Notes under the pieces: model-generated
Database searches by the model: none
Told to the model about the DNA's origin: nothing
Seen by the model: the letters and a program-made list of their open reading frames with translations, nothing else
Virus record (IMG/VR): IMGVR_UViG_3300044972_000193
Span: 1 to 34,697 of that record
Strand: one strand, 5' to 3'
Source: a virus
Length of the DNA stretch: 34,697 bases
In this document: positions 1-34,697 of the stretch, piece by piece
How the letters are laid out: the number at the start of each line of letters is the position of its first letter
Position numbering within the stretch: the stretch's first letter is position 1
Made by a program: the position numbers and the translations under genes

Positions 1-346
1 CACGACCTAGGTCGCCCGGATGTCTTTGTAGCTTACGTTTGACCCAGTAGTCAGCTTCTGCATTATCAGTCCAGATAGTTCGTTTTTCAGAATATCGATC
101 ACCGTGTAAAATTTCACGTAGTCGATTTTCATCACCACTGCCTTCAATAAACCAAATCAATTCAGATACAACGGCTTTCCATGCTAACTTTTTTGTAGTA
201 ATAGCAGGGAAGCCGTCTTCTAAATTAAAACGCATTTGGAGGCCAAAGATACTACGTGTACCGACTCCGGTTCGATCTGGACGGTCTTCACCGTTCTCTA
301 AAATATTTTTTAGAGCATCAAGGTAGACCTTATCTGGATGCATCAT
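1..346 (-). CDS. thyA: Thymidylate synthase, N-terminal part (gene cut by window edge)
   Basis: Thymidylate synthase methylates dUMP to dTMP with methylene-tetrahydrofolate, supplying thymine for phage DNA. Reading the minus strand from position 346 gives about 115 residues in one open frame to the window edge. It holds the family's N-terminal landmarks: DRTGVGTRSIFG (the phosphate-binding arginine loop), then a stretch ending FPAITTKKLAWKAV, and ELIWFIEGS. The catalytic cysteine lies beyond the window. The start codon at 344-346 overlaps the stop of the upstream gene as ATGA, which indicates translational coupling; a second ATG follows directly (341-343). T4-like phages often carry their own enzyme (T4 td). 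No intron or frameshift is visible in the part shown. Confidence 0.93.
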   Translation of the reverse strand, partial: MMHPDKVYLDALKNILENGEDRPDRTGVGTRSIFGLQMRFNLEDGFPAITTKKLAWKAVVSELIWFIEGSGDENRLREILHGDRYSEKRTIWTDNAEADYWVKRKLQRHPGDLGR

Positions 347-954
347 TCAACGTCCACTACTGCGGCTTCTTTTTTCTTGCTCTTTGGTGGATCAACAGCA
401 TCCGCCTGCTTGCGTAGCGCCTGTGCTTCTTTAAAGAGTTTGTCTGCTCTTGAACGCATCTCAGTAGGAGTCATTTCTTTGCTACTAACATTTGCTTCAA
501 CTTCGCTAGTAACAATAATTTCTTCCTTGTTCTTTTTAGCGGCAGCTAATTCTTTCTTTGTAGCAGGCTTGCCGTCTTCAGTTACTGCTAACTCATCGAC
601 TGCAACACCTTTTTGTTCCGCAATAACAATATTAAGTTCGTTGAGCGGAATTATTGTTTGATTGTTTGGAGTCATTAGCACAAGAGTAGTAGGAACTTTT
701 TTCAAGTGTCCGCCTGCATGTAGCCACTGAAGCATTACGCCTCCGTCTGGGAATCTACGTGTTGCTAATACATCAGCTAACTCGTTAGCCTGTTGTCCTG
801 CATCGCTTTCAATCAAAGCCATCAACGAATCGTGATATGCATCTGGTAGACCAGAAGTACCAATAACTAAGGCGCTGGCCGAATCACCTGGTATTGTTCT
901 ATATGCTACTGCAACTCTAGCAGAGTTGTTCTTCATTTTTCCCACATGTTTCAT
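343..954 (-). CDS. Conserved-looking hypothetical protein, 203 aa, charged C-terminal tail
   Basis: I do not recognise a family. The first 120 residues look like a compact globular domain, with two glycine/leucine-rich stretches (residues 25-40 and around WLHAGGHLKK). The last 80 residues are rich in Lys, Glu and Ala and predicted helical, ending in a Lys-rich segment (PPKSKKKEAAV). The start at 952-954 is supported by a strong AGGAG site seven to eleven bases upstream. The start codon sits inside a short perfect inverted repeat (CACATG-AAA-CATGTG, 943-957), which could form a small hairpin over the initiation site. The gene's stop overlaps the thyA start by four bases, so the two are probably cotranscribed. 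Function unknown. Confidence 0.75.
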   Translation of the reverse strand: MKHVGKMKNNSARVAVAYRTIPGDSASALVIGTSGLPDAYHDSLMALIESDAGQQANELADVLATRRFPDGGVMLQWLHAGGHLKKVPTTLVLMTPNNQTIIPLNELNIVIAEQKGVAVDELAVTEDGKPATKKELAAAKKNKEEIIVTSEVEANVSSKEMTPTEMRSRADKLFKEAQALRKQADAVDPPKSKKKEAAVVDVE

Positions 955-966
955 GTGCTTCTCCTT

Positions 967-1215
967 TTATTGTGCTGGTGGTTGTTCTTCAGTTTTTGCT
1001 GGTGCAACAGCATTTAAGAACGTGTTCAACTTGTCAAAAGCTGCCCCAACTGCTGACGCCTCAGTGGCCCCGAATGCTCCACGACGAACTGCAACATCTA
1101 CCACTGCTCTGATGTTGATTAAATCTGTGATTGTTAACTCGGGAGTAGGTGTGCCTTCTGGTGCTTCGCCGCCCACTGCTTGAGTTTCCATTTGTGCTTG
1201 TTCTTGATTTTCCAT
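967..1215 (-). CDS. Hypothetical small protein, 82 aa, Ala/Glu/Pro-rich ends
   Basis: A short protein with a Gln/Glu/Pro-rich N-terminus and a Pro/Glu/Gln-rich C-terminus flanking a helical core (TITDLINIRAVVDVAVRRG and a following Ala/Phe-rich helix). Such low-complexity ends around a short helical bundle are common in small virion or assembly-associated phage proteins, but I recognise no family. It lies 12 bases upstream of the 203-aa gene and 1 base downstream of the 97-aa gene, so it belongs to one minus-strand transcription unit ending in thyA. An AGGAATTATTTT sequence precedes the ATG and offers a plausible ribosome binding site. Confidence 0.65.
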   Translation of the reverse strand: MENQEQAQMETQAVGGEAPEGTPTPELTITDLINIRAVVDVAVRRGAFGATEASAVGAAFDKLNTFLNAVAPAKTEEQPPAQ

Positions 1216-1216
1216 T

Positions 1217-1510
1217 TTAAAATAATTCCTTTTTCTTATGTAAATGTTGACACCCTAATGATAACATAGTTAGTTCCTTGGCATCCTCTAGACCGATTTC
1301 TGTAATTTCGATAACCTTTCTAGTATGATCCAATCCGTAGTTTCTACAAATTGAATATCTACTGTTAAGATTATATTCAATCCAATGTTCCACGGACTTA
1401 ACATCTATCCTATGATCTATAGAGAGTCTGGCAAAATGTTCTGGAATAAAGGATAACTTCCTAAATCCCAAAACATTTAACGCATTAACTGTCCCTCTAT
1501 TTAGCGACAT
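1217..1510 (-). CDS. Hypothetical protein, 97 aa
   Basis: No family recognised. The sequence is of mixed alpha/beta character, with an aromatic and charged middle (VEHWIEYNLNSRY) and a C-terminus containing a cysteine and histidines (LGCQHLHKKKE) too sparse to call a metal site. It begins 13 bases after the stop of the metallopeptidase gene. A TATAAATA sequence overlaps the end of that gene (1524-1531), but it lies so close to the ATG that I do not treat it as a secure promoter. Function unknown. Confidence 0.6.
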   Translation of the reverse strand: MSLNRGTVNALNVLGFRKLSFIPEHFARLSIDHRIDVKSVEHWIEYNLNSRYSICRNYGLDHTRKVIEITEIGLEDAKELTMLSLGCQHLHKKKELF

Positions 1511-1522
1511 TATGTACCTACT

Positions 1523-2782
1523 TTATTTATAATAGGCTGTCTGGCCGAATGGAGAAACTATGGTTTCGTTGCCGTGTACAATAAACAATGAGTCGCAATA
1601 GTCCTCATCTCCCCAGCTACCGCAAGGATACCCGTCTGTAAACATGATAAACTTTTTGGGTTCAATACCTTCATTCTTCATAAAGTCATAGTTTACATCA
1701 AAGTCAGTACCGCCACCACCTTTACATTCATAGCTCATAATCTCATCTGCGGTATCACCTGTAAATTGTTTATAACCGTAAACTTGTGTATCAAAACACC
1801 ATAAATCCAATTTAAAGTCAACATACTCATCCATAATGCCTTTAACTTCTGATAAGAAGTCTTTGGCCATAGCATCTGAAATACTACCTGACATGTCAAT
1901 GGCAATAGAAACATCAATAGTTTCGTCATTGGTCATGCCTGGCAAGATAGCACCACTTTGTTGTGACTTCCGGTTAGGACGGCTAAAGCTGAAATTGCTT
2001 TTAAGAATGCTTTGGATATTCATACGCAACAGTTGACGCCAATCCATTTTAGGCTCAGTGAAATCTTTGATCATACGTTGAACGCCTGCTGGAACACGAC
2101 CTGCTCCGGCACTCTGAGCAGCCGCTACCATGGCTTCTTTGATCTCATCGCGGATCTGTTTCTTTTCTTCTGCGGTTAAACGTGGACGACCTTTGCCCTT
2201 ACCTTCTTGATCTCCGTCCTCACCTTCGTTGCCATCATCGCCTTCACCGTCTAAGTGTTCGTCTAACAACTCGCCCAATGAACCGATGTCAATCTTGTCT
2301 GCTTTCTCGTAAAGGTCGTCATAGATCTGTTCATAGCTCATGCCACGATACTTGTCATCTTGATAGATTTTAAGGAAACTTGGCACTGTACCAATTCTTT
2401 CATCTTTAAGAATTTGGTTAGTAGCGTAGTCGGCGGCAATGTTTGAAAGTATAGGATCGCGGCTATCACGACGTCCCATGTGATCAAATACATTGTGTAG
2501 AACTTCGTGTGCAAAACCAAACTCTGCTTCTTTAGGAGTGAGCTTGTTTACAAAACCATAATTAAAATAAAAGTTACGACCATCTGTGGCCAGTGTGTGA
2601 CACCATTCACTAGCATCTATCATTTTAAGGCGTGTAGCTAAGTTACCAAAGAATGGATGACGTAGCAACAAACCAACCCGAGCTGTAATTAGCTTGTCGA
2701 GGATTTTTGCTTTTTCGGAGGCATTAAATGTTTTGCCTACCCAATCTTGTTTCTTTTGCTTTTCTGCTTTCATTACTGCCAT
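1523..2782 (-). CDS. Metallopeptidase-like protein with C-terminal von Willebrand A domain
   Basis: This 419-aa protein has an N-terminal putative zinc metallopeptidase domain with the motif HEVLH (H92, E93, H96) and a further histidine at H101. A very acidic, Gly-rich linker (about 178-195) follows, then a charged helix, and a C-terminal vWA-like domain with the metal-coordinating DMSGS (DxSxS, 296-300). This is the layout of the DUF2201-type family, which typically lies beside MoxR-like AAA+ ATPases. Here the MoxR gene is immediately upstream (2865-3947). In known MoxR/vWA systems the pair remodels or matures protein or metal complexes; the target in this phage is unknown. A promoter candidate and a terminator for the upstream gene lie in the intergenic space. 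Whether it is an active protease cannot be judged from sequence. Confidence 0.85.
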   Translation of the reverse strand: MAVMKAEKQKKQDWVGKTFNASEKAKILDKLITARVGLLLRHPFFGNLATRLKMIDASEWCHTLATDGRNFYFNYGFVNKLTPKEAEFGFAHEVLHNVFDHMGRRDSRDPILSNIAADYATNQILKDERIGTVPSFLKIYQDDKYRGMSYEQIYDDLYEKADKIDIGSLGELLDEHLDGEGDDGNEGEDGDQEGKGKGRPRLTAEEKKQIRDEIKEAMVAAAQSAGAGRVPAGVQRMIKDFTEPKMDWRQLLRMNIQSILKSNFSFSRPNRKSQQSGAILPGMTNDETIDVSIAIDMSGSISDAMAKDFLSEVKGIMDEYVDFKLDLWCFDTQVYGYKQFTGDTADEIMSYECKGGGGTDFDVNYDFMKNEGIEPKKFIMFTDGYPCGSWGDEDYCDSLFIVHGNETIVSPFGQTAYYK

Positions 2783-2807
2783 AATAACTCCTAGTTGCGA
2801 TAATACT

Positions 2808-2836
2808 ATTATACATTCAATTTATCAAAAGAGCAA
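2808..2836 (-). promoter_or_regulatory. Candidate sigma70 promoter for the metallopeptidase/vWA gene
   Basis: On the minus strand a perfect TATAAT (2808-2813) is preceded after 17 bases by TTGCTC (2831-2836), which matches only the TTG half of the -35 consensus. It lies directly after the terminator of the MoxR gene and 25 bases before the ATG at 2782, so it could restart transcription for the metallopeptidase gene. Confidence 0.45.
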
Positions 2837-2838
2837 GT

Positions 2839-2864
2839 AAAAAAGGACCCCGCAGGGTCCAATT
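2839..2864 (-). terminator. Rho-independent terminator after the MoxR gene
   Basis: The inverted repeat GGACCC-loop-GGGTCC (2845-2850 and 2855-2860, four-base loop) is followed on the minus strand by six T residues (2839-2844). It starts a few bases after the MoxR stop codon at 2865. An A/T run on the other side is shorter, so it acts mainly on minus-strand transcripts. Confidence 0.85.
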
Positions 2865-3947
2865 TTAACCTTCCATTGCTTGGATAATGTACTTACCATA
2901 CTTGTCGTGGAACTTGTCAAAGTTAGCAAGTTTGGAAGCATCAAATGGCAGTTGATAGTTAGTCAACGCAACCTTAGCACCCATCACAACTAATTCAGTT
3001 GGGAAATTATCCATCATAAAGCCAAAGAAGTTGTCTGCCATGGTATCCCAATTCTTAGCTTTCTTACGATCTGCTTCTTGAAGCTCGTAGCACAGGCTAA
3101 TTGTCAAAGAGTACATAGCTGAGATTTCTTTGATCTCAGACTTCTTAATTTTACCTGCCAAGATGTCTTCTGGCTTAGGCATCTGTTTAGCAACCTTGCG
3201 GTGAGCCATAAACTTAACAGCAAGTCCTTCACCAACTGCACCTGCAATCAAATCAGTCAATGTATTATCTGGAACGTCATCTTCTTCCAGCAACTCGCTG
3301 ACAAACATCCAAGAACGGGGAGTAGCAAATGCCTTGCTAGAGCTCTTTGGATCAAAGTCATACAAGTCTTGTTTAGCAAAACCCAAATAACCTACAACCT
3401 GTTCGTGAACACGATTAGTAACAGCCCACTGGTGCCAATCTTCAAAATCGCAACGGAGTTCAACGTGCAAGAAGCGATTGGCCAACGGAGCAGGCATACG
3501 ATAAGTCACGCCTTTATCACCTTCACGGTTGCCGGCGGCAACAATACTAACACCCTTTGGCAGTACATAAGTACCAACACGGCGATTAAGTACCAATTGG
3601 AAAGCCGCTGCCTGTGTAGCAGGAGCCGCAGAGTTCAATTCATCCAAGAACAAGATAGCAGTGGACTCTGGATCTGTGGGCAATTCTGCAGGAGGAGCCC
3701 AAGTCATTGTATTGGATGTAGAATTGTAATAAGGAATACCTTTAATGTCGGTAGGTTCCCACAAGCTCAAACGAACGTCAATAACTTCACGCTCTTGCTC
3801 ATTACCGATTTGTTTAACAATATCGGATTTACCAATACCAGGGGGACCCCACATGAACACAGGGCGTTGTTTTTTGATACACTTACGAATAGCCGCTTTG
3901 GCTTCGTTAGGGCTAACAGTGCGATTAGCTGACATTTTTTCTGACAT
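2865..3947 (-). CDS. MoxR-family AAA+ ATPase
   Basis: An ATPase of 360 aa with Walker A GPPGIGKS (34-41), Walker B ILFLDE (98-103) and, further on, a sensor-like NRF segment after PAPLA. These are the hallmarks of the MoxR/RavA branch of AAA+ proteins, which act as chaperones for assembly of complexes together with a vWA-domain partner. That partner is the next gene downstream (1523-2782). The gene has its own consensus sigma70 promoter (4000-4028), a leader of about 45 bases containing a CTGTA/TACAG inverted repeat, and a strong terminator, so it is a well-insulated single-gene unit. The exact target is unknown. Confidence 0.9.
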   Translation of the reverse strand: MSEKMSANRTVSPNEAKAAIRKCIKKQRPVFMWGPPGIGKSDIVKQIGNEQEREVIDVRLSLWEPTDIKGIPYYNSTSNTMTWAPPAELPTDPESTAILFLDELNSAAPATQAAAFQLVLNRRVGTYVLPKGVSIVAAGNREGDKGVTYRMPAPLANRFLHVELRCDFEDWHQWAVTNRVHEQVVGYLGFAKQDLYDFDPKSSSKAFATPRSWMFVSELLEEDDVPDNTLTDLIAGAVGEGLAVKFMAHRKVAKQMPKPEDILAGKIKKSEIKEISAMYSLTISLCYELQEADRKKAKNWDTMADNFFGFMMDNFPTELVVMGAKVALTNYQLPFDASKLANFDKFHDKYGKYIIQAMEG

Positions 3948-3974
3948 AATCTACTTTCTTTAAAAAAACTGTTG

Positions 3975-3994
3975 AAGCTGTATTTTTTACAGTA
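3975..3994 (-). repeat. Inverted repeat in the leader of the MoxR mRNA
   Basis: The arms CTGTA and TACAG are separated by an A/T-only spacer just downstream of the predicted start site of the MoxR promoter. It could be an operator half-site pair or a weak 5' hairpin. With five-base arms it may also be chance. Confidence 0.35.
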
Positions 3995-3999
3995 TGTTA

Positions 4000-4028
4000 A
4001 TTATAGCAAAGATCTTGTCTCTTGTCAA
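4000..4028 (-). promoter_or_regulatory. Consensus sigma70 promoter for the MoxR gene
   Basis: The minus strand reads TTGACA (4023-4028), exactly 17 bases, then TATAAT (4000-4005): a perfect match to the sigma70 consensus in both hexamers and spacing. The -35 box overlaps the stop codon of the upstream 129-aa gene. It should give strong early transcription by unmodified host RNA polymerase. Confidence 0.88.
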
Positions 4029-4414
4029 GTGTTTTTTAGTTTTTCTGTAAATCTTTCTCTAGCTCTTTGAAACTTTGCAATGTTGCCAGAAAACAACACT
4101 AATTGGACTGCCATCTTTTCTCCAAATACCCAAATACGTTTATTGTTTAAGTAAAATGGGCAGTCCATATTTTGGTCAATCCAAATGGCTAATTTATTGG
4201 TAAAGAAAATGGGTTCGTCAAATCTAATCTCATAGCATTTGATATCTGCTTGTTGCAGACATTCAAACCCTTGCTCAGTAAGTCTGAGCCCGCCTTTTTC
4301 TTTTTTTCTTGGGTTTACCCACCAAATTGGGATAGTTTGTTTAATCCGCTTTTCATCTGCTACAAGCCCTTTGGCTTCTAGAACGATTTTGGTTATTTCA
4401 TGCTTCGGATTCAT
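4025..4414 (-). CDS. Hypothetical protein, 129 aa
   Basis: No family recognised with confidence. The protein is alpha/beta, with a basic segment (NPRKKEKGGLRLTEQGF) resembling the wing region of some winged-helix proteins, then a strand-rich half with many aromatic residues and a Lys/Arg-rich C-terminus. It overlaps the 3' end of the upstream 99-aa gene by 17 bases, so the two are translated from one mRNA. The last codons carry the -35 box of the MoxR promoter. Confidence 0.7.
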   Translation of the reverse strand: MNPKHEITKIVLEAKGLVADEKRIKQTIPIWWVNPRKKEKGGLRLTEQGFECLQQADIKCYEIRFDEPIFFTNKLAIWIDQNMDCPFYLNNKRIWVFGEKMAVQLVLFSGNIAKFQRARERFTEKLKNT

Positions 4415-4697
4415 TTATGACTTTTTCGCCGGTGGTTAATTTATAAACGGCAAAGTCAGCGGTATTGAATAGCTTGTTTAATTTTTCAGCTAGATTGAAT
4501 GCATGACCGCTGTTTGAAAAACTAACTTTTTTGTATTTTGGACCCAGTTGTTGTGCAACTACACTGGTAGTTTTGAGATTGATCGGTTTGTCTTCGTAAA
4601 AAACTGCCCAGATGGCTTCAGACTCTAAAACTTGGTCAGTTTTATAAGATTTTTTATTAGTTATTTCTAACAAAACTTTAGGTTTAGGCCTGCTCAT
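4398..4697 (-). CDS. Hypothetical protein, 99 aa
   Basis: A basic small protein with no family recognised. The N-terminal half is beta-rich (KVLLEITNKKSY, AIWAVFYEDKPINLK) and the C-terminal half has a helix (HAFNLAEKLNKLF). A GGAG ribosome binding site lies about ten bases before the ATG. It falls within the loop of a possible hairpin formed by ATATACG and CGTATAT on either side (about 4705-4733), so initiation could be structure-sensitive. Function unknown. Confidence 0.65.
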   Translation of the reverse strand: MSRPKPKVLLEITNKKSYKTDQVLESEAIWAVFYEDKPINLKTTSVVAQQLGPKYKKVSFSNSGHAFNLAEKLNKLFNTADFAVYKLTTGEKVINESEA

Positions 4698-4739
4698 AAT
4701 ATACGTATCTCCGAAAAGTGCGTATATATTTAGCAGGTT

Positions 4740-4964
4740 TTAGAATTTACCACCGTCTACTTTTATCTCAATCTTGTCTGGAAATTGATTTTCTGACAGC
4801 ATTTGATCTAAGTTTCCACTTAGTCTTGTCATCACAATACTAAGACTGTTCTGCAAATCTGTGGCTTCTTTTATAGTTAAAGTTAGGCTTTTTTGATTGC
4901 TTTTAATAGCAATTCTGGTCTTTTCTAAGAAGTCTTCTATGGGTAATGTATTGAGTTGTTTCAT
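4740..4964 (-). CDS. Hypothetical small protein, 74 aa
   Basis: A mostly helical protein: residues 5-55 alternate hydrophobic and charged residues in the way of a helical hairpin, and the C-terminal tail is a short strand (KIEIKVDGG). No family recognised. Its ATG overlaps the stop of the upstream 158-aa gene by four bases (4961-4964), indicating coupled translation. Function unknown. Confidence 0.65.
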   Translation of the reverse strand: MKQLNTLPIEDFLEKTRIAIKSNQKSLTLTIKEATDLQNSLSIVMTRLSGNLDQMLSENQFPDKIEIKVDGGKF

Positions 4965-5437
4965 GTTTTGTTAACAGTATTAAGCATAGCCTTCATTTCG
5001 ATCTCTGTTTTATAAGGACCGTGAAATGGATACCGTTCTAATGTAATTAGTTTAGGACAAAAACTCTTAACCCAACCTTTGCGGAATTTGATTACATAGT
5101 ATCCTGCACAATATTGACTCTTGCTTTTGGCACTCTTAGCAAATAAAGGCAATTTCTTTTTAACATTATAAACTGCTTCGTAAGGTTTTGAACTACATGG
5201 AAATTCGTAGATTTTATAACTAACAGGTTCTATTTCAAACTTAGCAGTTTTCTTACCTTCAGCAAGAGTAAATCCAAACTCATCAGTAAGTGCTTTGAGA
5301 TCTTTAAAATTAATCTTCTGTCCTCTCCTAAAAAATTCATAACCTTTTTTTAGTTTTGCTACCGAACCTATTTTTTGTCCATGGTCTTCAATGATCCATT
5401 CTTTATTTGGTATTACTACCTTTGATATAAAATTCAT
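4961..5437 (-). CDS. Hypothetical protein, 158 aa
   Basis: A basic protein (many Lys) without a recognised family. Three cysteines (in PCSSK, QYCAGYY and SFCPKL) do not form an obvious metal motif. The C-terminal part (ITLERYPFHGPYKTEIEM) carries conserved-looking aromatic/glycine positions. It overlaps the stop of the RNase H gene start region by four bases (5434-5437) and is followed with overlap by the 74-aa gene, so it belongs to the RNase H operon. A role in replication is possible from position only. Confidence 0.65.
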   Translation of the reverse strand: MNFISKVVIPNKEWIIEDHGQKIGSVAKLKKGYEFFRRGQKINFKDLKALTDEFGFTLAEGKKTAKFEIEPVSYKIYEFPCSSKPYEAVYNVKKKLPLFAKSAKSKSQYCAGYYVIKFRKGWVKSFCPKLITLERYPFHGPYKTEIEMKAMLNTVNKT

Positions 5438-6426
5438 GCTATATACCTTGCATTAAGTGGGTCAGCATAACTTTGCACCTGCTCGCTAATTTTCTGTAGG
5501 TCAAACTCTGCACAGAATTTTAACAAACGAATTCCAACCTGGGGAATATTTTTATCTGCGGTAGTTGCTGTATTAATAGTTTCTTTAATTAACTCTTTAA
5601 TATTGTTGGGTTGTGCTGTAAGATCGCAAAGTTGTACATTACGAGTGTAGTCATCTAATACACGATGCTCGGCACCTTCGTGGTCAGTCCAACGCTGAAG
5701 CATCATGTTGTTCCAATTATATCCGCGACTTTCGCGATCGGCAAAGGCTTCACGGAGACCAACCTTATTCTTTGTCCCCTTCTCACGTACTCCCGGATAA
5801 GCAGAGAAGATGTTGTCGGAGGTGTCGCCACGCATACACTTCTCAAAGAGTAACCATGCAGGGTCCGGTGCGCCCTTTGCTTCACCAGTCTTTTTATCTT
5901 TAACAGGCTTACCCTTTTCATCAAAGTACCCCTCATGTGTAGTTGTAATTTGCATCACACCGTTATACTGTTTCACGTTAGGTGCAATGAGTTGTGCAAA
6001 GTCGCCATCTGTCGAAATAATTACATGGCTGTCGTTTGGATGGCTTTGAATAAAACCCGCAATCAAATCGTCTGCTTCTAACTGCGGATGTTGTAAAACT
6101 GTTGTATTTGTTTTATTAATAACAAAGTCTTTAAACTGATCAAACGTTTCCCAAAACACACGATCTTCTTCTGCTTCTCTTGGACTCTGTGCCGCACGAG
6201 CTTCTGTGCGTTGACGCTTGTAAGGAGCATAAAAGTCCTTGCGCCAACTACGCCCCTCTAAGAAGAAGATAACATGGTCACCGTTAAAGTCGCGCCATGC
6301 TTTACGGACACTGCCTAAAACTGTAGCAAGGCTCATACCTACTTTGTCTTCTAGACTTCCACGAACTACGTGTCGTGCTCTAAAAAATGTGTTCGCCGTA
6401 TCTACTAAAATATATGTCTTAGACAT
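5434..6426 (-). CDS. rnh: T4-type RNase H / 5'-3' exonuclease (flap nuclease family)
   Basis: A FEN1/PIN-family nuclease of 330 aa (T4 RNase H is 305 aa), which removes RNA primers and 5' flaps from lagging-strand fragments. The metal-binding acidic residues are in order: D9 in ILVDTANTF, the basic arch region with KDFYAPYKRQRTE (64-75), E117/D119/D120 in LEADD, and D140/D142 in STDGDF. A helix-hairpin-helix-like region follows. It sits in a run of overlapping minus-strand genes: its start overlaps the stop of the 145-aa gene by one base and its stop overlaps the next start by four. It should work with the polymerase and clamp encoded further up the same strand. Confidence 0.9.
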   Translation of the reverse strand: MSKTYILVDTANTFFRARHVVRGSLEDKVGMSLATVLGSVRKAWRDFNGDHVIFFLEGRSWRKDFYAPYKRQRTEARAAQSPREAEEDRVFWETFDQFKDFVINKTNTTVLQHPQLEADDLIAGFIQSHPNDSHVIISTDGDFAQLIAPNVKQYNGVMQITTTHEGYFDEKGKPVKDKKTGEAKGAPDPAWLLFEKCMRGDTSDNIFSAYPGVREKGTKNKVGLREAFADRESRGYNWNNMMLQRWTDHEGAEHRVLDDYTRNVQLCDLTAQPNNIKELIKETINTATTADKNIPQVGIRLLKFCAEFDLQKISEQVQSYADPLNARYIA

Positions 6427-6863
6427 TAAGAAACCTCTGTTCTACCATCACCTAAATTGTTTACATTAATATAACCGGCTGTACGCTGATTCATATTAAC
6501 ACCTGATTCGCCACCGACGTTTCTGCATAGTTCACCAAACCATGAGTCGACGATCATTTCTTCTGTATCGCCTTTGTAGCCTGCTTCTTTTAATTGTAAC
6601 ACAAAATACTCATTCCAGTCAAGTTCAAAAAAACCATTCTTAATGTTGTCTTTGTTTACATGGGTGTCTAATACTTGCACCCACGGCTCTTTCTTTTCTG
6701 TAGCTACTTGTTTTGGAGTTAACTTAGCAATGCGTTCTGCTTCAATTGCTTTTTCTGCCGCTAACTGAGATGCTACTTTTTGACGAATAGCTTCTTCTGT
6801 CTCGGCTTCAATTTTATCTATGCCAAATAATTTTTTAATAAATTTGTTCATATCTTTTTCCAA
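6426..6863 (-). CDS. Hypothetical protein, 145 aa
   Basis: The N-terminal 60 residues are strongly helical and charged (Glu/Lys/Ala-rich, likely coiled coil). The C-terminal 80 residues form an aromatic-rich domain (PWVQVLDTHVNKD, ELDWNEYFVLQL, WFGELCRNVGGESG). No family recognised; similar proteins are, to my memory, found in T4-like phages without known function. Its stop codon overlaps the RNase H start, so a link with replication is plausible but inferred only from position. The second ATG (MNKFIKK) is an alternative start four codons in. Confidence 0.65.
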   Translation of the reverse strand: MEKDMNKFIKKLFGIDKIEAETEEAIRQKVASQLAAEKAIEAERIAKLTPKQVATEKKEPWVQVLDTHVNKDNIKNGFFELDWNEYFVLQLKEAGYKGDTEEMIVDSWFGELCRNVGGESGVNMNQRTAGYINVNNLGDGRTEVS

Positions 6864-7048
6864 TCAATTTGTTTCCACATCATAAACACATCTATGTCCA
6901 TCGGCCAATAAACTTTATAAAAACTATAAGTTAATTTTTTAGGAATTTTATAATATTGTAAATTTAATACAACATTTCTTATTCTAAGACCGATTGTTAT
7001 TTCATGTTTGTCAGTAATTTTATAAAATGTAAAATATTTAGATTTCAT
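6848..7048 (-). CDS. Small AT-rich hypothetical gene, 66 aa
   Basis: The frame extends back into queE, but the ATG at 7046-7048 lies one base after the queE stop and is the more likely start, giving a 66-aa protein rich in Tyr, Lys and Ile. No family or membrane segment is clear. By hand count only 11 of 60 bases at 6901-6960 are G or C, far below the neighbours, which suggests recent acquisition or weak constraint. It overlaps the next gene by 16 bases. The ribosome binding site is poor, so it may be translated by coupling to queE. Confidence 0.5.
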   Translation of the reverse strand: MKSKYFTFYKITDKHEITIGLRIRNVVLNLQYYKIPKKLTYSFYKVYWPMDIDVFMMWKQIDWKKI

Positions 7049-7049
7049 A

Positions 7050-7907
7050 TTAAGTACCCCACTCATTTTTAAATAAAGGAACTTGTAGTCGATCACTATA
7101 ACGAAGACCGTGTTTCATAGCCGCTAATGCCACTGCTTTATTGTTTAGAGCATACACACTTTCTACGCCACCGACTGGCATCAAATATACAGGACCTTGA
7201 AATCCAGCATCTCTATATTCCTGTGTAGCCTTTAATGCGTCTTGGATGTCTTCTTCTGTTGCCACTACAAACTTCAAATATACATAACCATAGTTTTCAT
7301 AGTCAACGACTACTTTAGGTTTAATAGCATCCTTCCAGGGTTCACCTGCCGCCGGCAGTTTAGCACTTACACTAAATGTAATTTCTCTCTCATCACTGCC
7401 AAACGTCCAGTCTGTTAGATATTCTTTAAACTTTTCAGTCAATCGCATTGTGCCGTTAGTTTCAAAAGTAATCTCTTTCAAACCTTTCATACAAGATTGA
7501 TTCAACAAATCTGGGTAAGCCTTTTGCCATCCTAGCAAAGGCTCGCCACCTGTAATAACAAGATGCTCATCACGCCATTCTTTAAACGGCAATGTTGCTA
7601 CGATGTCTTTAGCAAGACCGTCAACTTCGATCATTGGGCTTAGATCTTTAAAGGCAGGATGCCAACTTGCATAGCTGTCACAGCCAGTACTAACTAACGG
7701 CAGTGATTTGTATTCTGTAAAAGCCTCAATCATTGTGTGCGTATGTGCAATCTCTTCTGCTTCGTGACTTAACTCACCCCTGGGCATACCAAAACCTTGA
7801 CAGGTAAAATTGCAGCCATATGTGCGTAGAAAAACGGAAGGCACACCCATAAAGCGCCCTTCACCTTGAATGGAATAGAATAACTCCGATACTTTAATTT
7901 TGTTCAT
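7050..7907 (-). CDS. queE: QueE, 7-carboxy-7-deazaguanine synthase (radical SAM)
   Basis: QueE converts 6-carboxy-tetrahydropterin to 7-carboxy-7-deazaguanine using S-adenosylmethionine and a 4Fe-4S cluster. Family marks: the N-terminal YSIQGEG (11-17), GVPSVFLRTYGCNFTC (21-36), the ITGGEPLLGW motif, ETNGT, and a late VYLMPVGG. The cluster cysteines appear as C32-x3-C36, but the expected third cysteine two residues on is replaced by Phe. The best candidate is C76 in GCDSYASWH, which aligns with the usual WCDT segment, implying a 39-residue insertion. At 285 aa it is longer than typical bacterial QueE (about 220). A consensus sigma70 promoter lies just upstream. With QueD and DpdA it belongs to a DNA deazaguanine pathway. 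Confidence 0.9.
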   Translation of the reverse strand: MNKIKVSELFYSIQGEGRFMGVPSVFLRTYGCNFTCQGFGMPRGELSHEAEEIAHTHTMIEAFTEYKSLPLVSTGCDSYASWHPAFKDLSPMIEVDGLAKDIVATLPFKEWRDEHLVITGGEPLLGWQKAYPDLLNQSCMKGLKEITFETNGTMRLTEKFKEYLTDWTFGSDEREITFSVSAKLPAAGEPWKDAIKPKVVVDYENYGYVYLKFVVATEEDIQDALKATQEYRDAGFQGPVYLMPVGGVESVYALNNKAVALAAMKHGLRYSDRLQVPLFKNEWGT

Positions 7908-7935
7908 TTGTTGTTCCTAGGAAGTACTTAAATAT

Positions 7936-7963
7936 ATTATACACTTTTATTTAGATTTGTCAA
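7936..7963 (-). promoter_or_regulatory. queE: Consensus sigma70 promoter for queE
   Basis: The minus strand has TTGACA (7958-7963), a 16-base spacer and TATAAT (7936-7941), 29 bases before the queE ATG. Both hexamers are perfect. The same 72-base intergenic region must also hold the plus-strand promoter of the radical SAM gene; a TATATT/TATTAT stretch is present there, but I see no convincing -35 on plus. Confidence 0.82.
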
Positions 7964-7979
7964 CAACATAAGGTAACAA

Positions 7980-8843
7980 ATGAGTAATTTAAAAACAACC
8001 ATTAATTGGATGCTTCACGATTATTGCACATCAGAATGTAGTTATTGTCCAACTCGACTGCGTGGCGGCGAACAACCAAGGGGAATACTTGATTACATGA
8101 AAATAACTCAAACACTAATCGATCATTATGATTCATTGGATAGAACTATTAATTGGACATTTAACGGTGGTGAACCATTGGACATGTTTGATTTTCCTAT
8201 GATGTTAAAGTTATGTAAAGAACGAGGTGGTACTATTGATCTTACTACTAACGGTGGAAAACTTTGGTTGGACTGGTGGGCTATAGAACCACACATTGAT
8301 AATTTGCATTTGTCGTATCATTATTGGCAAAACCCTAACCTTATAAAATTTATTATTCAAACATTTCAAAAAGCAGGAAAGCATATTGATATATCTGTTC
8401 CTATAAGGCCAGATCATTTTAATGAAGATTTAAAAAGAGCACTAGATATTGAATCTGAATTTAACATTGTTGTTTCTAAATCTATTTTATATAAAGAAGC
8501 TGATCATAATTTTGGAATGTATCTTTATGAAGATCAACAACTACGAATTATGCAAGGTGAGGAACTGGTAGAGGAGCATAAGCATCAACATGAAATTACT
8601 TTTGCAGAAAGATTTGAAGAAAAAGTAAATTCAAATCCATCTTATACGGGACAATTATGTAATCTAGGTATTGAAAAATTATCAATTTCTCAAACAGGCT
8701 GGGTGAGAGGAAGTAATTGTAATACTTCTCAATTTGGTAATATATGGGAGGAAGGGTTTACATTACCAACTTCTCCACAAAGATGTGTTATGGTATCTTG
8801 TATAGACGGGTCAGACCAACAAATAACTAAATTTAGTCAGTAA
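7980..8843 (+). CDS. Radical SAM enzyme with Twitch/SPASM-like C-terminal cysteines
   Basis: A 287-aa radical SAM protein. The cluster motif is C16-x3-C20-x2-C23 (CTSECSYCP), followed by FNGGEP (61-66), which binds SAM's methionine. The C-terminus carries four further cysteines (C227, C247, C269, C274) around GQLCNLGIEKLSI and FGNIWEEGF, as in the Twitch/SPASM half-domain that holds one auxiliary cluster. Enzymes with this layout modify peptides, nucleotides or carbohydrates; the substrate here is unknown. It is one of only two plus-strand genes, is divergent from queE, and is AT-rich (13 of 60 bases G/C at 8341-8400 and 8461-8520), suggesting later acquisition. An AAGG site precedes the ATG. 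Its stop overlaps the convergent MazG gene by 11 bases. Confidence 0.82.
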   Translation: MSNLKTTINWMLHDYCTSECSYCPTRLRGGEQPRGILDYMKITQTLIDHYDSLDRTINWTFNGGEPLDMFDFPMMLKLCKERGGTIDLTTNGGKLWLDWWAIEPHIDNLHLSYHYWQNPNLIKFIIQTFQKAGKHIDISVPIRPDHFNEDLKRALDIESEFNIVVSKSILYKEADHNFGMYLYEDQQLRIMQGEELVEEHKHQHEITFAERFEEKVNSNPSYTGQLCNLGIEKLSISQTGWVRGSNCNTSQFGNIWEEGFTLPTSPQRCVMVSCIDGSDQQITKFSQ

Positions 8844-9108
8844 AGATATTGGACCACTGCTTGAGTTTTTCTCGTTTGACCTCTGCGGCTTTATCAATGT
8901 TAGCCCAGCTTACAATGTCCAGTTCCTGCAAGATATCAATCATTGCACACAAGTCACCTAGCTCTTCTTCCAAGTGGTCTCTGTTAGTTTTAGATTTGCC
9001 TGGTTTAAGATTGTCCATGCCAAAACGACTAATTTTACTAACTGCTTGAATTACTTCTGCACATTCTTCCTGCAGAATATCCATTACTTCTTTTTCTTTA
9101 CTATTCAT
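8833..9108 (-). CDS. MazG-like nucleoside triphosphate pyrophosphohydrolase
   Basis: All-alpha NTP pyrophosphatase of 91 aa, a family that hydrolyses (d)NTPs or (p)ppGpp-like nucleotides to monophosphate and pyrophosphate. The metal-binding motif is split over two helices: EECAEV (14-19) and LEEELGDLCAMIDIL (46-60), matching EExxE...ExxD. The start at 9106-9108 was chosen because it overlaps the upstream stop as ATGA and begins just before the conserved helix; a longer frame from 9174 would add 22 unlikely residues. MazG homologues are frequent in marine phages and are thought to adjust host nucleotide pools. It is the last gene of the operon that begins at 11972. Confidence 0.85.
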   Translation of the reverse strand: MNSKEKEVMDILQEECAEVIQAVSKISRFGMDNLKPGKSKTNRDHLEEELGDLCAMIDILQELDIVSWANIDKAAEVKREKLKQWSNIFTD

Positions 9109-9563
9109 TGTTTTGCTTTTTCTGTTAAGTATGTGTCGTTGTGGATCCATTTGTTGTTGACTAAGAAACCCCATTCTCTACGTTGTGGTCCAGGCATGAA
9201 CATTGTCCAGCAGTCTGTTGCTTCTTTAAGCTCAACACGGTGATAGCTATTAGCAGGGCAAATACGGAAGTGCCCAGGACCACGCCAATGCCGTGTTTCA
9301 CTGATCTTGGCACCTTGTGAATTAAAGTTAGGAGTCCATTCATAATAACCACCTTTTAAAATAATTGTAGCGTAAGGCCATGGATGATCATGCACATCAT
9401 CGGGGTCTGACTTAAGAAACTTGTGAATGAACACATTAAAGGGGAAATGCTTTCTGTCTTTAAGAAAAATGTAGTAGCGTTCGAGGTAAGGCTCATTATC
9501 TTGTCTATCCATTACAATTCGTTTACGACCGACACGATCTAAAAAGTTTAGAAACCATCTCAC
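9105..9563 (-). CDS. Cupin-like protein, 152 aa
   Basis: The sequence resembles a single-domain cupin. Motif 1 is VHDHPW followed about 11 residues later by GGYYEW, and motif 2 is PANSYHRVEL, giving three histidines that could bind a metal. The role is unknown; the fold covers isomerases, dioxygenases and sugar-binding proteins. Its start overlaps the stop of the glycosyltransferase gene by four bases and its stop overlaps the MazG start by four, so it is tightly coupled to both. Position next to a glycosyltransferase makes a carbohydrate-related role possible, but this is only inference. Confidence 0.65.
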   Translation of the reverse strand: MRWFLNFLDRVGRKRIVMDRQDNEPYLERYYIFLKDRKHFPFNVFIHKFLKSDPDDVHDHPWPYATIILKGGYYEWTPNFNSQGAKISETRHWRGPGHFRICPANSYHRVELKEATDCWTMFMPGPQRREWGFLVNNKWIHNDTYLTEKAKQ

Positions 9564-10654
9564 TTTAAGTTCTCCAATAGTTTATTTGCACTAAAAAATT
9601 GTTCAGTCAAATCGTGTGTTTGTTTACGCAACTGGGGCAATCTTTTTTCATAGTGTGTCATAGTAACTATAATATGGTGACATAGTTCTTGTCTATGTGC
9701 TAGATAACTATCCCAGTCTTGTGTCCACTCGCTGGGATATTTAAATCCTTCGTAATACATTTCATTGTACGACAAACGATCCGGTACCATAGGAATAGCA
9801 TCTACAATGGCACCTTCATAACATCCAATGCCTAGTGTTTCTTGTAAACTTGCACTAAACACAATCTTACTTTCACCTAGCAAGTTGTGATATTCGTTTT
9901 TAGTAAGTTCTTGATCTTGACAAACAACAAACTCATATTGAGGTAATTGTTCTTTAAGATCACGGAAGATTTCCACTTGTTTCTCGGGAGCAATACGATG
10001 TGGAAACAAAATAAGATCACGTTTCTTCATGCCCTTATACAGATTCAAAGTTGAATCCATATATTCCATGGGCCAGCCAGTACGTACCATTTTACCGTTA
10101 TCATATCGTTCGTCAAAATCTTCCTCATACCACGGATTCTCTGAAGGCCAGCCATCCTCTAGAAGTTCGTTAAAGAATAATTTAACATGGAATTCTGTGG
10201 CAAAGTAGTTGTGATCAAAAGCATGATAGAAACTCTTTTCGGCATTTCTAACCCATTTCTTCTTACCAACTAATCGTCCTAAAAAGTCCTGTGGATCATA
10301 ACTACCAGCATGCCATAGTCCATGTGTGATTACTGGGATGCCTAGCAACTCACTCATATACTTTAAATTTATAATGCCCGGATGCCAAGCATCAGTAAAA
10401 AGAAAGTGGTCGCCAGGATGAACGGATCCGTCACAAAATAAACGGCCCATCTGCTCAACTTGTCGAGCTTTGTATATATTAGTACCACCAAAATTAAGGA
10501 AAGCACCAGGAGTAGTGGCGTTAGGAATATCTGTCGGACCAGAGATAATTTGAACATTGTGTCCTGCCTTTTGTAATAAGGAAGGTACATGGGCCTTCCA
10601 TTGACCCGTGTACCTTGTCTCAACTGATTCTAAATCAACGAGAAAAATTGTCAT
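9560..10654 (-). CDS. GT-B fold glycosyltransferase (GT4-like)
   Basis: A 364-aa glycosyltransferase. The N-terminal domain has a Rossmann-like start (MTIFLVDLESVE, and a loop around GHNVQIISGPTD). The C-terminal domain has LILFPHRIAPEKQVEIF and the EX7E motif of retaining GT4 enzymes, E272-TLGIGCY-E280, followed by DAIPMVPDRLSY, which binds the sugar nucleotide. The acceptor is unknown: modified DNA bases, as T4 glucosylates its cytosines, or host surface polysaccharide. It lies in the same operon as queD, which makes a hypermodified-base role worth testing. Its start overlaps the 80-aa gene by 20 bases and its stop overlaps the cupin start by four. Confidence 0.85.
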   Translation of the reverse strand: MTIFLVDLESVETRYTGQWKAHVPSLLQKAGHNVQIISGPTDIPNATTPGAFLNFGGTNIYKARQVEQMGRLFCDGSVHPGDHFLFTDAWHPGIINLKYMSELLGIPVITHGLWHAGSYDPQDFLGRLVGKKKWVRNAEKSFYHAFDHNYFATEFHVKLFFNELLEDGWPSENPWYEEDFDERYDNGKMVRTGWPMEYMDSTLNLYKGMKKRDLILFPHRIAPEKQVEIFRDLKEQLPQYEFVVCQDQELTKNEYHNLLGESKIVFSASLQETLGIGCYEGAIVDAIPMVPDRLSYNEMYYEGFKYPSEWTQDWDSYLAHRQELCHHIIVTMTHYEKRLPQLRKQTHDLTEQFFSANKLLENLK

Positions 10655-10877
10655 TGTTTTGGCCTCTAGGCTTAAAATCCCTACGGTAGTTTTTACGATC
10701 GCCTTGATATGGCGGACGAGAAAAATACCTATATTCCTGTGACCTATACAAGTCTGCAGGATTATAAGGAAGAAGGTTAAATCGGCAGTGATCTAACCAA
10801 GCGTCGAGATCGTCAAAGATCTTGTCTACTTCTGGCTTCATGCGAAGCGTTTTTTGAATATAGGCAGGTTGTGCCAT
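10635..10877 (-). CDS. Hypothetical small protein, 80 aa, basic C-terminus
   Basis: The N-terminal half is helical with an acidic stretch (KPEVDKIFDDLDAWLDHC). The C-terminal half is rich in Arg, Tyr, Asn and Gln (YFSRPPYQGDRKNYRRDF) and likely disordered, as in nucleic-acid-binding tails. No family recognised. It overlaps the glycosyltransferase start by 20 bases and lies 14 bases after queD, so it is part of the queD operon. Confidence 0.65.
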   Translation of the reverse strand: MAQPAYIQKTLRMKPEVDKIFDDLDAWLDHCRFNLLPYNPADLYRSQEYRYFSRPPYQGDRKNYRRDFKPRGQNNDNFSR

Positions 10878-10891
10878 AATAAAATACCTTT

Positions 10892-11284
10892 TTAGATTAA
10901 AGGGTTTGTTGATGGAAATTTAATGAAGCAGCCGTTCTCGCCGTCTTCACTTACGTCGACCCAAACCTCACGACCTGGGTATCTTGCCGAAATGGTGCCG
11001 TAAAGATCACGACTGATCATTTCGCAGGATTTGAAGTTGAGCTCTAGCGTACCTTCACTGTACAACTGTTCGAGCCAACGTTTGAACTGAATAAATTCAA
11101 TGTCACGATCGTCGTGGAACACTTGAATATAAATTTTAAAATGGAAAATATGACGATGTGGGTTTGCTAGGAAACTAACATCGTATTCTCCAGCTGTACA
11201 CAAATTAGGATCTGTGGCGGCAGCAGGGTAGCGGTGGATGCCTTCTTTACGGAAGGTTATCCAAATCATATTAAGATCGTTCAT
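10892..11284 (-). CDS. queD: QueD-like 6-carboxytetrahydropterin synthase (T-fold)
   Basis: QueD turns dihydroneopterin triphosphate into 6-carboxy-tetrahydropterin, the substrate of QueE. The 130-aa protein aligns by eye with the T-fold family: IHRYPAAA (H17) in place of the usual AAHRL, NPHRHIFHFKIYIQVF (H43 and H45) for the HGHxY zinc site, IEFIQFKRWLEQLY for the DF..LK helix, SCEMISRDLYGTI for the PT-E helix, and VWVDVSEDGENGCF at the end. C29 could be the catalytic cysteine, but it stands 14 residues before the HxH pair, more than usual. The ATG overlaps the upstream 57-aa gene's stop as ATGA; a second ATG lies five codons in. A 6-pyruvoyl-tetrahydropterin synthase activity is the main alternative. 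Confidence 0.78.
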   Translation of the reverse strand: MNDLNMIWITFRKEGIHRYPAAATDPNLCTAGEYDVSFLANPHRHIFHFKIYIQVFHDDRDIEFIQFKRWLEQLYSEGTLELNFKSCEMISRDLYGTISARYPGREVWVDVSEDGENGCFIKFPSTNPLI

Positions 11285-11454
11285 TCTACAGATTTCTTAG
11301 TTGTTTTAGTTTTAGTTTTAGGTTGCTCGGGCAAGTTGTCTTTCAACATGTTCATCATTTCCCACAATTTCCAATCGATGCTTTCTAGCAATTTGAAAAG
11401 TTTTTCTTCGGATGATTGTTGTGCAACTTGTTTTGTAATTTTAGAATTGATCAT
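11281..11454 (-). CDS. Small hypothetical protein, 57 aa
   Basis: A short open frame fills the gap between two genes of the queD operon exactly. Its ATG (11452-11454) overlaps the stop of the 173-aa gene as ATGA, and its TGA (11281-11283) overlaps the queD ATG in the same way. The product is one amphipathic helix (EEKLFKLLESIDWKLWEMM) followed by a Lys/Thr/Pro tail (EQPKTKTKTTKKSVE). The double four-base overlap is strong evidence that it is translated. Function unknown. Confidence 0.75.
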   Translation of the reverse strand: MINSKITKQVAQQSSEEKLFKLLESIDWKLWEMMNMLKDNLPEQPKTKTKTTKKSVE

Positions 11455-11972
11455 AGAATTTTATCCTCTTTATATTTGTCCCACGAAGTGAAATTATCAC
11501 GGTCCATTAATTTATGCAGGCTATGGGACCACACGCCTGGATTTGTGGCTTTAAAATCTTTGTCATCGATTTTAAGCATTGTATTATAATTCCATAATTT
11601 AATATAAGGAATAGGCACACGAATTTGAGGAATAAAATTATCATACTCGTTTAAACCGCCATCATTAAATTCTTCAACTGCACTTAGAGGAATGTCTAAT
11701 GAACATAGATAATCTTTGTCTAAAAAGAATTGAATCATATCCTGCCACTGATCCCATTCTTCTGGAGTATGTGGATTGAAACTGTGATTAGCACCAAAAA
11801 AGATATGCTCAATTCCATCAGGGTGTTTATCGAAATGATAAGCAATTTCATTAACAGGTTGTACGCCTGTGACAAACAGAGTACGCATACCAAATGCAGG
11901 AGTATGCTCGACTTCTGTGCCAATAAAGAATTGAACATCGCTTGCTTCACCAGTTGTATAATTTCGTTTCAT
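11451..11972 (-). CDS. Uncharacterised protein of the queD operon, 173 aa
   Basis: I do not recognise the family. The protein is alpha/beta with many aromatic and histidine residues: an N-terminal FFIGTEVEHTPAFGMRTLFV, a middle HIFFGANHSF, and a C-terminal IPQIRVPIPYIKLWNYNTM. It has a single cysteine, no Walker motif, and no radical SAM motif. It is the first gene of the operon that continues with the 57-aa gene, queD, the 80-aa gene, glycosyltransferase, cupin and MazG, so a role in 7-deazaguanine metabolism is likely from position only. The promoter places the predicted transcription start at or within a base of the ATG, and there is no ribosome binding site, so the mRNA may be leaderless. 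Confidence 0.75.
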   Translation of the reverse strand: MKRNYTTGEASDVQFFIGTEVEHTPAFGMRTLFVTGVQPVNEIAYHFDKHPDGIEHIFFGANHSFNPHTPEEWDQWQDMIQFFLDKDYLCSLDIPLSAVEEFNDGGLNEYDNFIPQIRVPIPYIKLWNYNTMLKIDDKDFKATNPGVWSHSLHKLMDRDNFTSWDKYKEDKIL

Positions 11973-11978
11973 GTTATT

Positions 11979-12007
11979 AGTATAGCGTAATAGTTAACAA
12001 TAGTCAA
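11979..12007 (-). promoter_or_regulatory. Near-consensus sigma70 promoter for the queD operon
   Basis: The minus strand has TTGACT (12002-12007), a 17-base spacer and TATACT (11979-11984): five of six in each hexamer with ideal spacing. Only six bases separate the -10 box from the ATG at 11972, so the transcript probably starts at the start codon. Confidence 0.72.
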
Positions 12008-12024
12008 TACTTAATTTTACCAAA

Positions 12025-12522
12025 TTAATCTGGTTTTGGAAAAGATTCACTAAAAGGCCAACTTGTGTTTGGATTAGGCCTTGGTTTAAGTTTAATATTT
12101 TCTTCAATTATTCTACCATCATCTTCACAAAGATCAACTTGGTATGGCGCAATGATATGTACAGCAGTATCTTCTTCACCCCAATCATGTTCCCCATCGA
12201 ATAGCCAACCTGCTCCACCCTCGTAGTAAAGTTCTTTAAGTTCTTGTTGTTCGAGTTCACCAATGTCATCACTAAACTCCCACTCAACGCTACAGCTATC
12301 ATCAAACTCGCAACCCCAGCCACAATCAGTTCGAGCATAAGCAACATCATCGCCTTCCCAGGGAAGATTACAATCTAAGTCACCTTCTACAAAGCCTTGA
12401 CCCCAGCGGTAAGTTTCGTCAATATTGAACCAGCTGATGCTGCCATCGGGATTCTCGCGAAACATTTCTACATGGTAGACAATGCTTTTCTTTTCTAGAG
12501 GTTTGATTACATATACAGTCAT
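12025..12522 (-). CDS. Highly acidic cysteine-containing hypothetical protein, 165 aa
   Basis: By hand count about 39 of 165 residues are Asp or Glu against about 12 Lys or Arg, so the protein is strongly negative. Five cysteines lie in DLDCN, TDCGWGCEFD, DSCS and DLCED; the CGWGC pair could bind metal. The N-terminus (VYVIKPLEKKSIVYHVEMF) is strand-like. Acidic phage proteins include DNA mimics that block restriction or repair enzymes, but nothing here proves that. It follows the 57-aa membrane protein gene with an ATGA overlap and ends the dpdA operon. Confidence 0.65.
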   Translation of the reverse strand: MTVYVIKPLEKKSIVYHVEMFRENPDGSISWFNIDETYRWGQGFVEGDLDCNLPWEGDDVAYARTDCGWGCEFDDSCSVEWEFSDDIGELEQQELKELYYEGGAGWLFDGEHDWGEEDTAVHIIAPYQVDLCEDDGRIIEENIKLKPRPNPNTSWPFSESFPKPD

Positions 12523-12692
12523 TTGAACATCCTTGTATCTAAAACAATTACTAATCCTAATATAACATATACTATACCATTGGTAATATCACCATTAATA
12601 ATATGCCCAACACCTGATCCTAGATTAACTCCGCCAATTACATAGCCGATTGATTTACGGTGACGGCCAAACCATTCAAAAAACTTATCCAT
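12519..12692 (-). CDS. Small membrane protein, 57 aa
   Basis: An open frame fills the gap between two genes. Its ATG (12690-12692) lies inside the end of the 89-aa gene (8-base overlap), and its TGA overlaps the next ATG as ATGA. The product starts MDKFFEWFGRHRKSIG and then has a Gly/Val/Ile-rich segment and a C-terminal hydrophobic helix (NGIVYVILGLVIVLD), consistent with one or two membrane passes and a positive N-terminus inside. A GAAGAAT sequence precedes the ATG as a weak ribosome binding site. Function unknown. Confidence 0.68.
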   Translation of the reverse strand: MDKFFEWFGRHRKSIGYVIGGVNLGSGVGHIINGDITNGIVYVILGLVIVLDTRMFK

Positions 12693-12954
12693 TATTCTTC
12701 ACCTTTGTTTTACGTTTAGGTTTAGATTCTGTTGTAGCCGGAATATTACTTTCTGCTTTTAATAGTGCGGCACGAACATCACGCAGTAATGCCTCGTCAT
12801 CCCATTCTAATTTTTCAGGATAACCATTATTGTATGTAATTGTTAAATGACTACCTTTAACTACTTTAGTTTCTGGTAAGATTATTTTAGCACTACCAGT
12901 TGTACCAGGCATGTCTAATATAATGCTATCTGATTTCTTTTTACGTGTTGCCAT
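12685..12954 (-). CDS. Hypothetical small protein, 89 aa, basic tail
   Basis: A small protein with charged ends: MATRKKKSD at the start and a Lys/Arg-rich SKPKRKTKVKNNG at the end. Between them lie beta strands (SIILDMPGTTGSAKIILPE) and a helix (DEALLRDVRAALLKAE). No family recognised. The basic tail suggests contact with nucleic acid. It begins one base after the dpdA stop and overlaps the membrane protein gene, so it is cotranscribed with dpdA. Confidence 0.65.
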   Translation of the reverse strand: MATRKKKSDSIILDMPGTTGSAKIILPETKVVKGSHLTITYNNGYPEKLEWDDEALLRDVRAALLKAESNIPATTESKPKRKTKVKNNG

Positions 12955-12955
12955 G

Positions 12956-14509
12956 TTATTCTCCTAGACCTTCTTCAAGGGCTCTTAATTCGTCATCGTC
13001 TGGGTTTTCTAAATCAACTTCATCTGAACTTGTTACTTCATCAAATGAGAACAAGTTTCTAAATTCATTTTGTTTAGGACCACCTTGTAGTCGAGCACCT
13101 TCTAAGCTACGCAAGAACGGACCAGCTTGATCTATCATAGCAAATGCTTCATCTTTAGTTTTAGTATTAAACAAGTCTTCAATAAAACTGCTAAAATATA
13201 GGATGTTGCGTGGAACCCAATCGCTGTATTCATCGCTCATATCTTGCGACTTAACTTTCTTCCAATGTTTCCAAGTTAGTTTAGATTTAGTTTTAGCAAT
13301 CTCAATGTCCATTAATTGTTGAGCACGTTGTACTGCAATAATGTGGCAGTAAACATTATGACCCATCATTAATGCATAAGCAAAACTATCCCAACTAGTT
13401 TTACCTTCCTTGCCAATCTTATTCAACATGCCCGGAGCATAGTGACAAATGTCTGCAAGTGTTAATCTACGGCCGATTTCGCTTTCGAAGGGAAACGGAA
13501 TGTCCGATCCTGCGAGTGCTTTGTTATCTGGTGCTTTGTCCATAATAACACTCCACCGCTTGGGCGTGTGGACTGCGTTGGTGTAGACAAGTCCGTGTGC
13601 TGTTGCAATGAACGGCGAGGCGCAGTCAAAAGATATGGTAAGTTCTTCATTGATATGTTTCCTGATTTGTCGTTGAATTAATGTTAGATAGCATGACCAA
13701 TCTAACTGTGCTGTACCCAAGAAGTGGATCCAGTTTTTGCCCTTGAGCAAATCATCTTCTCTCAACGTCATAAGACGCTTGAGAGTAATATCCATTTTAC
13801 ACATGTTAGCGCCACCAAAGGCCCAACCTTCTGCTTCACGTCCAGCATACTTGCCTTTAGGGTCGCTGAATTCTTTAACACCTTGATACCACTGTTCAGC
13901 AGTGTCCCAGTCACTACCTTGTAGAACATTAAGCCATTTAGTTTGACCTAATCTGTTCATTAGGAAGTAATCGTTATTATAACGAGTCTTATCTAGACAG
14001 TCTTCAAATGTTTTCAATCCTGTCTTTGGGCTATGGATGTGATCGCAAGCCCATGTAGGAACGTCTAACATCATTGACCAGTCAGCAGTCACTTCCAACC
14101 ACTCGAGAATCTTTTGACGAGTTTTAGTAGCTTCCTTGCCTTCAAAGTCTAACCAATCAAACTTAAGAACACCCTTACCAATCTGGTATCCACCGGAGTC
14201 ACCTAAGATCATTGTAGCACCGCGATCTCGTTGCTGAATCATAGACTCTTGTACAAGACTCTTTTGTAGATCCAATTGTGCATGACCTGCAGAATACAAT
14301 CCATACTTGTAGGTGAAATAACCTTCTTCTGGATTAAGAAAGTTCATACCTTCAATTCCGCGATCAAATCCTTTAGGGATTCGCTCATCTGGAATAAACT
14401 TTTCTAATCTTTGTTTAGCAACATAAGTGCTATAGAAAGAGCTAATAGCTGGCAAGTAGACAGCATAGTCTTTCTGTAATGGAGTTAGGTTAACTTGTTG
14501 TTTGGTCAT
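12956..14509 (-). CDS. dpdA: DpdA, TGT-like enzyme inserting 7-deazaguanine into DNA
   Basis: DpdA proteins are paralogues of tRNA-guanine transglycosylase that exchange guanine in DNA for a 7-deazaguanine. The 517-aa protein keeps the TIM-barrel landmarks in order: ILGDSGGYQIGKG (D104, the counterpart of the substrate-binding aspartate), MMLDVPTW (D149), NVLQGS (194-199), GWAFGG (228-233) and TISFDCASPF, whose D295 matches the nucleophile of TGT. No TGT-type zinc-binding cysteine cluster is visible. The C-terminus is acidic and holds NLFSFDE (485-491), whose LFSFD is identical to the last five residues of the DNA polymerase, suggesting a sliding-clamp-binding tail. The clamp gene is two genes upstream in the same run. 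Its start overlaps the 119-aa gene by 20 bases. Confidence 0.88.
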   Translation of the reverse strand: MTKQQVNLTPLQKDYAVYLPAISSFYSTYVAKQRLEKFIPDERIPKGFDRGIEGMNFLNPEEGYFTYKYGLYSAGHAQLDLQKSLVQESMIQQRDRGATMILGDSGGYQIGKGVLKFDWLDFEGKEATKTRQKILEWLEVTADWSMMLDVPTWACDHIHSPKTGLKTFEDCLDKTRYNNDYFLMNRLGQTKWLNVLQGSDWDTAEQWYQGVKEFSDPKGKYAGREAEGWAFGGANMCKMDITLKRLMTLREDDLLKGKNWIHFLGTAQLDWSCYLTLIQRQIRKHINEELTISFDCASPFIATAHGLVYTNAVHTPKRWSVIMDKAPDNKALAGSDIPFPFESEIGRRLTLADICHYAPGMLNKIGKEGKTSWDSFAYALMMGHNVYCHIIAVQRAQQLMDIEIAKTKSKLTWKHWKKVKSQDMSDEYSDWVPRNILYFSSFIEDLFNTKTKDEAFAMIDQAGPFLRSLEGARLQGGPKQNEFRNLFSFDEVTSSDEVDLENPDDDELRALEEGLGE

Positions 14510-14849
14510 CTTTACTCAATATAATTGTTGTTTTTAATTGTTCTTCAGCTTGTTTAAATTTGTCTAACGCAATTTTTACGGCAGGATTTTCTTTAGACAA
14601 TGCCTCTAGGGCAATCTCTTCGTTCATTTTATTTTGCGCCCATTTAATTGCAGAAGTTGCACTATCAGATAATGTTATATCTGCATAGCTGGTACTTAAA
14701 CTTTGCCAACAATTGCCATCCCATACTTGCAAAACATTACTATGGTACCGAACTTGACCGCTTCCGTATACTTCGGGTATACGGATAGATCCCTGATTTG
14801 CACCAGTAAGTACGATATAATCACTAAGTGACTGTAAAGTGTTAAGCAT
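14490..14849 (-). CDS. Hypothetical protein, 119 aa
   Basis: The first 60 residues are Gly/Ser/Tyr-rich and strand-like (YIVLTGANQGSIRIPEVYGS, then VLQVWDGNCWQSL), reminiscent of short tail-fibre or virion proteins. The rest is a helical, charged segment (about 65-110) likely to form a coiled coil. No family recognised. It lies between the sliding clamp and dpdA: its ATG overlaps the clamp stop (TAATG) and its end overlaps the dpdA start by 20 bases. A structural role is a guess from composition. Confidence 0.65.
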   Translation of the reverse strand: MLNTLQSLSDYIVLTGANQGSIRIPEVYGSGQVRYHSNVLQVWDGNCWQSLSTSYADITLSDSATSAIKWAQNKMNEEIALEALSKENPAVKIALDKFKQAEEQLKTTIILSKDDQTTS

Positions 14850-15583
14850 TATGTCTGTGCGGGAATAATATATTTGTATACAGCTAAACCGCTGTCTAAT
14901 GTAATTTGCAATGCACCTTCATTAGACAAACTCATAGTTGTATTGTTAACATCGGCAATTTTTAAAATGCTTAAGATAGGAGCAACAGGCCATGTCCATG
15001 CTTTATTCAATGTTCCTGTAACGCCTGTGGCAAAGATAAACTCACCACCATGTGAGCTCATGTCACCAAACGTGAACTTCAACTTGTCTCCGTCTGTCTT
15101 AGCCAAGAACGTAGCATGTTCGCTGTTTGCGGCCGCTTGGAAACTAAAACGCTGTACGCTACTCTGCGTAGGATTAACTTCAACATCCCACTTAACGCCA
15201 CGGAACTTGGTTGTCTTAAGTTTCTCGTTGATGATTTCAGTGTTCATAAAACGGTAGTCGTTTTTAAAGTCACCTGCTTTGTTTTCAAAGTGCAAACCAA
15301 TTGGAGTAATTTCGCCGTTTCTGTCTGCAGTCATTAATTCAATTGTTGCATCTTCTTTGTATTCTGGACACTCGAGGTTATACTTCAATTTGTTTAGTTG
15401 CGGCATGCCAAATACACCAATCATCTCTGGTTGTGGATTTGCTGTCTCGCCAAACATAACTACAGTTCTGTCATCTGCCATAGAGTCAATTTTTGTAGTT
15501 TCGTCGGTTCCGGTAATCTTAACAATGTTAAGGAAACCTAGGTTGTGAGTATGACTCACGATGTCTTGTAGAATGTCTTTCAT
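14849..15583 (-). CDS. 45: Sliding clamp (gp45-like DNA polymerase processivity factor)
   Basis: A 244-aa protein (T4 gp45 is 228 aa) of the ring-shaped trimeric clamp family that tethers the polymerase to DNA and, in T4, also activates late transcription. Family features by eye are the N-terminal helix and strand (HNLGFLNIVKITG), the middle MIGVFGMPQLNKLKYNL, and the C-terminal GGEFIFATGVTGTL followed by WTWPVAPILSILKIAD. It is placed just downstream of the polymerase gene and upstream of dpdA. An AAGGA ribosome binding site lies before the ATG, and a promoter candidate lies in the 55-base gap behind the polymerase. The loader that opens the ring is partly encoded at the right edge of the window. 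Confidence 0.88.
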   Translation of the reverse strand: MKDILQDIVSHTHNLGFLNIVKITGTDETTKIDSMADDRTVVMFGETANPQPEMIGVFGMPQLNKLKYNLECPEYKEDATIELMTADRNGEITPIGLHFENKAGDFKNDYRFMNTEIINEKLKTTKFRGVKWDVEVNPTQSSVQRFSFQAAANSEHATFLAKTDGDKLKFTFGDMSSHGGEFIFATGVTGTLNKAWTWPVAPILSILKIADVNNTTMSLSNEGALQITLDSGLAVYKYIIPAQT

Positions 15584-15601
15584 GTAATAGTCCTTTTGTA
15601 T

Positions 15602-15630
15602 AGTTTATTTAGATTTAGGGAAAAAGTCAA
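15602..15630 (-). promoter_or_regulatory. Candidate sigma70 promoter for the clamp-dpdA run
   Basis: The minus strand has TTGACT (15625-15630), 17 bases, then TAAACT (15602-15607): five of six and four of six matches. It sits in the only gap between the polymerase and the clamp, about 20 bases before the clamp ATG. Confidence 0.5.
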
Positions 15631-15638
15631 GTAATATT

Positions 15639-18311
15639 TTAGTCAAAGCTGAATAATTTGCCAAATGTATTATCTTGTGTTGTAGAGTCTAGATCCCACT
15701 CTAGAACCCCAATGAGGTTATCAAGTTTGTTATTGATAATAGTTGCTTCCATTTCACTGTGATCAAATGGTAGTTCTTGGAACCATTTAGGTAAGCGTAG
15801 TTCATCGACTGGATAAGCAACGCTGGTAAAGCCAAGTGGATTCTCTTTGACCTTACAAACAATGACCTTCATACCGTCAACAATCTGTTGGCTGTATTTG
15901 TCACCGTTCATTCGGCGTAAGGTGTTCCAGTTAATAGCGGCACGAACGTGTCCGGGCATATTTGCCCTGCCAGCCTTTTCTTCTTTCTTTTGGTATTCGG
16001 CAATGTTGTTGGCACGTTTTGGACTGCCTTTCTCCCAACCTGGGCGAGCCTTAAACTCAGTTCTAAACTCTGTAATCATATTTAGAATTTCTTCTTCTTG
16101 AGCATTATTTAGAACTTTAGTCAGTACCTCTTCCAAAAACTTCTGCATAAATTCAGGAGTGTCACTGCGTTTCAAATCCAGGCCCATGGCCTTGATCTTG
16201 CCAGGCTTACCGTTTACGTCTTGCCTCTTACCATCTTTGTCGTAATATAATACAGCATAACGTTTCTTGGTAATGAACAAGCCTTTGACAGCAACAATTT
16301 CACGCCCACCTTTGATAACTTCTCCACGGCTCTTAGGGCAGTGAAAAGCATCAAGCATAAAGTCTGGGAATGTTGCGTTTACACTTTCGGCAATCTGGTC
16401 ATACAACTGAATAACAACATCTCTATCCCAAGGAATTTGTTTCTTTTGGATATCAACCTTTAGCGTATTGTACGCTGAGAAATAACAACTGTCTGTATCA
16501 CCATAGATAATAGCTTTACCTACGTGATCTATTTCTCCGGTGATCATCTCGTTGACTTTGCCTGCCATATGCTTGGCAATCTGACGACCTACTAATGTAG
16601 TACTCTGACCAATGCGCTTATCAAAAAATCTACAACCGGCGTTAAGAATAGCACCATACAAACTGTTCAAGTTAATTTTCTTAACTAACTGACGCTTGTC
16701 CCAATATTCTTCTTCAATCTTATTTCCGGCATCGATAGCCGCCACTAATTTCTTCTGCATGTCCTTACGTTCACTATACCAACGTTTCAGCAAGCCTGGG
16801 ATAATACCTTCATTCTCGTAGGTAAAGATAGTACCATTAGCACTGAGCATCCACGGCTGATTGCTTTCAAAAATAAGTCTGTATACTTCGGCAGCCGACA
16901 TAACATCGTTGTCTCCGTTTTCCCAGTCAACTGTGATTTCAAATGCTTTATCTTTACGCATAACAGCATCATATTCAAGACTGCCGAATATACCTTCCCA
17001 TGCAGACGCAAAGGACTTTTTGTGTACCAGCATCTGTTCCTGAACATACTGATCGGTTCTATCTTGACGTAATTGTCCTATAATAGTTTCCGGGCCCATG
17101 TTCAATGCACGAATTGCTGATGGATACAAACTGTTAATATCGATTGATCCAATCCAATCGTGTAATCCTTTTTTAGGATACGCTACATAAGCACCTGCGG
17201 CTTGATTATTAGCTTCTTCATCCCTAACAGGACGACTAGGAACAATTAGTCCACGGTGATGAGCTTCGTTTACAATAGCTTGTTCTGTAACAGCAACCGC
17301 ACCCATTGTAGTCTGTAGCAACACAGTACATTCATGTGCCAGTGTATTAGCAAGGTCTAGGAATTTTAATTTCTTATCAAGTTTATCAAGTAGCGCACAG
17401 TCTTGTCTGTTGTATTCAATAAACTTTTTAAAATCGTTGTTGTATAGTTGATCAAGTGTACCTTCATATACAGTCTTTGATTCACCTATCTCCATTTCCC
17501 CAATTGCATCCAGTCGATATGTGTGGCGTTCTTCATAGGTGTATTTGCGGTACAGCTCGAGACTGTCCAGATGAACGCGACCAACCAGATCATAAGTAAC
17601 AGCCGCTTTTCCATATTTTTCATACTCTCGCTTCTTAGGCATTTGGTCCCATAGACACAGTCTACGAGTATCTTCTTTGCTCAATGCCTTGATAATCCTA
17701 TTTACCGTATAGGGCATATCAAAACCTTCACTGTTCCAACCACTGAGTATATCGGCATCTTCAATTAGTTGTAGGAACATTTCCAGCATCTCTGCCTCTG
17801 TTTCAAACAGATGAGTATTAGGAAAGTCTTTAACTTGTTCTTCAGCCTCTGCCATTGTTAGTGTCTTAGGCGGAACTGCTAGGCATACTAGCGTGTTTAA
17901 CCATTGTAAGTGAACAGCAATCGCAGTAATAGGCATGAACGCATCTTCTGGACTTGCGTAGCCACGTTCTGGATCAAAGTCCACCTCAATATCCCAAAAC
18001 GCTACATTTAGTTTTGGAGCATCTTTACCTAGATAATTTTCTTCTAGGTTTCGGAATATTGGATTGATGTCGCTTTCATAAAGATTGTGTCCACTGTGGA
18101 TTTTCTTTTCCTTCATGAACTCTTTATAGCTTTTAGATGTTACCTTGCTTAGGTTATCACCATAGATTGATTTATACTTGCCCCTTTGATCGGGATAGTA
18201 AAAAATGTATTTTGCTGGGTATTCTTGATAGATCCTGCCTTTTTTAGGATCTCGTTCGACGACATATATAATGTCTTTATCGCGATTCCAGATCGCGTCT
18301 ACATAACTCAT
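15639..18311 (-). CDS. 43: Family B DNA polymerase (gp43-like) with 3'-5' exonuclease
   Basis: The replicative polymerase, 890 aa (T4 gp43 is 898). Exonuclease motifs are FWDIEVDFD (D107, E109), ILSGWNSEGFD (188-198) and Y300-NRQ-D304. Polymerase motifs are A DINSLYPSAIR (391-401), B KKINLNSLYG (544-553) and C YGDTDS (603-608, catalytic aspartates). The C-terminus ends GKLFSFD, a hydrophobic-acidic tail of the kind that binds the sliding clamp. All catalytic residues are present and no intein or split is seen. An AGGAG site stands close to the ATG. The 68-base upstream gap holds two TGATCA palindromes and a TATAAAT stretch, so regulation there is likely. Confidence 0.97.
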   Translation of the reverse strand: MSYVDAIWNRDKDIIYVVERDPKKGRIYQEYPAKYIFYYPDQRGKYKSIYGDNLSKVTSKSYKEFMKEKKIHSGHNLYESDINPIFRNLEENYLGKDAPKLNVAFWDIEVDFDPERGYASPEDAFMPITAIAVHLQWLNTLVCLAVPPKTLTMAEAEEQVKDFPNTHLFETEAEMLEMFLQLIEDADILSGWNSEGFDMPYTVNRIIKALSKEDTRRLCLWDQMPKKREYEKYGKAAVTYDLVGRVHLDSLELYRKYTYEERHTYRLDAIGEMEIGESKTVYEGTLDQLYNNDFKKFIEYNRQDCALLDKLDKKLKFLDLANTLAHECTVLLQTTMGAVAVTEQAIVNEAHHRGLIVPSRPVRDEEANNQAAGAYVAYPKKGLHDWIGSIDINSLYPSAIRALNMGPETIIGQLRQDRTDQYVQEQMLVHKKSFASAWEGIFGSLEYDAVMRKDKAFEITVDWENGDNDVMSAAEVYRLIFESNQPWMLSANGTIFTYENEGIIPGLLKRWYSERKDMQKKLVAAIDAGNKIEEEYWDKRQLVKKINLNSLYGAILNAGCRFFDKRIGQSTTLVGRQIAKHMAGKVNEMITGEIDHVGKAIIYGDTDSCYFSAYNTLKVDIQKKQIPWDRDVVIQLYDQIAESVNATFPDFMLDAFHCPKSRGEVIKGGREIVAVKGLFITKKRYAVLYYDKDGKRQDVNGKPGKIKAMGLDLKRSDTPEFMQKFLEEVLTKVLNNAQEEEILNMITEFRTEFKARPGWEKGSPKRANNIAEYQKKEEKAGRANMPGHVRAAINWNTLRRMNGDKYSQQIVDGMKVIVCKVKENPLGFTSVAYPVDELRLPKWFQELPFDHSEMEATIINNKLDNLIGVLEWDLDSTTQDNTFGKLFSFD

Positions 18312-18379
18312 ATTTTTCTCCTACCGCTTATGGCCGGCAACCATCTTTATGATCATTTATAGCTGATCAAACTGTACTC
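18312..18379 (-). promoter_or_regulatory. Regulatory gap upstream of the DNA polymerase gene
   Basis: This gap contains, on the minus strand, TGATCA-GCTATAAA-TGATCA, so a TATAAA box is flanked by two TGATCA palindromes. Further on are GC-rich short repeats (GCCGGC, and ATGG/CCAT arms) just before the AGGAG site. I see no good -35 box. The repeats may be an operator or an RNA element controlling polymerase synthesis; T4 gp43 does repress its own mRNA, but the known T4 operator hairpin is not recognisable here. Confidence 0.4.
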
Positions 18380-18679
18380 TTAACTATTTATTAGTCTAAT
18401 GTAGCCAACAAGATCAATTGTGACCAACAGCAGATAATTTGCAACCATGCCTGTACTTTTGCGTGTCCAAGCCGCCCACCCAAAGATAGCGCATTGTACA
18501 ATGAATATTGGATAGAGATAGAAAAACAATGGATCAGTTACTGCCGTTGCTAATACTAGCGAGCAACCTAAACTCATGAACCATGCCGTAATTTCTAAGG
18601 TGAAACGAGTAGGCCATTCTTTATAATCAACTTTGGCCCAATTGTATATGTTTACAAATGTATTTGTAATCTGGTCCAT
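18380..18679 (-). CDS. Membrane protein, 99 aa, three predicted membrane helices
   Basis: Hydrophobic segments at about residues 27-47 (ITAWFMSLGCSLVLATAV), 50-70 (PLFFYLYPIFIVQCAIFGW) and 80-97 (VANYLLLVTIDLVGYIRL) indicate an inner-membrane protein. The N-terminus is amphipathic. No family recognised. Its ATG overlaps the stop of the DsbA-like gene (TAATG), so it is coupled to it and driven by the consensus promoter at 18970. Early expression suggests a host-takeover or superinfection role, but this is inference only. Confidence 0.7.
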   Translation of the reverse strand: MDQITNTFVNIYNWAKVDYKEWPTRFTLEITAWFMSLGCSLVLATAVTDPLFFYLYPIFIVQCAIFGWAAWTRKSTGMVANYLLLVTIDLVGYIRLINS

Positions 18680-18948
18680 TAATCTTCCTTGCGGAAGCTG
18701 TGACCACTGATGTCAACAATAGTTTCAAGATCGTCAAACTCACGGAATACTTGATCCCATGTATCTTTCTGTGCAATCTTAATTGCTTTTTTAATAACAC
18801 TAGGCTTGACTTCTAGTTCTTCTGCTACTGCTTTAATTGTTTCATTCAATCCTTCTGTGAGGTCTTGAATCTCTTGCATGACAGTCATGCCTTCTGCAAC
18901 AATTTGTTTAATCTTTGCTTGTTCTGGTGCGCCAAATGCTTTGCCCAT
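18679..18948 (-). CDS. dsbA: DsbA-like double-stranded DNA-binding protein
   Basis: This helical protein has 89 aa, the same length as T4 DsbA, a small DNA-binding protein that enhances late transcription. The region GLNETIKAVAEELEVKPSVIKKAIKIA (48-74; only partly quoted motifs NETIK and EELEVK are meant as landmarks) matches the T4 pattern of a Gly-x-Asn-Glu helix followed by a basic helix. The fit is by eye and moderate. An AGGAG site stands before the ATG. It is the first gene after a perfect sigma70 promoter with operator-like repeats, so it should be strongly and early expressed, followed by the membrane protein and possibly the polymerase. Confidence 0.6.
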   Translation of the reverse strand: MGKAFGAPEQAKIKQIVAEGMTVMQEIQDLTEGLNETIKAVAEELEVKPSVIKKAIKIAQKDTWDQVFREFDDLETIVDISGHSFRKED

Positions 18949-18969
18949 GTGTATCTCCTGTTAGTCTTT

Positions 18970-18998
18970 ATTATACACACCTGTATGGTGTATGTCAA
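18970..18998 (-). promoter_or_regulatory. Perfect sigma70 promoter with palindromic repeats, dsbA-like gene
   Basis: The minus strand reads TTGACA (18993-18998), 17 bases, TATAAT (18970-18975). The spacer carries the inverted repeat ACACC-ATACA-GGTGT, and the -35 box is half of a second one, TGTCAA-AACCA-TTGACA, so repressor binding sites may overlap the promoter. The predicted start is about 15 bases before the ATG at 18948. Confidence 0.87.
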
Positions 18999-19013
18999 TG
19001 GTTTTGACAAAGA

Positions 19014-19250
19014 TTATTTAGGTTGGCGAGCAGCGTATAAAGCCGCAGTTGCCATTTGGTCTTTCTTCTCGGGAGTTTTATTTTTAAACTGATGATACTG
19101 ACTTGGATTGGCAGTTTGGAAACGTTCTTTCCAATAGTCCAAAGACATCTCTGGTTTTAGTTTCGGTTGCGGACCAATTTTTTTAACTGGTTCTGTAGCA
19201 GGAGCCTGTGCTGGTTCAACAGCAGGTTCTTGAGGTTCCTGCTCACTTAC
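19014..19250 (-). CDS. -1 frame extension of the 395-aa gene (78 codons)
   Basis: An open frame in the -1 phase begins at the slippery site that ends the 395-aa gene and runs 78 codons to TAA at 19014-19016. It encodes a Pro/Glu/Ala-rich linker (EPQEPAVEPAQAPATEP) and then a compact domain of about 44 residues (MSLDYWKERFQTANPSQY and onward to ALYAARQPK). It has no start codon and no ribosome binding site at its beginning; the only internal ATG would give 44 residues. The simplest reading is that it is made as a C-terminal extension by -1 frameshifting, giving a 473-aa protein. Independent initiation at the internal ATG, or an ancestral frameshift mutation, are the alternatives. Confidence 0.68.
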   Translation of the reverse strand, partial: VSEQEPQEPAVEPAQAPATEPVKKIGPQPKLKPEMSLDYWKERFQTANPSQYHQFKNKTPEKKDQMATAALYAARQPK

Positions 19251-19256
19251 TTTTTT
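19221..19256 (-). promoter_or_regulatory. Programmed -1 ribosomal frameshift signal
   Basis: The minus-strand heptamer A AAA AAG (19250-19256) is in the correct phase (GCA AAA AAG TAA) and directly precedes the zero-frame stop. After a six-base spacer comes a perfect stem AGCAGG/CCTGCT (19238-19243 and 19221-19226) with an 11-base loop. This is the slippery sequence used in E. coli dnaX and, with this spacing, a standard stimulatory layout. Confidence 0.72.
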
Positions 19257-20434
19257 GCAAGTTCCTCAACTTTGGATCTCAATGATTCAAAGTATGGGTC
19301 TACGCCTTCCATTGCATTGTCAGCCTTTGATTTAGCTTCTTCCCTAGTTCGACTGTATCCACGTGCCATTGCTTCTTTTTCTTGATTAGGATAAACAGAT
19401 GTTTTATACATTTTCCCATCCTTAACAATATACCAATCGGATGGATCTAGATCGGGTCTTTCGTCATCTCTATGATTGTTACCACGGTCCATTCCACTTA
19501 CGCTACTGTCATAGTCACGCTGATATGCGTCTCTACGATCATAACGCCCGTATGCTTCGTTAGCATCCTGTTGTGGATCAATGCCCTGTTCTTTTTGACT
19601 TTGTAGATAATCCCAAACGCCAACTAACATCATTTCTGCTTTGGCAATCTTTTCTTGCACCCATTCTGGTAAGTTATCTTTATCATCGATAGTCTTTAAC
19701 AATCCCATAACTGCTCTTGCTGAAGTAAGCAAGTTGGTATGTGCCATACCTGCTTCGTCATCATATTCGCCGTTAAAGCCTTCTGCCATACCTTGTCCTA
19801 ATACTTGTTTTACTAACAGTTGAGGAGCAAACTCCATATCACCTGCTAATTCTCTTGCGGCTGCTAATACTGCCTGTGGAGTAGGTTTTAATCTTTTTTC
19901 TTCTACATCACGACGTAGTTTTGTTATAAGAGATTGTGCGTCATAACTTAAATCACTGACGCCTTCTGATGTGCCTTTTTGTAACCATCCGTAGACACTT
20001 ACTAGGTCACTAGGAAAGTCTTCGTCATAGTTGAATACAGACATGGCTCTTTTATTACCTAGGTCTTTTACTGCTATAGGCCAAGCTGCATCTAACACTG
20101 CGTTTTCGTCTTTGATATTTGGGTTTGCGCTAAACACTTGTTTTGCTAGATCTTCGGCATACGATTCCGCCAGCGGCTTCTTATGTTTTACGCTACCTTG
20201 CTTTTGTGCTTTCTTTTTATCTTTGTGCTGACCAGCACCACCCATCTTAGCGTTCTTGGCTACAAAGTTACGAGGCTTTGGTGTTTCTTTCTTTTCTTGT
20301 GCAAGGATACTATCTTCACGCCTCTTTCCAGGAGCTGTAGCAACAACACCTGCACTAGTTGCACCACTTGTGGCAGTTTCTAGCACATAATGAGTGTCTT
20401 CGTTATTTTTTATTTTTTTAAATTCGCTGGTCAT
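19247..20434 (-). CDS. Uncharacterised 395-aa protein, zero-frame product
   Basis: Function not recognised. Residues 1-90 are charged and low in complexity, with KPRNFVAKNAKMGGAGQHKD and a Lys-rich continuation. A folded domain follows (about 90-300: AEDLAKQVFSANPN, FPSDLVSVYGWLQKG, and helices through EKIAKAEMMLVGVWDYL). Then comes an Asp/Arg/Tyr-rich linker (AYGRYDRRDAYQRDYDSS) and a small C-terminal domain (DWYIVKDGKMYKTSVYPN). The protein ends at a TAA directly behind an A AAA AAG slippery site and probably also exists as a 473-aa form through -1 frameshifting. It follows the accessory-enzyme block and overlaps the 122-aa gene by four bases. A virion or virion-assembly role would fit a frameshifted minor form, but is unproven. 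Confidence 0.78.
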   Translation of the reverse strand: MTSEFKKIKNNEDTHYVLETATSGATSAGVVATAPGKRREDSILAQEKKETPKPRNFVAKNAKMGGAGQHKDKKKAQKQGSVKHKKPLAESYAEDLAKQVFSANPNIKDENAVLDAAWPIAVKDLGNKRAMSVFNYDEDFPSDLVSVYGWLQKGTSEGVSDLSYDAQSLITKLRRDVEEKRLKPTPQAVLAAARELAGDMEFAPQLLVKQVLGQGMAEGFNGEYDDEAGMAHTNLLTSARAVMGLLKTIDDKDNLPEWVQEKIAKAEMMLVGVWDYLQSQKEQGIDPQQDANEAYGRYDRRDAYQRDYDSSVSGMDRGNNHRDDERPDLDPSDWYIVKDGKMYKTSVYPNQEKEAMARGYSRTREEAKSKADNAMEGVDPYFESLRSKVEELAKK

Positions 20435-20799
20435 TTTGTTTTATTCCAATTTGATACAGGGCTTACTGTATTGGTACCAGATAACTCTTTACTACTCATG
20501 TCACCGTGGTTAAGATCTTTGTAATTTGCCCCTGCAAGTTTGTAGGCTTGTTTAAGGATATCGGCTTCTACTTTAGTATATGGAGCAGTTACTTTGCTTT
20601 TACCAAGCCAACTTAGGTAATCAATGTCTGGATTATTTTTACCATCGCACATTGCGGCAGCAAGGCCAACTCTGTTAAAAGTGTAATCACTGTTGGCTTT
20701 TTCTGAATCACTGAATGTGTGTAATCCTCGTGTGGAGTTTTGTTGTCTTTTAGTCAACTTACCTTTTTTTCTCTCAGTAATAAGTTCAAGTATCTTCAT
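20431..20799 (-). CDS. Hypothetical protein with possible capsid-targeting leader, 122 aa
   Basis: A basic protein without a recognised family. It starts MKILELITE, close in length and pattern to the short N-terminal leaders that T4 uses to direct internal proteins into the head, which the gp21 protease removes after (L/I)-x-E (here ITE). The middle has a cysteine-containing GLAAAMCDGKNNPDIDYLSW segment. It is the last of five consecutive minus-strand genes of the accessory-enzyme block and overlaps the 395-aa gene's start by four bases. Function unknown. Confidence 0.68.
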   Translation of the reverse strand: MKILELITERKKGKLTKRQQNSTRGLHTFSDSEKANSDYTFNRVGLAAAMCDGKNNPDIDYLSWLGKSKVTAPYTKVEADILKQAYKLAGANYKDLNHGDMSSKELSGTNTVSPVSNWNKTK

Positions 20800-20805
20800 A
20801 ATGTA

Positions 20806-21066
20806 TTATTTACCACGTCCGAACCATAACTTAAACCATTCATCTGTACCTGGTTTAATACCCTGCTCTCGTTGTATTTGTCCTTTATTACTACCTACAA
20901 CAGGTTGTTTTAGTGTAGCATTGTATTCTGCAAGACGAGCTTGTCCGCCTAATCCGCCCATTATACTAGTTGCCTTTAAGGCATGTATAGGATCATCTGC
21001 GGCTAGGAACGCATCATCTCCACTATCCTGTGGAACATCATTTACGGTTATTCTGTATTGCTTCAT
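20806..21066 (-). CDS. Hypothetical small protein, 86 aa
   Basis: A frame from a TTG at 21072 exists, but the ATG at 21064-21066 gives MKQYRITVNDVPQ and is the more usual start; neither has a strong ribosome binding site. The N-terminal half looks like a small beta-grasp or processing-type domain (ITVNDVPQDSGDDAF, HALKATSIMGG). The C-terminus TDEWFKLWFGRG resembles the end of the pol-beta-like protein upstream in the block (SQEWFRFL), so the two may share a short terminal element. It overlaps the end of the nucleotidyltransferase gene by about 29 bases. Function unknown. Confidence 0.6.
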   Translation of the reverse strand: MKQYRITVNDVPQDSGDDAFLAADDPIHALKATSIMGGLGGQARLAEYNATLKQPVVGSNKGQIQREQGIKPGTDEWFKLWFGRGK

Positions 21067-22003
21067 TGACAATAATCTTATTGATTAGAGCGTCCATGAT
21101 ATTCTCAACACCTTCGCTGACTTTAACACAGTTATTAACCCTAGTGTCGCCCTTCATCTTAGTGCCTTGCTTTCTGTAGCCTTTCCAGCAACTAGGATCT
21201 AACCGTTGTTTTTCTTCGTCAGTTTTTTCATCTTTTTTGGGCTCAGGTGGCTTAGGAGGATTTAGTAATTCTCGAGCACGTTGTTGACTAGCGGCAGTGC
21301 GTCCATATGGGCTTTTCTTAAATGTAATTTCTGCTACAGTTTTGGCTTTCTTTGGTTTAGGAGCATTCATTGCGGTCATACGCTCTTTAGCCTTCATCAT
21401 TAAATCACGAACTTCGTCATCACTGACCTGTGGATTCATAGCATCACGCCATACTTGGAATTGTTCTTGTTCGGATTTACTAGGATCCATTAATACTGCC
21501 CGCATAGGAGTAGCACGTGGTCCCTCTTGATCCTTGCTAGGATCGCTGGTTTCTTGACGACTGATAACGTCTAACTTATCAAATGTATACGGAACGTTGC
21601 CTGCTTTGTCTGGCTTGCCGTTGTAGTTCTTTAGGTATTGAAATGCCTTAACTTGATCAGCACCTAGTACAATGGTAGCACTGGTATAACCTTGACGATT
21701 TAAATCTGATAAAACTCTGGTTAAGTCTGGAATCTCATCTGTGGCAGTTTGGAAAATATGACCTTGTTCTGGAAATACTTTTTTGTAGATGGCTAACTTT
21801 TCGTCTGGAGTAATAGGATCATCTTTGCCTACTGTGCGGCTAACAACAAAGTAAGGATCAGCACTTAGCTGATTTGCATGAGTGATAACACTACTGGCTA
21901 ACATCATGTGACCCTTGTGTCCCATGCCTCTGCCCCAACCAACAACTGCGGCCTTGCCTTCTCCAGTTCTTGCTAGTGCTTCAAAAATATTTCTTAAAAA
22001 CAT
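21038..22003 (-). CDS. HxGH-type nucleotidylyltransferase
   Basis: A 321-aa protein whose N-terminal half is a Rossmann-like nucleotidylyltransferase domain: AAVVGWGRGMGHKGHMML with HxGH at residues 29-32, later TIVLGADQV, and a GPRATPMRAVL segment resembling the second conserved site of the superfamily. Members transfer NMP from NTPs to phosphorylated substrates (NMNAT, CCT, PPAT and others); the substrate is not predictable. The C-terminal third is a Lys/Pro-rich tail (PPKPPEPKKDEKTDEEK) and a basic domain with KGDTRVNNCVKV. The start at 22001-22003 was preferred over 22039 because an AAGGA site precedes it and it lies one base after the upstream stop. The N-terminus MFLRNIFEAL contains an IFE site like the head-targeting leaders described for its neighbours. 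Confidence 0.75.
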   Translation of the reverse strand: MFLRNIFEALARTGEGKAAVVGWGRGMGHKGHMMLASSVITHANQLSADPYFVVSRTVGKDDPITPDEKLAIYKKVFPEQGHIFQTATDEIPDLTRVLSDLNRQGYTSATIVLGADQVKAFQYLKNYNGKPDKAGNVPYTFDKLDVISRQETSDPSKDQEGPRATPMRAVLMDPSKSEQEQFQVWRDAMNPQVSDDEVRDLMMKAKERMTAMNAPKPKKAKTVAEITFKKSPYGRTAASQQRARELLNPPKPPEPKKDEKTDEEKQRLDPSCWKGYRKQGTKMKGDTRVNNCVKVSEGVENIMDALINKIIVNEAIQNNRK

Positions 22004-22004
22004 A

Positions 22005-23144
22005 TTAGTCTTTCCTTGGTGCCCAGTTTGCTTGGTCAATTGCTTTTACAAATTGTCCAGGTAGGTCACGTTTAAATGGTGTGCCTGGGTGTGCTTGTAC
22101 ATAACCTTCTGGCTTAGTTTGTCTAATACCACCGTGTGTACCTGCACTTAATTTATTAATCAATTGTAGTTTTTCTCTGCTTAACAAATCTACACTGTGT
22201 AATACAGCGTTTAATCCGGTTTGATCTGCAAGAATCTTTTGTGCTTGACCTGCACTTACATTAGCAGTGACCCAGTCTTGGAACTTGTCCTTAACACCCG
22301 GTGTGCGTAAGTTTTGGTTATAGAATTTGTAAAGGATGTCACCTGGTTTGCTCAATCCTGGTTTGGGTGCAAGGAACGCATCAATAGCGGCAGCATTAGC
22401 AGTGATATACTGTTCGGCTGCCTTTAATCCTTTGTCTTCTACACCTGGCGCTTTTTCAACATAGGTTGTACCTTGTACAATAACATCGGGTGTGCTTAAT
22501 GCTTCTGCATTTGGATAGCGTCCTTCCTCACTACTACCTAGTGCGTCATAGAAGCCTGTGACGGCGACCATAACTTTGGCAGTCTTAATACGCTTGCCTA
22601 AATCACTGGCTACTGGAATGTGGAAGGCTGTGATGTTAGGAGTAAAATCGTATTCTTGTGTTTGTGGATTTAACTGTGCAGGCTTACTTGGATAGAATAA
22701 TAATCCACCTTCTACGTAACCTTTTTCTGGACTTACTTTTTCAAAGTAGGGCCAAAGATCCATCATCTCTTGTGCAAATGCTTGACGCTGTGGCATCTGT
22801 TCCGGAGTTGCTTTACCTGTGCCTAGCACAAAGTTTTTAATATCTTCAGGGCTATACATTGCTGTAGGAACGCCCGGGCTAACTTCACTCTTACCACGCT
22901 TAAGATATTCCCAAGCGTTTTTCGGAATCATTGAGAAGCGACCTTGTTCATCCTTGCCCCAATACATAACAGGGCTACCGTCCCATTTTAATTCAATGGT
23001 ACTGCCTTGTGACCCCATGCTCTGTAATCTTTCAACAGCATGTAGTCCACCTGTGCTACCGTTAGTAAACACCAAGTCTTCAATGTGCTGATACTTGCGA
23101 CCTATTGCGGCTGCGGCTTCTATGATTAATTCGCGTATCTTCAT
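22005..23144 (-). CDS. Nucleic acid ligase-like nucleotidyltransferase (KxDG), 379 aa
   Basis: The region IELKWDGSPVMYW contains K53-W-D55-G56, the covalent-nucleotide motif I of DNA/RNA ligases and mRNA capping enzymes. The segment GYVEGGLLFYPS further on resembles motif IV, and a VMVAVTGFYDAL strand follows. A related family of unknown function is, to my memory, frequent in T4-like marine phages (DUF6267-like; the name should be checked). No classical OB domain is obvious; the C-terminal 150 residues are helical. The N-terminus MKIRELIIEAAAA has an IIE site like the T4 head-targeting leader. Its start overlaps the pol-beta-like gene by four bases. Ligation, repair or capping of a nucleic acid end is the likely chemistry; the substrate is unknown. 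Confidence 0.68.
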   Translation of the reverse strand: MKIRELIIEAAAAIGRKYQHIEDLVFTNGSTGGLHAVERLQSMGSQGSTIELKWDGSPVMYWGKDEQGRFSMIPKNAWEYLKRGKSEVSPGVPTAMYSPEDIKNFVLGTGKATPEQMPQRQAFAQEMMDLWPYFEKVSPEKGYVEGGLLFYPSKPAQLNPQTQEYDFTPNITAFHIPVASDLGKRIKTAKVMVAVTGFYDALGSSEEGRYPNAEALSTPDVIVQGTTYVEKAPGVEDKGLKAAEQYITANAAAIDAFLAPKPGLSKPGDILYKFYNQNLRTPGVKDKFQDWVTANVSAGQAQKILADQTGLNAVLHSVDLLSREKLQLINKLSAGTHGGIRQTKPEGYVQAHPGTPFKRDLPGQFVKAIDQANWAPRKD

Positions 23145-23872
23145 AGGATGTGATCAATTAGGAATCTAAACCATTCTTGACTACCTTCTTTAAGGTCAGC
23201 GCCTGGAAAGTATTTGTCTCTAATAGCAACATACTTTTCAGGATATGGTTTAAGTGCGGCTAATACTCTTTGTGGATTGCCCATGTCTGCGGCTGTAGCA
23301 GTTGGTCCAATAATGATTTTAGCAATCTCATCCTTGTTATTAGTAACTAATTCTTTTGTTGTACGATCAACAAGTCCTTTGTATGGACTCATCATAACAC
23401 TATCGTGACCTTCAACTTTACTTAGGTTAGCCAAGTCAGCCCACATGCCGTGAAGTGTACCACCTTTCATCTGTGGATCACTGTAGTCGTGTGTATGAAG
23501 TGGTTGAGCAGCGGCAGCATTTTCTACAGCCATTAGGTCAACTTGTACTACATCTTGTGTACTACCAATTGGAATACCTACGTGAATACTAACACCTGTA
23601 CGTGCGGCGAACAGGCCTTTGCTCTTAAAATAATCTTCTAAGGCTTTTCGACTTAGTTTTAATTCTTTAGCAGGGAAAGCCTTCATTAGTTCGCTGGCAT
23701 CTATTAGTGCATCAATGTCACTGCTGACTTCTTTGTGTCCTGCTGAACCGATAGGATATAAATTTAGTCCTTGTGGAAGAATCTTTTTTAGGTTGGCCAT
23801 TACTAAAGGAAAATTTGCCTTTTGTAATTCAATTGCACCTGGTACTACGTTTCCGCCTTCATTTAATTGCAT
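23141..23872 (-). CDS. Pol-beta-superfamily nucleotidyltransferase, 243 aa
   Basis: The signature GSAGHKEVSSDIDALID (42-58) gives G42-S43 and the metal-binding pair D52-x-D54, and VQVDLMAV supplies the third aspartate D112. This is the pattern of the pol-beta nucleotidyltransferase superfamily (nucleotide-adding enzymes, CCA enzymes, MNT-like toxins or antitoxins). The rest (LHTHDYSDPQMKGGTLHGMW and a helical C-terminus) is not recognised. The start reads MQLNEGGNV, containing an LNE site. The gene overlaps the next by four bases and is part of a five-gene run with two other nucleotidyl-transfer folds, which suggests a shared pathway. The substrate is unknown. Confidence 0.75.
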   Translation of the reverse strand: MQLNEGGNVVPGAIELQKANFPLVMANLKKILPQGLNLYPIGSAGHKEVSSDIDALIDASELMKAFPAKELKLSRKALEDYFKSKGLFAARTGVSIHVGIPIGSTQDVVQVDLMAVENAAAAQPLHTHDYSDPQMKGGTLHGMWADLANLSKVEGHDSVMMSPYKGLVDRTTKELVTNNKDEIAKIIIGPTATAADMGNPQRVLAALKPYPEKYVAIRDKYFPGADLKEGSQEWFRFLIDHIL

Positions 23873-23876
23873 GTTA

Positions 23877-24230
23877 TTACCCTAACTTATACTTGTCTGC
23901 TTGAATGTCGTCATACAAATGATCGTGAATTCTTTGGCAAAGACTTTCTCTAACTTCTTTAGAAAATACTTTACCTAACTTGCCCGTCATCTTTTTATCT
24001 TGATAATACTCTTTACATCCCTTTTCAACCATGGGCATGTATAATTCTAGGACCATTGATGGACTGCACTCTTTTAAACTCTTTAACTTTTTAGCAATAG
24101 GAAAGAAATAGTCTTTGTGTAGTTTATCGTGGTCAAGAATGTACCAGAATAAATCATCTTCAAATCTTGGATCATCCTTGTTCTTTTTCTGAGGATCAGT
24201 GGGCTTGTTAAAAAATTCTAGTAGTTTCAT
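23877..24230 (-). CDS. Hypothetical protein, 117 aa
   Basis: A helical protein with many Lys, Asp and Tyr; two cysteines (LKECSPS, GCKEYY) and a third in SLCQRIHDHLYDD. No family recognised. The N-terminus MKLLEFFNKP again begins with the short Lys/Leu/Glu pattern of its neighbours. It is the first gene of the five-gene accessory-enzyme run, five bases upstream of the pol-beta-like gene. Function unknown. Confidence 0.65.
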   Translation of the reverse strand: MKLLEFFNKPTDPQKKNKDDPRFEDDLFWYILDHDKLHKDYFFPIAKKLKSLKECSPSMVLELYMPMVEKGCKEYYQDKKMTGKLGKVFSKEVRESLCQRIHDHLYDDIQADKYKLG

Positions 24231-24236
24231 AAAATA

Positions 24237-24629
24237 TTAATGATTGTATTGGATTGATGTAACAGCGCCTTCTTCAATCTGTATGTGTCCCCGGACCCAT
24301 ACAAAGTTACCTGTGAAGTTAGAAAGATCGACATTAGATTGTGTTCTATTGTCGAATTCTGTGTATCTTACATCTGTATTTGATACTGTAAACCAGTCTG
24401 CTGATACTGGCTCTGATGCTAGAGTAGCCTGCATAGTAACAGTCCCAATGAAGTATCGAGTAGTGTTATATGCTACTGTATGGAATCCATCACTTCCACC
24501 GAAGTATCCGTCTCCTTTAACTTGGTCGCTGATAAAGGTTTGAACAGTTCCAGTTCCTGTGTAATTTACAAGAACCGTAGCGGTACCGCTTGTGGTATGA
24601 AAAATGAGATTTTGACTGAGTGCTGGCAT
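24237..24629 (-). CDS. Probable virion structural protein, 130 aa
   Basis: A Thr/Ser/Gly/Val-rich sequence with alternating polar and hydrophobic residues throughout (TTSGTATVLVNYTGTG, YFIGTVTMQATLASEP, NFTGNFVWVRGHIQI) and few Lys, typical of all-beta phage head-decoration or tail proteins. No catalytic motif. I recall similar short beta proteins annotated as structural in T4-like marine phages, but cannot confirm this one. It lies 10 bases after the 228-aa gene. A structural call is by composition. Confidence 0.6.
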   Translation of the reverse strand: MPALSQNLIFHTTSGTATVLVNYTGTGTVQTFISDQVKGDGYFGGSDGFHTVAYNTTRYFIGTVTMQATLASEPVSADWFTVSNTDVRYTEFDNRTQSNVDLSNFTGNFVWVRGHIQIEEGAVTSIQYNH

Positions 24630-24639
24630 AATACGTTAT

Positions 24640-25326
24640 TTATGCCACTAATGCGTTCTCCCGCAAGATGAACTCTTCGGTCTTTTTAACGTATCCGCTA
24701 AGGTATAATCCTACCATACTCAACATTTTATCGTCTATAACATACATAAACGGGTCTTGTGCGTAGTGTCGTTGACTCATAAGCCAGCGTCTACTAGTTT
24801 CACTTATTACTATGCTGTGTCCGTATTTGTCTGCCCAGGTTAAAAATGCTGATCTTTTATCTGGAGAGAATTTACTCTTAAAAAATACTCTATACTTGTA
24901 CATATCCTTGGGATAGGTGTCGCATAGAATCTTCTTATGCCCATTACTTAATAAAAATTCAAGTTCTTCTTGAGTTGTAGGACCACTAATTTTCCTAATC
25001 CATTGATCAAGGGCATCATCAATTTCTTCAAGAACACCAACATCCCTGCAGAACAAGTTAAAGTGACTATTTTCAACTCTAATCTGTATATCTTCTTTTC
25101 TATCTAAAAATGGCTCTACAGCATCAATAAATGATAAAAACTTTTTAGCATCTAAGATTCTAGTATCATACGGATTAAAGCGTATGCCTTTGCCTGTTTC
25201 ACACCACTGTCTGCAAAGACCTACGCCACTATGAACTACCCTAGAAGCACCCGCTTGGATGCATTCTACTTTGTAGGGCCATTTATTAAAGAATAGCTTA
25301 CTGGACTTCAGCTTTTTGATTATCAT
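24640..25326 (-). CDS. Hypothetical protein, 228 aa
   Basis: No family recognised. The protein is alpha/beta and basic, with landmarks FFNKWPYKVECIQAGASRVV, two adjacent cysteines region LCRQWCETG, an acidic helix DVGVLEEIDDALDQWI, and a C-terminal half resembling a small repeat of the first in length. Its start overlaps the ClpA-like gene by 29 bases, so it is translated from the dnaJ-clpA mRNA and may be an adaptor or substrate of that ATPase; this is inferred from the overlap alone. Confidence 0.65.
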   Translation of the reverse strand: MIIKKLKSSKLFFNKWPYKVECIQAGASRVVHSGVGLCRQWCETGKGIRFNPYDTRILDAKKFLSFIDAVEPFLDRKEDIQIRVENSHFNLFCRDVGVLEEIDDALDQWIRKISGPTTQEELEFLLSNGHKKILCDTYPKDMYKYRVFFKSKFSPDKRSAFLTWADKYGHSIVISETSRRWLMSQRHYAQDPFMYVIDDKMLSMVGLYLSGYVKKTEEFILRENALVA

Positions 25327-27580
25327 CTACGACCTTTGCTTTTTCAATGGGCATTACATCGACTACATGAAGTTTAAGGTTATCGTTTTCAACACTAACT
25401 TCAACAACTCCACCGTTGGTTAACTTACCAAACAAGATTTCTTTACTCAGTGGCTTCTTGATGTATTCGTCAATGGTACGTTGTAGTGGACGAGCACCCA
25501 TTTTGCTGTTAAAGCCTTTGGCAATTAGATACTCGACTGCTTCTGTATTGGGCTTGACATGGATATTCTTATCTTTGACCAGTGCATTAAGTTCATCAAT
25601 AAACTTCTTAACAACTTTGATCATGTTAACTTGATCCAACTTACCGAACTTGATAGTACCATCTAATCGATTACGGAATTCAGGAGCAAAAAACTTGTTA
25701 ACAGCATCCTTGGGATCACTGTCACGTTCTAAACTACCAAAGCCTACACTGTTCTTTTCAGCATCTGCGGCACCTAAATTAGAGGTCATAATGATAATAG
25801 CGTTACGTCCGTCAGCTTTCTTACCATTGCTGCCAGTAATAAAGCCGTTATCCATCAACTGCAACATAACAGTTAGAACATCTGGATGGGCTTTTTCAAC
25901 TTCGTCTAACAACAAGATACAGTTGGGGTGTTCTTGTAGATTAGTAATTAACTGACCTGCATTGTCATCGAAGCCAACGTACCCTGGAGGAGCACCGATG
26001 AACTTGGCAACACTATGTTTTTCTTGGAATTCACTCATATCAAAGCGTACAAGTTTAACACCCATATTAGAAGCAAGTTGTTTAGCAACTTCAGTCTTAC
26101 CTACACCTGTAGGACCGACAAACAAGAAACTACCTACGGGCTTGTTAACTGCTTTGAGGCCTGCTTGTGCAATAAACACTTTGTCTAACAAACTTTCAAT
26201 GGCACTTTCTTGTCCAAAGACTTTGCTACGTAGATTCTTTTCAAGGCTAGCAAGATTAACACCCTCTTTAGAATTAATTTGTTCTAAAGGCAAATTAGCA
26301 ATCTTTGCTACTTCGAACAAAATCTCATCGTGGTCAACAACACCGTTTTCTTCGTCTTTGACTTTAAAACGAGCACAGGCACAGTCAATTAAGTCAATGG
26401 CCTTATCGGGTAATTTCTTATCACTCATATACTTTACTGAGTAAGTTACTGAATCGATGATAGCTTGATTGGTGATCTTAACACCGTGATGTTTTTCGTA
26501 ATACTTTTTAAGACCTTTAAGTATCTTAATAGCAGTTGCTTCATTAGGCTCATCAACTGTAACACGTTGGAATCTACGCATCAACGCACGATCCTTTTCA
26601 AAGTGCTTGCGGAATTCTTCCCATGTAGTACTTGCAATAACTTTTAATGTACCCTTGCTTAGTGCAGGCTTTAGCATATTAGCCATGTCATTACTACCAC
26701 CACTGACTGCACCAGCTCCATTCATCATGTGTGCTTCGTCGATAAAGATAATGCTCTTACCTTTCTTTTCAATGGCTCCGAGAACTGCTTTAAGCCGTTC
26801 TTCAAAGTCGCCACGGTACTTACTACCGGCAAGCATGGCACTGATATCTAAATTGTAAACAGTGTGATCTTGAATAAACTTAGGTACAGTACCTTCTACA
26901 ATCTTACGTGCTAGGCCTTCTGCAATGGCAGTTTTACCTACACCTGGATCACCGATCAACATAACGTTGGCTTTATTTCTACGAGCCAATACTAGTTGCA
27001 TTTCTTCGAGTTCTTTTTCACGGCCAATAACAGGATCAATCTTTTTAGCTCTGGCCTTGGCTGTTAAGTTAGTGCAGAACTGATTAATCATACGTTCTGT
27101 TTGAAGATTTTTTCCCTGTAATTCACGTGGCTCGTCTGCTTCTTCTTTGACAGCTTCTTTTTGTATAAAGCTCAAAAACTTGTCTTTGTCTATGTTGGCT
27201 TTTCTAATGAAATAGTTTGCATAACTTTTCTTTTCAGCAAACATACTGATAAAACAATCAATAGGTTCGATAACTTGTCTACCTGAGAATAGGACATGAG
27301 TAAATGCACGATTTAAAACCTTATCCACTGTATTAGTTTTTTTAGGTCTATCTATGTTTGTATTAACAATTTCTTTTAAATCTTCTTGAATAAATTTTGT
27401 TACATCTTTAGTCAATGATTTAACATCCGCACCAAAACTTGTTAGTAGTTTTGCAAATGGTTCGTTGGTAACTAGACTGTGTAAAAAGTGTTCGAGTGTG
27501 ACATATTCGTGATTATGTTCATTGGCTAGGTTAACAGCAGATTCAAAAATTTGTTCTAGGTCTTTATTCGGTTGTAGCAT
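25298..27580 (-). CDS. clpA: ClpA-like AAA+ unfoldase, 760 aa
   Basis: A two-ATPase Hsp100 protein, almost the length of E. coli ClpA (758). An N-terminal Clp_N repeat domain (1-150) is followed by NBD1 with GDPGVGKT (210-217) and IIFIDE (277-282), then NBD2 with GPTGVGKT (489-496) and ILLLDE (555-560). There is no ClpB-type coiled-coil middle domain. At the place of ClpA's IGL loop, which docks on ClpP, the protein has SVGFGS (VGF at 612-614), so it could still engage host ClpP; no clpP is in the window. It lies 21 bases downstream of dnaJ without an obvious promoter, so the two are one operon. A role in degrading or remodelling host proteins is likely. Confidence 0.9.
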   Translation of the reverse strand: MLQPNKDLEQIFESAVNLANEHNHEYVTLEHFLHSLVTNEPFAKLLTSFGADVKSLTKDVTKFIQEDLKEIVNTNIDRPKKTNTVDKVLNRAFTHVLFSGRQVIEPIDCFISMFAEKKSYANYFIRKANIDKDKFLSFIQKEAVKEEADEPRELQGKNLQTERMINQFCTNLTAKARAKKIDPVIGREKELEEMQLVLARRNKANVMLIGDPGVGKTAIAEGLARKIVEGTVPKFIQDHTVYNLDISAMLAGSKYRGDFEERLKAVLGAIEKKGKSIIFIDEAHMMNGAGAVSGGSNDMANMLKPALSKGTLKVIASTTWEEFRKHFEKDRALMRRFQRVTVDEPNEATAIKILKGLKKYYEKHHGVKITNQAIIDSVTYSVKYMSDKKLPDKAIDLIDCACARFKVKDEENGVVDHDEILFEVAKIANLPLEQINSKEGVNLASLEKNLRSKVFGQESAIESLLDKVFIAQAGLKAVNKPVGSFLFVGPTGVGKTEVAKQLASNMGVKLVRFDMSEFQEKHSVAKFIGAPPGYVGFDDNAGQLITNLQEHPNCILLLDEVEKAHPDVLTVMLQLMDNGFITGSNGKKADGRNAIIIMTSNLGAADAEKNSVGFGSLERDSDPKDAVNKFFAPEFRNRLDGTIKFGKLDQVNMIKVVKKFIDELNALVKDKNIHVKPNTEAVEYLIAKGFNSKMGARPLQRTIDEYIKKPLSKEILFGKLTNGGVVEVSVENDNLKLHVVDVMPIEKAKVVDDNQKAEVQ

Positions 27581-27601
27581 TAAGTTTTCCTTCTTTAATA
27601 T

Positions 27602-28438
27602 TTAAGAAATTAATTGTTTAACAAGATCTTTTTGTTGTTGATTTAGATCAGTTGGTATGGTTATGTTGATTTCTAAAAGAAGTCGTCCTTTCATTCTTGG
27701 ATCAGCCATATATGGCATTCCGTATCCTTGTACTGCTAATGTCTGTCCTGGTTGTGTGCCTGGAGCAACATTAACTTCTAGGGTCTTTCCATCTAAGGTA
27801 TCAAACTTAACAGTTTTACCTAGTATAGCATCAAAGCAACTAACAGTCAACGTTCTTAACAAATCATCACCTTGCCTTTGATAGATATGATGTGGTTGAA
27901 TATTAATTGTTAAATGTATGTCCCCTCTAGGTGCATTGTTATATGTATCGTCACCCATTCCGGCAAGACGTAATACCGTACCATCTCTAACCCCCGGAGG
28001 AATTTTAACTTCCAACACTTGTTCAAGTCCACTAGGTAATCCTACATTGGCCATCAAGTTTTTGCCAAGACAGGCTTCCTCGAGTGTAATAGTAGTTTGT
28101 AAATTTAAATTACGATTTCTTTGTGGTTGTCTAAAACCTTGACCAAAGAACGGATTACCACCTTGGCCAAATGCTTGGGCAAAGAAATTTTCAAACCCTG
28201 GCGGAACGCCTCCATCAAAATGGAATCCACCACCTCCAAATTGTGGCTGGGGATTATCGTATTGTTGTCGTTTTTCTGGATCGCTTAGTGTAGCGTAAGC
28301 AGCCTGCACTTCTTGAAATGTAGCAGTATCTCCACCTCTATCTGGATGGTGTTGTGCAGCCATTCTTCGAAATGCTTGTTTAATCTCGTCTTGGTTGGCG
28401 CCTCTGTGTACGCCCAATGTATTGTAATAGTCTGTCAT
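27602..28438 (-). CDS. DnaJ/CbpA-like J-domain co-chaperone, 278 aa
   Basis: A class II J-protein. The J domain (1-68) has HPD at 31-33, the motif that stimulates DnaK. A Gly/Phe-rich linker follows (about 70-110), and then two beta-sandwich substrate-binding domains ending near a short dimerisation helix. The four CxxCxGxG zinc repeats of DnaJ are absent, as in CbpA (306 aa). It should direct host DnaK to phage-selected substrates. The gene opens the dnaJ-clpA operon and has a perfect sigma70 promoter whose -10 region lies inside a 13-base inverted repeat, so it may be repressed or may share its signals with the terminator of the upstream gene. Confidence 0.9.
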   Translation of the reverse strand: MTDYYNTLGVHRGANQDEIKQAFRRMAAQHHPDRGGDTATFQEVQAAYATLSDPEKRQQYDNPQPQFGGGGFHFDGGVPPGFENFFAQAFGQGGNPFFGQGFRQPQRNRNLNLQTTITLEEACLGKNLMANVGLPSGLEQVLEVKIPPGVRDGTVLRLAGMGDDTYNNAPRGDIHLTINIQPHHIYQRQGDDLLRTLTVSCFDAILGKTVKFDTLDGKTLEVNVAPGTQPGQTLAVQGYGMPYMADPRMKGRLLLEINITIPTDLNQQQKDLVKQLIS

Positions 28439-28445
28439 AATAGAA

Positions 28446-28476
28446 AAAAGGTATAGTAAATTATACTATACCTTTT
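28446..28476 (-). terminator. Perfect 13-base inverted repeat: terminator of 28493 gene and/or operator
   Basis: The arms AAAAGGTATAGTA (28446-28458) and TACTATACCTTTT (28464-28476) are perfect complements around a five-base loop. On the minus strand six T residues follow, so it can end transcripts of the 69-aa gene at 28493. It also covers the -10 box and start site of the dnaJ promoter, so it could serve as an operator. The stem is A/T-rich, which weakens the terminator reading. Confidence 0.65.
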
Positions 28477-28488
28477 GGACAATGTCAA
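28460..28488 (-). promoter_or_regulatory. Perfect sigma70 promoter of the dnaJ-clpA operon
   Basis: The minus strand has TTGACA (28483-28488), 17 bases, TATAAT (28460-28465), about 20 bases before the dnaJ ATG. The -10 box lies within the 13-base inverted repeat. It is one of four promoters in the window with both hexamers exact. Confidence 0.86.
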
Positions 28489-28492
28489 GAAA

Positions 28493-28702
28493 TTATTTCT
28501 TCGCTGGAGGAACTTCCGTACCTTCTAGCTTTTTATGTACTTTAATTTTCTTACATTCTTGGACAGGCTTACCATCTTTACCGTTGACAACCTTTCCAGC
28601 TTTGTCTACTTTGTCTTTGCAAACTTCTTTCATTTCTCCGCCTGCAAGTGCCGGACTGGATAATACTAAACATAGACCTGCTACAAATATAACATTTTTC
28701 AT
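28493..28702 (-). CDS. Small secreted protein, 69 aa
   Basis: A typical Sec signal peptide opens the protein: MKNVIFVAGLCLVLSSPALA, with likely cleavage after ALA at residue 20. The mature part of about 49 residues is Lys-rich and has two cysteines (KEVCKDKV and QECKKIKV) that could form a disulphide in the periplasm, and a Pro-rich end. It lies just downstream of the holin-like gene, at the end of the lysis region. A periplasmic role in lysis or superinfection exclusion is possible; no family recognised. Confidence 0.7.
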   Translation of the reverse strand: MKNVIFVAGLCLVLSSPALAGGEMKEVCKDKVDKAGKVVNGKDGKPVQECKKIKVHKKLEGTEVPPAKK

Positions 28703-28715
28703 TTTATTTTTCCTT

Positions 28716-29264
28716 TTAGATTTCTGGTTGAAAAGCAGGGGCTGGGGCAGGCTTGCCTCCGAATCCTGCTACTACTGTTGGTGCTGTTGAGACTGGGGTT
28801 GTTCCCCAACTTGGTGCTGCGTTAAAAGATCCAGACGTTGGCGCTCCAAATCCTGAATTGCTACCAAAGCTACTTGGTGCTGGTGAATTAAAACCGCCGG
28901 AGTTGCCGAAGCCTCCTGATTGAGGTTGGCCAAATGTTGATGACCCGCCCGCAAATCCTGTTCCTGGTGCTTGTATTCCGCCATTGTTTGCTCCTCCTAG
29001 TTTTTCCTGTGTGCGACCAAATGCCGCAATACCTAGTACTGCACCCATAGCAATATGAAATAGTCCAGCACCTTGCAGTGTTAGTGGATTCCATTGTGTA
29101 ATGTTTGTGCCTGTGGTTGTTTGTAATAGGCTCCATAGGATTGGAAATACTACCATGTCCATGGTACAGACCAGCATGTACATCCAACCCATCATTGGAC
29201 GCCATTTACTGTTCATCCAGTCTTCTTTTTTCTGTTCGCTTGCGCTTTTTACTGCCTCTGTCAT
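28716..29264 (-). CDS. Holin-like membrane protein with Gly/Phe-rich tail, 182 aa
   Basis: The N-terminal half has the appearance of three-helix phage holins: a charged start, WRPMMGWMYMLVCTMDMVVF with a following hydrophobic helix, and LFHIAMGAVLGIAAFG, ending in a charged stretch. Holins of this type oligomerise in the inner membrane and release the endolysin. The C-terminal 90 residues are low-complexity Gly/Ser/Phe/Pro (GGFGNSGGFNSPAPSSFGSN), unusual for a holin. It is near the endolysin and spanin genes, which supports the call. The alternative is a membrane structural or ejection protein. Confidence 0.65.
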   Translation of the reverse strand: MTEAVKSASEQKKEDWMNSKWRPMMGWMYMLVCTMDMVVFPILWSLLQTTTGTNITQWNPLTLQGAGLFHIAMGAVLGIAAFGRTQEKLGGANNGGIQAPGTGFAGGSSTFGQPQSGGFGNSGGFNSPAPSSFGSNSGFGAPTSGSFNAAPSWGTTPVSTAPTVVAGFGGKPAPAPAFQPEI

Positions 29265-29295
29265 TTTTCGCTCCTAGTGTTTAGTGTTTATTGTG

Positions 29296-29850
29296 TTAGA
29301 ACCAAAGATATATGCCATTCAGGCTTAGTAGTATTCCAAAACCTGCTACTACAAAGCTGCCCCAAAACATGGCCACGCTGACTGCTAAAATACTCGCTGA
29401 TAGTACAACAATGGCTAACTGATAGGCTGTGCTAGCGTAGCCAATCCAAGGACTAGACTTTTTAGCTTCTTCACGAACTGCCTCCATTTCTCTTGCTTTG
29501 ACAGCAATTTCTTTCTTGTCACTGTCCATGCGTTCTTTCTCAGCTTGGAATTCTGCTTTTAGTTTTGGATCAGCTGCGGTCTTTGCGGCAATTTCGTATG
29601 TAACGCCACGTCCTGCTTTGGCTTGATATTGTGCCCAGGTGTTGTTAGCACCTAGTGTATTGTTAAGAACTGTGGAACTTAACTTGCCACCGTACCATGC
29701 ATTGACTGCCAGTAACAATGCAAATACAGAAATGACCATACCTGCTTTGTCTTTTAGTTTGGCTTCACGTTCACTACGTGACCCCACCGGCGGCTTAGGT
29801 GCGTCTGGATCCTTTGGTGTTTTGTTTATTAAATTTAATATTGAATTCAT
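29296..29850 (-). CDS. DUF4337-like membrane protein, 184 aa
   Basis: A charged N-terminus is followed by a first membrane helix (AGMVISVFALLLAVNAWYGG), then NNTLGANNTWAQYQAKAGR, the segment by which I associate it with DUF4337. A helical periplasmic or cytoplasmic coiled region follows (ELKAEFQ-like charged stretch, about 85-135), and then two C-terminal hydrophobic helices. Function of the family is unknown. It lies between the small 62-aa gene and the holin-like gene in the lysis region. Confidence 0.68.
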   Translation of the reverse strand: MNSILNLINKTPKDPDAPKPPVGSRSEREAKLKDKAGMVISVFALLLAVNAWYGGKLSSTVLNNTLGANNTWAQYQAKAGRGVTYEIAAKTAADPKLKAEFQAEKERMDSDKKEIAVKAREMEAVREEAKKSSPWIGYASTAYQLAIVVLSASILAVSVAMFWGSFVVAGFGILLSLNGIYLWF

Positions 29851-29861
29851 TTTTTTCCTTT

Positions 29862-30050
29862 TTAAATTATGGCCATTGCAATATTACATGCCTGCACTAT
29901 ATATCTAAATGCAACTTCGTTGCCTGCACACTCTTGTGCGGCACGAATATCTCTTATTTCTTGAAGTAGATAATTTCTCTCATCTAAACTAATATTACCC
30001 ATTTGGCATTGTTCAGTGATTGTTTGAATTTCTTGTTCTAGTGGATGCAT
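29862..30050 (-). CDS. Hypothetical small protein, 62 aa
   Basis: The ATG at 30048-30050 is preferred to an upstream one at 30065 because a GGAAG site stands four to eight bases before it and it overlaps the lipoprotein stop as TAATG. The product is helical, with two segments joined by MGNISLDERN and two or three cysteines (EQCQMG, AQECAGNE, QACNIAM). No family recognised. It is part of the lysis run. Confidence 0.6.
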   Translation of the reverse strand: MHPLEQEIQTITEQCQMGNISLDERNYLLQEIRDIRAAQECAGNEVAFRYIVQACNIAMAII

Positions 30051-30400
30051 TATCTTCCTTCCCATGCAGACTTGGCTGCGTCAATTCTTTGTTTGGCAGT
30101 TTTCTTACCTAACTCGCAGAAAGTTTTTGAACCGCCTTTACTCATGCGTTCTACATGCTTTTCTAATCCTCTTAGATTAGTAGCCTGGGGATCTTGTCTC
30201 CATTCAGTATACTTTGCCAGTTGGTCTGCAATAGGATGTACTTCTATCCATGTTGGTTTTTCGCAGTTTTGTTTTTCTACAGCAAGGTCAACTGCTACAA
30301 GTTGATTGAACATAACTGGATCGTGAGGCCGAGGCCAGTATTCTTTAATAGTAGAACATCCACTAAGTGCTATAACTGCTACTAATAAAAGGTGTTTCAT
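30050..30400 (-). CDS. Predicted lipoprotein, 116 aa
   Basis: The signal MKHLLLVAVIALSGCST has the lipobox LSGC with the lipidated cysteine at residue 15, so the mature protein is anchored in a membrane, probably the outer one. The mature part has two further cysteines (KQNCEKP and KTFCELG) and a basic C-terminus. No family recognised. Its ATG overlaps the endolysin stop, so it is coupled to it and likely assists lysis or the cell-envelope stage. Confidence 0.72.
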   Translation of the reverse strand: MKHLLLVAVIALSGCSTIKEYWPRPHDPVMFNQLVAVDLAVEKQNCEKPTWIEVHPIADQLAKYTEWRQDPQATNLRGLEKHVERMSKGGSKTFCELGKKTAKQRIDAAKSAWEGR

Positions 30401-31035
30401 TAGTGTGCGCCTAGTACGTGTAATGCATGTTCGTAATGCTTGATACGATCGTCGAGACCAATTGTACCTCCATTGATACGTTTGGTCAATGTTAGGATAT
30501 CACCCTTGTCAGCCCACTGATTTAAATTGTTGGCTTCCCAAAACCAGCAGGCACTTTGTACAGCACCCTCGAATGTTCCAAGGAATTCAGGAATATCTTC
30601 TACAGGAGTTTCAATACTGTCGGCAAAATTCTGATAATTTTGTTTACCAGTTAATTGTATTAGGCCACGACCGCAGTAGCGAAATCCATCACCGCTGGCC
30701 TCAGGACCATTGCCCATACGTCCACCGTAGACACGATTGGCAATGGCTTCTTGCTTATTAGGTAAACTAGCATAGTGATTAGCAGTGGCATCGTCAGGGA
30801 AGTACTTGGGGAAAATCTTACGTAATGTGACAGCCTTGTAATTTAAGTTTTCCTTTAATGCTCTAAAGCCTCCACTTTCATGAGCGCATTGTGCCACAAA
30901 GGCTGCAACACGTTGTGGGGTATTAATATCATAATCAGGCAATGCTAGTTCTAATGCATGATGCCAGTGATCTAAATATGGATTACCTGGCAGCAATTGA
31001 GCTAACTGCTCTTTTGTTAAAATAAAATTTGACAT
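30400..31035 (-). CDS. GH19 chitinase-like endolysin, 211 aa
   Basis: A glycoside hydrolase family 19 lysozyme that cleaves the peptidoglycan sugar backbone. The two expected acids are E53 in CAHESGGF and E112 in NGPEASGDGFRYCGRG, followed by LIQLTGKQNY, a segment typical of the family. There is no signal peptide, so export relies on the holin. A GAGGAAA site precedes the ATG. It is flanked by lipoprotein genes and the spanin pair, forming the lysis cassette. The single-domain length is normal for phages of Gram-negative hosts. Confidence 0.93.
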   Translation of the reverse strand: MSNFILTKEQLAQLLPGNPYLDHWHHALELALPDYDINTPQRVAAFVAQCAHESGGFRALKENLNYKAVTLRKIFPKYFPDDATANHYASLPNKQEAIANRVYGGRMGNGPEASGDGFRYCGRGLIQLTGKQNYQNFADSIETPVEDIPEFLGTFEGAVQSACWFWEANNLNQWADKGDILTLTKRINGGTIGLDDRIKHYEHALHVLGAH

Positions 31036-31047
31036 TGTTTCCTCTTT

Positions 31048-31269
31048 TTAAAATCCGAATATATTTTTCTTTGGTTCTATTAAGAACTTTTCTGCTATGG
31101 CAGCACCTTTAGCTCTTACGTGAGCATCGGGGCTAACTAACATCTCATTTATCAATGCAGCCTTGGCCATCTTATCCATGGTCTGGTCCTTAGATATTGA
31201 TTTTTGTACTTCTGGATTAGTAGCACAGCCTACTAATAAAACTGATGCAATAATTAATGCAATTTTCAT
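31048..31269 (-). CDS. Small predicted lipoprotein, 73 aa
   Basis: MKIALIIASVLLVGCAT has the lipobox LVGC with lipidated cysteine at residue 15. The mature part of about 58 residues is helical (MDKMAKAALINEMLV) and ends with KKNIFGF. Its start overlaps the o-spanin gene by four bases. It is the second of three lipoproteins in the lysis cassette; function unknown. Confidence 0.7.
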   Translation of the reverse strand: MKIALIIASVLLVGCATNPEVQKSISKDQTMDKMAKAALINEMLVSPDAHVRAKGAAIAEKFLIEPKKNIFGF

Positions 31270-31532
31270 TTAATGTTTCCGTATATTTTCTTTTGTGTTT
31301 CGTACCACTCTTGCCATCCGTCAACTTTAGTCGAACACTCGTGATACAATGTATAGTTATGAATTACAACTTTTAACATCTCTGTTATAGCTACTTTATC
31401 GCCTTCAATTTTTTTAAGATTTTCACATTTTTCTTTTAGTACTTGAGGTACTTCTGGAAATGCTGGTTTGATTGGCACAGCAGTCGAGCATCCTACTAGT
31501 AGGGTAGTTATAATTAGAGCAAGGTATTTCAT
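31266..31532 (-). CDS. o-spanin (Rz1/LysC-like) lipoprotein, 88 aa
   Basis: The signal MKYLALIITTLLVGCST gives a lipobox cysteine at residue 15. A Pro-rich segment (PIKPAFPEVPQ) and two cysteines (KEKCENL and HECSTK) follow, with a terminal DGWQEWYETQKK. Outer-membrane spanin subunits are short Pro-containing lipoproteins of this kind. It lies directly after the inner-membrane spanin gene with a four-base overlap, as in T4-like and other phages with separated spanin genes. Together they fuse inner and outer membranes at lysis. Confidence 0.72.
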   Translation of the reverse strand: MKYLALIITTLLVGCSTAVPIKPAFPEVPQVLKEKCENLKKIEGDKVAITEMLKVVIHNYTLYHECSTKVDGWQEWYETQKKIYGNIK

Positions 31533-32005
31533 TTCTTACCTTCCGCTGCTTTGTTTAAATCTGTTGCTTGATTGTGCAGATCAATTATTTCTTTAGGAAC
31601 AGGACATTGTTCGATATACTTGATAATTTCTTCTTTCTTAACAACTTCTCTATCAATGTAGTTAACAATGTCTTGACCTTTTTCTTTGATTATTTTAGTC
31701 TTTGTAACAATCTTTTCTTGGACTACTACATTAGTTTCTTTAGACTTAGTTTCTGCTTCAACAATCTGTTTCTGTAGATCTGCAATCTTGTCTTGCCATT
31801 TTGCTTCATTGGCAATAACACCTTGGAAATACACACCTACTATTAATGCAATGATTGAAGCTACCTGAATAGGTAATCTATAAGTGGAAACAAACGGAAT
31901 AAACTTTAAAACCCATGTTGCTAGGGTTCCTACAATACCAGATATTAATACCAAAGTCCAAAACCAATCAGGTATAAAACTTAACATCCAAATTATTTGT
32001 GACAT
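31529..32005 (-). CDS. i-spanin (Rz-like) inner-membrane protein, 158 aa
   Basis: Two hydrophobic helices (FWTLVLISGIVGTLATWVL and VASIIALIVGVYFQGVIA) are followed by a long periplasmic coiled coil rich in Lys, Glu and Ile (about 75-140) and ECP-type end EQCPVPKEIIDLHNQATD, which resembles the C-terminus of several Rz-like proteins. Most Rz proteins have one membrane helix, so two is slightly unusual. It overlaps the o-spanin gene by four bases and opens the lysis cassette, two bases after the 249-aa gene. Confidence 0.75.
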   Translation of the reverse strand: MSQIIWMLSFIPDWFWTLVLISGIVGTLATWVLKFIPFVSTYRLPIQVASIIALIVGVYFQGVIANEAKWQDKIADLQKQIVEAETKSKETNVVVQEKIVTKTKIIKEKGQDIVNYIDREVVKKEEIIKYIEQCPVPKEIIDLHNQATDLNKAAEGKK

Positions 32006-32007
32006 AA

Positions 32008-32757
32008 TTACCAGCGATCCTTTTCAATGACTATGGCCTTTGATCCGTTTCTAATTAAAAATTTATTTCCAATTTTATTAATGTCGTAGTTGCCTAGATA
32101 TTTGTTTAAGAAAAACATCTGGCTTTGACTAGCTTCGTCTAAACTTAGCTTACCCGGGACAGTATCCTTTACAACATCATAGTCGCCTATGGCAATAAAT
32201 TTAGCTTGAATGTCTCCAGCATATGGGCGTTTAAATGTTAGCATATTGTTTTCATCTAACTCAACATCTGTAGCCCCTTGGTCAAAGAATCCTTTAATAT
32301 CAGTTTCTTTAATAGCAACTACCTTTGATTGATAATCTTCTTTAGTCAAAGGAATATTTTTAACAACAGAGTCTTCATTGAACTCTACACTTTCTGGAGC
32401 CTTTTGATATCTAAATCTCCAGCTACGGCAATCGCATAATTGACCAATACCACCTAATAAATCTTTTAATTGTTCTGTTAGACCGGGAGTTCTTTCAATC
32501 TCAACAAACACTTGATACTGCCCATCATTTTCTTCTCCTGCGCTGATATCAGCATCGAGAATAAATGGGTATCCTTTTTCAATAAATTCCATCATGTCAA
32601 TGGCAGGGTTCTTTTCACGAACACGGAAACCTAAGACAACTATGTCTTGATCCTCGCCCATCTTACTACTATATCTATCTACTGTAAAAACTTCTGATAC
32701 GTAGTTTCTTAGATCGCCTGATCTAAGACCTTCATTAAGCTGCTGGTTCTGCTGCAT
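32008..32757 (-). CDS. Late-region hypothetical protein, 249 aa
   Basis: No family recognised. The protein is alpha/beta and acidic, with VSEVFTVDRYSSKMGEDQDI, an acidic GYPFILDADISAGEEND, and a cysteine pair in GQLCDCRSWRFRY. The N-terminus MQQNQQLNEGLRSG contains an LNE site like those of the accessory-enzyme block. Its start overlaps the 174-aa gene by 23 bases, and both follow a T4-type late promoter box, so virion structure or assembly is the likely context, though by position only. Confidence 0.65.
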   Translation of the reverse strand: MQQNQQLNEGLRSGDLRNYVSEVFTVDRYSSKMGEDQDIVVLGFRVREKNPAIDMMEFIEKGYPFILDADISAGEENDGQYQVFVEIERTPGLTEQLKDLLGGIGQLCDCRSWRFRYQKAPESVEFNEDSVVKNIPLTKEDYQSKVVAIKETDIKGFFDQGATDVELDENNMLTFKRPYAGDIQAKFIAIGDYDVVKDTVPGKLSLDEASQSQMFFLNKYLGNYDINKIGNKFLIRNGSKAIVIEKDRW

Positions 32758-33259
32758 CTGTTGGCGCCTCCTGAGCTGCTGAGCTTGCTTCTACATCTTG
32801 TTTGCTGTATTTCATTAGCTCTGCCATTTTGTTATGTTCTTGATTTTCTTTGCCTGTGTGGACATCTTGCATTAGCTTTTTAGGCATGGTAAGTTTTACG
32901 GTCCAGATAGGATGGGCATCAATTTTACCCTTTTTAGTTCCGGGGCGGAAATCGCCTGGCTCTTTAATTTTTCGAGGAATTAGTATTTCTTCTTTAGCAA
33001 ATACAACTTGACAACCATAATCTGCAAGACGCTTCCCGCCTTCTGGATCAGGCATGTTGCTACGATCCCACATTAATTTGCAGGTTACATCGTATCTATT
33101 AACTTCAGGACCGGCAATGATTTCGCCATCTTCCCAGTTCTTAAAGACATAGATATCTAACTCGTCAAGTACTCTTTCAAAGTCTTTTAAGACTCTAAAA
33201 GCACTATTATTCTCGCTGAGAGTTTGTAGGTTTTTAATAACGTCAATTATGTCGTGCAT
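32735..33259 (-). CDS. Late-region hypothetical protein, 174 aa
   Basis: The frame is open from an ATG at 33289, but that codon lies within or next to the late promoter box. The ATG at 33257-33259 is the better start and gives MHDIIDVIKNLQTL. The protein has a helical N-terminus, a mixed core (YVFKNWEDGEIIAGPEVNRY, WDRSNMPDPEGGKR) and an Ala/Glu/Pro-rich C-terminal tail (SAAQEAPTDAAEPAA) that is probably disordered. No family recognised. The exact TATAAATA upstream suggests late expression. Confidence 0.65.
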   Translation of the reverse strand: MHDIIDVIKNLQTLSENNSAFRVLKDFERVLDELDIYVFKNWEDGEIIAGPEVNRYDVTCKLMWDRSNMPDPEGGKRLADYGCQVVFAKEEILIPRKIKEPGDFRPGTKKGKIDAHPIWTVKLTMPKKLMQDVHTGKENQEHNKMAELMKYSKQDVEASSAAQEAPTDAAEPAA

Positions 33260-33278
33260 GGGCTTTCTCTTTATCAAA

Positions 33279-33286
33279 TATTTATA
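33279..33286 (-). promoter_or_regulatory. T4-type late promoter box (TATAAATA)
   Basis: The minus strand has an exact TATAAATA, the -10 element recognised by T4 gp55-type late sigma factors. It lies about 20 bases before the preferred ATG at 33259, leaving room for a short leader, and needs no -35 box. It fits late expression of the 174-aa, 249-aa and lysis genes downstream. Confidence 0.65.
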
Positions 33287-33383
33287 CATTCCTACGCTGA
33301 CTTACTTGCTAACTGTGGGGTTCGTTTTTGGCCTATTTCAGGTAGTATTTTATCGTTGATCTTAAATACTTTGCAGGTTGATC

Positions 33384-33400
33384 ATAAAATGATCAGGAGG
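33384..33400 (+). repeat. TGATCAT-AAA-ATGATCA inverted repeat before phoH
   Basis: A perfect seven-base inverted repeat with a three-base centre lies directly before the AGGAGGT of phoH, around 33379-33395. Similar TGATCA pairs occur upstream of the DNA polymerase gene. It may be an operator or a hairpin that affects the ribosome binding site. Confidence 0.5.
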
Positions 33401-33405
33401 TAAAA

Positions 33406-34155
33406 TTGCCTAGAACCAAAAGAAAAGAAAGGGACTTCAACATGGATCCCCGACTACAAAAAGAAGTTAGTAATAATTTAATTCAAATTAAGCCTTACTT
33501 AAAAAGGAATCGTGAAGTTAATATAATTCCGCGAAACCTTAGTCAAGAGACTTATCTAGAACTGCTAAAAAATCCCAAGAAATACATTGTTTTTGCCATC
33601 GGACCTGCGGGTACGGGTAAAACCATGCTTGCGGTGCAGATGGCCATCAAACTGTTTAAAGAGGGGGTGATTAGTAAAATCATAGTAACAAGGCCAGCAG
33701 TTAGTGTCGATGAAGAACATGGGTTCTTACCGGGGGATCTTAATGCTAAGATGGCTCCGTGGACTCGTCCAATCTTCGATGTATTTGAAGAGTATTACCA
33801 TCCTAGAGAAATTGCAAGTATGCTAGAAGATGGCGCAATTGAGATTAGTCCACTTGCTTATATGCGTGGACGAACTTTTAAGAACGCTTTTGTTATTGCA
33901 GACGAAATGCAAAACACCACACCGTCACAGATGAAGATGTTATTGACACGTATCGGCGATAATAGTCGTATGGTAGTTACAGGAGATTTGAATCAAGCGG
34001 ACCGTCCTACAGAGAACGGCTTGCTACAATTTTGCACATTATACGGCCAAGGAGGTGATTATCGTATGATTGCGATGGCGAGGTTTGAAACAAGAGACAT
34101 TGAACGTCATCCTGTAGTTAAAGAAGTTTTAAAAATTTATAACGAAGAGCAGTAA
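33406..34155 (+). CDS. phoH: PhoH-family ATPase, 249 aa
   Basis: PhoH proteins are P-loop ATPases/RNA helicase-like proteins, common in marine phages. Walker A GPAGTGKT is at 66-73, preceded by YIVFAI; FVIADEMQNTT is Walker B; the typical SQMKMLLTRIG and VVTGDLNQAD follow. A TTG start at 33406 is supported by a near-perfect AGGAGGT site (33395-33401) at the right distance; the first ATG, 13 codons in, has no such site. It is one of only two plus-strand genes, divergent from the late region and convergent with the clamp loader gene, and it ends in a strong terminator. The name reflects phosphate control in E. coli; the phage role is not settled. Confidence 0.92.
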   Translation: MPRTKRKERDFNMDPRLQKEVSNNLIQIKPYLKRNREVNIIPRNLSQETYLELLKNPKKYIVFAIGPAGTGKTMLAVQMAIKLFKEGVISKIIVTRPAVSVDEEHGFLPGDLNAKMAPWTRPIFDVFEEYYHPREIASMLEDGAIEISPLAYMRGRTFKNAFVIADEMQNTTPSQMKMLLTRIGDNSRMVVTGDLNQADRPTENGLLQFCTLYGQGGDYRMIAMARFETRDIERHPVVKEVLKIYNEEQ

Positions 34156-34162
34156 ACTTAAT

Positions 34163-34211
34163 AGAGTGAGCAGGACCGATCAACCTGCCCCCGACTGCTC
34201 ACTCTGTTTTT
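34163..34211 (+). terminator. Rho-independent terminator after phoH
   Basis: The 11-base perfect arms AGAGTGAGCAG (34163-34173) and CTGCTCACTCT (34195-34205) enclose a 21-base loop and are followed by GTTTTT. The loop region can instead pair GCAGG (34170-34174) with CCTGC (34184-34188), giving a competing smaller hairpin. It lies between the convergent ends of phoH and the clamp loader gene. Confidence 0.85.
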
Positions 34212-34697
34212 ATTGTAGTCTTGCTAATTTAATCAACGTTGCCGCTAAATTAATTTCACTATCAGCACAGATAGTATGATCTACTAAACCTTGTTTAATA
34301 AGAACAACGGCTTGATCTTTACTCTCATCACTTTTTGCAATAAGGTCTAAATTGTCGTACAACCAGCGATAGATTTCTTCCATCTCTTCTGGCCGAGCCT
34401 TGCCGCAGACTAATTTACGTGCGTCATTAATTCTGCCTTTCTTAAACAACTCAACCATCTCAATTTTATAATCACTAGCACCTTCAATTGACTTAGGTGC
34501 CGCTAGTTGATTTTCTTTGACGTTTTGTTGTACAGTATTAATACATTTACGCAGATCTGGATAGGTTGCTTTAACATAGGTATCTAACGTATCGAGATCG
34601 AAGTCAATGTTTTCTTCTACAAGAATAGTTGCTACTCTAGCAGTAAACTCTGTCTGATCTGTTTTTTCGACATGAAAGCCCTGGCAACGACTATGCA
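34210..34697 (-). CDS. 44: Clamp loader large subunit (gp44-like), C-terminal part
   Basis: The minus-strand frame is open from the window edge to the stop at 34210, giving about 162 residues. The visible part starts with HSRCQGFHV, the SRC arginine-finger motif of RFC/gp44 AAA+ loaders. It continues with a helical lid domain (EFTARVATILVEENIDFD, TYVKATYPDLRKCIN, which matches the conserved DLRK region) and a C-terminal helical collar (EIYRWLYDNLDLI, INLAATLIKLARL). Walker motifs would be outside the window. It assembles with gp62 to load the clamp encoded at 14849-15583. A shorter ATG-initiated frame from 34458 is only the tail of this gene. Confidence 0.87.
   Translation of the reverse strand, partial: HSRCQGFHVEKTDQTEFTARVATILVEENIDFDLDTLDTYVKATYPDLRKCINTVQQNVKENQLAAPKSIEGASDYKIEMVELFKKGRINDARKLVCGKARPEEMEEIYRWLYDNLDLIAKSDESKDQAVVLIKQGLVDHTICADSEINLAATLIKLARLQ

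Follow-up and report, generated by a model that had tools for sequence, protein, structure and literature searches.

A highly probable -1 programmed ribosomal frameshift and its C-terminal domain in T4-like aquatic phages

Gene context, slip site and extension

The window, i.e. the whole stretch of 34,697 nucleotides analyzed here, represents 34.7 kb from the genome of a T4-like phage, as judged from a B-family DNA polymerase (phrog_262), an exonuclease, a QueE-like radical SAM gene, and an ATP-dependent protease. Its minus strand carries a modular gene encoding 395 aa (19247-20434; MTSEFKK...EELAKK*), with a DUF7230/phrog_1359-like Lys-rich motif at residues 52-87 of the product. The N-terminus of this protein (MTSEFKKIKNNEDTHYVLE, 20378-20434, minus strand) is conserved as the short motif M..EFKK...[VRT]xY[VIT]LE in 26 relatives and was likened to a capsid-targeting propeptide ending in phi-x-E, a putative function. 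An overlapping gene of 122 aa (20431-20799, minus strand; MKILELITE...) is located upstream, and homologues of it also precede the gene in those relatives that encode the C-terminal domain in frame. According to PHROGs and Pfam searches the flanks contain small ORFs, a cytidyltransferase, DUF6267, and the DNA polymerase, and no tape measure protein was found as a neighbor. The cytidyltransferase neighbor is common to the window and to cyanophages. The cytidyltransferase-like and DUF6267 genes (21038-23144) and the 122-aa ORF all have N-termini resembling the T4 CTS (MFLRNIFEA, MKIRELIIEA, and MKILELITE), and it is possible that these upstream genes form an operon of head-internal proteins.

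The 395-aa gene ends with GCA AAA AAG TAA on the minus strand. As claimed in the original prediction, the slippery heptamer A_AAA_AAG (19250-19256) thereby occupies the last two sense codons in the correct phase, GC[A AAA AAG] TAA, with the zero-frame stop TAA (19247-19249) immediately 3' of it. In-phase heptamers of the type XXXYYYZ (Y = A/T) were found just 34 times in the 9,950 codons of the window genes, and among these 34 the site at 19256-19250 was the sole gene-end heptamer with a long open -1 frame that is not simply the next gene. At the end of another minus-strand gene (10892-11284) an in-phase CCCTTTA was observed, where an 86-codon -1 frame runs into the next ORF (10635-10877).

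Behind the heptamer the -1 frame comprises 78 codons and a stop (19014-19250, minus strand; VSEQEPQEPAVEPAQAPATEPVKKIGPQPKLKPEMSLDYWKERFQTANPSQYHQFKNKTPEKKDQMATAALYAARQPK, VSEQEPQ...AARQPK, stop at 19014), so that 395 and 78 codons add up to the 473-aa frameshift product that had been proposed. According to an AlphaFold model, a Pro/Ala/Glu-rich linker (19149-19250, minus strand), which overlaps the RNA signal and shows suppression of synonymous changes, is predicted to be disordered (pLDDT ~45). It is followed by a compact domain of two helices (MSLDYWKERFQTANPSQYHQFKNKTPEKKDQMATAALYAARQPK, 19017-19148, minus strand), modeled with pLDDT ~80-90 over most of its length and alignable to the in-frame C-terminal domains of relatives. 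Searches of Pfam, PHROGs, and PDB with this domain returned nothing significant. When the AlphaFold model was used for a fold search, nothing in the PDB matched, and the viral library yielded only weak matches (E 0.14 and worse), including P-TIM68 and Atu_ph07, which were already known as carriers of the domain. A search of bacterial and archaeal genome contigs did not detect the domain.

Conservation of the extension and of the RNA signal

Searching IMG/VR with the 395-aa protein yielded 78 loci with orthologues, in many of which the extension adjoins the gene. Conservation of slip site and extension in relatives had been proposed as a check of the original prediction, and A_AAA_AAG, TAA, and extension were indeed retained in ~20 contigs from different metagenomes. 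They were retained even where the 3'-end of the gene before the slip site has been exchanged by recombination of modules (ESLRSKVEELAKK, AAWKAKNKSKK, LPEKNKSKK, LANKLDQLKKK), and in some of them the upstream C-termini are unrelated (...NKSKK, ...LKKK, ...KAKK). Nucleotide changes in the extension are concentrated at third positions of the -1 frame, for which dN/dS against several close relatives amounted to 0.04-0.12 (window versus L006 0.038, L021 0.042, and L077 0.056). The other two frames contain stops over the same region, with dN/dS mostly near or above 1. These substitution patterns argue strongly for translation of the extension in the -1 frame and for purifying selection on it. L020, L021, L022, and L023 have longer -1 extensions of 112-287 codons that include further modules (e.g. 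NENFADGK...AHWLANMKAGRAKK), so that entire extra modules are placed behind the frameshift.

A -1 frameshift looks identical to a base lost from a homopolymer. Given that relatives with an in-frame domain exist, a sequencing or assembly error that removed one A from the run, the true gene being a single 473-aa ORF, has to be considered. However, more than 20 contigs, which stem from different metagenomes and in some pairs differ by dS >1, all have an A run of constant phase (6 or 9 A). Zero-frame stop and RNA signal are conserved as well, and a cyanophage isolate shows the same arrangement. Because of this conserved phase the probability of such an error is practically negligible.

Downstream of the slip site the six-base spacer (TAAGTG, 19244-19249) and the perfect 6-bp stem of the original prediction are both present, the latter being formed by AGCAGG (19243-19238) and the proximal 3' arm CCTGCT (19221-19226). 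However, AGCAGG represents only the first six bases of a longer 5' arm (AGCAGGAACCT, 19233-19243; fold and alignment columns 18-28), which pairs better with a second downstream copy, the distal 3' arm AGGCTCCTGCT (19197-19207). This pairing extends over 11 positions, is interrupted by a single mismatch in the window and perfect in L022, and encloses a 5-bp hairpin (19224-19220 / 19213-19209); it corresponds to the MFE structure, and 94% of cells are paired. Hence, the reported 6-bp stem is one of two alternatives and, in this simple form, is probably not the stimulatory structure. Both alternative pairings are retained in nine distinct sequences of the window clade, in which CCTGCT is invariant (100% kept). 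Since the stem pairs hardly vary in this clade, covariation neither proves the exact structure nor picks between the pairings.

The folding energy was -19.5 kcal/mol in the window (z ~ -2.9) and -25.4 kcal/mol in L022 (z ~ -4). Across the window type the downstream structure reached z ~ -2 to -4, with the stem starting 6 nt past the slip site. In divergent relatives the stem is rebuilt from other sequences at similar spacing, namely TTGAGCAGG/CCTGCTCAA in L098 and AACTGGTGCA/TGCACCAGTT in L139, while L100 and L104 rebuilt it with a differently placed arm. The region of the RNA signal also shows constraint on the coding sequence: synonymous changes were depressed over the first 18 extension codons, with 1/16 compared to 23/47 in the rest for window versus L021 (p = 0.0024) and a similar depression for window versus L077 (p = 0.01). 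A weak SD-like GAGG (19264-19267, minus strand) is located 7 nt 5' of the slip site; it is lost in L007, and members of the window clade do not share a conserved SD at this place. The pseudoknot between TCAA and TTGA that had been considered earlier is supported by none of our results.

States of the domain in relatives and further frameshift sites

A scan with the aligned domain identified 79 loci, and a broader scan of IMG/VR more than 500 matching stretches. Four states were distinguished. In the window type (state A) the slip site precedes the domain. In many loci (state B, e.g. L030, L073, L106, L144, and L146) the orthologous gene reads into the domain without a change of frame, and these loci share the conserved N-terminus and an overlapping upstream gene like that of the window. 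In state C (group C: L111-L115 and L117-L119) the zero frame covers half of the domain and ends with ...FKNKTPEKKK*, and the -1 frame (K)KVMATAALYKARQP provides the missing half; here the slip site has shifted to a position within the domain. In some marine phages (state D: L169, L172, L186-L188, L191, L197, and L207) the domain is a separate gene whose own start overlaps the previous stop (TGATG or TAATG).

According to the original prediction, relatives encoding the extension in frame or as a separate gene would speak against frameshifting. Relatives of both kinds exist (states B and D), but the in-frame ones turned out to be supportive: they make an identical fusion from a single frame, so that the fused protein occurs naturally, and this favors the frameshift reading. 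Relatives of group B carry an LxE-K-like motif directly 5' of the domain (e.g. KLAEKIPKNAPVD in L146) that is missing from most frameshift types. In group B this motif possibly reflects an alternative, proteolytic route to both forms.

The separate genes of state D are also what could be expected if the extension of the window were a 44-aa gene without linker, expressed through re-initiation or translational coupling once the 395-aa gene has been read, with the heptamer being incidental. Contrary to the earlier description, there is an ATG in the extension, at codon 35 (19148-19146), and nearly all frameshift-type relatives have a Met codon at this place. However, this ATG lacks a Shine-Dalgarno sequence and is located ~100 nt past the stop. 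The linker before it is likewise conserved in the -1 frame, which is stop-free from the slip site on. Moreover, the Met is also found in group C, where the main gene reads this stretch in its own frame, and in the extension of L139 no start codon precedes the domain core. A separate start at codon 35 is thus very improbable, and -1 frameshifting remains the preferred reading.

In the isolated Synechococcus cyanophage SynMITS9220M01 (MT408532; L158:3930-4120) two overlapping hypothetical genes, 156 and 157, are annotated. The DNA reads CTA AAA AAG ACT CAA TGG, and a -1 shift yields LNLKK-DSMGDVIKDFYKSDAPQFKG, which matches the single-frame homologues of P-TIM68 (LNLKKADMGDVVKDFYKSDAPQFKG) and Sf-CH8. 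Genes 156 and 157 are probably one frameshifted gene. The A_AAA_AAG site is common to L201, L208, and L213. All four cyanophage-type sites are preceded by AGGAG 11 nt upstream and followed by a strong stem (z -4.2 to -5.6), in which the set shows just one compensatory base pair. Another site, G_GGA_AAG TAG with AGGGGG 10 nt upstream, was found in L233 and L237, where the first possible start codon is a Met inside the domain. In L107 (2959-2975) the slip site is A9-G followed by AAA TAG, a variant with one extra zero-frame codon before the stop.

In a tree of the domain, well-supported branches force at least four switches between in-frame and frameshifted states, and group C is nested within the frameshift clade of the window. 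As the tree comprises only 47 columns and the transitions of L139 and L233 rest on one or two contigs each, four is the weakest of our numbers, whereas the two switches of the window clade and the cyanophage clade are solid. Attachment of the domain by frameshifting apparently arose independently of the window clade in as many as three further lineages.

The same -1 outcome could arise if the polymerase slipped on the A run and added a base to part of the mRNA. Runs of 9-10 A, which in known systems are long enough for this, occur in group C, L020, L024, L099, L107, and L139. In contrast, the run is limited to 6 A plus a G in the window, in most members of its clade, and in the cyanophages. 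This is short for efficient polymerase slippage, and their stem is spaced as for ribosomal frameshifting; L233, with G_GGA_AAG, has a site of the ribosomal type as well. As an explanation for the window, transcriptional slippage is therefore very improbable, although it could contribute mainly in the A9-A10 types.

Proposed mechanism, protein role and relation to known systems

The conserved in-phase site, the selected -1 frame, the constrained RNA region, and the in-frame homologues uphold the original prediction in its central point: a conserved dnaX-type -1 programmed ribosomal frameshift that produces a 395/473-aa pair is very probable. Most ribosomes would stop at TAA and release the 395-aa protein. 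In some ribosomes both Lys-tRNAs on A_AAA_AAG would slip back by one base, with pausing caused by the downstream stem and possibly also by the weak SD-like GAGG upstream. These ribosomes would read on to the 473-aa form, which carries the flexible Pro-rich linker and the small helical domain. We infer the slippage itself from established knowledge of A_AAA_AAG. This heptamer is the natural dnaX site and among the most shift-prone in E. coli (PMC5009743). The domain may be regarded as a mobile module of T4-like aquatic phages which elsewhere occurs as in-frame fusion or separate gene. By attaching it through frameshifting, the phage would make a mixture of forms with and without the domain.

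The main protein consists of swappable modules, which in relatives are often joined at GVAE[GA]. Orthologues of 770-850 aa (L146:757-3129, L129:643-3138, and L111:490-3087) contain modules joined at repeated EQGVAEG[SA] junctions. Motifs of the type phi-x-E-[AGS] exceed the shuffled expectation in some of the longest orthologues (8 versus 2.7 in L146). A shuffling test of the idea that GVAE[GA] junctions are protease sites likewise found enrichment in some of the longest proteins (L146, L129, and L012), not in that of the window. This suggests that the long orthologues are either prohead-protease polyproteins or contain recombination joints. In T4, capsid-targeting propeptides are cut by gp21 after L/I-X-E (PMC9026906), and head proteins of giant phages undergo processing at multiple sites (PMC5694885). 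The modular build of the main protein and the N-termini of it and its neighbors recall these cases, and a head-internal role appears most likely to us from the N-terminal likeness. We tentatively propose, by analogy and with less than even confidence, that the 395-aa product is a modular, possibly head-internal protein and that the interaction made by the domain is needed sub-stoichiometrically.

It is an evenly balanced question whether one small C-terminal domain of a modular head-internal protein was switched several times, each time independently, from constitutive in-frame fusion to frameshift-controlled, sub-stoichiometric attachment in T4-like aquatic phages, by four switches with different heptamers and positions and with the slip site moved into the domain in one sub-clade. 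If so, dosage of the domain would be the selected trait: some lineages would tune it by frameshifting, others perhaps through cleavage by the prohead protease or through separate genes. While -1 frameshifting with A_AAA_AAG is already well known, a search of the open-licence literature found no report of a -1 frameshift in the family of the 395-aa gene, of its domain, or of a repeated gain. The annotation of the cyanophage isolate splits the gene into two ORFs, and in metagenome phages annotators would lose the extension. Our analysis marks a specific, so far unannotated domain, matched in more than 500 IMG/VR stretches, whose dosage seems to matter to these phages. The family represents a series found in nature, with the domain fused in frame, attached by a frameshift before it or within it, or encoded as a separate gene, and is therefore suited to studying how programmed frameshifting originates and is maintained.

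Several known systems share features with this locus. The T4 internal head proteins Alt and IPI-III with their CTS have a short conserved N-terminus ending in phi-x-E, to which the short N-terminal motif described here may correspond, and the starts of the neighboring genes are similar. In contrast, the putative cut site here is V/I/T-L-E and not the strict L/I-X-E, and the architecture is multi-modular. Carboxysome Cso2 (CsoS2) also is frameshifted only in some species, 79/162 being predicted (PMC5009743). It is a bacterial and not a phage protein, and protein, domain, and site all differ.

In T7 10A/10B the minor form gains a short C-terminal domain. The -1 shift near the end of T7 gene 10 thus resembles the one described here (cited in PMC5009743), although the slip site differs. 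The reading as a T7-type capsid extension was dropped, as the 395-aa zero-frame product matches no capsid family in PHROGs or Pfam. The heptamer of lambda G/GT is G_GGA_AAG, as in L233. In the lambda-type tail assembly chaperone a minority of chains receive an additional domain by a -1 shift near the 3'-end (PMC5009743). The flanking genes differ, since cytidyltransferase, DUF6267, and DNA polymerase are found here instead of a tape measure gene, and the chaperone reading was dropped on this gene context and on family searches. For T4-like chaperones Vladimirov et al. 2022 (cited in PMC10885494) reportedly argue against frameshifting.

A parallel in the signal is E. coli dnaX (tau/gamma), with A_AAA_AAG, a downstream stem a few nt away, and two products with a common N-terminus; in other bacteria the dnaX pair is produced by other means (PMC5009743). 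The SD of dnaX is placed at ~10 nt. The window clade shows no clear counterpart at 10 nt, with GAGG at 7 nt in the window and lost in L007, but one is present at the cyanophage sites with AGGAG at 11 nt, and L233 has AGGGGG at 10 nt. Furthermore, in contrast to dnaX, the longer product is the frameshifted one in the family described here, the stop stands directly at the slip site, and the protein is unrelated.
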